The notes below the pieces were generated by a model, which worked only from the letters and a program-made list of their open reading frames with translations, had not been told where the DNA came from and made no database searches. From Herbinix sp. (lineage in GTDB: Bacteria > Bacillota > Clostridia > Lachnospirales > Lachnospiraceae): a DNA stretch of 64,000 nt. Positions 1-64,000 of the stretch are shown piece by piece. Both the position numbers and the translations under genes were made by a program. The stretch covers positions 1-64,000 of the forward strand of contig JAQSYO010000008.1 of assembly GCA_029256105.1 (NCBI GenBank), in the 5' to 3' direction. The first letter of the stretch is position 1. Every line of letters begins with the position of its first letter.

Positions 1-198
1 GTTTTTGTGGTTGTATCAATATTTTCATATCAATACGGTTCGTGATATATCATGACTGACATATCATAATGAAAATTTCTCTTGTTTGGATGTCCTTGCA
101 GACTCCAAATATTTTAGAATTTTCAGGGTTGTTTCACTGTTCAATTATCAATGTTCATTTGCGCTGCCGTTTGTTATACTAGCGGGTCAGCGAAGTTA
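1..198 (-). other. Leader of a leftward transcript, probably an rRNA operon
   Basis: No open reading frame is visible. Read on the minus strand, this is the transcribed stretch below the strong promoter at 199-227. It contains ATTGATAATTGAACAGTG (minus strand, about 147-165), a type of sequence often found in leaders of clostridial rRNA operons. The rRNA itself would lie to the left of the window, so this is inference; any other strongly expressed untranslated transcript is possible. Confidence 0.45.
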
Positions 199-227
199 AT
201 GATACCACACGCATATACCTTTGTCAA
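199..227 (-). promoter_or_regulatory. Strong sigma-A promoter reading left
   Basis: On the minus strand TTGACA (227-222) is followed after exactly 17 bp by TATCAT (204-199). The DNA upstream (230-290) is almost pure A/T, like an UP element. The transcript leaves the window to the left. The strength and the leader behind it suggest a stable-RNA promoter. Confidence 0.7.
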
Positions 228-315
228 CAACTTTTTAGAGTAAATTTTTTAATTTTTTAAAATAATATATTTAAATTAAACAATGCTATATTATTCAAGC
301 TATTTACCAAGCTTA

Positions 316-357
316 ACTTAGAATAGAATGCCCTGTTCTGCGTATTCTATTCTAAGT
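316..357. repeat. Perfect 14-bp inverted repeat in otherwise empty DNA
   Basis: The arms ACTTAGAATAGAAT (316-329) and its exact complement (344-357) enclose a 14-nt loop. No T-tract follows on either strand, so it is a poor match to an intrinsic terminator. It sits between the leftward promoter and the end of the MerR gene. The rest of 230-582 shows nothing recognisable. Confidence 0.6.
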
Positions 358-582
358 AATACTATATATTCAATTCTCTTTCAAGATAGTAATTCAAAAT
401 TGAATCTTACTCCTTGGATGAATATTTGTAGGTGAAATAATTACCTTCGACGAGATGTTAAACATTTCCGACTAATATCACTTAAGTATCCTCCCTACCG
501 ATACCCCTAATTGATACAATGTTTAGGAGATATCCTGGCTAGGCAATTCCTCTATAAATACTTGGTGTTATTATTTATATCC

Positions 583-1410
583 TTATTCAATCGGAACCTG
601 CAGCTCCGTAATATATTCATTGGGATCATCCGTAATCCATTCTCCTTTATGATATATTTCACGAATTGGTCCATTTTTCTTATATCCATTTTGCTTTATC
701 CAATCAAATAAAGCCTCGTTTGTTTTATACATGGTTGTAAATGGCCCTTTATGAACAATACAAACCATTTTCTCAACTGCAGGTAGTTCGTAGATAGATA
801 TTAATTCATTCCCTGCAAAGCTTTTTGTTATTGGCTCAACCACTTCAACCTCTAATGTAGAGGATTCATCCATATCCCACCATCCGGTATGATAAAGCAT
901 CATACATGGTATCGTTCGCTTTCCACCTTTTATTTCAATATATTCATTTACCTTACCCCACATTGACTCTAGTTCTTCATCGAATTTACTGCTGTGAAAC
1001 GCTTTTCGTATAGATGCTATTAAAATTGGCTCAACTCTTTTTATAGTAATTTCATTCATAATTGGTATGCCTCCATTCTTAATTAAAAATATATTGGTGC
1101 GGAGACGTTCCAGCCTATTGATTTCATTGTTCACTTCCTCTTCTAAAATTATCGATTTATTTTCTAATAATTCAATTAAAGAAGATATGGGGAGATTTTG
1201 ATTTAATACTACGGCGATTTCTTCTAAGGATAAATCCGAATCCTTTAATGCCATTATTTTATTAACTGTCACCAACTGATTCGCTTCATAGTAACGGTAC
1301 CCACTAAATTTATCAATCTTACCCGGAATTAAAAGATTCATTTTCTCATAATGGTATAACGTATCAATACTTAATCCGCTTAATTTTGAAAATTCACCAA
1401 TTCGAAACAT
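583..1410 (-). CDS. MerR-family transcriptional regulator with GyrI-like effector domain
   Basis: A 275-residue regulator of the BmrR/BltR type. Residues 1-70 form the MerR winged helix (FRIGEFSKLSGLSIDTLYHYEK, then GYRYY), a helix linker follows to about 120, and residues 125-275 look like a GyrI-like small-molecule-binding domain. Members bind drugs or other hydrophobic ligands and twist a promoter with a long spacer into an active shape. An upstream in-frame start exists at 1488, but ATG 1410 has a good ribosome site (GGGAGGAATAAC) and begins exactly at the family N-terminus. The gene stands alone and its own promoter has the 19-bp MerR architecture, so it is probably autoregulated. The ligand and any further targets are unknown. 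Confidence 0.85.
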   Translation of the reverse strand: MFRIGEFSKLSGLSIDTLYHYEKMNLLIPGKIDKFSGYRYYEANQLVTVNKIMALKDSDLSLEEIAVVLNQNLPISSLIELLENKSIILEEEVNNEINRLERLRTNIFLIKNGGIPIMNEITIKRVEPILIASIRKAFHSSKFDEELESMWGKVNEYIEIKGGKRTIPCMMLYHTGWWDMDESSTLEVEVVEPITKSFAGNELISIYELPAVEKMVCIVHKGPFTTMYKTNEALFDWIKQNGYKKNGPIREIYHKGEWITDDPNEYITELQVPIE

Positions 1411-1464
1411 GTTATTCCTCCCTATCATAGGCATTTCAGGTGTGCACCCCTGTCGTCTGAATTC

Positions 1465-1495
1465 ATTGTAATCCCTGGGGTAACCCAAGAGTCAA
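1465..1495 (-). promoter_or_regulatory. MerR-type promoter with 19-bp spacer and dyad operator
   Basis: On the minus strand -35 TTGACT (1495-1490) and -10 TACAAT (1470-1465) are separated by 19 bp, the hallmark spacing of promoters activated by MerR proteins. The spacer carries an imperfect dyad (CTTGGG-TTA-CCCCAGGG). It lies 55 bp upstream of the MerR start. The upstream DNA from 1496 to 1793 contains no recognisable gene. Confidence 0.75.
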
Positions 1496-1793
1496 TCTAT
1501 TTTTATTATAAATACATTTTTTCTAGATATCAACACAAGGATAGTTTAAAACCGGGTTACCAAATATACCATATACAAGTGAGTGCATGCGTTTTAACTA
1601 CATTAGAGCTTCCACTATCAGATTTTCGTACTCATTTTAAGCGCACCCTTGCATTAATGATCCATCTGCTTTCTCATCAAATAGAAAGAATACTCTGTAC
1701 TTTTTGTGAAACGTAGCGGACAAGGAGGGAATTAAGGAACAATAATACATATTCCTTTAAGGCTTAACCTTACCCAATGAATGAATTGTTTAT

Positions 1794-1840
1794 TGCAAAA
1801 AAATAAACCAAATTTTAAGTTTGACTTAAAATTTGGTTTA
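1794..1840 (-). terminator. Intrinsic terminator of tRNA-Ser
   Basis: A perfect 16-bp stem (1804-1819 with 1825-1840) with a 5-nt loop is followed on the minus strand by seven T residues. It lies 10 nt below the tRNA 3' end. Confidence 0.9.
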
Positions 1841-1850
1841 AAAATTTTGA

Positions 1851-1938
1851 CGGAGAAAGAGGGATTTGAACCCTCGCGCCGGTTACCCGACCTATACCCT
1901 TAGCAGGGGCACCTCTTCGGCCACTTGAGTATTTCTCC
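1851..1938 (-). tRNA. tRNA-Ser (anticodon GCT)
   Basis: An 88-nt cloverleaf on the minus strand. The acceptor stem GGAGAAA pairs with TTTCTCC and the discriminator base is G. There is a long variable arm typical of serine tRNAs, and the anticodon loop CTGCTAA gives GCT (codons AGC/AGU). CCA is not encoded. It has its own promoter at 2008-2036 and terminator at 1794-1840. Confidence 0.95.
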
Positions 1939-2007
1939 AAGCTACTGAACTTATAAATAAACATTCAATTAGTTAATTCTTAATGATGTCTCACAGAGAC
2001 AAAACCT

Positions 2008-2036
2008 AGTATAACAAAAGCTCTTTCTTTTGTCAA
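2008..2036 (-). promoter_or_regulatory. Promoter of tRNA-Ser, overlapping the fumB stop codon
   Basis: On the minus strand TTGACA (2036-2031) is followed after 17 bp by TATACT (2013-2008). The -35 box overlaps the last codons of the fumarase beta gene. Confidence 0.8.
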
Positions 2037-2575
2037 CTGCTTTGCATAACTATTTCATATAAATCGTTACCTTTGTTATCTATCACAACGATGACAGGGA
2101 AATCTTCTACGTAAAGTTCTCTGATTGCTTCTGTACCTAAATCATCATATGCAATTATTTTGGATGCTTTAATCCTTTTCGATAATAAGGCTCCTGCTCC
2201 ACCTACCGCTGCAAAATATACAGCCTTATTTTTAATCATAGAATCAATTACTTCCCTATTTCTTTTGCCCTTACCAATCATTCCTTTTAATCCGTTATCT
2301 AAAAGCAAGGGTGTGTATTTATCCATTCGACTGCTGGTTGTTGGACCTGCCGAACCAATTACTTGGCCTTTCCTCTCGGGTGTTGGTCCAAGATAGTATA
2401 TGATATTATCTTGCAAATCAAAAGGTATCTTATTACCTTCCTTCATGGATTCATACATTCTTTGATGAGCTGCATCTCTAGCTGTATAGATTGTTCCGGT
2501 GATGTAAACATAGTCACCAGCTTGCAATCCTTCTGTTTTTTGGGTTGTAAGGGGGGTAGTGATATACTTATCCAT
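2033..2575 (-). CDS. fumB: Class I fumarate hydratase, beta subunit
   Basis: A 180-residue protein matching the C-terminal (beta) half of the iron-sulfur fumarases and related tartrate dehydratases. It carries the family blocks GQVIGSAGPTTSSRMD (about residues 70-85), KAVYFAAVGGAGALLSK and the C-terminal VEDFPVIVVID. With the alpha subunit it interconverts fumarate and malate, in the cytoplasm. The start has GAGGAATCGTA before ATG. The two subunit genes normally sit side by side; here 1.1 kb of repetitive DNA separates beta from alpha. No promoter was seen just upstream, so co-transcription through the array is possible. The symbol follows common two-subunit naming and is not meant to equate it with E. 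coli FumB. Confidence 0.88.
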   Translation of the reverse strand: MDKYITTPLTTQKTEGLQAGDYVYITGTIYTARDAAHQRMYESMKEGNKIPFDLQDNIIYYLGPTPERKGQVIGSAGPTTSSRMDKYTPLLLDNGLKGMIGKGKRNREVIDSMIKNKAVYFAAVGGAGALLSKRIKASKIIAYDDLGTEAIRELYVEDFPVIVVIDNKGNDLYEIVMQSS

Positions 2576-2689
2576 TACGATTCCTCTTTTCGCTTTTGTA
2601 CATGGTATCAGGATATATGGTCATGAAGGGTCATCTCGCCTTATTATAACCATAATCTATTTTTTTATTAAAAATATTTTATATGAAAT

Positions 2690-3260
2690 CTTTATTATCT
2701 AGAATCTTTATTATTTAGAATCTTTTTATCTTGAATCTTTTTACTTGAATCTTTTTACTTGAATCTTTTTACTTGAATCTTTTTTCTTGAATCTTTTTTC
2801 TTGAATCTTTTTCTTGAATTTTTTTATTTTGATTCTTTTTATTTTGAATTTTTTTATTTTGATTCTTTTTATTTTGATTCTTTTTATTTTGAATCTTTTT
2901 TTTTGAATCTTTTCATTTTGAATCTTTTCATCTTGAATCTTTATATCATGAATCTTTTTATTTTGAATCTTTTTATTTTGAATCTTTCCATCTTGAATCT
3001 TTTCATCTTGAATCTTTTTATTTTGAATCTTTTCATTTTGATTCTTTTCATCTTGATTCTTTTCATCTTGATTCTTTTTATCTTGAATCTTTTATCTTGA
3101 ATCTTTATATTTTGAATCTTTTCATCTTGAATCTTTTCATCTTGAATCTTTTTATCTTGAATCTTTTTATCTTGAATCTTTTTATCTTGAATCTTTTTAT
3201 CTTGAATCTTTTTATCTTGAATTTATTTATCTTGAATCTTTTTATCTTAAATCTTTTTGC
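2690..3260. repeat. Degenerate 15-bp tandem repeat array between the fumarase subunit genes
   Basis: The consensus on the plus strand is TTGAATCTTTTTATC, repeated roughly 35-40 times with substitutions and occasional indels. The most regular stretch is about 3100-3245. Read on the minus strand (the direction of the fum genes) a unit is GATAAAAAGATTCAA, which in one frame is DKKIQ. That strand stays largely open but has no convincing start codon. There are no unique spacers, so it is not a CRISPR array. Long predicted peptides rich in F/Y/L on the plus strand are by-products of the repeat. Confidence 0.9.
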
Positions 3261-3683
3261 ATAGGATAACTCTTAACTAGAAATCTTTTTATCTTGATTC
3301 TTTAATTCATATTTCTTGATTTTTCTATATTTGATTTTTATTTCATGATTCTTTGAGTCATTGATTCTTAAACCTTTAATTCTTGATTCTTTTTATCTTC
3401 AATCTTTTTATCTCGAATTTTTATCTTAATTCTTTATATCTTGAATCTTTTTTATTTAGAATCTTTTTATTACGAATCTTTTTATTACTAATTTTTTTAT
3501 CTAGAATCTTTTATTTAGAATCTTTTTGTCTAGATTTTATTTATCTAGAATCTTTTTTACTAAACCCTTATTTATTTTGAAAGCATTAAGTAATTTCACT
3601 ACTTAAATCCATATTATATTATCGTAAATTAATTTCTTTTTATATTTTATTAAGGGTAATATATAAAGTTTGTTTAATAATAG
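3261..3683. other. Decayed continuation of the repeat, no gene
   Basis: T-rich DNA with scattered TTGAATCTTTTTAT-like units (for example 3390-3560), increasingly degenerate toward the end of the alpha-subunit gene. No supported coding sequence or terminator was found. Confidence 0.6.
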
Positions 3684-4526
3684 CTATATTATTCGATTAA
3701 TATGCCTATTTACATGGCAGCATATATTAATGGCTACCGGAAGTCCAGCAATATGGGTTGGGTATGTCTCAATATTAACTCCTAGCGCAGTTGTTCTTCC
3801 TCCGAGTCCCCCTGGTCCAATTCCAAGTTGGTTAATTTCTGTCAAAAGTTCCTCTTCCAATTTCTTAATATGAACCTTATCTGAGGGGGTGTTCATACTT
3901 CTTGCCAAAGCTTTTTTCGCTAATATTGTACATTTTTCAAAACTACCACCAATTCCAACTCCAACCACAATCGGAGGACAGGCATTGGGTCCGGCTAACT
4001 TCACTGTCTCAAGAACCGCCTGCTTTACTCCATCCGTTCCATCCGTAGGTTTCAGCATATAGACTCTGCTCATATTTTCACTTCCAAAGCCTTTCGGCGC
4101 CACTGTAATTTCCAATTGCTCACCAGGAACAATCTCATAATGAATTATTCCTGGTGTGTTGTCTTTGGTATTCGTGCGTATTAGCGGATCTGCAACGACC
4201 GATTTTCTTAGATATCCTTCTTGATAGCCTAGACGTATTCCTTCGTTCACAGCATCTTCCAGATTCATCCCTTCTATATGGAGATTTTGTCCCAACTTTA
4301 AGAAGATAATAGCCATTCCTGTGTCTTGGCAGATTGGAATTAAGTCTGTGGCTGCTATATTTAGATTTTCACTTAGCTGCCCTAATATTTGCTTACCCAA
4401 GGAAGAATCTTCTTTTTCATAAGCTCCTCTTACCCGTTCTTCTACATCAGAAGCCAACTTATAGTTGGCTTCGATGCACATATCTTTTATTAAATTAATT
4501 ATTTCGTCGGTATGAATGGTTCTCAT
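3684..4526 (-). CDS. fumA: Class I fumarate hydratase, alpha subunit
   Basis: A 280-residue alpha subunit that binds the catalytic [4Fe-4S] cluster. Three conserved cysteines are visible: in PICQDTG (about residue 80), NACPPIVVGVG (about 190) and EKCTILAKKAL (about 210). GPGGLGGRTTALGV and the ending AINICCHVNRH are also typical. The enzyme hydrates fumarate to malate and is oxygen-sensitive, fitting an anaerobe. The start has AAGGAG 5 nt upstream. It follows gyrA by only 44 bp, so it is probably read from the gyrase operon. The partner beta subunit is about 1.1 kb further on. Confidence 0.88.
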   Translation of the reverse strand: MRTIHTDEIINLIKDMCIEANYKLASDVEERVRGAYEKEDSSLGKQILGQLSENLNIAATDLIPICQDTGMAIIFLKLGQNLHIEGMNLEDAVNEGIRLGYQEGYLRKSVVADPLIRTNTKDNTPGIIHYEIVPGEQLEITVAPKGFGSENMSRVYMLKPTDGTDGVKQAVLETVKLAGPNACPPIVVGVGIGGSFEKCTILAKKALARSMNTPSDKVHIKKLEEELLTEINQLGIGPGGLGGRTTALGVNIETYPTHIAGLPVAINICCHVNRHINRII

Positions 4527-4535
4527 ATTACTCCT

Positions 4536-4553
4536 TTTTACAGCACTGTAAAA
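4536..4553 (-). other. Short perfect hairpin between gyrA and fumA
   Basis: TTTTACAG and CTGTAAAA form an 8-bp stem with a 2-nt loop, ending just before the fumA ribosome site. It could weaken read-through from gyrA or act in mRNA processing. It lacks the GC content of a good terminator. Confidence 0.4.
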
Positions 4554-4570
4554 GAATTATTGAAATAAGC

Positions 4571-4650
4571 TTATTCTTCTGAGTTTTCTTCTTCTGAGTT
4601 TTCTTCTTCTGAGTTTTCTTCTTCTGAGTTTTCTTCTTCTGAGTTTTCCT
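4571..4650 (-). repeat. 15-bp in-frame repeat at the 3' end of gyrA
   Basis: Five near-identical 15-nt units encode the pentapeptide SEEEN at the extreme C-terminus of GyrA. It has the same period as the two large intergenic arrays in this window but is kept in frame. Confidence 0.9.
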
Positions 4651-7270
4651 CATCTAAGCTTTCCTCTTCAGCGTCCTCAACTTCAAGGTCAGGAATATCA
4701 CTTATTAATTCATCATCCTCTAAATAATCTAACACCGGTAAATCACTGGTATCTATTACTTGGTCCTCTTCATCAAGTTCCTTCTCCAGATTCTTGATCA
4801 AATCCTCATCTGAAGTAGTCGTATTGCTTTCTCTAACCTTTGTTAAATTCGCAACTTTGATATCAGTATCGATATCAATATTCATTAATTTAACACCGGA
4901 GGTGATACGTCCGAGTACAGATATATCACTTACTACTAAACGAATTATAATACCCTCCGTTGTAATAAGCATAACTTCATTATCATCATTAACTGCTTTC
5001 ACACCAATTACATCGCCGGTTTTTTCGGTAATTTTATAGCATTTCACACCTTTACCACCACGGCGTTGTACCGAGAATTCGTCCATTACTGTTCTCTTGC
5101 CAAGACCATTCTCGGATACAAAGAGTAGATACTCTCCCTGGGTATTTAACTGCATTCCAATTATCTGGTCGTCCCCAGTTAATGTCATACCTATTACACC
5201 CATTGATGTTCTTCCGGTCGGTCTTACATCCCTTTCATTGAAGCGGATGCACATACCATTCTTTGTAACTAGGAATATATCTTTTAATAAGTTCGTCGAT
5301 TTAACTTCAATCAGTTCATCATCTTCTCTTAGGTTAATTGCTTGAAGTCCTGATTTTCTGATATGTTCATAATCACGAATCGGAGTTTTCTTCACAATAC
5401 CATTTTGAGTCGCCATGAATAAGAAACGGTCATCCTTATATTCTTTTAACGGAATAATAGCTGTTATTCTTTCTTCCGGTAACAGCTGAAGAAGATTTAC
5501 GATCGCTGTACCTCGGGCGGTTCTTCCTGATTCTGGAATCTCATATGCCTTCAATCGGTACACTCTTCCCTTATTCGTAAAGAACATTATAAAGTGATGG
5601 TTTGTGGTCATTAAGAGATCTTCGATAAAATCCTCTTCAATCGTCTGCATTCCCTTAATACCTTTGCCACCTCTGTGTTGACTCTTAAAGTTATCAATTG
5701 TCATTCTCTTAATATAGCCAAGTCTTGTCATGGCGATTACAGTGGTTTCATTCGGGATCAGATCCTCCATAGAGATATCAAACTCATCAAAACCTATCGA
5801 GGTTCTTCTATCATCGCCATATTTGTCGCGTATAAATGTAATTTCTTGTTTAATTACTCCAAGTAATTTCTTTTCATCTGCTAAAATAGCCTTATACTCC
5901 GTGATCTTCGCCATAAGCTCTGCAAATTCATTCTCTAATCTTTCTCTTTCCAAACCGGTCAACGCACGAAGTCTCATGTCAATGATAGCCTGAGCTTGAG
6001 GTTCAGAAAGTCCAAAGCGTTCAATTAAACTTTCCTTTGCCATATTGCCGTTTTGAGAAGCACGGATAATTTTAATAACTTCGTCAATATTATCAAGTGC
6101 AATTAATAATCCTTGTAAAATATGTGCACGCTCTTCGGCTTTATTTAAATCGTAAATGGTACGCCTTGTTACAACTTCTTTTTGATGCTTTAAATAATAA
6201 TCGAGCATCTGATGGAGATTAAGGACGCGGGGTTCATTATTTACTAATGCCAGCATGATAACACCAAAAGTATCCTGTAATTGTGTATGTTTGTATAATT
6301 GATTAAGAATAACATTGGCATTTACATCTCTTCGAAGTTCAATGGCAATTCTCATACCGGTACGATCTGACTCATCACGAAGCTCGGTAATACCGTCAAT
6401 TTTCTTATCCTTAACAAGCTCAGCGATTTTCTCGATTAGGCGGGCCTTATTAACCATGTAAGGAAGTTCCGTAACAACGATACGATTTTTACCGTTTAAC
6501 ATTGGTTCTATCTCTGTTACCGCACGTACACGGATTTTACCTCTACCGGTTCGATATGCTTCCCCTATTCCTGTGGTGCCAAGAATTTCTGCACCTGTAG
6601 GAAAATCAGGTCCTTTGATAATTTCTAATAATTCCTCTATATCGGTTTCTCTGTCTTCTTCGATCTGGTTATCAATAATTTTAAGAACTCCATTAATAAC
6701 CTCACGTAAGTTGTGAGGTGGAATATTCGTCGCCATACCTACTGCAATACCGGAAGTACCATTTACCAAAAGGTTAGGATATCTTGCTGGTAATACAAGA
6801 GGCTCTTTTTCTGTTTCGTCAAAGTTAGGCGCAAAATCTACGGTATCTTTATTGATGTCCGAGAGCATCTCCATAGAAATCTTACTCAAACGAGCTTCGG
6901 TATAACGCATTGCCGCTGCACCATCACCATCAACAGATCCAAAGTTACCATGTCCATCAATCAAAGGATATCTGGTAGAGAAATCCTGTGCCAACTTAAC
7001 CAATGCCTCATAAATAGAGCTGTCACCGTGAGGGTGAAACTTACCCATGGTATCACCGACAATACGCGCACATTTACGATGTGGTTTGTCAGGTCCATTA
7101 TTTAATTCTATCATAGCGTATAAAATTCTTCTTTGCACCGGCTTTAAGCCGTCCCTTACATCGGGCAAGGCACGGGCAGCGATTACAGACATGGCATATT
7201 CTATATACGATGATTCCATTGTCTTTCTTAGATCGACGTCATGCACTTTGTCGAAGATATTCTCATCCAT
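4571..7270 (-). CDS. gyrA: DNA gyrase subunit A
   Basis: An 899-residue subunit that breaks and rejoins DNA in the A2B2 gyrase tetramer. The breakage-reunion domain has the active-site tyrosine in [10 protein letters not shown]. The quinolone region reads [14 protein letters not shown], with the usual serine and acidic residue (the susceptible form in Firmicutes). The C-terminal wrapping domain contains the GyrA box QRRGGKG and a related QHRGGKG. The tail after about residue 820 is strongly acidic and ends in SEEEN repeats. ATG 7270 was chosen over an upstream in-frame codon (7297) because GGAGG sits 7 nt before it and it avoids overlap with gyrB. It lies 16 bp after gyrB, in the same operon. 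Confidence 0.97.
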
Positions 7271-7286
7271 TGCTTTTCCTCCGTAA

Positions 7287-9203
<1,917 letters not shown>

Positions 9204-9212
9204 TCATTCCTC

Positions 9213-9332
9213 CTGTTATTGGAGGAATTCACCTCCTGCTTTTAGAAGATTTCTCCTCCTGTTTTTTAGGAGGATTGCTCCTCCAGTTTCTAGAAGAATT
9301 TCTCCTCCGTATTCTAGAAGAATTTCTCCTCC
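9213..9332 (-). repeat. 24-bp repeats carrying serial Shine-Dalgarno-like motifs in the gyrB leader
   Basis: Five units of 24 bp; the two best copies (9285-9308 and 9309-9332) differ at only two positions. On the minus strand each unit carries GGAGG, and together with the true gyrB ribosome site there are six GGAGG in about 125 nt. Some units pair internally, for example GGAGG with CCTCC at 9221-9236. The role is unknown: decoy ribosome sites, mRNA structure, or simple repeat expansion. Confidence 0.8.
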
Positions 9333-9346
9333 GTTTTTATAAAACT

Positions 9347-9367
9347 CTACTACAATATTCGTAGTAG
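9347..9367 (-). terminator. Weak hairpin after recF
   Basis: CTACTAC (9347-9353) pairs with GTAGTAG (9361-9367), a 7-bp stem. On the minus strand it is followed by a short TTTT. It could partly terminate recF transcription before gyrB. Confidence 0.4.
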
Positions 9368-9407
9368 TTTCGTCCCTGATTTAAATTTTAGTAATAGTGA
9401 CCCTTTA

Positions 9408-10499
9408 TTATAGTTGGTTATTACAAGTCACTGTACCTTCCACCACATGAAAAATTTGATTAAATTCAAATCTATGATTAATAAACTCTTCTAACCCCGT
9501 ACAAGTTATAATAGTTTGAATATCTCCAATGCTATTTAGTAGGTGATTTTGTCTTTGCCTATCCAGTTCTGAAAGAACATCGTCCAATAAAAGAATGGGA
9601 TTTTCTTTAATCACTGACTTTACTAAATCAATCTCGGCTAACTTACAAGATAATGCTGCAGTTCTTTGCTGCCCTTGAGATCCATATTTTCTAATATCTA
9701 TCTTATCAATCAAAAAACTTAGGTCATCTCTGTGCGGTCCAACATTTGTCATCTTTAAGGATAAATCCCGCTCTAAAGACTTTTTTAATTTACCTTCAAA
9801 ATCTTGTGGCTTTACACTTGGCTCATATTGAAGAATCAATTCTTCCTTACCGCCGGTAAGTCTCTTATGTATTTCTCCTACTAACGAATTCAGCTTAATA
9901 ATAAATTCATGTCTTGTTTCTATGATTTTATTGCCATATTCTATTAACTTATCGTCCCACACATATAGTGTATCCAATAAATTCCTATTAAAACTAATTT
10001 GCTTCAATAAGTTATTTCGTTGCATCAAAACTTTATTGTAATTTGTTAAATAATTTAAATATATTTTATCTAGTTGACATAGTTCTAAATCCAGAAATCG
10101 TCTTCTTTCTCCGGGTCCATTTTTAATTATATATAAATCCTCTGGCGAAAAAAACACAAGGTTCAACATTCCAAATAATTCACCTTGTCTTTTAATTGGG
10201 ATACCATCTATGGCTACTCCCTTTGCTTTATTCTTCTTTAAATGTAAATCAATTCGATGAGGAATCTGATTTTTTTCAAGAACAATACGGACATGGGCTT
10301 CCTCTTCATGAAACATGACAATTTCTTTATCTTTGCTTCCTCTATGAGATTTTGTCGTTCCACAGAGATAAATTGCCTCAAGAATATTTGTCTTTCCTTG
10401 GGCATTTTCCCCGTATAAAATGTTGGTACCACCAGAAAAAAGCATGTTAAGGTTACTATAATTTCGATAATCCTTCAGTTCTAATGACTTTACAATCAT
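9408..10499 (-). CDS. recF: DNA replication and repair protein RecF
   Basis: A 363-residue SMC-like ATPase that loads RecA at single-strand gaps. The Walker A is GENAQGKTN (about residues 30-38). GPGERRRFLDLEL is typical of RecF, the signature region is YGSQGQQRTAALSCKLAE, and the Walker B is NPILLLDDVLSELD. It lies in the conserved order dnaA-dnaN-yaaA-recF-gyrB, 51 bp after yaaA. The ribosome site is weak, so translation may depend on coupling within the operon. Confidence 0.95.
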   Translation of the reverse strand: MIVKSLELKDYRNYSNLNMLFSGGTNILYGENAQGKTNILEAIYLCGTTKSHRGSKDKEIVMFHEEEAHVRIVLEKNQIPHRIDLHLKKNKAKGVAIDGIPIKRQGELFGMLNLVFFSPEDLYIIKNGPGERRRFLDLELCQLDKIYLNYLTNYNKVLMQRNNLLKQISFNRNLLDTLYVWDDKLIEYGNKIIETRHEFIIKLNSLVGEIHKRLTGGKEELILQYEPSVKPQDFEGKLKKSLERDLSLKMTNVGPHRDDLSFLIDKIDIRKYGSQGQQRTAALSCKLAEIDLVKSVIKENPILLLDDVLSELDRQRQNHLLNSIGDIQTIITCTGLEEFINHRFEFNQIFHVVEGTVTCNNQL

Positions 10500-10550
10500 A
10501 TTTGCACCAACAATTCTTTCAATGTCTATTAAGCCGAAAATGTAAATATC

Positions 10551-10760
10551 CTACTTTATGATTTGTATCTGCTCTCCATTAAATTCCACTAGATCCCCAT
10601 CATGGAGTTTTTTACCTCTTTGCAATTCAACTACTCCATTAACCTTAACCATACCTTCAAGAATTTCACTCTTGGCATCAACTCCAGATTCCACTAAACC
10701 AGCAGCTTTTAGTGCCTGTCCCAACTTAATATATTCTTCTCTTAATTTTATTTGCTCCAT
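10551..10760 (-). CDS. yaaA: S4-domain RNA-binding protein YaaA (RlbA)
   Basis: A 69-residue S4-like RNA-binding protein. IKLGQALKAAGLVESGVDAK and VKVNGVVELQRGKKL are the S4 fold signatures. It is found between dnaN and recF in most Firmicutes and is thought to act in ribosome-related RNA binding; the exact role is unsettled. It begins 23 bp after dnaN with AGGAAGTAGTATA before ATG. Confidence 0.9.
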   Translation of the reverse strand: MEQIKLREEYIKLGQALKAAGLVESGVDAKSEILEGMVKVNGVVELQRGKKLHDGDLVEFNGEQIQIIK

Positions 10761-10783
10761 TATACTACTTCCTTTCCTGAAAC

Positions 10784-11893
10784 TTACGCCATAACATTTA
10801 TATTAACCGGTAAAATTAAATAAATGTATGACTGGTCTTTATCACGAAGAAAGCATGGTGCTTTCGCATTGATTAAATAGATATCAACTGTCTCATCGTC
10901 AATTACACGTAATGCATCAAGTAAAAACTTCGGATTAAATCCAATTACAATATCCTTACCTTCCAGCGTAATATCAATTTCTTCATTCATGGATCCAATT
11001 GCCGTATTAATTTTTAATTCAAAGTCATTATTTTTAATATCAATTATGATTGGTTTCTTATCCGTTTCACGAATTAACAGGGAAGCTCTTTCAATACAAT
11101 TTTGTAATTCTTTTTTATTGATTGTAACTTTTGTCTCATAATCACTAGAGAGCATCTGGTCTATTCTATAATACTCCCCTTCAATTAATCTTGTTAATAC
11201 AACTGTATTATCAAATTCAAACAAAGCATGCTTATCTGTAAAGAAAATATTAACCAAAGAAGATACTTCTCCAGATAATATTTTACTGATTTCATTTAAA
11301 GTCTTTCCAGGTACAATTACTTTTCTGTCTTCATAAGAATCTTTCATAAATATTTTACGTATCGAGATTCTATGTCCATCCAAAGAGATAACTCTTAATT
11401 CATTCTTTTTAATCTCAAATAATTCTCCGGTCATTATTTTATTACTTTCATTATCGGAGATTGAGAATACTGTCTGGCGAATAACTTCCTTCAAAGTAAA
11501 CTGGGATACAATAATCGGATTTTCTTTTTCTATGATTGGAAGATTAGGGAATTCTTCACCTGACCTACCTGATATAGAGAATTTTGCTTTCTCACAAATA
11601 ATTTCTGTCATGTAGTTTGAGTCCGTTGTAATATTAACCTCATTCTCAGGTAATCTTCTCACTATCTCAGAAAATATCTTAGCATTTAAAGCTACCGTTC
11701 CCTTTTCAAGGATGTTACCTTTTACTAAAGTCTCAATACCTAACTCCATATCATTTGCTATTAATTTAATATAGTTATCTGTCACCTCTATAATCAGACA
11801 CTCTAAGATTGGCATAGTAGATTTCGCAGGTACTGCTTTTAATACAATATTAACACCATTTAAAAGTTCCGCTTTTTGACATTGGATTTTCAT
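10784..11893 (-). CDS. dnaN: DNA polymerase III beta sliding clamp
   Basis: A 369-residue ring protein that tethers the replicative polymerase to DNA. Three repeated clamp domains of about 120 residues are recognisable from MKIQCQKAELLNGVNIVLKAVPAKSTMPILEC onward (first 20 residues diagnostic). The C-terminus YLILPVNINVMA fits the hydrophobic-cleft strand of clamps (usual LPMR region). It is preceded by AGGGAG and separated from dnaA by the 320-bp origin-like spacer. Confidence 0.96.
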   Translation of the reverse strand: MKIQCQKAELLNGVNIVLKAVPAKSTMPILECLIIEVTDNYIKLIANDMELGIETLVKGNILEKGTVALNAKIFSEIVRRLPENEVNITTDSNYMTEIICEKAKFSISGRSGEEFPNLPIIEKENPIIVSQFTLKEVIRQTVFSISDNESNKIMTGELFEIKKNELRVISLDGHRISIRKIFMKDSYEDRKVIVPGKTLNEISKILSGEVSSLVNIFFTDKHALFEFDNTVVLTRLIEGEYYRIDQMLSSDYETKVTINKKELQNCIERASLLIRETDKKPIIIDIKNNDFELKINTAIGSMNEEIDITLEGKDIVIGFNPKFLLDALRVIDDETVDIYLINAKAPCFLRDKDQSYIYLILPVNINVMA

Positions 11894-12214
11894 ATGTGTA
11901 TAAACTCCCTTCGCGTTTTATATATAAATATATTAATGATTCTTAGTAATATTATTAATAAGGGGCGTGTATTTGTTGATATCTGCCATTTGACCTTAAG
12001 AATCAAGACTTACAGCAATAGATAACATTGTAAGATTCTGTGTTTTTGTTTGTGGATTAAAAGATTAAAATCAACATGCAAAAAATGTAAAATAATTTAT
12101 AAACAGAATATCAACACTTTATCAACCTGATATCAACAGGTTAATATTAGGTTGATATTAGTATTAATATTAGTACTATAAAAAGTATTTATATAGAATA
12201 TTTGCTTCTATAAT
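11894..12214. other. oriC: oriC-like spacer between dnaN and dnaA with DnaA-box-like sites
   Basis: AT-rich DNA with a cluster of DnaA-box-like 9-mers: TAATCCACA (minus, 12051-12059), TTATCAACC (12119-12127), and several ATATCAACA/ATATCAACC variants (11974-11982 minus, 12108-12116, 12130-12138, 12150-12158 minus). Almost pure A/T follows at 12139-12200, a candidate unwinding element. This is the usual location of the unwinding half of bipartite origins in Firmicutes. Confidence 0.75.
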
Positions 12215-13570
12215 TTACTCGGGGTTAATCTTCTTTATTAAAACATCTACAGTATTATGTAAAGAAGAGTCATTTGCTATATCATTAGCTACTTTATCGT
12301 AACCGTGAAGAACTGTAGAATGATCTCTATTACCAAGATTTTTACCTATCTCTGTTACAGACAGGTCGGTTAACTTACGGCAAAGATACATTACAATTTG
12401 ACGTGGGTATGAAATATTTCTACTTTTATCTTTGGAATAAATCTCTGCAGGAGTAAGATTATGATGCTCTGCAACTATTTCTACGATAAGTTCCGTAGTA
12501 ATTATACGCTTTTCGTTCGGAGATATAATATCTTGTAAGGCTTCCTCTGCCAAAAGAAGGTTTAGCTCTCTTTTCTTTAATCTAGAGAAGGCTACTATTT
12601 TTGTTAAAGCACCTTCTAACTCACGGATATTAGATTTAATATTAACAGCGATGTATCGTAAAACTTCTTCATCAATTTGTAGACCATCGAGTTCTTCTTT
12701 TTTTCGTAAGATAGCCATCCTTGTTTCATAATCCGGAGATTGGATATCTGCGAGAAGACCATGTTCAAAACGAGAGCGAAGCCTGTCCTCCAAAGTAAGC
12801 ATTTCCTTTGGTGGTCGATCGCTTGAGATTATAATCTGTTTTTTGGATTCATGTAATGTATTAAAGGTATGGAAAAACTCCTCCTGAGTTCTTTCCTTTC
12901 CTATTATAAATTGTATATCATCAATAAGGAGAATGTCGATGGAACGATATTTCTCCCTAAATTGAGTTGTCGTATTCTTTTGTATAGAATCAATTAGTTC
13001 ATTAGTAAATTTCTCACTAGTAACATAAAGTACTTTCGTATCAGGATTCTGGTCTAAAACAAAATGTGCAATGGAATGCATAAGATGTGTCTTACCAAGA
13101 CCAACACCCCCATAAATAAAAAGAGGATTATAAATTTCACCTGGATTTTCTGCAACTGCTAAAGATGCAGCCCTAGCAAATTCATTATTGCCACCGACTA
13201 CAAAGGTATCAAAGGTATATCTCGCATTTAAAAAATTAGGGGCATTGTTCTTTTTCTTAGCAACAACAGGTTGTTCCACAAATTTCTCAGCCGAATCTAT
13301 TTGACTTTGAAGAATGAACTTTATCTCATAGGGCTCATTCAAAATTTCCTCTATCGATACTTTTAATAATAACTCATATTTATTACGAATGATATTGATA
13401 CTCGGAGGTCCGATACGTTCATCATTAATCAGAATTGTGATAACATGATCAAGTACATCATATACCTTCAGCGGTTTTAGCCAAGTATTATAAGATACGT
13501 CAGTTATGCCATATTCCGATATTAAATATTTCAAAATGTCGTCCCATTTAGATTGAATCAAATTTTTCAT
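12215..13570 (-). CDS. dnaA: Chromosomal replication initiator DnaA
   Basis: A 451-residue AAA+ initiator. Domain I is at residues 1-80 and a short linker follows to about 105. The ATPase has NPLFIYGGVGLGKTHLMHSI (Walker A) and DILLIDDIQFI (Walker B). Domain IV ends with the DNA-binding signature NRDHSTVLHGYDKV. ATG 13570 is favoured over in-frame ATG 13582 and TTG 13585 because GGAGG lies 5 nt before it and the upstream codons overlap that ribosome site. It binds the boxes on both sides of the gene and starts replication. Confidence 0.97.
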   Translation of the reverse strand: MKNLIQSKWDDILKYLISEYGITDVSYNTWLKPLKVYDVLDHVITILINDERIGPPSINIIRNKYELLLKVSIEEILNEPYEIKFILQSQIDSAEKFVEQPVVAKKKNNAPNFLNARYTFDTFVVGGNNEFARAASLAVAENPGEIYNPLFIYGGVGLGKTHLMHSIAHFVLDQNPDTKVLYVTSEKFTNELIDSIQKNTTTQFREKYRSIDILLIDDIQFIIGKERTQEEFFHTFNTLHESKKQIIISSDRPPKEMLTLEDRLRSRFEHGLLADIQSPDYETRMAILRKKEELDGLQIDEEVLRYIAVNIKSNIRELEGALTKIVAFSRLKKRELNLLLAEEALQDIISPNEKRIITTELIVEIVAEHHNLTPAEIYSKDKSRNISYPRQIVMYLCRKLTDLSVTEIGKNLGNRDHSTVLHGYDKVANDIANDSSLHNTVDVLIKKINPE

Positions 13571-13860
13571 TGCTGCCTCCATCAATACTCACATAGATAT
13601 ATATTATAACAAAATCATTAAATTTTCAATGGTTAATATGCCTTTCTTTATTTTTCATCAAAATGTGGAAGGGTGGATAAGGAAATAAACATTAAGAACA
13701 TCGTTAAAATGTGTATAGAATCATTGATTCTTATGCTAATAACGAAAATGAATAACAACTTATCCACATAAGAATAATATTTATCAACAATCAGATATAT
13801 ATATAAGGAAGAAATTATATTTTAAAGGATATTATTCAAGTCTTATTATAAAACATTTAC
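13571..13860. other. oriC: oriC-like spacer between dnaA and rpmH with DnaA boxes
   Basis: It contains a perfect DnaA box TTATCCACA (13760-13768), TTATCAACA (13781-13789) and TTATCCACC on the minus strand (13672-13680). With the dnaN-dnaA spacer this makes a two-part origin flanking dnaA, as in Bacillus. Gene direction switches here: minus to the left, plus to the right. Confidence 0.8.
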
Positions 13861-13889
13861 TTGACGTAACTGGGGATAGCGAATATAAT
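13861..13889 (+). promoter_or_regulatory. Promoter of the rpmH-rnpA operon
   Basis: TTGACG (13861-13866) is followed after 17 bp by TATAAT (13884-13889). It lies 85 bp before rpmH. Confidence 0.8.
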
Positions 13890-13974
13890 AGACGTGATAT
13901 TCCAAAATACCAAATAAAATAGATAAAATTCGCTTACCATACAGAACGGTGCAGTTAAAAGGAGGTGCAGAGTA

Positions 13975-14109
13975 ATGAAAATGACATTCCAACCGAAAAA
14001 GAGATCACACTCTAAGGTACATGGTTTTAGAGCAAGAATGGCTACATCAAGTGGCAGAAAAGTATTGTCTGCTAGAAGAGCAAAAGGAAGAAAGCAATTA
14101 TCTGCATAG
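13975..14109 (+). CDS. rpmH: 50S ribosomal protein L34
   Basis: A 44-residue, very basic protein reading [20 protein letters not shown] at the start and ending [11 protein letters not shown], which is diagnostic of L34. AAGGAGG lies 10 nt before ATG 13975; ATG 13981 is an alternative. It is the first gene of the rightward cluster, followed by rnpA, the usual arrangement next to oriC. Confidence 0.97.
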
Positions 14110-14221
14110 GTCGCAATTTTGTGACCTTTTCTTCTCTGTGTTAAGTAGTAACACAAAATAGTTAAAAACAAAACGAGGACTAGTTCTATCGTTTATTAGC
14201 ATTAGCAAAGGTTAATGAAAA

Positions 14222-14557
14222 ATGAAGCAGTCAGAATCATTAAAGAATAACGAAGATTTTAAAGAAATATACCGTACCGGAAAATCATATGCGAATAAAT
14301 TTTTGATCATGTATGTAAAAAGGAACGAAACATGTAATAACCGACTTGGAATATCGGTGAGTAAAAAAGTAGGCAATAGTGTTGTAAGACACAGAATAAC
14401 TAGATTGATTAGAGAAAGCTATCGACTATCGGAGGATAGCTTTTTGAGTGGATTAGACATTATCGTTGTGGCAAGAGTAAATGCCCGAGGAAAAGAATAC
14501 AGTGAGATTGAAAGCGCATTGTTACACCTAATGAAGCTCCATAAAATTGGGAAATAA
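14222..14557 (+). CDS. rnpA: Ribonuclease P protein component
   Basis: A 111-residue basic protein that helps the RNase P RNA trim tRNA 5' ends. [24 protein letters not shown] at the start (first 20 residues diagnostic) and the RNR-like motif [26 protein letters not shown] are characteristic. The length is normal. It sits between rpmH and yidD as in most bacteria. Confidence 0.96.
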
Positions 14558-14609
14558 ACGTGTAATATCTGAACTGATAGAGAGAAATGAAAATAGTAGG
14601 GGTATAGAA

Positions 14610-14828
14610 GTGATAATTAAGAAATTGTTTATATTAATGATAAAGTTTTATCGGAAATATATTTCTCCTCTTAAGAGAACGTCAAGCTGCATCTATACAC
14701 CTACCTGCTCTTTATATGCAATTGAAGCATTGGAGAAGTATGGAGCTCTCAAGGGAACATATTTAGCTGTAAGACGAATTTTAAGATGCCATCCTTTTCA
14801 TATGGGTGGATATGATCCTGTTCCGTAA
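14610..14828 (+). CDS. yidD: Membrane protein insertion efficiency factor YidD
   Basis: A 72-residue protein starting at GTG 14610 with AGGGG 8 nt upstream. A longer frame opens at 14547 and overlaps rnpA by 11 nt, but the extra 21 residues do not match the family. The core [22 protein letters not shown] and [18 protein letters not shown] carries the conserved cysteines and HPFHxGGYDPVP. It acts at the inner membrane near the insertase, whose gene yidC follows. Confidence 0.93.
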
Positions 14829-14874
14829 AAATTCGTAATGTCATTAGGACATCAGCTCTAAGGAGGAAAAATAA

Positions 14875-16125
14875 TTGGTGGTAACATTATTAACAAAAAG
14901 CAGTAGTTGGTTAAGTCCGATTGCAAACATATTAGGCTTGATTATGAACGCAATATATGAATTTTTTCATTTGTTCGGTATTCAAAATATTGCGCTATCT
15001 ATTATCGTATTTACTTTTATCGTTAAGACATTAATGCTCCCTTTAACAATTAAACAACAGAAATTTACGAAACTTTCATCCGTAATGAATCCTGAGTTAC
15101 AAAAGATACAAGCTAAGTACAAGGGTAAGAAAGATGAAGCTTCTTTAAAAAAACAACAAGCAGAAACACAGGTGGTTTATCAAAAGTATGGCGCAAGCCC
15201 GACGGCCGGATGTTTGCCGATATTGATAACTTTACCAATTATGTTTGCTTTATATTCAGTAATTAATAATATTCCGGCATATGTAGATCAAGTAAGACAA
15301 TTGTATGAGTCAATTGCATTAGGTATTAGTACTACTGCTGGTTATCCGGATATTTTAAAAACTCTTTCAGAGGGAGTTAGAATTACTGGTTCAAAAGATT
15401 TTTCTACTACAAATCAGATTATTGATTTATTAGCTAAGTTTAATACTTCGCACTGGGAAAATTTACAGACAAGTTTCCCTGCTTTAAAGGATACTATTGT
15501 AAATTCAATGGATGAAATTAAGCAAGTAAATGGTTTCTTAGGATTAAATATTGCGAATAACCCGGGTTGGAAGTTCCCAGGTATAATAATTCCTTTCCTT
15601 GCTATGGCATTGCAGTTTATTCAAAGCAAGCAAATACAAGTTAAGACACCAAATAACAAGGACAACCCTACTGCAAATGCGATGTCATCCATGACCTATG
15701 TTATGCCAATTATGTCCGGTGTATTTTGTATTACTTTACCTACCGGTATTGGTCTATACTGGATTGCAACCAGTGTATTTGCTATCATTCAACAGTACTT
15801 TGTAAATAAATATATGGATCGTATAAATGTCGATGATCTTATTGAGAAAAATGTTGCAAAAGCAAGTAAACGAAGATCAAAAACAATTGCAGCAGGTGGA
15901 GCTTCTTTGCAGGAATTAGCAAAAAAGCAAACGAAATCAATAGATAGCACTGTATCTGAGAAGGGAAAAAGTACAGATAGTTTTGGTACAAAAGAAAAGC
16001 AGGATGAAGTAGTTGAAGAATCAACTGTTGTTGAACAAACAAAACAGTCTTCAAGTGGTCAGAAGAGCATTTCTGAGATAGCAAATCTTCTCAAAAACAG
16101 GAATAGTGAAAAGGGGGATAAGTAG
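14875..16125 (+). CDS. yidC: Membrane protein insertase YidC/OxaA (SpoIIIJ type)
   Basis: A 416-residue insertase with a TTG start and AAGGAGG 8 nt upstream. Hydrophobic segments lie at about residues 15-35, 37-60, 115-138, 225-245 and 270-305. The hydrophilic-groove residue that is arginine in well-studied Gram-positive homologues appears as Lys51 (FIVKTLMLPLTIKQQK). GLYWIATSVFAIIQQY is the conserved last segment. A polar, unstructured tail of roughly 85 residues rich in S, K, E and Q follows. It inserts membrane proteins together with or without SecYEG. It is 46 bp after yidD and overlaps nothing; khpB begins 2 bp later. Confidence 0.95.
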   Translation: MVVTLLTKSSSWLSPIANILGLIMNAIYEFFHLFGIQNIALSIIVFTFIVKTLMLPLTIKQQKFTKLSSVMNPELQKIQAKYKGKKDEASLKKQQAETQVVYQKYGASPTAGCLPILITLPIMFALYSVINNIPAYVDQVRQLYESIALGISTTAGYPDILKTLSEGVRITGSKDFSTTNQIIDLLAKFNTSHWENLQTSFPALKDTIVNSMDEIKQVNGFLGLNIANNPGWKFPGIIIPFLAMALQFIQSKQIQVKTPNNKDNPTANAMSSMTYVMPIMSGVFCITLPTGIGLYWIATSVFAIIQQYFVNKYMDRINVDDLIEKNVAKASKRRSKTIAAGGASLQELAKKQTKSIDSTVSEKGKSTDSFGTKEKQDEVVEESTVVEQTKQSSSGQKSISEIANLLKNRNSEKGDK

Positions 16126-16127
16126 CA

Positions 16128-17012
16128 ATGGAGTGGAGAGAAATTACTGCTAAAACAGTGGATGAAGCTTTAACAAATGCTATGCTCGAACTAGGCACAA
16201 CGATTGAAAATTTAGAATATGAAATAATAGAAAAGGAAACGAACGGTTTCTTAGGTATGTTCGGAAAACCTGCTAAAATTAAATTTAGAATGATAATTAC
16301 TACCGAAAATACAGCAAAGAGATTCCTGGTTGATGTGTTTAATGCGATGGGAATTAAGGCATCGACTGAAGTTGTTTTTGATAAGGAAAATGCAACTATT
16401 GAGATAAACGTTGATGGCGATGAAATGGGAGTTCTTATCGGTAAAAGAGGACAAACCCTAGATTCCTTACAATATCTTGTAAGCTTAGTTGTTAATAAAA
16501 ATAGTGAGAACTATATTAAGGTTAAATTAGATACCGAGAACTATAGAGCAAGAAGAAAAGAGACTCTTGAAAATCTTGCTAAGAATATTGCTTTTAAGGT
16601 AAAGAGAACAAGAAAACCGGTATCTTTAGAGCCTATGAATCCCTATGAGAGAAGAATTATTCACTCAGCATTACAAAATGATAAGTATGTGGAAACATAT
16701 TCTGAAGGTGAAGAGCCATATCGTAGAGTAGTAATAAATGTCAAAAAAACTTTACGAGATGTAAAATATACCAATAACAAACCGGCTAATAATACTTATC
16801 GTAAGGATTATAGCAAAGATGGTAATAAAGAAGGACAAAAAACCTTTCATAAGCCATACAATAATAATAGTTCAAGTACTAATAACAGCAATAATAGTAA
16901 TGCTAGTAAAAGTAGTAGCTATAATAAAAATTATAGCATGGACTATAAAAAAGATTATGAGAAGTATAAGGAAAGCAAAGAGAAGAAAGAACAACCGGTT
17001 GAAACCGTTTAA
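16128..17012 (+). CDS. khpB: RNA-binding protein KhpB/Jag
   Basis: A 294-residue protein with three parts. A Jag-N domain (residues 1-55, with EKETNGFLGMFGKPAKIKF) is followed by a KH domain (GDEMGVLIGKRGQTLDSLQYLVSL, GxxG present) at about 95-160. An R3H domain (LEPMNPYERRIIHSAL) spans about 160-225. The remaining 70 residues are low-complexity, rich in N, S, K and Y, longer than usual. The protein regulates mRNAs affecting division and elongation in related Firmicutes. It is the last gene before the terminator at 17036. Confidence 0.93.
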   Translation: MEWREITAKTVDEALTNAMLELGTTIENLEYEIIEKETNGFLGMFGKPAKIKFRMIITTENTAKRFLVDVFNAMGIKASTEVVFDKENATIEINVDGDEMGVLIGKRGQTLDSLQYLVSLVVNKNSENYIKVKLDTENYRARRKETLENLAKNIAFKVKRTRKPVSLEPMNPYERRIIHSALQNDKYVETYSEGEEPYRRVVINVKKTLRDVKYTNNKPANNTYRKDYSKDGNKEGQKTFHKPYNNNSSSTNNSNNSNASKSSSYNKNYSMDYKKDYEKYKESKEKKEQPVETV

Positions 17013-17035
17013 AGATTTTTCTGTATGTTGAAAAA

Positions 17036-17077
17036 GGGGTGTCTTAAAAGTAGAGCATACTTTAAGGCACCTTTTTA
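17036..17077 (+). terminator. Terminator after khpB
   Basis: GGTGTCTTAAAAGTA pairs with TACTTTAAGGCACC across a 5-nt loop (one wobble pair and one bulge), followed by TTTTT. An A-tract on the left side means it may work in both directions. Confidence 0.85.
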
Positions 17078-17128
17078 TTCTAATTATGAAATATATAATG
17101 CTACTCATTATATGATGGAGGTAGGGCA

Positions 17129-18505
17129 ATGAAGACAGATACGATTACAGCGATTGCAACAGGTCTAAGTAATGCAGGAATCAGTGTTATTAGAATAAGT
17201 GGTACGGATGCATTTACAATAATAGACCAAATATATAAATCAAAGTCGGGTAATAAAATATTGTCAAAGGAAAGTAGCCACACCATTCATTATGGATACA
17301 TTGTTGATGAGGGGCAGGTAATTGATGAGGTTATGGTGGTTATTATGAAATCACCTTCAACTTATACGAGAGAAGATAGTATTGAAATCGATTGTCATGG
17401 TGGTATTGTAGTTACTAGAAAAATATTAGAAACGGTACTGAAACATGGAGCAAGAATAGCCGAACCAGGAGAGTTTACGAAAAGAGCTTTCTTAAATGGT
17501 AGGATCGATTTATCACAGGCGGAGGCTGTATGTGATATTATACATGCAAAAAATGAATTAGCTTTAAAAAACTCCTTAAACCAATTGAAAGGCAATGTAT
17601 TTGAGCTTATTAAGAATCTTAGAGGTACCATTTTACGTGATATTGCATTTATTGAGGCAGCATTAGATGACCCTGAGCATATTAGTCTAGAAGGTTTTAA
17701 CGATGAATTAGCGAAACATTTGGATAAAGAAAGTCAAGCTATCGATCAACTAATTCGTGAATCAAAGAACGGAAAGATTATTAAAGAGGGAATTAAGACG
17801 GTTATTATTGGCAAACCCAATGCAGGTAAATCCAGTTTATTAAATACATTAGTCGGTGAAGATAGGGCTATAGTCACAGATATAGCAGGTACGACACGTG
17901 ATACATTAGAAGAAACGATTAATTTAAATGGAATAGTGCTAAATGTAATTGATACAGCAGGAATTCGTGACACAAAGGATATTATTGAAAAAATTGGAGT
18001 AGATAAAGCGCTTCGAATAGCAACAGAAGCCGATTTGATTATATTTGTTCTGGATTCTTCAACTAATATCGATGAGAATGATGAAGCTATTCTAAAGCTC
18101 ATTCATGATAAAAAAGCCATATTATTACTAAATAAATCTGATCTGGAAGCTAAGATATCCACTGATGAAATAAAGGAAAAGACAGCTCATCCTATCATAA
18201 ATATATCAATAAAAGAGAATTCAGGGATCGATGAATTTGTTCAAGAAATTAAAACAATGTTTTTTGGTGGAGAATTATCTTTTAATGAAGATATTTATAT
18301 TACTAACGAAAGACATAGACAAGCATTTATTGAAACTTCAGAAAGCCTGAAGCTAGTAAAACAGAGTATTGATACAGGGATGCCAGAGGATTTTTATTCA
18401 ATCGATTTAATGAATGCTTATGAGATCTTAGGACGAATCATCGGGGAGAATGTGGAAGAAGATTTAGTTAATATGATCTTTAAAGAATTTTGTATGGGAA
18501 AATAA
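17129..18505 (+). CDS. mnmE: tRNA uridine-5-carboxymethylaminomethyl GTPase MnmE
   Basis: A 458-residue GTPase that modifies the wobble uridine of tRNAs together with MnmG. The N-terminal folate-binding domain has [19 protein letters not shown]. The G domain has [14 protein letters not shown] (G1), DIAGTTRDT (G2), DTAGIRDT (G3) and NKSD (G4). The C-terminus ends with the conserved FKEFCMGK, whose cysteine is essential in the family. It starts at ATG 17129 with GGAGG and runs into mnmG. Confidence 0.97.
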
Positions 18506-18555
18506 CATTTGATTATGTAGATATTGTTTTAACTAGAAAGGGAATGGGGAAAAAT

Positions 18556-20454
18556 ATGTCATATGTATATGAAAGCTATGACGTTGTTGTAGTTGGTGCC
18601 GGTCATGCTGGTTGTGAGGCAGCGTTAGCTTCTGCCAGGCTTTCTTTAAATACCATTATATTCACAGTAAGTATGGATAGTATTGCCATGATGCCTTGTA
18701 ATCCAAATATTGGTGGAACGTCTAAGGGACACTTAGTTAGAGAAATTGATGCCTTGGGTGGTGAGATGGGGAAGAATATAGATAAAACCTATATTCAATC
18801 TAAAATGTTAAACTTATCAAAAGGACCAGCCGTTCATTCTCTTCGAGCACAGGCAGATAAACAGGAATATTCGAGATCCATGCGTACAGTAATGGAGAAT
18901 ACACCGAATCTCACAATAAAGCAAGCTGAAGTTGTTGAGGTACTCACAAACGACAATAAAATCACCGGGGTCAAGACCTATTCCGGAGCGATATATCCAT
19001 GTAAAGCGGTAATCCTTTGTACAGGCACTTATTTGAACGCAAGATGTATCTATGGGGATGTTGTAAATGCGACAGGTCCAAATGGATTACAAGCGGCAAC
19101 TTACTTGACAGATTCATTAAAAGCACTTGGAATAGAAATGTATCGATTTAAAACAGGTACACCTGCTCGAATCGATAAAAGATCTATCGATTTTTCGAAA
19201 ATGGAGGAGCAATTTGGTGATGAAAAAGTAGTACCATTCTCCTTTAGTACCAAACAAGAGGAATTAAATAAGGAGCAGGTGTCCTGCTGGTTAACATATA
19301 CCAACGAGAGTACTCATGAAATTATTCGAGCGAATATTGGAAGATCACCTCTATATTCAGGAGATATTAAGGGTACGGGACCTAGATATTGCCCTTCAAT
19401 AGAAGATAAGGTTGTCAAATTTGCTGATAAAGAGAGACATCAGGTATTTATCGAACCAGAAAGTAATCATACGAATGAAATGTATATTGCGGGAATGTCT
19501 AGTTCCTTGCCAGAGGATGTACAATATCAGATGTATCGGTCTGTTCCTGGGCTTGAAAATGCTAAAATTACTAGAAATGCATATGCAATTGAATATGATT
19601 GTATTAATCCGATGCAACTAAAGCCATCGCTAGAGTTTAAAATGGTAGAGGGATTATTTAGTGGTGGCCAGTTCAATGGAAGTTCGGGATATGAAGAAGC
19701 AGCTGCGCAAGGTTTAATTGCTGGTATTAATGCGGCAAGGAAGCTTTGTGGAAAGGAACCTCTAATAATTGATCGTTCCGAGGCATACATTGGGGTATTA
19801 ATTGATGATCTTGTTACGAAAGAAACACACGAGCCATATAGAATGATGACTTCGAGAGCAGAGTACCGTTTACTATTACGCCAAGATAATGCAGATATTA
19901 GATTAACAAAAAAAGGTTATGAAGTAGGATTAATAAGTAGCGTCCGTTATCAAAATTTATTAAGAAAAGAAGATGAAATTGAAAAAGAGATTCTTCGATT
20001 AGAAAATACTATGATCGGTGCAAATAAAGAAGTTCAAGAGCTTCTTGAAAATAGTGATAGCTCATTACTTAATACAGGAGCTACCTTAGCAGAATTAGTA
20101 CGTAGACCGGAACTAACCTATGAGATGTTGGAAAGTATAGATAAGGAAAGAATAACCTTACCGAATGACGTAATTGAGCAAGTTAATATTAACTTAAAAT
20201 ATGATGGCTATATTAAGCGTCAATTAAAACAAGTAGAACAATTTAGAAAACTAGAGAATAAGCATATACCCGAGAAAATTGATTATAACATTATTCCTAG
20301 CCTGAGAATAGAGGCAAGGCAAAAACTTATTAAATTTAAACCAATTTCAATCGGACAGGCTTCTAGAATCTCAGGGGTTTCTCCTGCTGATATATCAGTA
20401 TTATTAGTATATCTGACCCAATATAATTCGGAAAAACAAAAGGAAAAGGAGTAG
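18556..20454 (+). CDS. mnmG: tRNA modification FAD enzyme MnmG (GidA)
   Basis: A 632-residue flavoprotein, partner of MnmE. The FAD-binding motif [20 protein letters not shown] starts at about residue 9. [46 protein letters not shown] and [22 protein letters not shown] are family signatures, and the C-terminal helical domain binds MnmE. ATG 18556 begins at the usual N-terminus; an in-frame start at 18490 would overlap mnmE and adds 22 unmatched residues. rsmG follows 7 bp later. Confidence 0.97.
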
Positions 20455-20461
20455 AGAGATT

Positions 20462-21190
20462 ATGGAATTTAATCAATACCCCGAAATAAAAGAGTTTGAT
20501 AACGGTTTATCTGCTTTAGGAATTATATTGTCAGACGTTCAAAAACAGCAATTTATAGATTACTATGAGATGCTTATACTGTGGAATGATATTATGAATT
20601 TAACAGCAATAACTGAACTGAATGATATAATTCAAAAACATTTTATTGATTCTTTGTCAATTGTCAAGGTACTGAAACCTACAAAAGAGAGGCTATTGGA
20701 TGTAGGTACCGGAGCAGGGTTTCCAGGAATTCCTTTAAAAATTGTATTTCCTGAATTAGATATTGTTTTACTGGATTCTTTAAAGAAGCGACTTACATTT
20801 TTAGATGAAGTTATTAGTAAGCTTAAACTTGATAAAATTGTAACACTTCATGGAAGAGCCGAAGATTATGGTAAGAATACAAATTATCGTGAGCAATTTG
20901 ATTTATGTGTTTCACGGGCAGTTGCAAAACTGTCTTCTCTTTCGGAGTATTGCCTACCCTATGTTAAAAAGGGAGGATATTTTATCTCTTATAAGTCCGG
21001 AAAAATACAAGAAGAACTTGAGATGTCAAAGAAGGCATTTAAAATATTAGGAGCAGAACTTAAGGAAGTTGGAGAATTCAAGCTTCCTGATTCAGATATT
21101 GAGAGATCTTTAGTGGTTCTTTATAAAAATACAATAACTCCTAAGAATTATCCGAGAAGTGCAGGTAAACCTTCGAAAGAACCATTATAG
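20462..21190 (+). CDS. rsmG: 16S rRNA (guanine527-N7)-methyltransferase RsmG (GidB)
   Basis: A 242-residue SAM-dependent methyltransferase of the small ribosomal subunit. The SAM loop is LLDVGTGAGFPGIPLKIVFP (residues about 78-97). WNDIMNLTAIT and HFIDSLSIVK precede it, and DLCVSRAVAKLSSLSEYCLP is the target-recognition region. Loss of this enzyme gives low-level streptomycin resistance in other bacteria. The start has AAGGAG 9 nt upstream. It sits directly after mnmG, as usual. Confidence 0.95.
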   Translation: MEFNQYPEIKEFDNGLSALGIILSDVQKQQFIDYYEMLILWNDIMNLTAITELNDIIQKHFIDSLSIVKVLKPTKERLLDVGTGAGFPGIPLKIVFPELDIVLLDSLKKRLTFLDEVISKLKLDKIVTLHGRAEDYGKNTNYREQFDLCVSRAVAKLSSLSEYCLPYVKKGGYFISYKSGKIQEELEMSKKAFKILGAELKEVGEFKLPDSDIERSLVVLYKNTITPKNYPRSAGKPSKEPL

Positions 21191-21213
21191 ACTAATTGAA
21201 GGGAGTTAGAAAA

Positions 21214-21684
21214 ATGCCAATCCAGGGAAAATTATTATCTTATGGTGATGATCTATCAGAAGTATTTACAATTCGAAGAAAGGTATTTGTTGAGGAAAAG
21301 CAAATACCGGAAGAGAAAGAATTTGATAATTATGATGCTGAAGCAATGCATGTTGTGGTCTATGAAGAAGAAGGTAATAAGAAAGCAGTTGCAACAGGTA
21401 GAATTGAATATAATGGACAAGACTGCCGAATTGGACGTGTTGCTGTACTGGAAGAATATCGAGGAAAGAGATATGGAGATTTTGCTGTTCGTATGTTACT
21501 AAATAGGGCTTTTATGGCAGGAATTAAGGAAGTTACAATTACAAATGAAGTAACCCTCGAGCCATTTTTTAGCAAAATTGGTTTCCGTAGAGTAAAAAAT
21601 GAAATGGATGAAACAGGTTTAAAATTTTGTATTATGAATATTAATGCTAATGATATGACAACTTTATGCAATAAAGAGGTTTAA
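21214..21684 (+). CDS. GNAT-family N-acetyltransferase
   Basis: A 156-residue acetyltransferase. FTIRRKVFVEEKQIPEEKEFD and the acetyl-CoA site RVAVLEEYRGKRYGDFAVRML (V..EYRGKRYG, residues about 73-93) resemble the ElaA/YjcF group. ATG 21214 has GAAGGGAG at good spacing; the in-frame TTG at 21196 lies upstream of that site and is unlikely. The substrate cannot be told from sequence. It closes the mnmE-mnmG-rsmG cluster, 23 bp after rsmG. Confidence 0.85.
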   Translation: MPIQGKLLSYGDDLSEVFTIRRKVFVEEKQIPEEKEFDNYDAEAMHVVVYEEEGNKKAVATGRIEYNGQDCRIGRVAVLEEYRGKRYGDFAVRMLLNRAFMAGIKEVTITNEVTLEPFFSKIGFRRVKNEMDETGLKFCIMNINANDMTTLCNKEV

Positions 21685-21849
21685 ATATAGTGAATTGTAT
21701 TCATTGTTTAAAAAAATCCTTTTAAAATACTAATTTATGTTATATGATATATTTATCAATAAATTCCTATAAATTACTAAAAATGTGATTTATTTATAGG
21801 AAAGGTGATAAAATTATTGTTGCCTCAACATAGAAAGGAAGACTATATT

Positions 21850-22953
21850 ATGTATGACAACAATGGAAATAAAGAAAATCTCGAAGAAAATTCAATCTAT
21901 GATAAAAAAGCTGCAAGTATATTATTAAAGGATCTTGTTATTGAGTTTGATGAAAAACTTTATACAATAAAAGTCCAATTAAAATATCAAATGAATTTAC
22001 TTAAGGAAAAAGAGCTGGAGCTGACTGAAAAAGAACGTACGAAGGTTCATAATCTTGACTTGTTTTCACCTATTTATAGTAAATCACATGATACAAAAGA
22101 AATATATATTGTTATAGAGCAATTAAAGCAAAAGATTGAAGAACTCAATTTAGAACAGAAGTCACTTATAGATAAAATTGCAGGATTAAAAGTTGCTGCC
22201 CATCTAATTGATAACATGGAAATTGGCCCTGTTAATCATGAAACGAATAAACATAGCGAAAGTAAGCAGAAACAAAATGATAAAGGCCTTAGCATATTAG
22301 AGGCACAGGAATTTGAAAGGCAGAGAATAGCACGCGAGTTACATGATAGTACGGTACAGAATTTAACAAGTCTGGTTCATAAATCCGAGCTATGTATTAA
22401 GCTTATTGATATAGATTCAATACGTGCCAAATTAGAATTAACTGCAATGTCAAACACAATAAAAACAGTTATAAATGAAATGAGAGGTGTAATATACAAT
22501 CTAAAGCCTATGACATTAGATGATTTAGGTCTTACGATTACAGTCGAGAGATATGCAAATCGACTTATGGACCTATATAATATGCATGTTATAGTACATT
22601 CTAATAATGAAACAAAAGAAATATTGCCGGTCATTAAGTTAACATTATTTCGTATAATTCAAGAGGCATGCGTTAATGTAATTAAACATGCAAATGCTTC
22701 TTTAATTACAATAGATATTAAATATGAAGAACATGATATTACAGTTTTGATTAGGGATAATGGAATTGGTTTTGAAAGTGATAAACTACCGACACAAGTT
22801 TCTGAACAATCATCAAGCTTTGGTTTATCTATAATGAAAGAAAGAATTTCATTATTATCTGGAGCAGTAGATATACAATCTGAAAAAGGGATGGGAACAA
22901 TAGTTACTGTATCCGCACCTTTAACAACTTTCGAGGGGGATAAGAATGAATAA
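21850..22953 (+). CDS. Cytoplasmic sensor histidine kinase, DegS-like
   Basis: A 367-residue kinase without membrane segments. Residues 20-125 are charged and coiled-coil-like, as in the DegS sensor domain. The HisKA_3 box is RQRIARELHDSTVQNLTSL (phospho-acceptor His about 166), and the HATPase domain has ACVNVIKHANAS and IRDNGIGF. ATG 21850 has GGAAG 8 nt upstream; an earlier in-frame GTG (21805) is less likely. The gene overlaps its response regulator by 8 nt, so the two are translated together. The pair resembles DegS/DegU, but the regulon is unknown. Confidence 0.88.
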   Translation: MYDNNGNKENLEENSIYDKKAASILLKDLVIEFDEKLYTIKVQLKYQMNLLKEKELELTEKERTKVHNLDLFSPIYSKSHDTKEIYIVIEQLKQKIEELNLEQKSLIDKIAGLKVAAHLIDNMEIGPVNHETNKHSESKQKQNDKGLSILEAQEFERQRIARELHDSTVQNLTSLVHKSELCIKLIDIDSIRAKLELTAMSNTIKTVINEMRGVIYNLKPMTLDDLGLTITVERYANRLMDLYNMHVIVHSNNETKEILPVIKLTLFRIIQEACVNVIKHANASLITIDIKYEEHDITVLIRDNGIGFESDKLPTQVSEQSSSFGLSIMKERISLLSGAVDIQSEKGMGTIVTVSAPLTTFEGDKNE

Positions 22954-23599
22954 ACCGGTTAATGTTATGATTGCAGATGATCATTCTATGGTTAGAGAAG
23001 GAATTAAACAATTATTAGAATTAGATGGTGATATTAAAGTAATAAAAGAGGCAAATAGTGGTAAACAATGTATCGACTTATTGGATGAGGCGCAAACAGA
23101 TGTTCTGCTATTAGATATTAATATGCCAAATATGAATGGATTACAAGTTCTTCAACATATACGTGAAACAAAAAAGAATGTAAAGGTATTAATACTAACT
23201 ATTCATAATGAAGTAGAATATTTAATGCGTGCAGTTGAAATTGGGGTGGATGGTTATGTATTAAAAGATTCTGATTCCTCAGTATTAAAGAAAGCAATAT
23301 TTTGTGTAAATCGTGGAGAAATATATATTCAACCAGAACTCACACCATTATTAAAAATAAAAATGGAAGAAAAAAATAATAACATAAACAATTATGATGA
23401 AACTTTGACGAAAAGAGAAATTGAAGTATTGAAGCTGTTAGCAGAAGGACTCTTTAATAAAGAAATTGCATACATGTTAGCAATTAGCGAAAAAACTGTT
23501 AAAAATCATGTTTCTAATATATTTAAGAAAATAAATGTATCAGATCGTACGCAGGCTGCCGTATATGCAATTAGAAATAATTTTGTCGAATTATTCTAG
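22946..23599 (+). CDS. NarL/FixJ-family response regulator, DegU-like
   Basis: A 217-residue regulator. The receiver domain has acidic residues D11-D12, phospho-acceptor D57 in LLLDINMPNMNG, and K107 in VLKDSDSS. The LuxR-type helix-turn-helix (about 150-215) has LTKREIEVLKLLAEGLFNKEIA and EKTVKNHVSNIFKKI. It is overlapped by its kinase. A parS site lies 69 bp after its stop codon. Confidence 0.9.
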   Translation: MNKPVNVMIADDHSMVREGIKQLLELDGDIKVIKEANSGKQCIDLLDEAQTDVLLLDINMPNMNGLQVLQHIRETKKNVKVLILTIHNEVEYLMRAVEIGVDGYVLKDSDSSVLKKAIFCVNRGEIYIQPELTPLLKIKMEEKNNNINNYDETLTKREIEVLKLLAEGLFNKEIAYMLAISEKTVKNHVSNIFKKINVSDRTQAAVYAIRNNFVELF

Positions 23600-23662
23600 A
23601 GAATAGTTGTATAGTTGTACATTTAATGTTATTAATATTATCAAAATTTATATAATGATGTA

Positions 23663-23688
23663 AGGAATGTTTCACGTGAAACATTCCT
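23663..23688. promoter_or_regulatory. parS: parS centromere site 1, within a 26-bp perfect palindrome
   Basis: TGTTTCACGTGAAACA (23668-23683) is an exact match to the ParB-binding consensus. The palindrome extends to 26 bp (AGGAA...TTCCT). It lies between the DegU-like gene and the repeat array. Confidence 0.95.
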
Positions 23689-23829
23689 ATTCTTTTGTGT
23701 ATTTTCCCTAAAGAATTATCTAATTAGATGGAATTATAATTTGATTCTATAAGCTCCTCCTGTATAGAAAATAATATACGAAAAATTGTTAATACAAATT
23801 AAAAGAAGCCGAGAAGAATTAATTGACTA
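23689..23829. other. Gene-free DNA between parS 1 and the repeat array
   Basis: AT-rich sequence with no supported reading frame, promoter or terminator. Confidence 0.5.
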
Positions 23830-24345
23830 AAACCCAGTTGAGTATTAATAGTCGATAAAGAATAGTCGAGTAAAGGATAGTCGAGTAAAGGATGTTCTAG
23901 TAAAGGATAGTTGAGTAAAGGATGGTCGAGCAAAGAATAGTCGAGTAAAGGATGGTCGAGTAAAGGATGCTCGAGCAAAGAATAGTTGAGTAAAAGATAG
24001 TCGAGTAAAGGATGTTCTAGTAAAGGATAGTTGAGTAAAGGATGGTCGAGCAAAGAATAGTCGAGTTAAGGATGGTCGAGTAAAGGATGCTCGAGCAAAG
24101 AATAGTCGAGTAAAGGATGTTCGAGTAAAGGATAGTCGAGTAAAGGATGGACGAGTAAAGGATAGCAGAGTAAAAGCAGCAGTCTAGTAAAAGCAGTCGA
24201 GTAAAGGATGTTCGAGTAAAGGATGGACGAGTAAAGGATAGCCGAGTAAAAGCAGTCTAGTAAAAGCAGTCGAGTAAAGGATAGTCGAGTAAAGAATGGT
24301 CGAGCAAAGGATAGTCGAGCAAAGAATAATTGATTAAAGATAGAT
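23830..24345. repeat. 15-bp tandem array with a 120-bp higher-order period
   Basis: The consensus is TCGAGTAAAGGATAG, about 32 copies. Several variant units recur in the same order: 23881-23940 is identical to 24001-24060, and 23941-23990 nearly repeats at 24061-24110, giving a 120-bp (8-unit) higher-order repeat. Toward the right end some units are shortened (AGTAAAAGCAG). Open frames across it (HPLLDYPLL-like peptides on the minus strand) are by-products. There are no spacers of CRISPR type. Confidence 0.92.
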
Positions 24346-25144
24346 GAAGAGTAATAGATTTAATTATATAATTTAATTAGATATAAAGTACAATATAATT
24401 ATATTTATCAAGTTGAGAACTCAGAAGGAAGAAAATGATTACTTTTTTACAGAAAACAATTTAAAGTAATTGAATCAAAATTCAAATAATATAGAGACTT
24501 AACATTTAAATAGACATGCCATTTTAATTGTTAGTATAAAATATTATGCAAGTTTATTTCTCGGAAAACTTTATCAAACAACAATGGTTTACTAAAACTA
24601 ATAGTTACACTTATATGCCTCCATTATAAAAGATATATTCGATTCTAAAAAGTACAAAAGTTTGGTAACTATATAAGGCCTATATAAAGAAGGTTTTTGT
24701 CTTATATAGTAAGTAGTCTTATGCATTTACTTTCATACGATTTTGTACAATAACCCTATAATTATAATTTGACTTTTGATAATTTTTTCTGAATACGGCA
24801 CGATTCATATATAAACGTGATTTACCTCAATTAACCAGATAGTAAGAAAAGTATTTAAGTAAAGAAATATAAAAATTATGCGCTAAAATATAAATATAAT
24901 AAATGGCATTAAATATTATATTAAATATTTAGAATTATTCATATGTAATAGATATTGAATTTGTATATATTTATAAATTATATAAAGTGATATAAGGTGT
25001 TATAAGATGATCTGTAGTTTCTATATAGTTTTTTAAAACGTTGATTAAAATGAATTTTGAATTATATTTATTAATATACGTATGAATATATACTAAAAAC
25101 TTAAGTGGCTTTATTTTGCATTTGATATTTATAGTAAAGCTAAA
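24346..25144. other. Gene-free AT-rich DNA between the array and parS 2
   Basis: About 800 bp with no supported gene, RNA or terminator. It is notably A/T-rich even for this genome, with long runs of TATAT-type sequence (for example 24890-24990). Confidence 0.5.
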
Positions 25145-25160
25145 TGTTTCACGTGAAACA
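25145..25160. promoter_or_regulatory. parS: parS centromere site 2
   Basis: An exact TGTTTCACGTGAAACA, 424 bp before parA. A small open frame on the minus strand here reads NVSRETF only because of the parS sequence. The DNA from 25161 to 25584 is otherwise empty. Confidence 0.95.
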
Positions 25161-25584
25161 TTATATTTAAATTTGTTCATTTGATTTATTAAAATTAATA
25201 AAGAGTTGTCTAAAATAAACATGTCAAGTAAAAATTATAGATCGGATTTAGTCGAAGCTATATAATCAATGAAGTAATTATTAATAATGATTATATTAAG
25301 TCAACTATCTAATAAATCTTGTTAATTATAATTTTGTATATTAGATTATAAGAAATAATATAAAATATAAAAGCAAAATGTTAATAACAAAGCGTAATAA
25401 AGATAAAAATACTTATATTTAATATAAAAGTAGACAGATATCTTAAGAAAGAATGAAAATTCGCTAGATATAATATTCTAAAGATGCTATAATAAGGCTT
25501 ATGTAAGTTTCTACATTTTTAAGGGCTTCTATTGTAATACATTGAATAGAGATATAAGAATCAACTCTGGAAGGGTGGAGTTAT

Positions 25585-26403
25585 ATGGCAAGAATAATAG
25601 CAGTAGCGAACCAAAAGGGTGGAGTCGGAAAGACTACGACGGCCATCAATCTTTCGGCTTGTCTGGCAGAGAAGAACAAAAAAGTTCTTACAATTGATAT
25701 AGATCCGCAGGGGAATACCTCAAGCGGTCTAGGAATTGATAAGAGTAAATTAAAAAATACAATATATCAGATGATGATTGGAGAATGTACACTAGAAGAT
25801 TGTAAAATCAAAACTCCAATTGAATATCTGGATATACTACCTTCGAATGTCAATTTGGCTGGCGCAGAGATTGAATTGATCGGTGTCGAGGGAAGAGAGT
25901 ACATATTAAAGAAGCAAGTTGAAAAAATTAAAGATGATTATGACTTCATTATTATTGATTGCCCTCCTTCTTTAAATACTTTAACAGTGAATGCAATGAC
26001 AACAGCAGATACTGTTTTAGTTCCAATACAATGTGAGTTTTATGCTTTGGAAGGGTTAACTCAATTAATTCATACTATTAATCTTGTAAAACAGAGATTA
26101 AACCCGCAATTGGAAATGGAAGGCGTTGTATTCACGATGTTTGATGCAAGGACTAATCTTTCTCTACAAGTAGTTGAAAATGTAAAGAGTAATTTAAAAC
26201 AGAACATTTATAAAACAATAATTCCAAGAAATGTCCGCTTGGCGGAGGCACCTAGTCATGGTTTGCCAATTAATTTGTATGATTCAAAGTCAGCTGGTGC
26301 CGAAGGATATCGACAATTGGCTATGGAAGTTATTGAGAAGGATGCCTCTGAAATGTATGCTAAAAATGAAATTAGTGAAATCAAGTATCGTAATAAGAAG
26401 TAA
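25585..26403 (+). CDS. parA: Chromosome partitioning ATPase ParA (Soj)
   Basis: A 272-residue deviant Walker ATPase. NQKGGVGKTTTAINLSACLA is the P-loop with the signature lysine (about residues 8-27). DIDPQGNTSSGLGI and DFIIIDCPPSLNTLTVNA follow. It has the chromosomal (small, no N-terminal HTH) form. It drives origin segregation and in Bacillus also controls DnaA. The start has AAGGGTGGAG 4 nt before ATG. parB follows after 297 bp, unusually far for this pair. Confidence 0.95.
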   Translation: MARIIAVANQKGGVGKTTTAINLSACLAEKNKKVLTIDIDPQGNTSSGLGIDKSKLKNTIYQMMIGECTLEDCKIKTPIEYLDILPSNVNLAGAEIELIGVEGREYILKKQVEKIKDDYDFIIIDCPPSLNTLTVNAMTTADTVLVPIQCEFYALEGLTQLIHTINLVKQRLNPQLEMEGVVFTMFDARTNLSLQVVENVKSNLKQNIYKTIIPRNVRLAEAPSHGLPINLYDSKSAGAEGYRQLAMEVIEKDASEMYAKNEISEIKYRNKK

Positions 26404-26700
26404 CCTCAATATTACTTGTAATTCTGTTGTATTTTAATATTTAATAACAAAAACATAAAAAATATACATTGACATTAATAAATCATATATAAATATTTAA
26501 AATGTATTGATTAAATAACTCAAATAATAATCTAAGTCTGTAAACGATATTTATATAAATCTATTTTACAAATACAAATTATTAAGAAACCGTAGGACTA
26601 GATTAAGCTCAAAATGAATTTCTTTTGAACTTAACTATACTAAAATAATATTTGTATAATCTAAATCAAAGTAATACTGCAATACATAAGGAGGATATAT
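26404..26700. other. Gene-free spacer between parA and parB
   Basis: About 297 bp of AT-rich DNA. It ends with the parB ribosome site (AAGGAGG). No clear terminator or promoter could be assigned, so whether parB is co-transcribed with parA is open. Confidence 0.5.
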
Positions 26701-27579
26701 ATGCCTGTTAAAAAAGGGTTAGGAAAAGGTCTTGACATCATGATTCCAGAGCAGATCATTAAAACAGTAGAAGAAAAAGCTGATAATGTTTCACGTGAAA
26801 CATTTATTCATATAAGTGATATAGAACCCAATAAGTCACAGCCAAGAAAAAGATTTGATGAAGATGCATTACAAGAACTAGCAGATTCTATAAAGCAATA
26901 TGGGGTAATACAACCTTTGATATTGCAAAAAAGGGATAAGTTTTATGAAATAATTGCCGGAGAAAGAAGATGGCGTGCCGCTAGATTAGCTGGACTGAAG
27001 GATGTACCCGCTATTATCAAGGATTATAGTCCTCAGGAAGTTGTCGAGATTGCACTAATTGAGAATATACAAAGAGAAGATTTAAATCCAATTGAGGAAG
27101 CGCAAACTTATTATAGGCTAATTCAAGAATTTAATTTGAAGCAGGATGAAGTAGCTGAGCGAGTGTCAAAAAGTAGAGCAGCTGTAACGAACGCAATGAG
27201 ATTGTTGAAATTAGATGATCGTGTTCAACAAATGTTGATTGATGAAATGCTTTCCAATGGACATGCAAGAGCACTACTTGCAATTGAAAACAGTGATAAA
27301 CAATATAACACAGCAAGTAAAATTTTTGATGAGAAATTAAGTGTTCGAGAAACTGAAAAATTAGTTAAGCAAATTATTAATGAAAAACCTCAAAAGGAAA
27401 TAGCAGCAACACAAGAAGATGATTTTATATATCGTGACATTGAAGATAAAATAAGAAATATTATTGGTACAAAAGTATCAATTCATAAAAAGAATAATAA
27501 TAAGGGATCGATTGAGATTGAATACTATTCTACGGAGGAACTTGAGAGAATTATCGATATGTTTAATACAATTGTATAA
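26701..27579 (+). CDS. parB: Chromosome partitioning CTPase ParB (Spo0J)
   Basis: A 292-residue DNA-sliding clamp. The start is KKGLGKGLDIMI. The CTP-binding motifs GERRWRAARLAGLKDVPAII and ENIQREDLNPIEEA lie at about residues 85-135. The helix-turn-helix KQDEVAERVSKSRAAVTNAMRLL spans about 145-170. The C-terminal dimer domain ends at 292. It nucleates on the parS sites and spreads. An exact parS lies inside its own reading frame. Confidence 0.95.
   Translation: MPVKKGLGKGLDIMIPEQIIKTVEEKADNVSRETFIHISDIEPNKSQPRKRFDEDALQELADSIKQYGVIQPLILQKRDKFYEIIAGERRWRAARLAGLKDVPAIIKDYSPQEVVEIALIENIQREDLNPIEEAQTYYRLIQEFNLKQDEVAERVSKSRAAVTNAMRLLKLDDRVQQMLIDEMLSNGHARALLAIENSDKQYNTASKIFDEKLSVRETEKLVKQIINEKPQKEIAATQEDDFIYRDIEDKIRNIIGTKVSIHKKNNNKGSIEIEYYSTEELERIIDMFNTIV
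26787..26802. promoter_or_regulatory. parS: parS centromere site 3, inside parB
   Basis: An exact TGTTTCACGTGAAACA within the parB coding region, where it encodes NVSRETF (about residues 29-35). This position is conserved in several Firmicutes. Confidence 0.95.
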
Positions 27580-27671
27580 GAATAAAAAGATTGATAATAA
27601 GTAAAATAAAATGTAAATATATGTATATACTAAACGTGAGCAAAACAAGATACTAATGGAGGAATTTTCAA

Positions 27672-28184
27672 ATGAACATTACAGATATTATCAATAGTAA
27701 CACTGCTTATATAACATTGGGATTAGCAGGGCTATCTCTTATCCTATTAATTTTTATCATAATCTTAGCATTGAAGCAGAGAAAACTTAATAAAAAGTAT
27801 AAAAAGTTTATGACTGGTGCAAGTGGTGAGAATTTGGAAGGACAGGTAATTGCACGGTTTGCAGATATAGATAAAATGAAAGCGGATACAATTAAAATTA
27901 ATGAAGAGATAGCAAAGATCAAAGAAAATCTCCTAGTTACGTATCAAAAGGTTGGCGTTGTAAAATATGATGCTTTTAAAGAAATGGGTGGAAAGTTAAG
28001 CTTTGTTCTTGCTTTACTTGATAAGAATAACAATGGCATTCTGCTAAATTCTGTACATAGTAGCAGAGAAGGATGTTATACTTATCTGAAGGAAATAATT
28101 AAGGGAGAATCCTTCCTAGAATTATCAGATGATGAGAAGAAAGCTTTAAACCAAGCTATAAGTAGCAGTAATTTTATGGAGTAA
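27672..28184 (+). CDS. DUF4446 family membrane-anchored protein
   Basis: A 170-residue protein with one N-terminal membrane segment (YITLGLAGLSLILLIFIIIL, residues about 14-33). A coiled-coil stretch follows (about 55-95), then a small domain with VGVVKYDAFKEMGGKLSFVLALLDKNNNGILLNSVHSREG-type residues (about 98-150). The family is regularly found directly after parB in Clostridia, but its function is unknown. It begins 92 bp after parB with GGAGG. A role linked to segregation or sporulation is only suggested by context. Confidence 0.85.
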   Translation: MNITDIINSNTAYITLGLAGLSLILLIFIIILALKQRKLNKKYKKFMTGASGENLEGQVIARFADIDKMKADTIKINEEIAKIKENLLVTYQKVGVVKYDAFKEMGGKLSFVLALLDKNNNGILLNSVHSSREGCYTYLKEIIKGESFLELSDDEKKALNQAISSSNFME

Positions 28185-28194
28185 ATTCATTAAA

Positions 28195-28276
28195 TAAAAA
28201 TAGCCAGTATATGAAGTGAACCCCTTAGGTTAGACAAAAAATCTGACCTGAGGGGTTCATTTCATACACGAGCTAT
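28195..28276. terminator. Long palindromic terminator between DUF4446 and adhE (core family copy 1)
   Basis: A roughly 30-bp imperfect stem (28207-28234 with 28241-28268, extended by AATAGC/GCTATT) encloses the core GTTAGACAAAAAATCTGAC (28229-28247). The convergent genes on both sides could use it as a terminator. It is one of four related hairpins in the window. Confidence 0.85.
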
Positions 28277-28374
28277 TTTATCTATCCTTTCCTATTACAC
28301 TAACATATCGGAAAGTACCTAATCAACTAAACAGAAATTTAATCAATTGCGTAAGTAATTACAAAGCAAAATAA

Positions 28375-30993
28375 TTATTTGTCTTTTAGGGGAATATTGC
28401 CTTTACCATAGAAAGATATCATGTAAAGCTCTTCTAATTCAGATACAAGTGGAAGTCTCGGATTAGCAGTAGTACATTGGTCACCAAATGCGAGATCAGC
28501 AAGCATGGGAGCCCTATCTAAGAAATCTTTCTCATCAATACCGTATTCTTGTAAGGTAGAAGGTATTCCTAGATGAAGATTGAGCTCTTCGACATCTTTT
28601 GCTAACATTTCAACAGCGTCGGCATTGCTCTTCGGGCTTTTACCTAGTTTCTTCATTAATTCAAAGATTTTATCTCCCACAATGTAGCTTTCGTATTTTG
28701 GAAATGCTGTAAACTTAGTAGGGCATTCTACACCATTATAACGAATTACATGAGGTAATAAAATTGCATTGGCACAGCCGTGAGGAATATGATATTCACC
28801 ACCTAGTTTATGAGCCAAGGAATGGTTAATTCCTAAGAATGAATTAGTAAATGCCATACCGGCTATTGTAGATGCATTATGCATCTTTTCGCGTGCTGTC
28901 GGGTTATCGCCTCCCTGATCGTAAGAGTCTCTCAAATATTTAAATACCATATCTATGGCATGAATTGCAAGTGCATCGGTATAATCTGAAGCAAGAATAG
29001 AGATATATGCTTCAAATGCATGTGTTAAAACGTCCATACCGGTCCAAGCAGTAGATTTCTTCGGAACACTCATTACAAAGTCAGGATCAATAATTGCAAC
29101 ATCCGGAGTTAATTCGTAATCTGCAAGTGGATATTTTTTATTCTCTACCTTATCAGAAATAACTGCGAATGAAGTTACCTCTGAGCCAGTACCGGAGGTA
29201 GTTGGAATTGCAACAAACTGTGCTTTTTTACCTAAAAGAGGGAACTTATAGGTACGTTTACGGATATCTAAGAACTTCAAAGACATATTCTTGAAATCTG
29301 CTGTTGGATCTTCATAGAATAGCCACATACCCTTCGCTGCGTCGATTGCAGAACCACCACCGAGTGCAATAATTACGTCAGGGTTAAATTTGTTCATTTC
29401 TTCAACGCCTTTTAAAATTGTTTCAAGGCTTGGATCGGGTTCAACTTGATCGAAAATTTGGCAATGTACATAATCCGTACGTTTTCTTAATTGGTAGAGA
29501 ACCTTGTTTACATAACCTAATTGAGTCATAGCAGGGTCGGTAACGATAAAGGCTTTCGTTATTCCGGGCATTTTAGCTAAATATGCGGTTGAGCCGGACT
29601 CAAAATAGATTTTACTCGGTACCTTAAACCATTGCATATTAATCCTCCTCTTCGCTACACGCTTGTAATTTACTAAATCTACAGCGGATACATTATGAGT
29701 AGTTGAATTACCACCATATGAACCACAGCCAAGAGTAAGGGAAGGCATATTGGTATTATATAAATCACCGATTGCACCATGAGTAGAAGGTGAATTTACA
29801 AGAATACGACCGGTTCTCATTCTAGATGAAAATGTATTAATTACGGTGTTATCATTGGAGTGAATAACGGAGGAATGACCTAGGCCACCAAGTTCAATCA
29901 TTTTCTCGCACAGCTGGAAGCCTTTTTCTAAGGTTTGAGCTTTTATAACAGCTAGTACTGGAGAGAGTTTCTCTTTTGATAGCGGATGATCAGGACCTAC
30001 ACCCTCTAATTCGGTACATAAAATCTTAGTTTGTGGAGGGATAGTAATTCCAGCTAGTGCTGCAATTGCAACAGGGGGTTGACCTACGATGGCTGGATTA
30101 ACGTTGCCGGTAGTAGTATTTATTACAACAGGCTCAAGAAGTTTAATTTCTTCCTTTGTTGCAAAATAACATCCTGCCTTTTTCATTAATTCAACCACTT
30201 CGGCATATACGGGAGCTTCAATGATAGCTGCCTGTTCCGAAGCGCAAATCATTCCATTGTCAAAAGATTTTGATAATACTAAGTCATTTACTGCACGTTT
30301 TAAGTTAGCTGTTTTCTCAATAAAGCAAGGAACGTTACCAGGACCTACACCAAGTGCGGGTTTACCACAAGAATATGCTTGTTTCACCATTCCGGAGCCG
30401 CCAGTTGCAAGAATCATAGATACATCCGGGTGGTTCATTAATTCTCTGGTTGCATCGATAGATGGATATTCAATCCATTGGATGCAGTTTTTAGGTGCAC
30501 CTGCTTTCACTGCAGCTTCGTAAAGAGCCTTTGCAGATTCTTTGGAACACTGTTGTGAACTCGGGTGGAAACCAAAGATAATAGGATTTCTTGTTTTTAT
30601 ACAGGTTAAACATTTGAACATAGTGGTTGAGGTAGGATTGGTAACCGGGGTTACACCTGCAACAATACCAACGGGCTCTGCCACTATCATATAATCTTCT
30701 TCTTCATTGTCTTCTATAATACCCACTGTCTTTTGGTATTTTATGGAATGCCATACGTATTCGGTTGCAAATATATTTTTAGTAATTTTATCTTCATAAA
30801 TGCCTCTGCCGGTTTCTTCAACTGCTAACTTAGCGAGGAATTGTTGTTTTGCAAGACCTGCTAAAGCCATTTCATGGACTATATTATCAATTGTCTCTTG
30901 ATCAAAGGTTAAAAATTCATTTAATGCCACGAGAGCATTTTTAACTAAGCTATCTACATGTTCCTTCGGGGTGGGTTGCGTTATCTTTGACAT
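28375..30993 (-). CDS. adhE: Bifunctional acetaldehyde-CoA/alcohol dehydrogenase AdhE
   Basis: An 872-residue fermentation enzyme that reduces acetyl-CoA to ethanol in two NADH-dependent steps. The N-terminal aldehyde dehydrogenase half has GGSGMVKQAYSCGKPALGVGPGN and the catalytic cysteine in SFDNGMICASEQA (about residue 250). The C-terminal iron alcohol dehydrogenase half starts near 455. It has ALGGGSAIDAAKGMW, PTTSGTGSEVTSFAVI and the iron histidines in HAFEAY and GINHSLAHKLGG...HG. ATG 30993 is preferred to 31002 because GGAGG is 9 nt upstream of it. Two Rex-type operators flank its promoter. Confidence 0.97.
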   Translation of the reverse strand: MSKITQPTPKEHVDSLVKNALVALNEFLTFDQETIDNIVHEMALAGLAKQQFLAKLAVEETGRGIYEDKITKNIFATEYVWHSIKYQKTVGIIEDNEEEDYMIVAEPVGIVAGVTPVTNPTSTTMFKCLTCIKTRNPIIFGFHPSSQQCSKESAKALYEAAVKAGAPKNCIQWIEYPSIDATRELMNHPDVSMILATGGSGMVKQAYSCGKPALGVGPGNVPCFIEKTANLKRAVNDLVLSKSFDNGMICASEQAAIIEAPVYAEVVELMKKAGCYFATKEEIKLLEPVVINTTTGNVNPAIVGQPPVAIAALAGITIPPQTKILCTELEGVGPDHPLSKEKLSPVLAVIKAQTLEKGFQLCEKMIELGGLGHSSVIHSNDNTVINTFSSRMRTGRILVNSPSTHGAIGDLYNTNMPSLTLGCGSYGGNSTTHNVSAVDLVNYKRVAKRRINMQWFKVPSKIYFESGSTAYLAKMPGITKAFIVTDPAMTQLGYVNKVLYQLRKRTDYVHCQIFDQVEPDPSLETILKGVEEMNKFNPDVIIALGGGSAIDAAKGMWLFYEDPTADFKNMSLKFLDIRKRTYKFPLLGKKAQFVAIPTTSGTGSEVTSFAVISDKVENKKYPLADYELTPDVAIIDPDFVMSVPKKSTAWTGMDVLTHAFEAYISILASDYTDALAIHAIDMVFKYLRDSYDQGGDNPTAREKMHNASTIAGMAFTNSFLGINHSLAHKLGGEYHIPHGCANAILLPHVIRYNGVECPTKFTAFPKYESYIVGDKIFELMKKLGKSPKSNADAVEMLAKDVEELNLHLGIPSTLQEYGIDEKDFLDRAPMLADLAFGDQCTTANPRLPLVSELEELYMISFYGKGNIPLKDK

Positions 30994-31013
30994 AATAAAC
31001 ATCCTCCTTTTTA

Positions 31014-31031
31014 TTGTTAAAAATTTAACAC
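31014..31031. promoter_or_regulatory. Rex-type operator downstream of the adhE promoter
   Basis: TTGTTAAAAATTTAACAC matches the Rex consensus TTGTTAA-N4-TTAACAA at all but the last position. It lies between the -10 box and the adhE ribosome site, where a bound repressor would block transcription. Rex senses NADH/NAD+ and represses adhE in other Clostridia. Confidence 0.75.
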
Positions 31032-31046
31032 AATGGTTATGACATG

Positions 31047-31075
31047 AATATAACAGAAAAAATTGTATTTGTAAA
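31047..31075 (-). promoter_or_regulatory. Promoter of adhE
   Basis: On the minus strand TTTACA (31075-31070) is followed after 17 bp by TATATT (31052-31047). It is flanked on both sides by Rex-type palindromes. Confidence 0.65.
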
Positions 31076-31080
31076 TAACA

Positions 31081-31098
31081 TTGTTAATTAAATAACAA
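31081..31098. promoter_or_regulatory. Rex-type operator upstream of the adhE promoter
   Basis: TTGTTAATTAAATAACAA matches the Rex consensus with one mismatch. It ends 5 bp upstream of the -35 box. The DNA from 31099 to 31335 contains no further recognisable feature. Confidence 0.75.
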
Positions 31099-31335
31099 TC
31101 AAATATTTTATTATTTTATCTTAAAAAGTATAAGATATATACAATATCAATAGTAGTATGATAAAATAACAGAAAAGATGCATAAAAACAAAGGAGCGGG
31201 TAAAAAAATATTGTATGTTTATTCAAAATTTGGATGTAATTTAGTCCCTATGTATGATTGAAATATTAGTTATTTTATTAGAAGATATAGAAGATATATA
31301 TCTGAAGTAATCCTATGAAATGGAAGGGGAAAATA

Positions 31336-32400
31336 ATGAGGATTATCTCGTTGGATTCGGTTAAGGGCAATGAACTACTGGCAAAGGACATTATTACAAG
31401 CAGTGAATCAGTTTTAATGACCGCGGGAACGGTTGTTAAAATGGAATATGTGAAGCGATTAAAATATTTAAATATAGACTATATCTACGTTGAAGATGAC
31501 ATTGCACAGGGTGTGAGTTTGACGACTAGCCTGGAATTACAGATTAAAGACCAATTTGAAGAGGCTATGCGAAATATCTTATTAAAATACTCCTATCATA
31601 ATGATACCGAACTAGAGGATATTAAACTAGTTGCTGATGAAATCATCTTTGATATTATGAAGGAGCCCGAAGTTATTTATAATTTATCAAGCATTCGCGA
31701 AAAAAGCGACAGTACATATTCCCATTCGTTAAATGTGTGTGCACTTTCCGTAATATTAGCATTAAAATTGAAGGTTTCGAAGACAAAGATCAGAGAAATT
31801 GCTATTGGGTGTCTTCTACACGATATTGGTTTTACTTATATGGCAATGGATTATCATAATTTAAACATGGATACTTGCTCCGAGAGGGAGCTGAAAGAAA
31901 TTAAGAAACATATTATCTATGGTTATTCCACGGTTGAGAAAATGGAGTGGCTTACACAAACCTCCAAAGATATTATTATCAGCCATCATGAGCGCCTGGA
32001 TGGCTCCGGATATCCATTTCATCTTAAAAAGGACCATATTAAGATAGGAAGTAAGATAGCTGCTGTCTGCGATGAATTTGATAGTAAAGTATATGGAAAC
32101 CTTACAACCAAGATGAAGGTACATGAGGCAATTGACTATATAGTCAGTCAAGCAAGTGTATTATTTGATTTAACTGTTGTAAAGGCATTTATAGATTCTG
32201 TGGCCGCTTACCCGACAGGTGCTCTTGTAATGACAAACCATGATGAAATGGGAATTGTCTTAAGGCAGAGCCCGCAGTGTCCAACGAGGCCGGTGATACG
32301 TATCATTCGAAATAAAGATGGTGAAAAGCCAGAACAGTGGACGGAAAAGGACTTGACAAAGGAGCTCACATTATTTATTGTAGATACGATTTTAGACTAA
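31336..32400 (+). CDS. HD-GYP domain protein (probable c-di-GMP phosphodiesterase)
   Basis: A 354-residue protein. Residues 1-110 form an N-terminal region often found before HD-GYP in Clostridia (IISLDSVKGNELLAKDI). The HD-GYP domain spans about 115-290. It has SHSLNVCALSVILALKLK, LLHDIG (the HD pair), the second histidine pair in ISHHERLDGSGYP (HH and GYP), and IAAVCDEFDS. All metal ligands needed for c-di-GMP hydrolysis seem present. ATG 31336 has AAGGGGA upstream; an in-frame ATG at 31315 is weaker. It is a single-gene unit ended by the terminator at 32473. Confidence 0.88.
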   Translation: MRIISLDSVKGNELLAKDIITSSESVLMTAGTVVKMEYVKRLKYLNIDYIYVEDDIAQGVSLTTSLELQIKDQFEEAMRNILLKYSYHNDTELEDIKLVADEIIFDIMKEPEVIYNLSSIREKSDSTYSHSLNVCALSVILALKLKVSKTKIREIAIGCLLHDIGFTYMAMDYHNLNMDTCSERELKEIKKHIIYGYSTVEKMEWLTQTSKDIIISHHERLDGSGYPFHLKKDHIKIGSKIAAVCDEFDSKVYGNLTTKMKVHEAIDYIVSQASVLFDLTVVKAFIDSVAAYPTGALVMTNHDEMGIVLRQSPQCPTRPVIRIIRNKDGEKPEQWTEKDLTKELTLFIVDTILD

Positions 32401-32472
32401 TGTGGAAAACTAGTAATTATTGTGGATTATGTACCTGATTTATAGGCGAACAGTGGATAAAAAAAGCTTATG

Positions 32473-32520
32473 AAATCCCCTATCAAACAGAATCTGAGTA
32501 AATCTGTTTGATAGGGTTTT
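32473..32520 (+). terminator. Terminator of the HD-GYP gene
   Basis: CCCTATCAAACAGA (32478-32491) pairs perfectly with TCTGTTTGATAGGG (32503-32516), an 11-nt loop, followed by TTTT. Confidence 0.88.
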
Positions 32521-32644
32521 CTTTACTATAATATGGGCACTTGCCAGTTGAAGTAAAATATGATATAAATAATTATTACATTAAATTAAGCTAAAATACG
32601 TAGAATATAATAAGTTTAACCGGCAGTGAATGGAAGTGAAAATT

Positions 32645-33538
32645 ATGCATAGTTATATGAGAGCAATTGGATTTAGTAACATTAATAACAGAATGGAATT
32701 AAATCAACTTATGGAGAACATTACGGAGCACTCCTTAAAAAAGCAAACCGTTCAAATAGGGGACACCGGCAGTTTAACTGAGATAACCATGGAATATGGA
32801 GATGGCATGGGCATCACGCTTCGTGGTGAGCAGGACGAACATGGTAAATTCCACATGGAACATTATTTCCCTTGCATATACGGACAGAATGTCAGTACAA
32901 GAGAAGAAGTTGGAATTAATAAACGAGTAGATACTGAGGCATATACAGGAATGTGTGATGATTTCCGTCTAGGAGTATCCTTGATTTTTTATTTACAGAA
33001 TGTAATTGAATATCTGGAAAAAAAGAATCAAAATATGCCCATGAGCACAAACTTTCCGATTACCTTAGCGGCATTATCGTTAGAGGGTAAAATTCTTCTG
33101 CCTATTGATATGGATGAAGTTCAAGTTCGTAATATTAGTGCAGAAACAAAATATCGTAATAATCTGATTGCTGAAGCGAAAAAGGGAAACCAGGACGCAA
33201 TCGACAGTCTGACCATTGATGATATTGATACTTATGCAATGGTATCAAGAAGAGCGAAAAAAGAAGATATTTATTCCATTGTTGATACCTCATTCATCCC
33301 CTTTGGATCTGAATCAGATAATTATAGCGTGATTGCAACGATTATAGAAAGTAATCTGATCATAAACTCCCATACAAAGGAAGAAGTATATGATCTGCAG
33401 TTAGTATGCAATGATATTTCTTTCCGACTATGTATTAACAAAGAGGATTTGGTCGGAGAGCCGCAAATTGGTAGAAGATTCAAGGGCAACCTATGGATGC
33501 AGGGCAGTATTGCATTTTCGGAGCAAGTTAAGGATTGA
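32645..33538 (+). CDS. DUF3881 family protein
   Basis: A 297-residue soluble protein beginning MHSYMRAIGFSNINNRMELN, the typical start of DUF3881 proteins, which are largely confined to Lachnospiraceae and relatives. No catalytic motif, signal peptide or membrane segment is visible. GDGMGITLRGEQDEHGKFHMEHYFPC (about residues 45-70) is well conserved as I recall. ATG 32645 has GGAAGTG upstream; ATG 32630 is an alternative. The function is unknown. It precedes tRNA-Arg. Confidence 0.75.
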   Translation: MHSYMRAIGFSNINNRMELNQLMENITEHSLKKQTVQIGDTGSLTEITMEYGDGMGITLRGEQDEHGKFHMEHYFPCIYGQNVSTREEVGINKRVDTEAYTGMCDDFRLGVSLIFYLQNVIEYLEKKNQNMPMSTNFPITLAALSLEGKILLPIDMDEVQVRNISAETKYRNNLIAEAKKGNQDAIDSLTIDDIDTYAMVSRRAKKEDIYSIVDTSFIPFGSESDNYSVIATIIESNLIINSHTKEEVYDLQLVCNDISFRLCINKEDLVGEPQIGRRFKGNLWMQGSIAFSEQVKD

Positions 33539-33570
33539 TATTATAAATAGAGGAATCGTTTGATTCGTTG

Positions 33571-33599
33571 TTGACTTAGCAGGCAGGAAATAGTAGAAT
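33571..33599 (+). promoter_or_regulatory. Promoter of tRNA-Arg
   Basis: TTGACT (33571-33576) is followed after 17 bp by TAGAAT (33594-33599), 17 bp before the tRNA. Confidence 0.8.
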
Positions 33600-33616
33600 G
33601 AATACGTTGCATGCGT

Positions 33617-33690
33617 GTGCTTGTAGCTCAGCAGGATAGAGCGTCCGCCTCCTAAGCGGAAGGCCGTGGGTTCAAATCCCGCCAGGCACG
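33617..33690 (+). tRNA. tRNA-Arg (anticodon CCT)
   Basis: A 74-nt cloverleaf. The acceptor GTGCTTG pairs with CAGGCAC (one wobble), the anticodon loop CTCCTAA reads CCT (codon AGG), and the T-loop is GTTCAAAT. CCA is not encoded. It has its own promoter and is followed by a palindromic terminator. Confidence 0.95.
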
Positions 33691-33732
33691 TTATATTAAT
33701 AATAAAAAGATGTTGTGATTTATCGGTGTTTG

Positions 33733-33787
33733 AACCGACCCCTAAAAGTTAGACCTAAAAATCTAACTTTTGGGAGGTCGGTTTTTT
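33733..33787 (+). terminator. Palindromic terminator after tRNA-Arg (core family copy 2)
   Basis: AACCGACCCCTAAAAGTTAGA pairs with its complement ending in GGTCGGTT, followed by TTTTTT. The core is GTTAGACCTAAAAATCTAAC (33748-33767), identical to the core at 51851-51870 in the opposite orientation. Confidence 0.9.
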
Positions 33788-33898
33788 ATGGCATTTTTTT
33801 TGATGATTAAATTAGTAACAATTTAATCACAAGTTATTTGCAGAATAAATTGTCTAAAACATAGAACAATATTCATTAACAAATATAGTTGATACCAC

Positions 33899-33926
33899 TT
33901 TACATGAACTTTACAAAATCTATACA
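33899..33926 (+). promoter_or_regulatory. Three PHO boxes upstream of pstS
   Basis: TTTACA (33899), TTTACA (33910) and TATACA (33921) are repeated at exactly 11-bp intervals. This is the arrangement bound by phosphorylated PhoP in Bacillus. No good -35 box is present, as expected for a PhoP-activated promoter; a candidate -10 (TAGTAT) lies at about 33947. The cognate phoP-phoR genes are at the end of this same operon. Confidence 0.75.
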
Positions 33927-34025
33927 AAACCATGGTATCAAGAAAATAGTATAAATGTTAAATTTGTAATGTAAGAAGAAGATGAAAAAAGAAGAGAAAA
34001 GATGAGAAAAGAAGGAGATAAGAAA

Positions 34026-34928
34026 ATGATGAAAAAATTAAGAGGAATTGCAGCATTATTATTTATATGTATATTCGTAGCAGGTGCATTCAGCGCATGT
34101 GCAAATCAAAGTGATGATAAAGGTAATAACCAAGATACAAATACAGAAACGAATGATACAGATACAACAGGTACAGAAGAAGACCAAGCATTAAGCGGAA
34201 CAATTACAATGGCAGGTTCAACCTCCATGGAAAAATTAGCAAATGCAGCGGCAGAATCATTTATGAATAAATATCCTAAGGTAACCGTATCCGCAGAATT
34301 CATCGGATCCGGCGCAGGAATTGAAGCAGTTCTTGCTAAGACAGTAGATATAGGTAATTCATCCAGAAATTTAAAAGAGAGTGAGATCAGTTCAGGTGCA
34401 GTAGAGAATATAGTTGCAATTGATGGTATCGCAGTAGTTTTGGATAATTCAAATACAGTTACAAATCTTACGAAAGATCAATTAGTTCAAATCTATACAG
34501 GTGCTATTAATAACTGGAGTGCAGTCGGTGGAGCGGATCAGCCAATCGTAGTAGTAGGAAGAGAAGCAGGATCCGGTACAAGAGGCGCATTTGAGGAACT
34601 GCTTGAAATCGTAGACCTTTGTAAATATTCAAATGAAATTAACAGTACCGGTGGAGTAATGGCAAAGGTTGCATCTACACCAGGAGCGATCGGATATGTT
34701 TCCCTCGATGTGGTAGATGATACAGTAATCGCATCCAAAGTTGAAGGAGTAGAAGCAACAGAAGAGAATATTAAAGCAGGAAGCTATCTGTTAAGCCGCC
34801 CGTTCGTAATGGCAACAATAGGTGAGATCTCAGCTCAGAGCGAGCAAGTACAGGCATTCTTCGAATACTTGAAATCTGATGAAGGCAAAGAGCTTATTAA
34901 AAGTGTTGGTTTAATCGTAGTAGAATAA
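34026..34928 (+). CDS. pstS: Phosphate-binding lipoprotein PstS
   Basis: A 300-residue extracytoplasmic phosphate receptor. A signal peptide ends in a lipobox (AGAFSAC, Cys about 24), followed by a polar linker rich in N, D and T. Phosphate-binding loops are recognisable: AGSTSMEKLA, GSGAGIEAV, DIGNSSRNLK and VVGREAGSGTRGAFEE. ATG 34026 has AAGGAG upstream; an in-frame ATG at 34002 would extend the signal peptide needlessly. It heads the pst-pho operon under three PHO boxes. Confidence 0.96.
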   Translation: MMKKLRGIAALLFICIFVAGAFSACANQSDDKGNNQDTNTETNDTDTTGTEEDQALSGTITMAGSTSMEKLANAAAESFMNKYPKVTVSAEFIGSGAGIEAVLAKTVDIGNSSRNLKESEISSGAVENIVAIDGIAVVLDNSNTVTNLTKDQLVQIYTGAINNWSAVGGADQPIVVVGREAGSGTRGAFEELLEIVDLCKYSNEINSTGGVMAKVASTPGAIGYVSLDVVDDTVIASKVEGVEATEENIKAGSYLLSRPFVMATIGEISAQSEQVQAFFEYLKSDEGKELIKSVGLIVVE

Positions 34929-34960
34929 TCAATAAATGAATTAACAATATGAATAGGTGC

Positions 34961-35002
34961 TAGGAAGAATTCCCAAAAATTAATATGGGCAGATTCTTCC
35001 TA
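34961..35002 (+). other. Stem-loop between pstS and pstC
   Basis: TAGGAAGAAT pairs with ATTCTTCCTA, extended by CCCA/TGGG. No T-tract follows. It may stabilise the pstS message or cause partial termination, so that the binding protein outnumbers the permease. Confidence 0.6.
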
Positions 35003-35034
35003 AAACTGTTAAATAGAAAACATAAGGAGTTCAT

Positions 35035-35973
35035 ATGAGTGATAAGAGTTTCACCATTATTGGGAGTTATAAAACAAAAAATACCGTAGAAAAGGTTGCT
35101 GCACTGATTTTTACTACCTGTGCATTTTTTGCTGTATTAGCAGTTTTCTCAATTACATTATACATGATTATCAGCGGAGCCCCGGCAATTTTTGAAGTAG
35201 GATTAAAGGAAATCATATTTGGAACGGTATGGAAGCCAACAGCAGCAGATCCAAGTTATGGCATCCTTTATGTTATTTTAACTTCAATTATCGGTACTAT
35301 ATTGGCTATTTTAATTGGAGTACCAATTGGTTTAATGACAGCCGTGTTTTTGGCTGAAACAGCACCAAAAAAATTAGCGGGAATCGTAAAGCCGGCGGTA
35401 GAGTTATTAGCAGGTGTTCCATCCGTAATATACGGATTACTAGGTATATTAATCTTAAATCCTTTTATTTATAAAATCGAAATGGCAGTGTTCAAAGATA
35501 CGCCTAATCATCAATTTACAGGTGGCTCCAACTTGATTTCAGCTGTATTAGTACTTGCCATTATGATCTTACCTACGGTAATTAATATTAGTGAATCTGC
35601 CTTAAAAGCAATACCTAATCATTATAAACAAGCATCGTTAGCGCTAGGTGCGACACATATCCAGACAATTTTTAAGGTTATCATTCCGGCAGCGAAGTCC
35701 GGTATCATTACGGCTATCGTACTAGGTGTCGGTCGTGCGATCGGTGAAGCAATGGCAATCAGCTTAGTTGCAGGAAATGGTGCAAATATTCCATTACCAT
35801 TCAATTCGGTTCGATTTTTAACTACAGCAGTTGTCAGTGAGATGTCATATGCTGCAGATACGCATAAAAGAGTACTATTTACCATTGGATTAGTACTATT
35901 CACCTTTATTATGTTGATTAATTTAATATTAAACAAAGTAATGAAGGGAGGTAATAAGAATGCCGATAGTTAA
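35035..35973 (+). CDS. pstC: Phosphate ABC transporter permease PstC
   Basis: A 312-residue inner membrane protein with about six hydrophobic segments (first at residues 25-50). The permease motif ASLALGATHIQTIFKVIIPAAKSGI (EAA loop, about 200-225) is followed by GRAIGEAMAI. ELLAGVPSVIYGLLG is conserved in PstC/PstA. It forms the channel with PstA. Its 3' end overlaps pstA by 14 nt, indicating coupled translation. Confidence 0.95.
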   Translation: MSDKSFTIIGSYKTKNTVEKVAALIFTTCAFFAVLAVFSITLYMIISGAPAIFEVGLKEIIFGTVWKPTAADPSYGILYVILTSIIGTILAILIGVPIGLMTAVFLAETAPKKLAGIVKPAVELLAGVPSVIYGLLGILILNPFIYKIEMAVFKDTPNHQFTGGSNLISAVLVLAIMILPTVINISESALKAIPNHYKQASLALGATHIQTIFKVIIPAAKSGIITAIVLGVGRAIGEAMAISLVAGNGANIPLPFNSVRFLTTAVVSEMSYAADTHKRVLFTIGLVLFTFIMLINLILNKVMKGGNKNADS

Positions 35974-36841
35974 AAGTATTTATGATAAACGACCCAGACC
36001 TTTGGATGGCTTTGTGCATGCAATTATTTATTTCTGTGCATCCATATCGATATTTTTATTAGCAGGTATTGTAGGTTATGTCACTTTTCGTGGAATCGGC
36101 TCCGTCAATTGGGCTTTTCTTACCACCGTTCCTAGTGCTATTAAGGGGACCTTCGGAATAGCAGGAAATATTATAAATACAATATATATTATTGTAATCA
36201 CGTTATTAATAGCAATACCGTTTGGTGTTGGAGCGGCAATTTACTTAAACGAATATGCAAAGGGAGGACGATTGGTTCGACTCGTGGAGTTTACGACGGA
36301 GACCCTTTCCGGTATTCCTTCTATTGTATTTGGTTTATTTGGATATGTATTCTTTGGGCTTACATTAAATCTGAAGTATTCGATTTTAACAGGAGCGCTG
36401 ACACTTGTACTTATGGTACTTCCTTTAATAACAAGAAATACACAGGAAGCTCTGAAGACAGTGCCAGGTAGTTATCGAAGCGGAGCATTAGGAATTGGAG
36501 CAACAAAATGGTATATGATTCGCACAATACTTCTTCCTTCTGCAATGCCGGGAATTATAACTGGTGTTATTCTCTCCATAGGTCGAATCGTTGGTGAGTC
36601 AGCGGCATTATTATTTACTGCCGGAAGTGGTTATTTACTTCCTAAGATAGGCAATTATGGAGAAGGGCTTTTTGAAAAGGTTCTGCAACCAGGGGGTACC
36701 TTAACAATACAATTATATTTGAGTATGGAAAAAGCTCAGTATAATGAAGCATTCGGGGTTGCATTGGTACTTTTAGTAATCGTATTTGGTATAAATATGT
36801 TAACAAAATACTTATCACATAAATTCAACGTAAATAAGTAA
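35960..36841 (+). CDS. pstA: Phosphate ABC transporter permease PstA
   Basis: A 293-residue membrane protein with six hydrophobic segments. The motifs ETLSGIPSIVFGLFGY and the EAA loop GALGIGATKWYMIRTILLPSAMPGI (about 170-195) are followed by GRIVGESAALLFTAG. It partners PstC. GGGAGG lies 10 nt before its ATG, inside the pstC end. A spacer of 147 bp with short repeats separates it from pstB. Confidence 0.95.
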   Translation: MPIVKSIYDKRPRPLDGFVHAIIYFCASISIFLLAGIVGYVTFRGIGSVNWAFLTTVPSAIKGTFGIAGNIINTIYIIVITLLIAIPFGVGAAIYLNEYAKGGRLVRLVEFTTETLSGIPSIVFGLFGYVFFGLTLNLKYSILTGALTLVLMVLPLITRNTQEALKTVPGSYRSGALGIGATKWYMIRTILLPSAMPGIITGVILSIGRIVGESAALLFTAGSGYLLPKIGNYGEGLFEKVLQPGGTLTIQLYLSMEKAQYNEAFGVALVLLVIVFGINMLTKYLSHKFNVNK

Positions 36842-36898
36842 AGAAATAAAATAGTAAAAGAAATAAAAAGTAAAAGAAATAAAAAGTAAAAGAAATAA
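36841..36898. repeat. Short 16-bp tandem repeat between pstA and pstB
   Basis: About 3.5 copies of AAGAAATAAAAAGTAA (the first copy 1 bp longer). The remaining spacer up to 36988 holds only the pstB ribosome site. Confidence 0.8.
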
Positions 36899-36988
36899 TG
36901 TGATAATTGTCTCGAACATCATACGAACCAAAGGTCTTGTTCTTAAAGCAGGAACTTCGCAATTATTACGTAGATAGATGGAGGATAT

Positions 36989-37747
36989 ATGATAAAAGAT
37001 AAGATAAGTACAAAGAGCTTGAATTTGCATTATGGCACAAATCATGCCTTGAAGGATATAGACATGAATATAAAAGAAAAGGCGATTACAGCATTTATTG
37101 GACCTTCCGGTTGTGGTAAATCTACCTTTTTAAAGACACTCAATCGTATGAACGATTTGATTCCTGGAGTAACGATAGAGGGATTAGTTACTTTGGATGG
37201 CGAGAATATTTATGATCCAAGAGTAGATACAACTCTGCTTCGTAAGAAAATTGGTATGGTATTTCAACAGCCGAACCCCTTCCCAATGTCAATTTATGAT
37301 AATATCGCTTATGGCCCAAGAATTCATGGTATTAAGTCAAAAGCAAAGTTAGATGAGATTGTTGAGGAAAGCTTGAAGGGAGCTGCGTTATTTGAAGAGG
37401 TTAAGGATCGATTGAAAAAATCTGCACTCGGTTTATCCGGTGGACAGCAACAGAGACTTTGTATTGCTAGAGCGTTAGCAGTTGAACCTGAAGTTATTCT
37501 AATGGATGAACCTACTTCAGCGCTAGATCCTATCTCCACTTTAAAAATTGAAGATTTAATGTCCGAACTGAAGGAAAAATATACGGTTGCTATTGTAACT
37601 CATAATATGCAACAAGCGGCCAGAATCTCGGATTATACCGCCTTCTTTTTGGTAGGAGAAGTAGTGGAATTTGCAACTACAGATACACTATTTACAAGAC
37701 CGGAGGATAAACGGACAGAAGATTACATCACGGGTAGATTCGGTTGA
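36989..37747 (+). CDS. pstB: Phosphate ABC transporter ATPase PstB
   Basis: A 252-residue ATPase. Walker A is [19 protein letters not shown], the Q-loop is [21 protein letters not shown], the signature is [15 protein letters not shown], Walker B is [13 protein letters not shown], and the H-loop is [18 protein letters not shown]. These are all PstB-specific. It energises phosphate uptake by PstCA. It is followed after 61 bp by phoU. Confidence 0.97.
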
Positions 37748-37808
37748 TTAAGCAATTTGACATACATTACCACAACAACTATAATGAGAAATATAAGGAG
37801 GTATTTTT

Positions 37809-38471
37809 ATGACCGCTAGATTAAGCTTTGAACATGAATTGCAATTACTAAGAGAAAATCTAATTGAAATGGGCCAATTAATCGAAGCTGCTATAGAGAA
37901 GACACTACTAGCCTTTGAAACCCAGGACGAAGTTCTTGCAAATGAAATTATCCAGGGAGACCGTAATATTAATGACATTGAAAAGACCATCGAAGCAAGA
38001 TGCCTTTCATTGATATTAAAACAACAACCGGTGGCAAGGGACTTAAGAATCGTTACCACAGCACTCAAAGTGGTTACTGATATGGAACGTATCGGTGATC
38101 ATGCTGCAGATATCGCAGAGCTGACAATTCGTGAAAAGAGAGTACACGTGTTTAATTTAGTAAAACATATTCCAGAGATGGGTATGGTAGCGAAATCTAT
38201 GGTTCATGATGCAGTACATGCATTTACAACCATCAGTATAGAAGAAGCAAGAGAAATTATCGATAGAGATGACGTTGTGGATGATTTGTTTGATAAGGTT
38301 AAAGAGGAAGTTGCTGTACTTTTACGCACTTCCAATGAACATGTTGATCAATGTGTTGACATCTTAATGATTGCTAAATACTTTGAACGTATCGGTGACC
38401 ATGCGGTTAATATTTGCGAATGGACAGAATTTCATGAAACAGGATCCGTAAATAATATCAGAATATTATAA
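37809..38471 (+). CDS. phoU: Phosphate signalling regulator PhoU
   Basis: A 220-residue all-helical protein made of two PhoU repeats, each with the metal-binding ExxxD pattern: TDMERIGDHAADIAEL (about 90) and AKYFERIGDHAVNICEW (about 195). It links the Pst transporter to the PhoR kinase and keeps it off when phosphate is plentiful. It lies between pstB and the two-component genes. Confidence 0.95.
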   Translation: MTARLSFEHELQLLRENLIEMGQLIEAAIEKTLLAFETQDEVLANEIIQGDRNINDIEKTIEARCLSLILKQQPVARDLRIVTTALKVVTDMERIGDHAADIAELTIREKRVHVFNLVKHIPEMGMVAKSMVHDAVHAFTTISIEEAREIIDRDDVVDDLFDKVKEEVAVLLRTSNEHVDQCVDILMIAKYFERIGDHAVNICEWTEFHETGSVNNIRIL

Positions 38472-38486
38472 CGGGAGGGAAATCAT

Positions 38487-39173
38487 TTGGAAAATATATA
38501 TGTAATCGAGGACGATGAGAATATACGAGAACTTTTAAAGGTAGCGCTGGAGGGCTTTGGATACCATATAAAAGCCTATGAAGCGGCGGAACCGGCATTA
38601 CTTGATATGAAGGATGAAAAGCCGGATATGGCCATATTTGACCTAATGCTCCCCGGTATGGATGGTTTAGCTGCAATCCGCTTGCTACGGCAGGATGCAC
38701 AATTAAAAAATATACCTGTAATATGTCTTACCGCTAAAGATAAAGAGCTTGATAAGGTTATGGGACTGGATGTTGGAGCCGATGATTATATTACGAAGCC
38801 CTTTGGAGTATTGGAGTTGGCGGCAAGAATTCGATCCCTACTACGTAGATCAAATAAAGAAGATAACAACGACATTATTAATGTAAATACGGTAATAATT
38901 AACCCTCAGACAAGGGAAGTAAAAAATAATGGTGAAGTCGTCGAACTAACCTTCAAAGAATATGAGCTTTTGCTATATTTAATCGAGCATGGTACTCGTG
39001 TTGTAAGTAGGGATGAGTTGTTAAATCAGATATGGGGTTATGAATATGATGGAGAATCAAGAACTTTGGACATCCATATCCGTACGTTAAGACAAAAATT
39101 AGGCAAGGTCGGTACGGACAGTATCAGAACGGTCCGGAGTGTGGGTTACCGATTTGTTAAATCGGGGGAGTAA
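38487..39173 (+). CDS. phoP: OmpR-family response regulator PhoP/PhoB
   Basis: A 228-residue regulator with a TTG start and GGGAGG 8 nt upstream. The receiver has D9-D10, phospho-acceptor D52 in FDLMLPGMDG, T81 and K103. The winged helix contains EVVELTFKEYELLLYL and GYEYDGESRTLDIHIRTLRQKL. It is the likely binder of the PHO boxes before pstS. It sits 15 bp after phoU and 1 bp before phoR. Confidence 0.93.
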   Translation: MENIYVIEDDENIRELLKVALEGFGYHIKAYEAAEPALLDMKDEKPDMAIFDLMLPGMDGLAAIRLLRQDAQLKNIPVICLTAKDKELDKVMGLDVGADDYITKPFGVLELAARIRSLLRRSNKEDNNDIINVNTVIINPQTREVKNNGEVVELTFKEYELLLYLIEHGTRVVSRDELLNQIWGYEYDGESRTLDIHIRTLRQKLGKVGTDSIRTVRSVGYRFVKSGE

Positions 39174-39174
39174 A

Positions 39175-40587
39175 GTGAAGAAGGCCATTTTTCAAAGATT
39201 TATATTAATATTATCGCTGGCGCTTGTATTAAGCGGCAGTATTTTTGGTGCAGCAATAAGTAAAATCATATTAGATAAAACGGAAGGTGATATGCTCTAT
39301 TCACTTCGAATCGCAGATCATGGTTTCGATTATGAGTCTGATTTAAAGGCACAGGTGGATAGTCTAAAAGAGGTTAAGGGGAATGAAGTAGAGCGCTTCA
39401 CGGTTATTGACCTCAACGGAATAGTGAGGGCAGATAGTGAAGTCGCGGATAGTGCCACCATGGAAAACCATAAAAATAGAGAAGAAGTAATAGAAGCGAT
39501 GGAAAGTGGGGTAGGATATGCCACTAGAAGGTCCGGCACCTTAAACATGCCCATGCTTTACGTCGCGAGTATTTCTGACAATGGTAAGTTTATTTTGCGC
39601 ATGGCAGTACCATTCTCTGGACTGGAAGAGTACTTAGGACTATTGATTCCTGCAATTCTTATCAGTATCGGTATCACGCTGGCAGTATCTATTCTATTGT
39701 CGGAACGCTTTGCTCGGTCGGTAACAAAACCCTTACATGAAATTGCAGGCGAACTGCTTAAGCTAAAGGAGAAGAATCCGGAATTTCACTTTAAGAAATA
39801 TAAATACGAAGAGATGAATGTTATAGCGGATACGACTTTACAGATGGCTTTGTCGTTAAAGGAATCCATGGATCAAATTGAATTTGAGCGAATGGTAAGG
39901 CAGGAGTTTTTCTCTAATGCCTCCCACGAGCTTAAGACACCGCTTACCTCAGTGCGCGGTTATCTTGAACTACTGGAAAATGGTATGGCTAAAGATGAAA
40001 AAATGAAAAAGGATTTTATGTCAAGAATCAAGAAGGAAACGGTTAATATGACGAACTTGATTAATGATATTCTAATGATTTCTCGCCTTGAGACGAAGGA
40101 GGCGGAAGTGGTGCTTACGGAGGTTCGAATCTGTCCCTTAGTGAAAGAGGTCTGTGCTTCTCTAGAACCTCTTGCAAAGGAAGGTAAGGTAACAGTCAAT
40201 TTGAGTTGCAGACCACTCATGATGAATGCAAATACGCAGCAGTTAAGGGAACTATTCAGTAATTTAATTACCAATGCCATAAAATATAATAAGCCCGGAG
40301 GCAAGGTAGATGTTACTGTAAACTCAGAGGCAAAGGAAATTGTCATCATCGTAGAGGACACAGGAGTTGGAATACCGGAGGATGCAAAGCTTCGGATTTT
40401 CGAACGATTTTATTGTGTTGATAAAGGACGGAGCAAAAAGGTTGGTGGTACAGGCTTAGGGTTGTCTATCGTGAAGCATATCGTTAATTATTATAATGGC
40501 TCAATTGAAGTAGAGAGCAAGCTTATGGAGGGAACAAAGTTTACTGTTCGTTTACCAAAGGCACAAATTATAAAAAAGGAAATATAA
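39175..40587 (+). CDS. phoR: Phosphate sensor histidine kinase PhoR
   Basis: A 470-residue membrane kinase with a GTG start (GGGGGAG upstream). Two membrane segments (about 8-30 and 155-178) enclose an extracytoplasmic domain of about 125 residues. A linker leads to HisKA (FFSNASHELKTPLTSVRGYL, His about 250) and to the HATPase (NLITNAIKYN, EDTGVGIPE, GGTGLGLSIVKHIV). It phosphorylates the adjacent PhoP under phosphate limitation. The usual cytoplasmic PAS is not obvious. An upstream in-frame GTG (39139) overlaps phoP and is unlikely. Confidence 0.9.
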   Translation: MKKAIFQRFILILSLALVLSGSIFGAAISKIILDKTEGDMLYSLRIADHGFDYESDLKAQVDSLKEVKGNEVERFTVIDLNGIVRADSEVADSATMENHKNREEVIEAMESGVGYATRRSGTLNMPMLYVASISDNGKFILRMAVPFSGLEEYLGLLIPAILISIGITLAVSILLSERFARSVTKPLHEIAGELLKLKEKNPEFHFKKYKYEEMNVIADTTLQMALSLKESMDQIEFERMVRQEFFSNASHELKTPLTSVRGYLELLENGMAKDEKMKKDFMSRIKKETVNMTNLINDILMISRLETKEAEVVLTEVRICPLVKEVCASLEPLAKEGKVTVNLSCRPLMMNANTQQLRELFSNLITNAIKYNKPGGKVDVTVNSEAKEIVIIVEDTGVGIPEDAKLRIFERFYCVDKGRSKKVGGTGLGLSIVKHIVNYYNGSIEVESKLMEGTKFTVRLPKAQIIKKEI

Positions 40588-40724
40588 AGAAATTGAATAC
40601 AATTTATAATTTATCCGGCTTAGAAGTAAACTTTACGATACGATGTGACGATATATAATATCATTTAGTAAAAAGTTTAAGAAAGTGGATTCGCAGCAGC
40701 AGCGAAGATGGGAGCCGGGCAGTA

Positions 40725-41966
40725 ATGAAAAAAAGGTTAGATATAATATTTTTTAGTATATGCTTTTTAACAGCGCTAATAGCAGAAACGTATTGTATTC
40801 AGGTACTTGAGGGAGATCTCTTCAGCGTGGTAGGGATTGGGGTTGTTGTATTAATTACGGGATATCTACTTATGGATTCAATCCGAAGTAAATGGGTAAA
40901 GAGCAACGAACAGCTTAAGTATTATCTAGGCCATGTTTATAGTGAAGAAACAGAAAAATGGAATGAACGCTATACAGAAATTTTAAATATGCAAAAGGCA
41001 ACCTATACAGCAACTAAAAAGAATACGGCAATGTTATCAGGGCAATTAGAGGAAGTTGTATTAAGATTAGAGACGTTAGAAACAAATAACGCAAAATCCT
41101 TACAGAAGCTGATAGAATTACAAATGAAATCACTAGAGGGTCAGAAAAATGGCCTCAACCTTGAGCTTAATTATAACAAAGAAAATACAAAGCAATTAAT
41201 AAAGGTACTTCGTGAAGAGAGCAACCGCTTCGACCTAAAAGAGGATCTTGCAAAGATTTTATTGAGTTTAGAGGAAAACAATATTATTCTTAAGGAACGT
41301 ATAAGTAGCTTCGTAACAACGAAGAATGAGTTTGATTCTGAGATTGGTACAAGAAGAGAGACGGGATTCGTACAAGATTTCTTTGACAGTGGTGAGGAGA
41401 ACTTAACAGAAGATATCTATAAAGAAGAGATTGATACAGTTGACCGTATTGCTGCGGAAGTAAAAGAAGAAAATGCTAATGAGGATTCCTGGACGGATTC
41501 GCCTTGGGCAGCTACAGCACAGATGCTTGATGAATCGGATATGCAAGTGGATACAGTGGGTGATACAGAGTCTGATGCAGAAACTGATACAGTAGGTGAT
41601 ACAGAGACTGATACAAAAGCTGATACAGGAACATATACAGGAACATATACAGGAACTGAAACAGAAATTGATGCAGAAGTTAATACAGGAATTGATAAAG
41701 AATCTGACACAGCAACTTTTATAGAAGCTGATACACAAACTGATACAGTAGAGACCGAGATAGTGGCAGATGTGACGGATACCTTGGAGACAGAAACTTG
41801 GATGACAGATGATTTATTAAATTCTTTATTAAGCGGATCAGATACGGTGATAGAAGAACAAAAAGCTGCAACTGTAGCACCAGCCGTTGTACCACTCTAT
41901 GATGATCCCAATAAAGCGTTAACGGCGGATGAAATTGCAGCACTTTTTGCATCGTTTGGACAATAA
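40725..41966 (+). CDS. Unknown membrane-anchored coiled-coil protein with a DEIAALFA tail
   Basis: A 413-residue protein of no recognised family. Two hydrophobic segments lie at residues 5-22 and 28-50, followed by a charged, coiled-coil-like stretch (about 55-200). Next comes an acidic linker of about 110 residues with T/D/E repeats (DTESDAETDTVGDTETDT-like) encoded by degenerate short repeats. The C-terminus has MTDDLLNSLLSG and ends ALTADEIAALFASFGQ. The last motif recalls the LSQ-EIDALL peptide by which FliM/FliY bind CheY-P, but no chemotaxis gene is nearby. The ribosome site is weak. The gene converges on the carboxypeptidase gene with 3 bp between stop codons. Confidence 0.75.
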   Translation: MKKRLDIIFFSICFLTALIAETYCIQVLEGDLFSVVGIGVVVLITGYLLMDSIRSKWVKSNEQLKYYLGHVYSEETEKWNERYTEILNMQKATYTATKKNTAMLSGQLEEVVLRLETLETNNAKSLQKLIELQMKSLEGQKNGLNLELNYNKENTKQLIKVLREESNRFDLKEDLAKILLSLEENNIILKERISSFVTTKNEFDSEIGTRRETGFVQDFFDSGEENLTEDIYKEEIDTVDRIAAEVKEENANEDSWTDSPWAATAQMLDESDMQVDTVGDTESDAETDTVGDTETDTKADTGTYTGTYTGTETEIDAEVNTGIDKESDTATFIEADTQTDTVETEIVADVTDTLETETWMTDDLLNSLLSGSDTVIEEQKAATVAPAVVPLYDDPNKALTADEIAALFASFGQ

Positions 41967-41969
41967 TTA

Positions 41970-43397
41970 TTACAAATCTAGAAAATCGTCATCCTTGTAA
42001 GACTTACGATGTGCTCTTTTCTTATAATAAGCATTTCTACGTTTTAATCTAGGACGTTCTATAAATATAAAATATAAAATAATAACGAGTACAAAGAATC
42101 CTACTATACCACCAATGATGATCGGACGTAAGCTCCCACTAGATTTTGCAGGGGATGAATCATTGGGGTCTACGCTAGGATTTTTAATTTCCGGGTCTTT
42201 ATGGATTAATTCCGGCTTTTCAACGCTGTTATAAAGAATATCAGCACCACCTACATATTTATCATGGTAGGTATAAGATATAGTCCCAATAACGTTGCCA
42301 TTTGACTGTTTTACCGATGAATCCTTCGAATCTGATGGGAAAAAGGTAACCTCTTTCTGGGCATCTTTAAAGGAAGCTGTATTTGGCAACACAAGATAAC
42401 CTTTTTCATCAGTAACAATGGGGGTCTCAGCTTTACTTAATAAGGAATTATATCGAGTAAATAATGGAGACTCATTTAATGCTTCTTCGGTTTCTAAATC
42501 AGCAATTGGATAGATGGAAAAATTGTCAAAAGCAAAGTCTAATAATTTCTGTGAGTCGGTATATTGATGTTCTGTCGTATCATCTTTCATAATAACGCAG
42601 ATAAGCTCTAGATCGCCTCTCTTTGCAACAGAAACTAAGGTGAATTTAGAGTTACTAGTGTATCCGGTCTTTCCACCGATACAATCGTCATAATGGTAAT
42701 CCTGTTTTAAGACAAATTTATGATGATTTCGTAAATATCTAGTTTCAGACTGAATATTCGTTGGTGGAATTTGATAGGTTCTTGTAGCAAATATTTTACG
42801 AAAAGTCTCATTTTTCATAGCTTCTCTCGTAATTAATGCCATATCGTATGCTGAAGTATAATGGTTATTATCGTGAAGGCCATGGGGATTCGTAAAGTTT
42901 GTATTCAAACATCCGAGACTTTTCGCACGATCATTCATCATCTTTGCAAAATCCGGTATTGTACCTCCAACATGTTCTGCAACGGCATAGGTAACTTCAT
43001 TCGCAGATTCTAATAAGATAGCATAGAGACACTGCTGCATAGTCAACTTCTCACCAACATCAATTCCGATACGACTACTATCTAGGTCAACATCAAAGAC
43101 AGCATTCTTAGAAAACGTAACGACATCGCCAAGTGAAGAATTTTCAATAGCGAGTAATGCGGACATGATTTTGGTTATACTAGCGGGGTATTGCTCCTTG
43201 TTTATATTTTTTTCATACAAAACAAGACCGGTTGAGGCTTCCATAACAATGGCGGACTCTGCAAAGACATTAGGACCGCTCGGCCAGACATCACCATTGG
43301 TTGTGGTGCTTTCTGTTGCACTAGCTTTGACAGCAGAGAATAAGGGTGATAATAATATAAGAATTATACTTAAAAAAGCAATAACTTGTCGCTTCAT
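41970..43397 (-). CDS. Serine-type D-Ala-D-Ala carboxypeptidase (PBP5/DacF-like)
   Basis: A 475-residue peptidase S11. A signal peptide (residues 1-26) precedes the domain with the active-site S73xxK76 (SITK), the SAN triad in ESANEVTYAVAEHVGG, and KTG in GGKTGYTSNSKFTLVS. A C-terminal region ends in a membrane segment (about 425-447) and a basic cytoplasmic tail, so it is anchored at both ends rather than by the usual amphipathic helix. It trims the terminal D-alanine of peptidoglycan stem peptides. AGGAGG precedes the ATG. It is monocistronic and convergent with the unknown gene at 40725. Confidence 0.93.
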   Translation of the reverse strand: MKRQVIAFLSIILILLSPLFSAVKASATESTTTNGDVWPSGPNVFAESAIVMEASTGLVLYEKNINKEQYPASITKIMSALLAIENSSLGDVVTFSKNAVFDVDLDSSRIGIDVGEKLTMQQCLYAILLESANEVTYAVAEHVGGTIPDFAKMMNDRAKSLGCLNTNFTNPHGLHDNNHYTSAYDMALITREAMKNETFRKIFATRTYQIPPTNIQSETRYLRNHHKFVLKQDYHYDDCIGGKTGYTSNSKFTLVSVAKRGDLELICVIMKDDTTEHQYTDSQKLLDFAFDNFSIYPIADLETEEALNESPLFTRYNSLLSKAETPIVTDEKGYLVLPNTASFKDAQKEVTFFPSDSKDSSVKQSNGNVIGTISYTYHDKYVGGADILYNSVEKPELIHKDPEIKNPSVDPNDSSPAKSSGSLRPIIIGGIVGFFVLVIILYFIFIERPRLKRRNAYYKKRAHRKSYKDDDFLDL

Positions 43398-44149
43398 AAC
43401 AACCTCCTAAGTAGACAAATAAAACAGGATACCAATACGTTTAAAAGTTGATTGGTATATTGAAAATACAACAAAAATGATTTGGCGAGCCAAATCAATA
43501 AATATATTATGAAACATAATTTTCATCGTCATTCTGGATATCTGGGACATTCTCGGGACAGTTGCGCAAGGTAGGGATACCCATATCCATCTGGGCAAAG
43601 ATAGTTGCCCAGATGAAAGGGCTGTACGCATCCCATATTCAAGGAAATAATTTGTAAAGTTCGATATAAGTTGCAAGCTCGATATAAGTTGCAAGTTCGA
43701 TATAAAATTGCAAGTTCGATATAAAGTTCGAAAGGTGGATTATTATCCTGCCACAACCAGTAAGTTTCCATTCACAACAATCATATCCTCGGTAGTTGAG
43801 ACGTCATATTCCTATATATGAGTACGGCTACAATAAGTTCTTTTAATCAATCAAATTCTGAATTAGTATTCCCGGGAAAGGTTATAATATTGTATTTGGA
43901 AAAAAAGCGTATGTGCATCAAAACTTCTTTTCTATTTCTCTAACACGGTTATGATGCCCGCTCTGCTCAATTTTATTTTCAAATATAGAAAAATTTTGGA
44001 AATATAATGATTGAAATGGTGATAAAAGTGCAAGCTGCAATCAAATCAAGGATAATTATTTTCAGGTTCTTTAATCTTTAACATTGTACTATAGGTCATT
44101 ACCTATTGTAAACATAAAAACCAGTAAACGCCATTATATTTGAAACACC
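43398..44149. other. Gene-free 750-bp spacer with a hairpin and short repeats
   Basis: No convincing gene. It contains an 11-bp perfect hairpin (CATCTGGGCAA at 43588-43598 with 43605-43615) and the 18-bp repeats listed separately. Small frames on the minus strand have no ribosome site and cross the repeats. Confidence 0.6.
43657..43730. repeat. 18-bp tandem repeat, four copies
   Basis: AAGTTCGATATAAGTTGC and three variants (18, 18, 19, 19 bp) follow head to tail. The repeat half TTCGA is itself palindromic. No function is evident. Confidence 0.85.
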
Positions 44150-44767
44150 TTATCTGACAAAATTCGTCCAAGCTCTTTCTACGGGTTCTGGTACTGGATA
44201 TGAATCCTTACTGTATTCCTTAATATTTAGCATCCAAGCCATATTATTGGCTAAATTCTTCAAGCCGCTGATACCTTCAGCATCTTCAAAGACCTCTCCA
44301 GGAGCAGCTCCGTGGACAGCGTTCCAATAGAACGAAGGAGCAACCATCATCTCAGAAATCAAGAAGTAGTTATTAAGTTGGTCGAAGGTTGTAACACCAC
44401 CAGAGCGACGAAGAACCGCTACCGCTGCACCGACCTTAAGTCTCATTCTACCTCGGCTTGGGTAGAAAAGGCGGTCAAGAAAGCATTTCATTGTGCCAGC
44501 GATGCTTGCATAGTATACGGGGCTTCCTAGTAATAAGCCATCTGCTTCATGTATTTTATCTACGATTCCTCGAAGCTTCTCATCGGAAAACACACAGTGG
44601 CCCTCGGTGCAACGGCCACAGGAGATGCAACCCTTAATTTCCATATTACCAACATGTATGATTTCAGTCTCGATGCTCTGCTTCTCCAATTCATCGCAAG
44701 CTGTTTTAAGCGCTAAGTAAGTATTTCCCTTTGGTTTCGGGCTTCCGTTAATCGCAATTACTTTCAT
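44150..44767 (-). CDS. NAD(P)H-dependent FMN reductase / iron-sulfur flavoprotein family
   Basis: A 205-residue flavodoxin-like protein. The FMN phosphate loop GSPKPKGNTY lies at residues 8-17. A cysteine cluster CISCGRCTEGHC (about 47-58) suggests a metal or [4Fe-4S] site as in archaeal and clostridial iron-sulfur flavoproteins. GSPVYYASIAGTMKCFLDR contacts the flavin ring. It probably handles electron transfer or quinone/oxygen stress in the cytoplasm; the partner is unknown. GGAG lies 8 nt before the ATG. It is a single gene diverging from trmB. Confidence 0.85.
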   Translation of the reverse strand: MKVIAINGSPKPKGNTYLALKTACDELEKQSIETEIIHVGNMEIKGCISCGRCTEGHCVFSDEKLRGIVDKIHEADGLLLGSPVYYASIAGTMKCFLDRLFYPSRGRMRLKVGAAVAVLRRSGGVTTFDQLNNYFLISEMMVAPSFYWNAVHGAAPGEVFEDAEGISGLKNLANNMAWMLNIKEYSKDSYPVPEPVERAWTNFVR

Positions 44768-45001
44768 TGTTAATCTCCTCTCAAATATGGGTTAAAATTT
44801 CTTTTAGTATACTACAGGATGGAGATATTTGAAATAGGAAACCAAAGATTATTCTGTTTACTTGATTAAGGTAAAGGAATTGACTAATGAGTGGATAGAA
44901 ATTATAATAGGAAGAGGTCGGAGACCACTTAATAAAGAGATAATTTATTTTAATATAGAAGCAAAATCAAAATATGAATCGCAGATACAAGGAGAAATAG
45001 G

Positions 45002-45640
45002 ATGAGACTTAGAAATATAACCGGATCCAGAGAAATGGTGGCAGAGAACGATTATGTTGTTCATGAGCCAGAGCAATATAAAGGAAAGTGGAATATGGTA
45101 TTCGATAACGACCGCGAGATTCATGTGGAAATCGGTATGGGAAAAGGTAAATTCCTCACGCAGCTGGCATTACAAAATCCGAATATCAATTATATTGGGA
45201 TTGAGAAATACTCCAGTGTTTTGTTACGAGCACTTGAAAAAAGAAAAGAAATCGAACTATCAAATCTGTACTTTATTCGATATGATGCAGAATATCTTAA
45301 CGATATCTTTGGGAAAGATGATATCACAAGAATCTATCTTAATTTTTCGGATCCCTGGCCAAAGGATCGCCATGCAAGAAGACGACTGACTTCAAGGGAA
45401 TTCTTAAAGCGCTATGACCAATGCCTGAAGAAGGATGGTGAAGTTATATTTAAGACGGATAATCGAGTCCTGTTTGACTTTTCACTTGAAGAATCAAAGC
45501 TTGCCGGGTGGGAATTGAAGGAGATAACTTTTGATTTACATCACAGTGAATATCTTGAAGGAAATGTGATGACAGAATATGAAGAAAAGTTTGTAGCAAA
45601 GGGAAATCCAATCTGTAAACTAATTGAATATAGAAAATAA
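45002..45640 (+). CDS. trmB: tRNA (guanine46-N7)-methyltransferase TrmB
   Basis: A 212-residue SAM-dependent methyltransferase. MRLRNITGSREMVAEN is a typical start. HVEIGMGKGKFLTQLA is the SAM motif (about 40-55), NYIGIEKYSSVLLRAL follows, and LNFSDPWPKDRHARRRLTS is the diagnostic catalytic block (about 115-133). It modifies G46 in the tRNA variable loop. AAGGAG lies before the ATG. Confidence 0.95.
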   Translation: MRLRNITGSREMVAENDYVVHEPEQYKGKWNMVFDNDREIHVEIGMGKGKFLTQLALQNPNINYIGIEKYSSVLLRALEKRKEIELSNLYFIRYDAEYLNDIFGKDDITRIYLNFSDPWPKDRHARRRLTSREFLKRYDQCLKKDGEVIFKTDNRVLFDFSLEESKLAGWELKEITFDLHHSEYLEGNVMTEYEEKFVAKGNPICKLIEYRK

Positions 45641-45691
45641 CCAGTTGAATTTCAGTAAGACAGGGTGCTAATTTATCCAAACCTTCATAAA

Positions 45692-45862
45692 ATGATAGAA
45701 ACTAGTGAAGCGGGTGAAAAGGTGAAAAAAAACTGGAAGTCAAAGGTGGCCAAAGCAACCGGCGGAAATCATAATTTGGATAAAAAGGTATTAAGACTGA
45801 AATCTTCCTGGGATGAAGTAGAGGGATTATTGAATAAAACGGTGAAAAAGAAGAAAAAATAA
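45692..45862 (+). CDS. Small basic hypothetical protein
   Basis: 56 residues, very lysine-rich, ending in VKKKKK; it contains KKNWKSKVAKATGGNHNLDKK. No family was recognised. The start is unclear: ATG 45692, GTG 45665 and GTG 45722 are in frame and none has a strong ribosome site. It lies 51 bp after trmB and may be co-transcribed. It could be non-coding. Confidence 0.35.
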   Translation: MIETSEAGEKVKKNWKSKVAKATGGNHNLDKKVLRLKSSWDEVEGLLNKTVKKKKK

Positions 45863-46018
45863 GCGAAACACTTGTAAATTTTACTAGGCTGTTGTAATAT
45901 CAAATTGTAATACACATAAAAAAAGTAATAATTGAGATACTAATTATTAACAGGATAAACTTTGGTAACAAGGAACCGGTGGTTTCTGTTACTCAAATAG
46001 AAGAATGGAGGAATAAAT

Positions 46019-46336
46019 ATGGCTTTTCAATTTACGGATGAAAACTTTCAAAAAGAAGCATTAGAATCGGACATCCCTGTATTAGTAGACTTTTACGCAG
46101 ATTGGTGCGGACCCTGTAAGATGGTTGCTCCGATTGTAGCAGAGCTTGCAGAGGAATATGCGGGTGTATTTAAAATAGGAAAATTAAATGTTGATCAGGA
46201 ATCTGATACAGCAGAAAAATATCGCGTTATGTCCATCCCCACATTACTTGTATTAAAAAACGGCGCTGTGGTTGATACGGTTGTTGGAGCTGTTCCAAAG
46301 AAAGTATTACTGGATAAGCTGGAAGCATTTAAATAA
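46019..46336 (+). CDS. trxA: Thioredoxin
   Basis: A 105-residue thioredoxin with the redox site WCGPC (about residues 28-32), DFYADWCGPCKMVAP and the cis-proline MSIPTLLVLKNG. It reduces protein disulfides in the cytoplasm. GGAGGAATAAAT precedes the ATG. It is followed by a strong palindromic terminator. No thioredoxin reductase is nearby. Confidence 0.96.
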   Translation: MAFQFTDENFQKEALESDIPVLVDFYADWCGPCKMVAPIVAELAEEYAGVFKIGKLNVDQESDTAEKYRVMSIPTLLVLKNGAVVDTVVGAVPKKVLLDKLEAFK

Positions 46337-46414
46337 AGGTAAGAAGTTATCATTAGATTACCATATAAAAAAGATTAAGCTTAATGTAAAGAATTGAATT
46401 ATTATAATAATTTT

Positions 46415-46505
46415 AAACACACATGTCATATCTAAGGTAAACCCCTTTGCTTGGACGAAAAATCCTACCAAAGGGGTTCATTCAGATATTACATGTGTTT
46501 TTTTT
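46415..46505 (+). terminator. Long palindromic terminator after trxA (core family copy 3)
   Basis: AAACACACATGT...AAACCCCTTTG pairs with CAAAGGGGTTC...ACATGTGTTT, followed by further T residues. The core GCTTGGACGAAAAATCCTACC (46449-46469) is related to the other three hairpins. Confidence 0.88.
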
Positions 46506-47064
46506 AATATCATAAATTATATGGGGGTTTATTATGTAATTCAATGACAATCTCTCGATTATGAGTATTTCGATTATTTCATAAAGAGTTGTATTAATCC
46601 AGTTTATATTGCATTTCTTTTAACCGAGAAGAAACAATGGCATCTGTTAAGAGCATCCTACTGTTCGAATTGAAGGCACTGTTAATATGCAGGGTATCGC
46701 AAGGAAGTCTAGATGGCAAAATGGGTTATTTGGGAAAAGGGACAGGGTCTAGACTGCTAAAAAAGTGTAAGGGAGCTACTCAGGTTATAAGGTACTGTAA
46801 AATTGGGTAAGTTCGATGATCATCAGAAATTGGAACGTTAATTTGTAGAACGGAGATCTGTCCTACGAATTGGATGCAAAGTAGTCGGATTATAAGGAAT
46901 GTGAAGAATATAAAAAATGTGAGCCAGATGGAATTAATGATTATGGAGTGGTTATATTAATGAGATAAGAAGTAGGAATAAGTACAATACGAGCATGTAT
47001 TTATCATATTTAAGAAGGTATTAAAGATTTTTTGTTTTTATTTTTTAAATAATTAAAAAAACAC
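46506..47064. other. Gene-free 560-bp spacer before tRNA-Lys
   Basis: No open frame, RNA or repeat was recognised. The composition at 46600-46900 is less AT-rich than the other spacers and could be the remains of a lost gene, but no homology was seen. Confidence 0.5.
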
Positions 47065-47093
47065 TTGCAATTTATATTTTTATCATATATAAT
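47065..47093 (+). promoter_or_regulatory. Promoter of tRNA-Lys
   Basis: TTGCAA (47065-47070) is followed after 17 bp by TATAAT (47088-47093), 25 bp before the tRNA. Confidence 0.8.
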
Positions 47094-47118
47094 AATTTTT
47101 GCGTTCCGAAATAAACAA

Positions 47119-47191
47119 GCGTTTCTAGCTCAGTTGGTAGAGCACCTGACTCTTAATCAGGGTGTCCAGGGTTCGAGCCCCTGGAGACGCA
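47119..47191 (+). tRNA. tRNA-Lys (anticodon CTT)
   Basis: A 73-nt cloverleaf. GCGTTTC pairs with GAGACGC in the acceptor stem, the D-arm is TAGCTCAGTTGGTAGAGCA, the anticodon loop CTCTTAA gives CTT (codon AAG), and the T-arm is CCAGGGTTCGAGCCCCTGG. CCA is not encoded. A decayed copy of its 3' half lies 3.1 kb downstream. Confidence 0.96.
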
Positions 47192-47197
47192 CTAGTA

Positions 47198-47244
47198 AAG
47201 TCTTAGTTTGGCAGTCTTAGTAACTGCTGGGTTAGGACTTTTTT
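47198..47244 (+). terminator. Terminator of tRNA-Lys
   Basis: AAGTCTTA and GGCAGT pair with ACTGC and TTAGGACTT, followed by a T6 tract. The same terminator, mutated, is present at the remnant near 50320. Confidence 0.8.
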
Positions 47245-47436
47245 GTTGCGTAAAAATATATGGGAATGGTTAGGACTTGGATGGGAAAGCCCGTGTTGGC
47301 ATGGGTTGTTGCATGGCTGGGTTGGTAGAAAAAATTCATATGATGATGTTTATTTGTAAACGCTTTCTCTATATATTCATAAATAGAGTAGAAAATAGTA
47401 TTTAGTAAAACTGAATGTGAAATTGCCAATAAGTAC

Positions 47437-47467
47437 TTGACACAAATTCATTAACGGAAGTTATATT
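47437..47467 (+). promoter_or_regulatory. Candidate promoter of the MFS transporter gene
   Basis: A perfect -35 TTGACA (47437-47442) is followed by TTATAT/TATATT at 47461-47467, a spacer of 18-19 bp. The rest of 47250-47529 holds nothing else recognisable. Confidence 0.55.
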
Positions 47468-47529
47468 ATTCAGTCACATATTGTGGTATGATAAGTTCAA
47501 GTAATACAGGAAAGGCGGAGATAAAAAGT

Positions 47530-47610
47530 ATGAATAATTCAAATTTATTATATAAAATTGCGGAGGGTAACACCGGCGAAACAGAACAGAAAGGAGATGA
47601 TGGAAACTAA
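47530..47610 (+). CDS. Possible 26-residue leader peptide before the MFS gene
   Basis: ATG 47530 has a good ribosome site (AAAGGCGGAG 9 nt upstream). The frame runs 26 codons, starting MNNSNLLYKIAEG and ending KGDDGN. It ends 20 bp before the transporter ATG. It is rich in N, G, E and D, with no known motif. It may be an attenuation leader or an accidental frame. Confidence 0.35.
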   Translation: MNNSNLLYKIAEGNTGETEQKGDDGN

Positions 47611-47630
47611 AATAATAAGGAGAATAGAAT

Positions 47631-48884
47631 ATGAAAAAGTCTCATCCATTATGGCGAACCCTTCGTTCGCTGAAAGGAAATCAAAAGGCTTGCGTTTATA
47701 CAGAACCTTTATGGGCAATTCCGAATAATCTCTTTTTGCCCTTTGTATCAATTTATATGGCTGCGGTTGGATTACAGGATGCTCAGATCGGAATGATTGC
47801 TAGTTTTGGACTGTCGATGCAGTTTCTATGGGGGCTGTTTTCAGGAGCAATTGTCGATAAATATGGCAGGCGCAGGACGATGTTAATCTTTGGCTTACTC
47901 AGCTGGACGATTCCCTGCTTGCTATGGGCGGTTTCTCAGGGTTACTGGTATTTCATGGCAGCTGTTTTCTTAAACAGTATGTGGCAAGTAACCGGAAATA
48001 GCTTCAGTTGCTTGATTGTCGAGGAGGGAGATACAGGTCAGCTTATTAATATCTGGACAATCCTTAATTTGATTGGTCTATTCGCAGGTTTTGTTTCGCC
48101 GATCATAGGACTTTTCATTGACCGGTTCACACTGGTACCGACAATACGTGTGTTGTATCTATTTGCTATGGTTATGATGACTATAAAATTTTTACTTCAT
48201 TATCGCATGTTGGAGGAGAGTAATATTGGCAGACAGCGAATAGAAGAGTGTAAAAGAAGTTCATTGTTTTCCTTGACCTTTGGTGGCTGGAACGTGTTTA
48301 CGGCTGCGATTCGCCAATCACGTATCATGCTGTATGTGGTGCTTATGACACTGATGACCTGCTTCAATATCATACAAGCTACCTTCTGGCCGTTATTTAT
48401 AACAACAGAGTATGGGGTTAGTAATTCGATGATCTCGATATTTCCTCTTGTGAAAGCCGTTACAACCATCCTGGTCTTTCTCGTAATTACCTCACGCCTC
48501 ACACTTCATTCGATACGGCGTCCATTAGTGGTGGGACTATGCGCACAGCTTCTTGGAATAGTGATGTTACTTGTTTTCCTACCATTAGGGAAATTTGCAA
48601 TCGCGGCGGTATTTTTCTCAGCAGTATGTGATGCCTTCGCTTTGGCAGTTCTTGGTCCCTTATGTGAATCACTGATCTTAGTCAGTATTCCAGCCAAGGA
48701 GCGTGCCCGTACGAATAGTTTGATCACCTCGATGGTATTAATGATCAGTATACCTGCCGGATGGATTGCCGGGCAGCTTTCACAACATAACAGGGTATTT
48801 CCCCTGGTATTAAACTTATTTCTGTTGATCATGGAAATCCTTGTGGCACTATTTATCACAAGAGTATCAAATAAGGATAGATAA
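47631..48884 (+). CDS. Major facilitator superfamily transporter
   Basis: A 417-residue membrane protein with about 12 hydrophobic segments. The MFS loop 2-3 motif appears as GAIVDKYGRRRTML (about residues 73-86), and a cytoplasmic central loop lies at about 195-225. The second half repeats the pattern less clearly. The substrate cannot be inferred; drug efflux or a small metabolite are both possible. AAGGAG lies before the ATG. It sits between tRNA-Lys and its remnant, so it may have been gained with that segment. Confidence 0.85.
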   Translation: MKKSHPLWRTLRSLKGNQKACVYTEPLWAIPNNLFLPFVSIYMAAVGLQDAQIGMIASFGLSMQFLWGLFSGAIVDKYGRRRTMLIFGLLSWTIPCLLWAVSQGYWYFMAAVFLNSMWQVTGNSFSCLIVEEGDTGQLINIWTILNLIGLFAGFVSPIIGLFIDRFTLVPTIRVLYLFAMVMMTIKFLLHYRMLEESNIGRQRIEECKRSSLFSLTFGGWNVFTAAIRQSRIMLYVVLMTLMTCFNIIQATFWPLFITTEYGVSNSMISIFPLVKAVTTILVFLVITSRLTLHSIRRPLVVGLCAQLLGIVMLLVFLPLGKFAIAAVFFSAVCDAFALAVLGPLCESLILVSIPAKERARTNSLITSMVLMISIPAGWIAGQLSQHNRVFPLVLNLFLLIMEILVALFITRVSNKDR

Positions 48885-48895
48885 ATCACTTAAGA

Positions 48896-48998
48896 AACCT
48901 TTACTCTGCCAAGATGAACCGCCTCCCAGCAACCGGCTGGAATGATTCTTATGCCTGTTACTAGGGAGGTGTTTCGCTACGCAGGGTAAGGAGTTTTT
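48896..48998 (+). terminator. Branched, structured terminator after the MFS gene
   Basis: An outer stem CCTTTACTCTGC (48898-48909) pairs with GCAGGGTAAGG (48980-48990) with wobbles, followed by GAG and T6. Inner elements CCTCCCAG/CTAGGGAGG and CCAGC/GCTGG can form alternative stems. It is more complex than a simple terminator, but no known riboswitch was recognised. Confidence 0.55.
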
Positions 48999-49299
48999 TA
49001 TATTCAAGGATAGGGATGTTGCTGATTTTGGAGATAATTATATGGCAAAATATAGTGAACCCTTAGTTTTACTGTCAAAGAAGTTGGAATGATGGAAAGC
49101 GAAATTGGCTAAGTCCTGTCCAGCATCGACAGAATGTTGCATAAAGTATGCCAGCATATTATTACCGCTGGCATATAAGAATAAAAGATTCAATTTTTGG
49201 AGTATTTCACCACAAGGAGGGCATATCATTTATAAATCACTCGGTGTTATTATAAAAAGGTTGTTTTAGAATAGTCTAAGAGTATGTTTAACTGCAAAT
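48999..49299. other. Gene-free 300-bp spacer
   Basis: A short GCCAGC/GCTGGC hairpin lies at about 49150-49172. A broken frame on the plus strand (from 49042) has an early stop and no recognised relative. No gene is supported. Confidence 0.45.
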
Positions 49300-50112
49300 T
49301 TAATCTTCAATAAATTTCATTAATTCGCAGTTGAATTTATCACGTTCCTCGTAGAATAATCCGTGGCCACTATATTCAAAGGGTACAAGTTTAGAATTTT
49401 TAATTCCTTGTCTCATGGCTTCGGCTAATGGAAATAGACAAACCTTATCATGAATACCATGAAGAATTAAGGTTGGTACGTGTATTTTCCCAAGATCAGA
49501 GAATAAAGTCTCATCTCGAAAAGTGGTGGCACAGTCTGCGGTAGCCCAACCGGCAGCCACTAACCCTAATTGAAAGAACCAGTCTGAGAGAGGCTGAGTA
49601 GCATATTGAAATAAGAACATATCACCAAAATCTCTTAACATTTTAGGCCGGTCATTATAGGCTCCTTGAATAAGAGTGGTGACTGCTTCCTTAGGTAATC
49701 CATATGGGAAATCTGGCCGCATAGTTAAACTGGGGGCGGCAGCACCAAAAAGAGCAAGTTTTGATACCCCACAACCTCTATGGCGAGCCATGTACCTGAT
49801 GGCAGTTGCTCCACCCATAGAATGCCCACCCAGTGTGAAATCTTGTAATCTAAGAGCGTCAACCACAGCTCTCACATCGTCAGCCAATCTATCATAGGAG
49901 TATCCACTCCAAGGTTTATCTGAAGCACCAAAGCCTCTGGTATCCATTCCAATGCATCGATATCCCATCTTGGGAAGTACATTAAACTGATATTCATAAG
50001 CCTTATGACTTAAGGGCCAACCGTGAATAAATAATATTGTTCTCTTCCCTCCGGGATTAATATCCTCCACAAAAATGTTCACTTCTGGTTCTACATTAAT
50101 ATAATATTCCAT
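49300..50112 (-). CDS. Alpha/beta hydrolase
   Basis: A 270-residue hydrolase. The oxyanion region is LFIHGWPLSH (about 27-36), the nucleophile is Ser98 in GGHSMGG, the acid Asp222 is in HGIHDK, and the base His250 is in SGHGLFYEE. The HGWP motif and GFGASDKPWSGYSYDRLADDV resemble non-heme chloroperoxidase/esterase types. The substrate is unknown. There is no signal peptide. GGAGG precedes the ATG. It lies between the MFS gene and the tRNA-Lys remnant. Confidence 0.88.
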   Translation of the reverse strand: MEYYINVEPEVNIFVEDINPGGKRTILFIHGWPLSHKAYEYQFNVLPKMGYRCIGMDTRGFGASDKPWSGYSYDRLADDVRAVVDALRLQDFTLGGHSMGGATAIRYMARHRGCGVSKLALFGAAAPSLTMRPDFPYGLPKEAVTTLIQGAYNDRPKMLRDFGDMFLFQYATQPLSDWFFQLGLVAAGWATADCATTFRDETLFSDLGKIHVPTLILHGIHDKVCLFPLAEAMRQGIKNSKLVPFEYSGHGLFYEERDKFNCELMKFIED

Positions 50113-50218
50113 ATCAAAGCCTCCGAAAATTAAGCCTTATTGATTACCATCTTATGTAATGTTATCATCAAATAGAATATTTATATTGCAAATCAGAAAT
50201 TCAATAGAAATTATATTT

Positions 50219-50322
50219 GACTCTTAAGTAAGTGTCGTCCATGGTTCGAGCTCATAGATACGTACTTTTAAGGTCATAATTTTGTGCTCTTAGTAACTGC
50301 GGGGTTAAGAATTTTTTGTTGC
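50219..50322 (+). pseudogene. Decayed copy of the tRNA-Lys 3' half with its terminator
   Basis: Collinear with 47148-47249, beginning exactly at the anticodon stem-loop (GACTCTTAA) and continuing through the T-loop (GGTTCGAG), the 3' end and the terminator (CTTAGTAACTGC, TTTTTTGTTGC). By my count 36 of 50 positions match after the T-loop with no gaps. The 5' half of the tRNA is absent. This pattern fits an old attachment-site duplication, or a decayed tandem tRNA copy. Confidence 0.75.
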
Positions 50323-50462
50323 CCGTTAATTAAGAAATTTATAGAGTGATTTTGGAAAACAGCAGAGTTATATGTTATTAGTGCTTAATGTTAAAATATA
50401 ATAGGGGGTAATAATTATAATAGTATCATATAATAATATGAGGAAATTAATTGAGGCAATGT

Positions 50463-51776
50463 ATGGATATACATGTTGTAGAGCCAGGGGAAACGATTTA
50501 TTCTATAGCTGAGCTATATGGAGTATCAGCGATGAGATTAATACAAGACAATGGACTAATGGAACCATATAATTTGGTAACAGGGCAAACCATAGTAATT
50601 GTATATCCTGAACAAACATATACAGTTCAGGAGGGTGATACATTGGAAAGTATTGCAAATGCGAATGGTATAACTCTGTTGCAGCTAATGAGAAATAATC
50701 CGTTTCTTTCCGATAGAGAGTTTATATATCCGGGAGAAACTTTAGTTATAAGTTATAAAAATAGCAAGATAAATGTTTCAACTAACGGCTATACTAATCC
50801 ATTTATGGATAGGGGTACCCTTAGAAAGACGTTACCATTTCTAACCTATATATCAATATTTGGTTATAGGACTACAACGGATGCTGAGATAATTGGTATT
50901 GATGATACGGAGATAATCCAAATAGCTAGGGAATATGGAGTTGCCCCAATTATGTTATTATCAACTGTAACCGGTCAGGGAATTGGAAATATTGAAGCGG
51001 TATACAGCATACTATACAACGAAGAACTTATGGACCGGCATATTGATAATATCCTTACTATTTTTAGAACGAAAGGTTATTATGGGTTAAATTTAACGTT
51101 GCAATATTTAAATACTGAAAATACGCAAGTTTATGTAGATTATATAACGAAACTAGTGGAACGATTAAATAGGGAAGGCTACCTGGTTTTTATCACATTA
51201 TCTCCGAATATAATCTTTAATGCGAATGAAATCACTTTTGAAAGAATTGACTATTCGGCAATAGGGCGATTAGTGAATGGAATAACCCTTTTATCTTATA
51301 ATTGGGGATATTCATATGGTGCTCCGGCCCCGGTAACTTCTGTTTTTCTGTTACGACAATTTTATGAATATGCAGTCACATTAATAGCTCCCGAAAAGAT
51401 ATTTATGGGAATACCATTGATGGGTTACGATTGGGAACTTCCATATATCGTTGGTATTTCAAGAGCTAGATCTCTTACATATGATAATGCCATTGCTTTA
51501 GCCGGCGAAGTTGGTGCAACGATTCAGTTTGATGAAGTTTCACAAACGCCTTATTTTGAATATGTAGAAAATCTATCGGGAGTACCAATACCACATATTG
51601 TTTGGTTTATAGATGCTAGAAGCATAGATGCACTTATGGAATTAGTACCGGAATTTGGGTTCCAGGGTATTGGGATTTGGAATATCATGTACTATTTCGC
51701 ACAATTGTGGTTAATAGTAAATTCGCAATATGAAATAGAAACAATTAATGAAAGAGATGTTAATATTTCTTCATGA
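50463..51776 (+). CDS. LysM-GH18 family protein with degenerate active site
   Basis: A 437-residue protein with two LysM domains (residues 4-48, VVEPGETIYSIAELYGV; and 53-97, TVQEGDTLESIANANGI) that bind peptidoglycan-type glycans. A glycoside hydrolase 18 barrel follows (about 120-425), as in spore cortex/coat enzymes of the YaaH/SleL type. The catalytic DGxxxDxE strand reads YGLNLTLQ (207-214): both aspartates and the glutamate are replaced. It is probably a non-catalytic glycan-binding protein. No signal peptide is present, as in spore-coat members. ATG 50463 has GAGG 7 nt upstream; TTG 50451 is less likely. Confidence 0.85.
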   Translation: MDIHVVEPGETIYSIAELYGVSAMRLIQDNGLMEPYNLVTGQTIVIVYPEQTYTVQEGDTLESIANANGITLLQLMRNNPFLSDREFIYPGETLVISYKNSKINVSTNGYTNPFMDRGTLRKTLPFLTYISIFGYRTTTDAEIIGIDDTEIIQIAREYGVAPIMLLSTVTGQGIGNIEAVYSILYNEELMDRHIDNILTIFRTKGYYGLNLTLQYLNTENTQVYVDYITKLVERLNREGYLVFITLSPNIIFNANEITFERIDYSAIGRLVNGITLLSYNWGYSYGAPAPVTSVFLLRQFYEYAVTLIAPEKIFMGIPLMGYDWELPYIVGISRARSLTYDNAIALAGEVGATIQFDEVSQTPYFEYVENLSGVPIPHIVWFIDARSIDALMELVPEFGFQGIGIWNIMYYFAQLWLIVNSQYEIETINERDVNISS

Positions 51777-51815
51777 TCTAGTAAATATCATGTAATAAAT
51801 AATACGATACATTTG

Positions 51816-51906
51816 AAAACCCAGCCCAGGTAATGTTGTTACCCTTATATGTTAGATTTTTAGGTCTAACATATGGGGGTCACATCATTACCTAGGCTGG
51901 GTTTTT
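51816..51906. terminator. Long palindromic terminator after the LysM-GH18 gene (core family copy 4)
   Basis: AAACCCAGCCCAGGTAATG pairs with CATTACCTAGGCTGGGTTT, followed by TTT. The inner core on the minus strand is GTTAGACCTAAAAATCTAAC (51870-51851), identical to copy 2. It separates two convergent genes and may serve both. Confidence 0.9.
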
Positions 51907-51970
51907 CATTTTATCTTAGTGTTAGTGATCATTTTACAAAGTCATAAGTCTCCAATTAAGACATCGGGAG

Positions 51971-52165
51971 TTATTTGGTAAATTTCTCGTAATCATTTTC
52001 TTTACTCTTAGATATTCCATCACCAATATCCACAAAATTTGAATTCTTCATCAGATCAATAGATGCGGATGTACTCGTAAAATGTTCGTCATAAGATATT
52101 TTATTCATTTTTTTAATTATTGATTTATTTGTTGAGTTATCAGATTTTTTATCTTTTTTAAACAT
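51971..52165 (-). CDS. Small hypothetical protein
   Basis: 64 residues, starting at ATG 52165 with a strong ribosome site (GGAGG 8 nt upstream). It is polar and charged (MFKKDKKSDNSTNKSIIKK; later HFTSTSASIDLMKNSNF), with no membrane segment and no recognised family. The good ribosome site and a terminator hairpin beyond its end favour a real gene. Confidence 0.55.
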   Translation of the reverse strand: MFKKDKKSDNSTNKSIIKKMNKISYDEHFTSTSASIDLMKNSNFVDIGDGISKSKENDYEKFTK

Positions 52166-52332
52166 AAAAACCACCTCCGTAACTATATTATACCACTAAT
52201 ATGAATCGCATTCAATATTTGTAATATTTCCGAAAAAATATTTTAATACTCATTAAGTTCGAAAATGAAAATTCATTCTGAAAAGGGGAGTATTGCTTTT
52301 ATGAGTTTAAATTATGAATAAATATTATAGAT

Positions 52333-52364
52333 TTAAAGTACATTTAAGGCAAGCAGGATATAAT
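52333..52364 (+). promoter_or_regulatory. Candidate operator-promoter of the two-component system
   Basis: TTAAAGT (52333-52339) and TTTAAGG (52343-52349) repeat at an 11-bp step and are followed 9 nt later by TATAAT (52359-52364). The same box type and a similar distance to the -10 occur before the VTC operon at 54705-54759. The response regulator encoded next is OmpR-type, a class that binds such direct repeats. The 52365-52507 leader shows nothing else. Confidence 0.6.
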
Positions 52365-52507
52365 TCGAATTAGAAATAAATGTATGCCCAAACAAGGAGT
52401 GATGGGGGAGTAGTAAGGTGCATATGAATTTGCATCAGCAGATTTGAATTTTCGTATCATTTGGGATATGATAATAGAAGTAGGACGGGTAGATGGAGGG
52501 AAAGAAT

Positions 52508-53182
52508 ATGAGAATACTACTTGCTGAAGACGAAAAAGAAATGTCAAATGCATTAGTTGCTATTTTAAAACACAATAACTATTCTGTAGATGCTGTATAT
52601 GATGGTGCAGATGCCTTAGACTATGGACTTTCAGAGAATTATGACGTAATAATTTTAGATATTATGATGCCTAAGATGAACGGCTTAGAAGTACTAGAAA
52701 AGTTAAGAGTAAAAGGAATTCATACATCCATATTAATGCTCACTGCAAAGGCTGAAATAGAAGATCGCATACATGGACTGGATAAGGGGGCGGATGATTA
52801 TCTAAGTAAGCCGTTTGCTATGGGGGAATTATTGGCAAGAGTACGTGCCATGGGTAGACGGAAGTCCGAATTCACTCCGAACCTCATTGAGGTGGGTAAT
52901 ATTAAGCTTAACAAAGAAAATTATGAATTATCAAATGGTATTGCCTCGCTTAGACTTGCGAATAAGGAATTTCAGATGCTTGAGATGTTAATGACAAATC
53001 CCAAGCGTTTAATTTCTACAGAGCAGTTTATGGAACGTATATGGGGATATGATTCGGAAGCCGAGATTAATGTGGTGTGGGTATATATCTCTTATCTTCG
53101 TAAAAAACTTGCCTCCCTAGAGGCGAATGTAAAAATAAAAGCGGTAAGAGGTGTTGGCTATAGTTTGGAGGAAGGCGAATGA
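52508..53182 (+). CDS. OmpR-family response regulator
   Basis: A 224-residue regulator. The receiver has E7-D8, phospho-acceptor D51 in ILDIMMPKMNG, T79 and K101 in DYLSKPF. The winged helix has IASLRLANKEFQMLEML and EAEINVVWVYISYLRKKL. ATG 52508 has GGAGGGAAA upstream; an earlier in-frame ATG (52493) overlaps this site. It overlaps its kinase by 4 nt (ATGA). It probably controls its own genes and the VTC-DUF4956 operon, inferred from shared direct repeats. Confidence 0.92.
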   Translation: MRILLAEDEKEMSNALVAILKHNNYSVDAVYDGADALDYGLSENYDVIILDIMMPKMNGLEVLEKLRVKGIHTSILMLTAKAEIEDRIHGLDKGADDYLSKPFAMGELLARVRAMGRRKSEFTPNLIEVGNIKLNKENYELSNGIASLRLANKEFQMLEMLMTNPKRLISTEQFMERIWGYDSEAEINVVWVYISYLRKKLASLEANVKIKAVRGVGYSLEEGE

Positions 53183-54408
53183 TTAAGAAACTACAAAGAA
53201 AATTCATTATGATTACGATGGGATCCTTAGCTCTGGTAATGGTGATTTTAGTTGGATCGATTAATGGAATTTATCTTTTTAATATGAATAATAAAATCAA
53301 TGGAACTCTTGATATTCTTACGTTAAACCAAGGGCAGTTTCCGAAGTTTGATAAAGGAAATAAGCCGCCGAGAGAGCCTAGATTTGGATTTCAAATGAAT
53401 GAGGAGACCCCGTTTGAAACTCGATATTTTGTAGTAGAAGTGGGCAAAGACGGTAGCATCTATGAGATTGATACAAGCCATATTGCTGCGGTTTCTTCGG
53501 AAGATGCCGCGGATTATGCAAATAAGGTTATGAATGGAAGCAGGAACAGCGGGTATACAGATATCTATAAATACGTTGTTGTAGAAGAAGCCTATGGCTC
53601 CATGCTTATATTTGTGGACTGTAGGGGGCAGCTTCAAACTGCGAATATGTTTTTGCTAATATCTAGTGTGGTTGGATTAACAACGCTTCTACTTGTATTT
53701 ATACTTGTTTCTTTTCTCTCCAAAAAGGCAATAAATCCAATTATAGAAACTATGGAGAAGCAAAAACAGTTTATTACGAATGCCGGCCATGAGATTAAGA
53801 CGCCGCTTGCCATTATTTCTGCCAATGCAGATGTGCTGGAGCTGACAGGGGGCGAAAATGAATGGATTGTCAGCATACGAAATCAAATTACGCGCCTTGA
53901 TAAACTGGTAAAAAATCTTCTGACTTTATCAAAAGTAGAGGAGGGTGATATAAAGTTAGTATTTACTAAGTTTAATTTAAGTAAGGCTGTTCTCGAAACA
54001 GCTAGTACATTTAAGTCCATTGCAGAGATGCACAATAAAAGGTTTCAAATTGAAATTCAACCGCAGGTGGAACTACATGGGGATGAAAGCAGTATACAAC
54101 AGCTTGTTTCAACGCTTGTTGATAATGCAATGAAGTATTCGAATGAAGGAGGAACTATCAAAGTTTCTTTATACGCTACAAAAAAAGGAATAAAGTTAGA
54201 GGTATATAACACCACGGAGGTGATAGACACACAAAATTTAAGCAGGTTATTTGATCGATTTTATCGTGCCGATTCCTCGAGATCCAGAGAAACCGGTGGT
54301 TATGGAATTGGACTTTCCATTGCTAAATCAATTGTAGAGGCGCATCATGGAAAGATTTCAGTTAAAAGCGAGGATGGAAAATCAATTTGTTTTACTGTTG
54401 GGATATAA
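53179..54408 (+). CDS. Membrane sensor histidine kinase
   Basis: A 409-residue kinase with membrane segments at about residues 8-35 and 155-178. The roughly 115-residue extracytoplasmic sensor domain begins with a basic, proline-containing stretch (FDKGNKPPREPRFGF). HisKA is QFITNAGHEIKTPLAIISAN (His about 204), with no clear HAMP. The HATPase has STLVDNAMKYSNEGG and GGYGIGLSIAKSIV. The signal is unknown. It is coupled to the response regulator and followed, after a terminator, by the VTC operon. Confidence 0.92.
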   Translation: MIKKLQRKFIMITMGSLALVMVILVGSINGIYLFNMNNKINGTLDILTLNQGQFPKFDKGNKPPREPRFGFQMNEETPFETRYFVVEVGKDGSIYEIDTSHIAAVSSEDAADYANKVMNGSRNSGYTDIYKYVVVEEAYGSMLIFVDCRGQLQTANMFLLISSVVGLTTLLLVFILVSFLSKKAINPIIETMEKQKQFITNAGHEIKTPLAIISANADVLELTGGENEWIVSIRNQITRLDKLVKNLLTLSKVEEGDIKLVFTKFNLSKAVLETASTFKSIAEMHNKRFQIEIQPQVELHGDESSIQQLVSTLVDNAMKYSNEGGTIKVSLYATKKGIKLEVYNTTEVIDTQNLSRLFDRFYRADSSRSRETGGYGIGLSIAKSIVEAHHGKISVKSEDGKSICFTVGI

Positions 54409-54644
54409 TGCTCTAGGTACAAAGCAGATAGTTGATATAGTTAAAAGAAATAACAAACTACAAAGATGAGTTAGATTGCAGAAAACGAGGATGAGATAAG
54501 TACAAAGATAAGTTGGATGCAGAAAATGAAAAGAGTTAAGTAATATGAGGAGTTAGATGCAGATAACTATGATGCAGTTAACAAAGTTACAGATAATGAA
54601 GATGAGATAGATACTATAATGAATTAAATAACGAAGCTGTGCGA
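54409..54644. other. Spacer with degenerate short repeats
   Basis: No gene. The sequence consists of loosely repeated GATGAGTTAGATGCAGATAA-like motifs (for example 54465-54480, 54550-54610), resembling a decayed tandem repeat of about 20-24 bp. Confidence 0.5.
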
Positions 54645-54684
54645 GCAAGGGATGGATGATTTTTGTCATCTACCTTGCTTTTTT
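54645..54684 (+). terminator. Terminator of the two-component operon
   Basis: GCAAGG...GATGA pairs with TCATC...CCTTGC, followed by six T residues. Confidence 0.8.
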
Positions 54685-54704
54685 GTTGTCAGATAAATTC
54701 TAAA

Positions 54705-54759
54705 TTAAAGTAAATTTAAAGTAAAATTTAAAGTTGGTTTTAAGTAGACGAATTAGAAT
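54705..54759 (+). promoter_or_regulatory. Candidate operator-promoter of the VTC operon
   Basis: Four direct repeats: TTAAAGT at 54705, 54716 and 54728, and TTTAAGT at 54739 (steps 11, 12, 11 bp). A -10 TAGAAT follows at 54754-54759, 8 nt after the last box. There is no consensus -35. This is the layout of promoters activated by OmpR-family regulators. Confidence 0.65.
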
Positions 54760-54834
54760 GAATATATCAAAGGACATCAAACGAGTCAGAAAAGTAACAA
54801 AGACAGGACGGTTTATAAGTTTGGAGGAATTACA

Positions 54835-55569
54835 ATGAGCCAATATCAAGATACGTTTAAACGATATGAAATGAAATATTTACTGGATGAAAAGAAATAT
54901 AAATTGCTTAGACAGCGATTGCAGGAGGAGATGGTCGTTGATAATTATGGGAAAACAACGATTTGCAATATCTACTTTGATACACCGGAGCACTTACTCA
55001 TTCGTACTTCTTTGGAAAAACCGATTTATAAGGAGAAGTTAAGGCTGAGAAGTTATGGTACACCGATGGAGGGTGATACAGTTTATGTGGAACTTAAGAA
55101 GAAATATAAAGGTATTGTTTACAAGAGGCGTGAGAAAATGGAGCTATCCAGAGCAGAAAAATATCTTTATGATGGGGAGCCAGTTAATAAGCCATCACAG
55201 ATTACAAAAGAAATCGATTGGTTTTTAAAAAGCTATAAAGATTTAGTACCAGCCATGTATATTTCATATAGCCGAATCGCGATGTACGGGATTGAGGACG
55301 CTAACCTTCGTGTTACCTTTGACAGTGATCTTCTTTGGAGAGAGGAAGAACTTTGGTTAGGCTGTGGAGTCTGGGGTAATTCGCTACTTGAGGAAGCCCA
55401 GCAGCTTATGGAAATCAAAATTCCTGGGGCAATGCCGTTGTGGTTATCGCACCAATTGGATGAACTTGAGATTTACCCGATATCCTTTTCAAAATATGGC
55501 AGAGGGTATCAGCAAGCAGAATTGCAAAGAAGAAAGGAAAGATTAAAAGGAGAGATAAAATATGCTTAA
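54835..55569 (+). CDS. VTC-domain protein, polyphosphate polymerase-like
   Basis: A 244-residue protein consisting of one VTC tunnel domain. Conserved basic and acidic tunnel residues are present in order: RYEMKYLL (residues about 9-16), IYFDTP, KEKLRLRSYG, VYVELKKKYKGIVYKRR, ISYSRIAMYG, LRVTFD, LMEIKIPGAMP and SFSKYGRGY. In yeast Vtc4 this domain makes polyphosphate from ATP. Bacterial relatives are common but poorly studied; synthesis of, or binding to, polyphosphate or another phosphorylated substrate is inferred. It has no membrane segment and overlaps the DUF4956 gene by 8 nt, suggesting a complex at the membrane. Confidence 0.88.
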   Translation: MSQYQDTFKRYEMKYLLDEKKYKLLRQRLQEEMVVDNYGKTTICNIYFDTPEHLLIRTSLEKPIYKEKLRLRSYGTPMEGDTVYVELKKKYKGIVYKRREKMELSRAEKYLYDGEPVNKPSQITKEIDWFLKSYKDLVPAMYISYSRIAMYGIEDANLRVTFDSDLLWREEELWLGCGVWGNSLLEEAQQLMEIKIPGAMPLWLSHQLDELEIYPISFSKYGRGYQQAELQRRKERLKGEIKYA

Positions 55570-56227
55570 TTCTATTTTGACAAATACATTTTCAATCAAT
55601 ACATTTTTAATTTGTATTACAGCTTCTCTTATATTAGGAGCACTGATTGCATGGGTGCACAGTCGATACAACAATAGTAGTAAAGGCTTTGTCATGACAA
55701 TTGCACTGTTACCGGCGATTGTTCAAATGGTAATATTATTAGTGAATGGAAACCTTGGGACAGGAGTAGCGGTAATGGGAGCCTTTAGTCTAGTACGCTT
55801 TCGGTCTATACCAGGAAATGCAAAGGAAATTAGTAGTATTTTTATGGCAATGGCAATTGGGTTGGCAACCGGAACGGGTTATGTAGCGGTAGCAGTATTA
55901 TTTGTAATTATTGTTGGCGGCGTAAGTGTTGTATATAATATAACCTGCTTTGGTGAACCAAGGCAGAAAGAAAAAGAATTGAAGATTACCATTCCGGAAG
56001 GAGTGGACTATATGGAGATATATAATGACTTATTTAAGAAATATACAACAAAAACTGAGTTGATAAAAGCAAAGACTACGAATATGGGAAGCCTCTACAA
56101 ATTGGATTATCGAATCAGTTTAAAAAATCAGGCAGAAGAAAAATTATTTATTGATGAGCTTCGCTGTAGAAATGGAAATTTGGAGATAACCTGCGGAAAA
56201 GTCACAGCAGGTAGTGACGAACTTTAA
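55562..56227 (+). CDS. DUF4956 membrane protein
   Basis: A 221-residue protein with about four membrane segments (residues 10-33, 42-62, 68-85 and 95-125). The family signature VMGAFSLVRFRSIPGNAKEISSIFMAMAIGLATG is at about 75-110 (first 20 residues diagnostic). A cytoplasmic C-terminal domain follows (about 135-221). The function is unknown. These proteins almost always neighbour VTC-domain genes, often with CotH kinases or carbohydrate-binding lipoproteins. AAGGAG precedes the ATG inside the VTC gene. Confidence 0.88.
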   Translation: MLNSILTNTFSINTFLICITASLILGALIAWVHSRYNNSSKGFVMTIALLPAIVQMVILLVNGNLGTGVAVMGAFSLVRFRSIPGNAKEISSIFMAMAIGLATGTGYVAVAVLFVIIVGGVSVVYNITCFGEPRQKEKELKITIPEGVDYMEIYNDLFKKYTTKTELIKAKTTNMGSLYKLDYRISLKNQAEEKLFIDELRCRNGNLEITCGKVTAGSDEL

Positions 56228-56248
56228 TAGAAGGAATGAGGTAGTATA

Positions 56249-57943
56249 ATGAGAAAACGATGGAGATATATAACATCAATTTTAATGATAATGGCGATGC
56301 TTTTGACTGGGTGCACAACTAGCCAAGAGAATCAGACAAAAAGTAATACATCAGGTACAACAACAGCGCAAACAGAAACAATTGCAACTTCTTCGTCGGT
56401 AGTAGTGGATAAAGAATTTACAGCAAACGATTTGGATGTTGGATATGAGGATAGTACTTCAACCCATATAACATTGGAGGGAAGTGATATCGTGGTATCT
56501 GGTGATGGAGCAACGGCTCGGGATGGAGTAGTGACAATCAGTAGCAAAGGGACTTATGTAATCGCCGGCACGTTGCAGAATGGACAGATTATTGTGGATG
56601 CCGGGGATGCTGATAAGGTACAACTCGTATTAAATGGCATATCTGTTACTTGTTCTGATAATGCTCCTATCTATATAAAAAATGCAGATAAAACATTTAT
56701 TACATTGGGAGATGGAACAATAAATAACTTAATCGATGGTAAGGAATATGTTCAATCGGATGATAACAATGTAGATGGTGTAATCTATAGTAAGTCGGAT
56801 CTGACGATAAATGGGGATGGAACTTTAAATATTACAGGTAACTACAAGCATGGAATTGCATCAAAAGATGACCTCGTAATTACGGGAGGGACCTACAACA
56901 TAACAGCAGTGAAGGATGCTATCAATGGCAAAGACAGCGTAAAAATTAAGGACGGCACATTTATTCTGAGTGCGACTTTAGGAAATGGAATTCAGTCAAA
57001 GAATGGCGACGATACTACAAAGGGATTTGTATACATTTATGGTGGAACTATCACGATTACAAAATGCATGGAAGGAATTGAAGGAACGGCTATTATTATT
57101 GAAGGTGGTACAATTGATATAATAGCGGAAGACGATGGATTAAATGCTACAAGTGGCACAAGTGATACAACCGAAGTTACGACAATGGATACAGTCGCAG
57201 AAACCTTACCAGAAGCATTACCGGTAGCTACAACAGACGCAGACTCAAGTGCAACAACAGAGGAAACAACAGACCAAGCCGGATTTATAGCACCAGGAAA
57301 AGGAGAATTTGGTGGCGGTGGAGGTATGTTTGAAGTAGATACCAATGCATATATTTCAATTACAGGCGGAATGGTAACAATAGATGCATTGGGAGATGGA
57401 ATTGATTCCAATGGCACACTCTATATCTCAGGAGGAAATATTTACGTAAGTGGACCAACGAATAGTGGAAACGGTGGACTTGATTATAATGGAACTGCAG
57501 AAATAACGGGTGGAATTATTATCGTAGCGGGCAGTTCAGGGATGGCTCAGGGCTTCTCGGATACCTCCAGGCAATACTCACTTTTATATAACTTTACAAC
57601 AACGGTCGAAGCTGGTATGGAAGTGAAATTGACAGATCAAGAGGGTAAGGTAGTGGCAAATTACACACCAAATAAGCTTTATCAATCCGTGGTTATCAGT
57701 ACACCGGAGCTTACCAAAGATGAGACATATACCCTAACTGCGGGGAGCCAGACGGCAGATATTACACTATCTTCAATAGTAACCAGCAACGGACAGCAAG
57801 GAATGATGGGTCAAGGAAATCAAGTAAGACAAGGCATACAAAGAGGCCAGGGAGCGCAACCAGGTAAGGATGGTATGGCAAGACCGGGAGCTGGGAATGT
57901 CACAGAGGGTACGGAAAATCCGAATAATAACTTAGTAGAATAA
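56249..57943 (+). CDS. Carbohydrate-binding domain lipoprotein (Cthe_2159-like, DUF4353)
   Basis: A 564-residue exported lipoprotein (signal peptide with lipobox LLTGC, Cys about 22). After a S/T-rich linker a beta-helix repeat region follows, with recurrent GDGTLNITGNYKHGIASKDD, ITGGTYNITAVKDAINGKDS and GGTIDIIAEDDGLNA-type turns. A T/E-rich insertion lies at about 305-350. The C-terminal 45 residues are rich in G, Q and M. The relative Cthe_2159 of Clostridium thermocellum is a calcium-containing beta-helix that binds acidic polysaccharides. It is the last gene of the VTC operon. Confidence 0.85.
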   Translation: MRKRWRYITSILMIMAMLLTGCTTSQENQTKSNTSGTTTAQTETIATSSSVVVDKEFTANDLDVGYEDSTSTHITLEGSDIVVSGDGATARDGVVTISSKGTYVIAGTLQNGQIIVDAGDADKVQLVLNGISVTCSDNAPIYIKNADKTFITLGDGTINNLIDGKEYVQSDDNNVDGVIYSKSDLTINGDGTLNITGNYKHGIASKDDLVITGGTYNITAVKDAINGKDSVKIKDGTFILSATLGNGIQSKNGDDTTKGFVYIYGGTITITKCMEGIEGTAIIIEGGTIDIIAEDDGLNATSGTSDTTEVTTMDTVAETLPEALPVATTDADSSATTEETTDQAGFIAPGKGEFGGGGGMFEVDTNAYISITGGMVTIDALGDGIDSNGTLYISGGNIYVSGPTNSGNGGLDYNGTAEITGGIIIVAGSSGMAQGFSDTSRQYSLLYNFTTTVEAGMEVKLTDQEGKVVANYTPNKLYQSVVISTPELTKDETYTLTAGSQTADITLSSIVTSNGQQGMMGQGNQVRQGIQRGQGAQPGKDGMARPGAGNVTEGTENPNNNLVE

Positions 57944-57955
57944 TGTAAATATTAA

Positions 57956-57996
57956 AAATAGAGTAATCAGCTGAGGTCATGCTGATTACTCTATTT
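57956..57996 (+). terminator. Terminator of the VTC operon
   Basis: AAATAGAGTAATCAGC pairs perfectly with GCTGATTACTCTATTT across a 9-nt loop. The T-tract is short (AGATTT). A second inverted repeat ATAGAATG/CATTCTAT follows at 58009-58037, nearer to the encapsulin gene end. Confidence 0.8.
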
Positions 57997-58093
57997 AGAT
58001 TTATGACGATAGAATGTTTGCGAAGCATGCATTCTATTGTATATTGAGGAAGGGATATTAGATATTCAAAATAGGCTTGTCAATGTAACCATC

Positions 58094-58909
58094 CTATTCA
58101 AAAACGGTAACCGCCTGCTTGCGCTTGATTCGAAGCAATATGGATTCTAAAACGCGAAAACTATGATTTAAGTCCTTTTGCTCCAAATAAGCGGTAGCCA
58201 TATCCTGACCTACGACAAGATCCATATTCCTTGAATCGGAGCAGACAAGAACGGCCTTTCCGATTCCTAAGACGGAAGAAACAAAGACATTTCCATTCAG
58301 TATTTTACTGATGCGTTCATATTCCAATAAACCAGTTCCGGGCTGTATCCGTTGTAACTGCATATAAAGATCAGGGCTGACAGTTAGTGCATAAGTTCCA
58401 TAGATACCATTAACCGTAAACAACTCCAGAGCAGATACAATATCGGCGAAGGCATTTTCACCTGTAGCCCAATCTGATTTCTTGATTTTATTAATTCCGG
58501 AGGCGGTTAATAAACCTTCATAACCATACGTTGCATTGCCAAAAAAGATTAAGTTATCTTCTTTCCTTGCACAAGCTTCAGCAGAATAGGCAGCTTTTGA
58601 AAGGTCGATGGGATAACCATATTTCTTACTGCTTTCTAAATCTTTAGCCAAAAGAGTAAAATCGTCATATACGGTAGGGATTTCAACATACTTTCTCCCT
58701 TTCGTTGTAATTAATCCGTTATCTGAAATCTCATCTAAGGTATCAGAATCATCAATTGAGATACTCTCAGCACCAATTCCCAAAGGACCAAAAATATGCA
58801 AAAATTTTCTACCGGTTAAAGCTTTGCGCGCTGTATTGACGATGGAAGCATCAATTTGATCCCATAATTCTGAAGATAGTGGTGCAGCTTCTCTTGATAA
58901 GTAACTCAT
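58094..58909 (-). CDS. Encapsulin nanocompartment shell protein
   Basis: A 271-residue HK97-fold shell protein of the linocin M18/CFP29 family. The start YLSREAAPLSSELWDQIDASIV, GRKFLHIFGPLGIGAE, RKYVEIPTVYDDFTLLAKDLE (first 20 residues diagnostic), EDNLIFFGN and the ending VVGQDMATAYLEQKDLNHSFRVLES are characteristic. Many copies self-assemble into an icosahedral cage that encloses a cargo enzyme. The cargo gene lies 26 bp upstream in the same operon. AAGGAGGAG precedes the ATG. It is class (family) 1 encapsulin by sequence. Confidence 0.95.
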   Translation of the reverse strand: MSYLSREAAPLSSELWDQIDASIVNTARKALTGRKFLHIFGPLGIGAESISIDDSDTLDEISDNGLITTKGRKYVEIPTVYDDFTLLAKDLESSKKYGYPIDLSKAAYSAEACARKEDNLIFFGNATYGYEGLLTASGINKIKKSDWATGENAFADIVSALELFTVNGIYGTYALTVSPDLYMQLQRIQPGTGLLEYERISKILNGNVFVSSVLGIGKAVLVCSDSRNMDLVVGQDMATAYLEQKDLNHSFRVLESILLRIKRKQAVTVFE

Positions 58910-58935
58910 TTTATCTCCTCCTTTATAAATATTAT

Positions 58936-59307
58936 TTATTGGTTTGTTAAACCACCTACAGTTTCCAAACCGGAAGTTGCTGAAGTTTGTTCAACGGAGT
59001 TCGTCGATAAACCCAAGTCTTCGAGCATTTCTTTTACCTCAGTCTCGCCTGCAAAGAATAATTCGGCTTCCTTCGGATCAAGAATCCGCAACAACGTCAT
59101 TAATTCCCCTACATGTGATTTTTCCTCATCGCGAATATCCGCAAGCACCTTTTTTGCTATTTCTTCAGATGTTGCTTGAACATGAGCATCGTATACGTAA
59201 ATTGCCTCCAATTCACCTGCGATATCCAAGCGTACGGCTTGAATTAATTCTTCCTTAGTCATTTTCCTATCAACATTTCCTTGAAAGGGGTTTGCAAAAG
59301 CCGGCAT
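58936..59307 (-). CDS. Encapsulated ferritin-like protein (encapsulin cargo)
   Basis: A 123-residue cargo. The two-helix ferritin-like core has iron ligands in GELEAIYVYDAH (E32, E34, Y39) and DEEKSHVGE (E62, H65). These positions match the numbering I recall for Rhodospirillum rubrum EncFtn. After about residue 95 a flexible linker leads to the C-terminal TVGGLTNQ, which resembles the TVGSL cargo-loading peptide. It should oxidise Fe(II) for mineral storage inside the shell. GGAGG lies 7 nt before the ATG. A Fur/PerR-like box overlaps its promoter region. Confidence 0.92.
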   Translation of the reverse strand: MPAFANPFQGNVDRKMTKEELIQAVRLDIAGELEAIYVYDAHVQATSEEIAKKVLADIRDEEKSHVGELMTLLRILDPKEAELFFAGETEVKEMLEDLGLSTNSVEQTSATSGLETVGGLTNQ

Positions 59308-59327
59308 AAGTTTTCCTCCTTAAATAA

Positions 59328-59355
59328 TAGTAATAATTATCGTTATTATTATATC
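59328..59355 (-). promoter_or_regulatory. Extended -10 promoter and Fur/PerR-like box of the encapsulin operon
   Basis: On the minus strand TGATATAAT (59355-59347) is an extended -10. Just downstream, TAGTAATAATTATCG (59328-59342, plus strand) matches the 7-1-7 Fur/PerR motif TGATAATNATTATCA with three mismatches. A repressor bound there would cover the transcription start. The 59356-59785 spacer shows no gene, only a small GAAGAAC/GTTCTTTC inverted repeat at 59601-59620. Confidence 0.55.
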
Positions 59356-59785
59356 ATATATCCAAGTGATATATTTTGCAAGTGTTAATGTCATTTTTTT
59401 CAAATAATTTAATGTCTTACAATATATTAATAAATTTATATGAGAAAATAGGATGAATTATAATCTGCTTATAGGGAGACCCAATAATAAGTAGCTCAAA
59501 TGTAAGTGAGTGTGACGAGTAAGTAATATACAGCAAGTATGAAATTTACAAAAGGTAAAACATAGTTTATACTATATTGAGACTTTCCATTCGGTATAGT
59601 GAAGAACGAATTGTTCTTTCGGATAGGTAAAATATAATATGTGATGGAATATAAAAATGAAAAGAGAATTTGTACGTAAGTCAGCTTCAAAAGTAATTAT
59701 AAATTATGTTAGAAGTAAGAAAATAATGTGCTAATATAGTAAATAATAAAGAGATTGTATAACATATAGAATTGGAGAATAAAGA

Positions 59786-60610
59786 ATGACGACAGAAAAG
59801 ATATTTTCAAAAAACGCTGCCTTTCAAAAATTTGAGGTATTAAAAACGAACCGTAATAAACGGTATAAATATTATGAATTCTTTGTGGAAGGAGTTCGTA
59901 ACATAAACGAAGCAATAAAAAATAATTGGCATATAGGTTCTTTTTTATATACCAAGGAAAAGCCACTGTCAAATTGGGCAACAGAACTTTTAGGCACAGT
60001 AAAGACAGATATAAATTATGAACTTACTGCAAGCCTAATGGCAGATTTAAGTAATAAAGAAGATACTTCAGAGCTACTTGCAATTGTTACAATGAGAAAA
60101 GATAGCTTTGACCAGTTTCATTTTTCTGACAATCCTGTTATTGCGTTGTTTGACCGTCCCTCAAACAAAGGAAACCTCGGTACAATTATTCGTTCCTGTG
60201 ATGCATTGGGAGTGGAAGGACTTATTATCACGGGACATGCAGTAGATCTTTATGATCCGGATGTTATTGTTTCCTCGATGGGATCATTCTTTAAGGTTCC
60301 GGTTATTAGGGTATCCGATAACGACCAGCTTAATAAATTTATAATAGATATGAAAACGAAGTATCCAAACTTTAAGACGATAGGAACGACAGCACATAAG
60401 GAAAACCCCATATATAATGTTAACATGAAATCTCCGGTTATGTTTATGATAGGAAATGAGACAGACGGATTAAGTAGAGCATTCAAGGAAAACTGTGATG
60501 TATTAACAACAATTCCTATGGTTGAGACCTCTTCGGCATCCTCCTTTAACGTAGGATGCGCTGCAACGGTAATGTTTTATGAGGCAGCTCGTCAAAGAAA
60601 AGAAGATTAA
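59786..60610 (+). CDS. SpoU/TrmH-family RNA 2'-O-methyltransferase
   Basis: A 274-residue SPOUT methyltransferase. Residues 1-105 form an RNA-binding N-terminal domain. Motif 1 is DRPSNKGNLGTIIRSCDALG (about 127-146), motif 2 is PVMFMIGNETDGLS (about 212-225) and motif 3 is TSSASSFNVGCAATVMFYE (about 245-263). The conserved asparagine and arginine of the family are present. It probably methylates a ribose in 23S rRNA or tRNA; the target nucleotide is not predictable. Confidence 0.9.
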   Translation: MTTEKIFSKNAAFQKFEVLKTNRNKRYKYYEFFVEGVRNINEAIKNNWHIGSFLYTKEKPLSNWATELLGTVKTDINYELTASLMADLSNKEDTSELLAIVTMRKDSFDQFHFSDNPVIALFDRPSNKGNLGTIIRSCDALGVEGLIITGHAVDLYDPDVIVSSMGSFFKVPVIRVSDNDQLNKFIIDMKTKYPNFKTIGTTAHKENPIYNVNMKSPVMFMIGNETDGLSRAFKENCDVLTTIPMVETSSASSFNVGCAATVMFYEAARQRKED

Positions 60611-60886
60611 TTTATTTTAATTACATTATAATGAGAGGGATTAACTAAGGCAAAGTATTTTAAAAACGTAATGTTAAACAAAAGTCTAAGGCTAATAATC
60701 TTGAACGAAATACAGAAAAAATGATAGAGTATAATAAACGGAAGGGAATAAGCTAAAAAATATTGAATCTAGTTCGACAGGTATAGTTTACATGGTTTTG
60801 AGCAATCATGTAATCATAACTTTATTCATACATCATTAAGGATTTCCTATATAGTATGAGGTTATGACTAGGAGGTATTAATCAAT

Positions 60887-61135
60887 ATGAACGATAATCG
60901 ATATACATGTCCTATCTGTAATAATAGCAAGCTGACCCTTCGGTATGAAGCAAGTTATGTTTACTCCTATGTGATCGACTCTGACGCACCCGGACTTAAA
61001 AATTCAGATGAGTTTTTATCCTATCTATATGATAAAAGAGAACAAAAGGACACCCGCACCTATATAGAATGTAACAATTGTGGGACACAATATCCATACT
61101 CTTTTATCAATGGGGTACTAGAGCAAGAATTTTAA
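60887..61135 (+). CDS. Small zinc-ribbon-like hypothetical protein
   Basis: An 82-residue protein with two knuckles, CPICNN (residues about 8-13) and CNNCG (about 64-68), likely binding one zinc ion. The intervening part is acidic and tyrosine-rich. No family was recognised. It has a strong ribosome site (AGGAGG, 11 nt) and its own terminator. The 60611-60886 spacer before it shows no other gene. Confidence 0.75.
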   Translation: MNDNRYTCPICNNSKLTLRYEASYVYSYVIDSDAPGLKNSDEFLSYLYDKREQKDTRTYIECNNCGTQYPYSFINGVLEQEF

Positions 61136-61140
61136 ATTAG

Positions 61141-61196
61141 AAATGAGAACTCAACCTATTTGGTAAAACTATGATAAGGAGAGAGTTCTCATTTTA
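61141..61196 (+). terminator. Terminator of the zinc-ribbon gene
   Basis: AAATGAGAACTC (61141-61152) pairs with GAGTTCTCATTT (61183-61194), followed by TATT. Confidence 0.8.
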
Positions 61197-61308
61197 TTAT
61201 ACGCTATGGAAAAAATATGCAGAATCATCGAATCTATGATAGAATGATAGAGAGATTAATATTATCAACAAGATATGATGATAAAAATAAGATACGGGAG
61301 TGGAAAAG

Positions 61309-62139
61309 TTGAACACAAAAAAGATTGTTGCAGCATTATTACTGATTAATGTCCTACAATTTTTCATTGGACTGATAATATGGTTTATTCTTGGAAGAAC
61401 AGTATTAAATGATTTTAATATCTATATCTATCTGACCGTGGGATTAATGCTGTTCAGCAGCTTAATAACCATACTGGGCCTATACTTTGCCATAAGGTAT
61501 AAAAATGATTACATGTCGGAGAGTATGAAGGATCTAGAAGAACTAAATACAAAGTTAAGAGCGCAACGACATGATTATTTAAATCATTTTCAGGTTATTT
61601 ATGGTTTAATGCAGCTGGAGGAATATGAAGAGGCGAAGAAATATATTAATCCAGTCTTTAAAGATATAATGAAAGTCAGTAAAGCCTTAAAGACAGCGCA
61701 CCCGGCAGTAAATGCTCTACTTCAGGCTAAAATAGAAATGGCAGAGAAGAAGGATATTGATTTATTTCTCGAAGTACGTTCTGATATTAAAGACATACCG
61801 CTTGAGCCTTGGAATCTATGTAAAGTCCTAGCGAATATTATTGATAATAGCATTACAGCCTTATCTGAAATGGATAAGGATAAGGGCATACATATAGAAA
61901 TCGGGGAAGACCATGGTAATTATACATTTTTAATATATAATAATGGACCTGAGATTCCGGAAAATCAGCTGAATGACATTTTTAAGCAAGGGTTTACAAC
62001 AAAGCTGGAAAAGGGACATGGAATAGGACTTTATATTGTCTCGAAAATTATTCGAGAAGTAGGCGGAATAATACAAGTGTTTTCGAATCCTGAAAAAACC
62101 AGCTTTTATTTAGAAATTCCAAAGGCTAAACGGAATTAA
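61309..62139 (+). CDS. Sensor histidine kinase with Spo0B-type helical domain
   Basis: A 276-residue protein with two membrane segments (residues about 5-28 and 40-62). A Spo0B-type histidine helix follows (LRAQRHDYLNHFQVIYGLMQL, His about 88), then an HATPase domain with ANIIDNSITALSEM, IYNNGPEIPE and KGHGIGLYIVSKII. No response regulator is adjacent. It could act in a phosphorelay or pair with a distant regulator. TTG 61309 (GGGAG 8 nt upstream) is preferred to GTG 61300, which overlaps the ribosome site. Confidence 0.85.
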   Translation: MNTKKIVAALLLINVLQFFIGLIIWFILGRTVLNDFNIYIYLTVGLMLFSSLITILGLYFAIRYKNDYMSESMKDLEELNTKLRAQRHDYLNHFQVIYGLMQLEEYEEAKKYINPVFKDIMKVSKALKTAHPAVNALLQAKIEMAEKKDIDLFLEVRSDIKDIPLEPWNLCKVLANIIDNSITALSEMDKDKGIHIEIGEDHGNYTFLIYNNGPEIPENQLNDIFKQGFTTKLEKGHGIGLYIVSKIIREVGGIIQVFSNPEKTSFYLEIPKAKRN

Positions 62140-62331
62140 GGAAAAGATACAAGACAACAAGATACCAGGTAATGAGATGCAAGACAATATGATAGAGTGT
62201 AAATTGGGTATTAAATTATGACATTATAGACAGATAGATGTATAACTTAGAGATTATGTATTTCAATAAACTATAAGCCGGTGTAAAGTATGAGTAACAA
62301 CCGTAATAAATAGGGAAGGAGGAATTGGGAT

Positions 62332-62826
62332 ATGTTTGGAGAAATAGATGGAGTTACCATATTGGCAATTATTCTTTTTATAGCTGGATTTATCTTAATC
62401 GGAATTGAAATGGTGTTACCGGGATTTTCGGTACCGGGAATTTCAGGTATTGTATGTTTACTTGTTGCGATCTTTTTAATATCGGACTCAGTAGCAGAAG
62501 GGGCGATCATAACAATTATTGTATTGGCACTAATCGGAGCAATGCTTGCGATTATTTTAGGATTACTTTCGAAAGCTAGATTAAAATCACCAATAATTTT
62601 AAAAGATGAGCAAAACAAAGATAAGGGTTATATCAGTTCAAACGATTTAAAATATTTATTGGGAAAACAGGGAGTCGCACTGACGGATTTAAGACCTTCT
62701 GGAACGGCGAATTTTGACGGAATAGAATTTGATGTAATTTCCGAAGGAAAATACTTACTTAAGGACACCAAGCTTGTTATATATAAGGTACAAGGTTCTA
62801 AGCTAATAGTGAAAGCAATCAATTAG
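62332..62826 (+). CDS. NfeD-family membrane protein
   Basis: A 164-residue protein with about three membrane segments (residues 8-35, 38-58 and 62-85). A C-terminal OB-fold follows (about 100-164, GKQGVALTDLRPSGTANFDG). VLPGFSVPGISGIVCLL is typical of NfeD. It partners flotillin-like proteins in membrane microdomains; the floA gene follows 99 bp later. GGAGG precedes the ATG. Confidence 0.92.
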   Translation: MFGEIDGVTILAIILFIAGFILIGIEMVLPGFSVPGISGIVCLLVAIFLISDSVAEGAIITIIVLALIGAMLAIILGLLSKARLKSPIILKDEQNKDKGYISSNDLKYLLGKQGVALTDLRPSGTANFDGIEFDVISEGKYLLKDTKLVIYKVQGSKLIVKAIN

Positions 62827-62925
62827 TGCCCATAGCTGAATTCTTACTTTTAATAGTAAGAGTGTGCAACGAAGAATGGAATTAAGAAAATGATATATAT
62901 AAAATAAAAGAAAGAGGGTAGTAAT

Positions 62926-63909
62926 ATGCCAGCAACGACAGTAGGCTTCATAGTTTTAATAGGATTGATAGGATTAATTATAGTTTTATTTTTTAGCTTT
63001 GTACCAGTTGGTTTATGGATTTCATGTTTAGCAGCTAATGTAAAGGTTAGTATTTTTAATTTAGTAGGTATGCGTTTACGACGCGTTATACCTTCAAGAA
63101 TTGTTCTACCTTTGATAAAAGCTATTAAGGCAGGGTTGGATGTAAATGTTAATCAGCTGGAAGCCCATTATTTGGCAGGTGGTAATATTGATGGGGTTGT
63201 TAATGCTTTAATTGCATCAGAAAGAGCTGGTATCGAGTTGCAATTTGAAAAGGCAGCTGCAATTGATTTGGCAGGTAGAGATGTGTTTGATGCCGTTAAA
63301 ATGAGTGTTAATCCGAAGGTAATCGAGACCTCCAATGTATCTGCTGTAGCAAAAGATGGTATCGAATTATTAGTTAAGGCAAGAGTAACAGTAAGGGCAA
63401 ATCTAGAGCGATTAGTTGGTGGTGCTGGTGAGGCAACCATTTTAGCAAGAATAGGCGAAGGTATCGTTACCACGGTCGGATCTGCCCAATCACATAAAGA
63501 AGTTCTTGAGAATCCGGATGATATTTCAAAAAGAGTTTTAAGCAAAGGTTTAGATTCTGGTACAGCGTTTGAAATCTTATCAATTGATATTGCAGATATC
63601 GATGTTGGTAGAAATATTGGTGCCCAATTACAGACACTGCAAGCAGAAGCAGATAAAAACATTGCACAGGCTAAAGCAGAGGAAAGAAGAGCTATGGCTG
63701 TAGCAAAAGAGCAAGAAATGCGTGCATATGTAGTAGAGGCCGAGGCTGAGGTTCCAAAGGCAATGGCATTTGCATTACGTGAAGGTAAACTGGGTGTTAT
63801 GGATTATTATGACATGCAAAATGTCAAAGCTGATACAAAGATGAGAGAAAAAATCGCTGAAGCAGATAAGAAATTAATTATTGAAAAAGATAAAAAAGAT
63901 ATGAAGTAA
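62926..63909 (+). CDS. floA: Flotillin-like protein FloA
   Basis: A 327-residue SPFH protein. A membrane hairpin/segment (residues about 5-35) precedes [21 protein letters not shown]. The SPFH domain follows, with [38 protein letters not shown]. The C-terminal coiled coil ([19 protein letters not shown]) drives oligomerisation. It closely follows Bacillus FloA (about 331 residues). It organises membrane domains involved in signalling and wall synthesis. It is paired with nfeD. Confidence 0.95.
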
Positions 63910-63933
63910 TAGTGAAAAATCGAGGTGAATCTA

Positions 63934-64000
63934 ATGTATAGAATGCCGCTTAGCTACAGTTCGGAGAAGACGACAAATAGTACTAAGATGACTAAAAATA
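63934..64000 (+). CDS. Start of an unidentified gene, cut by the window end
   Basis: ATG 63934 has GAGGTGA at good spacing and opens a frame starting MYRMPLSYSSEKTTNSTKM that remains open to the window edge. It lies 24 bp after floA. Too little is visible to name it. Confidence 0.5.
   Translation, partial: MYRMPLSYSSEKTTNSTKMTKN

Follow-up and report, generated by a model that had tools for sequence, protein, structure and literature searches.

Introduction

A close parallel to the regulation described here is class II activation by PhoB, where 11-bp repeats lie head-to-tail, the last of them replaces the -35 element, the distance to the -10 is fixed and the regulator also controls its own expression. 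Another is the PmrA (BasR) system, whose box reads YTTAAK-N5-YTTAAK. Pairs of VTC and DUF4956 genes, which are common in Lachnospiraceae, are without a settled function. Excerpts of one study describe streptococci and clostridia in which polyphosphate polymerase, DUF4956 and CotH genes accompany the pel genes (PMC7112168). In Streptococcus intermedius, the available part of a 2025 report places SIR_1592, which has four MgtC-type transmembrane segments and an ACT domain, beside a polyphosphate polymerase gene; its deletion lowered aggregation and raised the Pel signal, and the same part reports no change on loss of the polymerase-type gene SIR_1593 (PMC12345266). In the NELoc-2 locus of Clostridium perfringens, as far as the excerpted account goes, VTC genes are each followed by a gene of 222-226 aa, with CotH nearby (PMC2879425). 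We found no literature on the regulation of VTC-DUF4956-Cthe_2159 operons, several of our searches being too broad to exclude any.

Here we analyse a stretch of 64,000 nt from Herbinix sp. (contig JAQSYO010000008.1; "the window"), in which a two-component system lies next to such an operon. The locus is best explained, with good probability, by an autoregulated PhoB-like two-component system activating the VTC/MgtC-like/lipoprotein module.

Operators before the regulator and VTC genes

A preliminary description of this DNA had reported direct repeats followed by a -10 before both the response regulator gene and the VTC gene, and direct reading of the two promoters confirmed them (Table 1). The repeat that it had named, TTAAAGT, holds for the VTC promoter, with half-sites ATTAAAGT (starting at 54704), TTTAAAGT (54715 and 54727) and TTTTAAGT (54738), whereas the regulator promoter carries a single pair, TTTAAAGT (52332-52339) and TTTAAGG (52343-52349), the second half of which departs from TTAAAGT. 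Counted from the last 7-mer, the gap to the -10 is 9 nt in both promoters, or 8 nt in the VTC promoter if the whole TTTTAAGT is counted. By eye, a TTGACA-like -35 at a spacer of 16-18 is absent from both. A terminator-like hairpin lies between the kinase gene and the VTC operon, for which a promoter of its own is therefore to be expected. The regulator gene had been given a start at 52493; the ATG at 52508 is likelier, since homologues begin there. Repeats at 54448-54612, considered as a further part of the operator, were dropped, as no relation was found.

Table 1. Features of the locus, in coordinates of the window.
Feature	Position	Strand	Details
Regulator operator, half-sites TTTAAAG / TTTAAGG, step 11	52332..52349	+	read directly; model score 20.4
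Regulator promoter -10, TATAAT	52359..52364	+	16 nt from second half-site start
RelA_SpoT-type small alarmone synthetase gene, 3'-end relic in regulator leader	52420..52494	+	
OmpR/PhoB-type response regulator with DNA-reading helix NVVWVYISYLRKKL	52508..53182	+	Response_reg + Trans_reg_C
Sensor histidine kinase	53179..54408	+	HisKA + HATPase_c
Terminator-like hairpin, then T run	54643..54680	+	-19.8 kcal/mol
VTC operon operator, four TTTAAAG-type half-sites, steps 11, 12, 11	54704..54745	+	
VTC promoter -10, TAGAAT	54754..54759	+	
VTC-domain polyphosphate-type polymerase (predicted)	54835..55569	+	PF09359, 138 bits
DUF4956 membrane protein, MgtC-like helices and C-terminal ACT-like domain	55562..56227	+	PF16316, 57 bits
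Cthe_2159-type surface lipoprotein, lipobox LLTGC	56249..57943	+	PF14262, 266 bits
Terminator-like hairpin 3' of lipoprotein gene	57956..57996	+	-23.1 kcal/mol

Exact pairs of the form TTAAAGT-N3..6-TTAAAGT occur twice in the window, both in the VTC promoter, against 0.02 expected; the lone 7-mer TTAAAGT is not enriched there (16 versus 23.5 expected), so that the signal lies in the spacing. A pattern scan of the whole genome returned exactly two perfect sites with the fixed spacing, the regulator and VTC operators, and with up to two mismatches it returned 5 sites versus 6 for a reversed-pattern control, that is, no excess and no further regulon members above background in this genome. At the same limit, five relatives gave 40 pattern matches versus 31 reversed-pattern ones, which is near background, and twelve genomes under a tighter limit gave 31 versus 10. 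In one relative, G110, an additional site precedes ApbE and 4Fe-4S genes, and in another, G082, a GT2-GtrA gene has the box before it; both are candidate regulon members, each seen in one genome.

The box across clostridial VTC loci

A box model (half-site, step of 11, half-site, -10) was built by hand after 20 loci and then 80 loci plus the window, and was frozen before a held-out set was scored; for that set 80 loci were fetched, of which 71 were left after removal of nine duplicates. The frozen model found the box before 47 of the 71 held-out VTC genes, where the shuffle means sum to about 1.2. The full collection of 152 loci yielded 150 VTC upstream regions (L109 is without VTC and L051 is cut by a contig end), and 88 of these carry the box, versus 7 of 557 control upstream regions; among those 7 are one alarmone synthetase gene heading a regulator operon and one gene between a kinase gene and VTC. 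Spacer positions that the model does not score are conserved as T in the boxes (0.86, 0.84 and 0.79). The remaining 62 promoters fall below threshold, nine of them near a regulator with a VVW-type helix. Upstream of regulator genes, 18 of 40 held-out regions score at least 14.5, some regulators not being first in their operon, and boxes are less regular there than in VTC promoters.

Boxes before orthologous operons, on which the preliminary description had made its case depend, thus stand in most of the held-out loci, and within the genus in 7/7 orthologous VTC promoters (at least four of these orthologues appear identical to the held-out loci L149, L152, L153 and L154), versus 0/11 promoters of paralogous VTC-DUF4956 pairs, one of which, L269, offers just 84 nt upstream.

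T/A-rich units phased at 11 bp could also be A/T-rich promoter DNA that no dedicated regulator reads, such as bent DNA or an UP-element. This explanation is very improbable, given that the pattern is absent from dinucleotide shuffles and from most other steps, is rare in other promoters and missing from the paralogous ones, and that its A/C letter, as described below, covaries with the helix of the regulator. Repression by the regulator through a box overlapping the -35 region would account for the last half-site occupying the -35 place. We regard repression as distinctly improbable, because neither promoter of the window shows a -35 hexamer under the box, so that both should be weak without an activator, and because the gap of 16 to the -10, found in 73 of the 88 boxes although 14-19 was permitted, resembles PhoB-type activation. 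Activation through the box is the direction that we retain.

Regulator helix and box letter

The regulator joins a receiver to a winged-helix domain, the kinase has HisKA and HATPase domains and their genes are adjacent, as in two-component systems of the OmpR/PhoB type. Neither protein reaches the equivalog models PhoB (179 bits versus 296), PhoR (187 versus 334), RppA (230 versus 250) or RppB (179 versus 400), nor does the regulator reach PmrA (170 versus 330). AlphaFold2 predicts for the kinase (pLDDT 88) a small alpha/beta sensor domain, extracytoplasmic and flanked by two long helices; fold searches with it returned weak matches only (best E 0.022).

In the regulator, the helix NVVWVYISYLRKKL is presumably the recognition helix. 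Regulators with a VVW helix go with TTTAAG boxes in 40/40 cases (49 loci: 40 A-type, 0 C-type, 9 without a box), and those with a VEAY helix with TTTCAG in 9 of 11 boxes, the other two being A-type; Fisher's test of helix against letter gives 1.8e-8, a value that overstates the significance, as the test takes no account of the shared ancestry of the loci. LEAY-type regulators break the rule (4 A, 0 C and 2 none, n = 6). In 6 of 9 VEAY/VEVY-type loci of the first set, the step-11 repeat also appears on the opposite strand, which fits a box facing a divergent regulator gene. For the VVW and VEAY types, then, the loci indicate that the box letter follows the DNA-reading helix of the linked regulator, and this covariation is a natural data set for the specificity of response regulators for DNA.

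Within the genus, 8 of 9 orthologues of the regulator, the window's own included, have a box; in five it lies directly before the regulator gene and in three before the first gene of the regulator's operon, and in G336 its gap is 14 instead of the usual 16. Orthologues of the DUF4956 gene are found in 8 of 34 genomes, all eight within the nine that have the regulator, and G302 has kept the regulator without this VTC type. In G110 the regulator and VTC genes lie on separate contigs with a box before each, which shows how a VTC locus may carry the box without an adjoining regulator.

This bears on the alternative that another regulator of the family, encoded elsewhere, reads the operator, the linked two-component system being a bystander. 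The family has many members (at first look, as many as 147 candidates in a genome), and where no regulator was detected nearby, 32 of the 82 loci are still boxed. Even so, we judge it unlikely: the box letter tracks the linked helix in the VVW and VEAY types, regulator and VTC type co-occur in the genus in 8/8 cases, the unlinked orthologue of G110 bears the same box, and this genome has its perfect sites at the two operators only. The link from the regulator to its own and the VTC operon, suggested in the preliminary description, is strongly supported by boxes and helix covariation compared across genomes, as are the operator itself, its association with this regulator family and autoregulation.

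An alarmone synthetase relic

The leader of the regulator gene contains the predicted 3'-end of a small alarmone synthetase gene, where stretches of 18-27 aa are 59-64% identical to the query proteins. It is the best match in the whole window for each of four query proteins (E 3.7e-5, 2.7e-4, 0.003 and 0.23 over the window; next best 0.30 or worse), and a full-length alarmone synthetase gene occupies its position in G334, G336, G302 and L150. Where such a gene heads the regulator operon, the box usually lies 5' of it; three more distant synthetase genes (L075, L098 and L099; 42-44% identity) have no box.

The same leader holds TTGAAT-N17-TATGAT, an element that L034, L148 and L258 also show 62-64 nt upstream of the regulator and that L035 has at 114. 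We considered whether it is a second, constitutive sigma-A promoter and rejected this as the primary reading, because in L258 the element falls within the coding end of the synthetase gene and in the window within its relic; it may nevertheless work as a promoter.

The VTC, DUF4956 and lipoprotein genes

A profile of 61 VTC homologues has Vtc4 (PDB 3g3q) as its best solved relative (E 2e-11, profile positions 1-168 of 228). Ten residues are invariant in the 61 sequences (R70, R72, E86, K88, R98, R147, E193, K195, S219 and K220), basic and acidic residues of the kind that we take to be catalytic, the Vtc4 alignment stopping before E193, K195, S219 and K220. In the VTC protein PF09359 alone was found, with no match to an SPX domain, and the genome has no match to PPK1 or PPK2. 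The lipoprotein belongs to the Cthe_2159 carbohydrate-binding family by the PF14262 cut-off and by its match to PDB 4peu (E 1e-31).

The VTC and DUF4956 genes overlap by 8 nt (55562-55569). The DUF4956 protein had been described as a four-helix membrane protein; the membrane helices stand, and AlphaFold2 (pLDDT 79) predicts in addition an ACT-like alpha/beta domain at the C-terminus. No solved relatives were found by sequence, and its fold matches are led by ferredoxin-like, ACT and CutA types only (best E 0.011). The MgtC model PF02308 has no match in the window protein and does not reach its cut-off in the family; of 79 homologues, 26 give weak matches, the best at E 7e-4, compared with at most 15 of 79 for unrelated families (best E 0.002-0.008), and hhalign gives a probability of 43% (E 2.4e-4). 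At E 1e-3 the DUF4956 protein of the window is matched in 222 of 299 genomes, and at 1e-25 or better in about 147 by hand count; the weaker matches, some 75, probably stem from MgtC or other relatives. The statement that DUF4956 has no assigned function has been partly overtaken by the S. intermedius deletion study, to judge from its available part (PMC12345266).

By clustering of open reading frames in the 152 loci, the module is constant for VTC (140), DUF4956 (135), lipoprotein (108), kinase (73) and regulator (64), the next most constant neighbour recurring in 14. From the invariant VTC residues, the Vtc4 match, the absence of PPK1 and PPK2 and these constant neighbours we still infer, as did the preliminary description, that the three proteins jointly make or display a phosphorylated polymer.

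With the same regulation, VTC-DUF4956 might instead phosphorylate or tune a surface polysaccharide, perhaps as in Pel loci, with no free surface polyphosphate. Parts of two reports lend this some weight, through the polymerase, DUF4956 and CotH genes beside pel genes elsewhere (PMC7112168) and the stronger Pel signal and weaker aggregation after SIR_1592 deletion (PMC12345266), to which the GT2-GtrA gene behind the G082 box may be added. Against it stand the invariant VTC residues, the genome's lack of a PPK match, the absence of pel and CotH from the eight window proteins scanned, and the clustering of open reading frames, in which nothing beyond the module exceeds 14 of the 152 loci. A polysaccharide role is a serious possibility, with somewhat less than an even chance. 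Since this genome has only two perfect sites, a single mutant could settle the polymer question.

A model for the locus

In the model that we favour, the kinase would sense an extracytoplasmic signal and the phosphorylated regulator would bind the 11-bp-spaced TTTAAGG-type repeats head-to-tail. Standing in for the -35, and with their last half-site starting 16 nt from the -10, the repeats would let the regulator recruit RNA polymerase in a PhoB-like manner, activating its own operon through one half-site pair and the VTC-DUF4956-Cthe_2159 operon through four half-sites. A membrane-bound VTC polymerase would be coupled to the MgtC-like/ACT-like DUF4956 protein and the surface lipoprotein; most likely, VTC would polymerise phosphate from ATP at the cytosolic face, DUF4956 would anchor, gate or pass the chain and the lipoprotein would act outside. 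Here we infer regulator binding, the direction of control, the polymer and its export.

More speculatively, and we think doubtfully, many Lachnospiraceae and other Clostridia would run a PPK-independent polyphosphate surface machine, made up of the VTC polymerase, DUF4956 as an MgtC-like gate and a lipoprotein that binds acid sugars, from one self-amplifying switch. The switch would once have been wired to alarmones through a ppGpp synthetase of the same operon, which this lineage has lost and of which 25 residues are left here as a relic. If it is real, such a tie of alarmone synthesis to a polyphosphate-type operon is apparently new. A defined operator also predicts co-regulated genes, and the kinase offers a route to the signal.

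Comparison with known systems

The polymerase domain is shared with Vtc4 of the yeast VTC complex, aligned over the first three quarters; unlike the yeast protein, that of the window has no SPX match, and DUF4956 would be its membrane partner. To MgtC the DUF4956 protein has a weak profile likeness in the helix region, next to an ACT-like C-terminus, the MgtC model missing the window protein itself. In NELoc-2 the partner is annotated as "tubulin/FtsZ" in the excerpted source, and its identity with DUF4956, by size and position, is a guess (PMC2879425). Gram-positive Pel loci, with CotH, polyphosphate polymerase, DUF4956 and DUF4832 as their accessory genes, also have polymerase and DUF4956-type genes next to each other, as the available parts of two reports describe (PMC7112168; PMC12345266). 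Unlike there, the pair in the window is joined by a lipoprotein of the Cthe_2159 type and a two-component system of its own, and the proteins scanned are without pel.

As for the regulatory part, the nearest NCBIfam model of the regulator is RppA, regulator and kinase both remaining below the RppA/RppB cut-offs. The half-site is very similar to that of PmrA/BasR at the same 11-bp step, in a regulator below the PmrA cut-off. With 11-bp direct repeats, a fixed distance to the -10 and no -35, the two promoters conform to the PhoB class II type. They differ from it in that regulator and kinase score far below the PhoB and PhoR cut-offs, half-sites of TTTAAGG or TTTCAG replace the pho box, and the target is a VTC operon.

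The shared operator

The preliminary description had placed direct repeats before both the response regulator (RR) gene and the gene of the polyphosphate-type polymerase (VTC), and reading the sequence confirmed them: one half-site pair (TTTAAAG and TTTAAGG, step 11) precedes RR, and four half-sites at steps of 11, 12 and 11 precede VTC. In the two promoters alike, the -10 begins 16 nt past the first base of the last 7-mer, and inspection of either sequence showed no -35 under the box. It is the spacing that is unusual, and not the heptamer, because half-site pairs occur twice in the window (0.02 expected), while single heptamers occur 16 times (23.5 expected). Whole-genome scans returned exactly two perfect sites in the own genome and the same two in that of the relative G099, whereas the pattern at two mismatches was near background (40 versus 31 control hits in five relatives).

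Features of the regulator and VTC genes and their surroundings in the window
Feature	Coordinates	Remarks
Very long near-perfect hairpin	51815-51906	-60.5 kcal/mol; 3′ of LysM/GH18 gene
Relic of 3′ end, RelA_SpoT-type alarmone synthetase gene	52420-52494	RR leader; similarity search of the 64-kb window
RR	52508-53182	4-nt overlap with HK
Sensor histidine kinase (HK)	53179-54408	4-nt overlap with RR
Imperfect repeats, 29-nt family	54448-54612	spacing 40-54; between HK gene end and its terminator
Terminator-like hairpin	54643-54680	between HK and VTC
VTC	54835-55569	first gene of VTC-DUF4956-lipoprotein run
DUF4956	55562-56227	8-nt overlap with VTC
Cthe_2159-type lipoprotein	56249-57943	last gene of VTC operon
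Second terminator-like hairpin	57956-57996	closes lipoprotein gene end
Encapsulin shell gene (PF04454) and adjoining EncFtn-like ferritin gene	58094-59307	minus strand; just past VTC operon

Around these genes, the very long hairpin may be either a strong terminator or a small mobile-element-like repeat, and a 22-base composite of the imperfect repeats has no other copy in the window at three mismatches. The encapsulin shell gene cluster was present in 3 of 152 loci by ORF clustering.

Two further operator matches were found in relatives. A perfect one (locus L123, 1501-1533; genome G110) precedes the genes of an ApbE protein and a 4Fe-4S membrane protein, and another (locus L124, 1501-1533; Anaerosacchariphilus polymeriproducens, G082) lies roughly 60 nt upstream of a GT2-GtrA glycosyltransferase gene that is close to the regulator. 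Both are possible extra members of the regulon.

Conservation of the box before VTC

A first set of 81 loci comprised the window and 80 same-family VTC-DUF4956 neighbourhoods fetched with the DUF4956 protein as query, one of them the own genome's second such locus. In the DNA preceding VTC, counts of TT[AC]A[AG] pairs peaked at step 11, with pairs in 8/20 loci whose RR has a DNA-reading helix of the VVW type, 7/9 of the VEAY or VEVY type and 10/50 with no RR nearby (shuffle means at most 0.75). Most other steps were at background, and steps 10, 12 and 13 were raised with VVW-type RRs. On the opposite strand, step-11 pairs occurred in none of the 20, six of the nine and four of the 50 loci, respectively; the six are compatible with boxes that point towards a divergent RR, and the repeats of the four face away from VTC.

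A scored model (half-site, 11, half-site, 14-19, -10) was built by hand on this set, frozen, and applied with a threshold of 16 to 71 held-out loci from named genomes (80 fetched, nine duplicates dropped). The preliminary description had proposed looking for the box before orthologous VTC operons of related genomes, and there it was present, in 47/71 held-out loci and in all seven orthologues of the genus. By class, the held-out boxes were distributed as 17/22 VVW, 4/4 VEAY, 10/14 other RR and 16/31 with no RR nearby (shuffle means 0.45, 0, 0.30 and 0.40). High scores were likewise reached at steps 10 and 12 (e.g., 15/22 and 12/22), probably an effect of reading half-sites with a one-base shift; in the same VVW class, at most 4/22 were reached at steps 9 and 13. 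Both sets together hold the box in 88 of 150 VTC promoters, the remaining 62 being below threshold, and among control regions, which precede the other genes of these loci, 7 of 557 hold it. In locus L209, an extra gene (3409-4044) lies between HK and VTC with a box in front of it, as if this gene now headed the VTC operon.

Linkage of the box to its probable regulator

Four lines of sequence comparison say that the box would belong to the linked RR: covariation, distribution, a paralogue control, and the tracking of the regulator operon by the box. Among 49 loci with a VVW-type RR, 40 carry A-type boxes (TTTAAG), none C-type boxes (TTTCAG) and nine no box, and the 11 VEAY-type loci have nine C-type and two A-type boxes (Fisher 1.8e-8, uncorrected for shared ancestry). 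The helix rule is more than VVW against the rest, since LEAY-type RRs pair with A-type boxes (four of six loci, two having none). Of two VEVY-type loci, L105 carries CTTCAAT-N4-CTTCAAT before RR and TTTCAAT-N4-CTTCAAT before VTC, and L101 has CTTCAAT-N4-CTTCAAT before VTC with a score of 14.5, below threshold.

Across 34 genomes of the genus, an RR orthologue (at least 82% identity over the part found) occurs in nine and a DUF4956 orthologue (at least 75%) in eight, all within the nine. Orthologous VTC promoters always carry the box (7/7, scores 18.2-19.3, gap 16), whereas paralogous VTC-DUF4956 promoters never do (0/11, top score 14.4; the upstream region of one was only 84 nt long); the 11 include the own genome's second locus (L002 / L113, C21), a VTC-DUF4956 pair that lacks lipoprotein and two-component system as well as the box. 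No RR, HK or lipoprotein was found in the fetched stretch of the paralogous loci. In G110, RR lies on a different contig from VTC and is still preceded by the box, and where a RelA_SpoT-type gene precedes RR, the box stands in front of that gene (genomes G334, 17.2, G336, 19.0, and G302, 19.5; locus L150, 18.2; G334, G302 and L150 were checked with the RelA_SpoT model). In total, 8/9 genus RR orthologues have a box before RR or before the operon-heading gene; in G309 the RelA_SpoT-type gene, at the end of a contig, is split into two fragments, and the score is only 15.5. The initial proposal that RR would regulate itself and control the VTC operon is thus well supported by comparison, through helix/box covariation, RR/DUF4956 co-occurrence and the contrast between orthologues and paralogues.

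With each of four query alarmone synthetases, the relic in the RR leader ranked first in the 64 kb (E 3.7e-5, 2.7e-4, 0.003 and 0.23; 59-64% identity), the next-best hits having E 0.30 or worse. Loci L034 and L148 have it too, L035 has a version with stops, and relatives hold a full-length synthetase gene at its place. Because this 3′ end remains, the RR operon of the window was probably once headed by an alarmone synthetase gene, whose loss put the operator beside RR. In the genus search, the linked synthetase type (at least 75% identity) was confined to four genomes, all with RR (G334, G336, G302 and G309), and more distant alarmone synthetases occurred in 34/34.

The VTC operon and its possible role

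A profile of the VTC family aligns with yeast Vtc4 (3g3q; E 2e-11, profile positions 1-168 of 228), and the Arg, Lys, Glu and Ser positions that we take to be catalytic are invariant in 61 sequences. The own genome has two VTC genes and no other polymerase candidate from the three families searched, since neither PPK1 nor PPK2 had a match at E 1e-3 in this 98.5% complete assembly. For DUF4956, structure prediction gives five helices (12-36, 41-60, 65-82, 87-105 and 108-128) and an alpha/beta C-terminus with weak resemblance to ferredoxin-like/ACT/CutA folds. Its similarity to MgtC is weak but repeated, and MgtC similarity was stated earlier for a comparable protein of S. intermedius (PMC12345266). 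For the lipoprotein, a relative with a solved structure is Cthe_2159. ORF clustering of the 152 loci gave VTC in 140, DUF4956 in 135, the lipoprotein in 108, and HK and RR in 73 and 64 (counting every HK or RR within the stretch fetched), with the next cluster in 14. A joint function of these genes is plausible, in which DUF4956 may act as a gate and the product of the operon may act at the surface. We found no description of the regulon of this box and its wiring in the literature searched, several searches being too broad to exclude one; the kind of regulation is already known.
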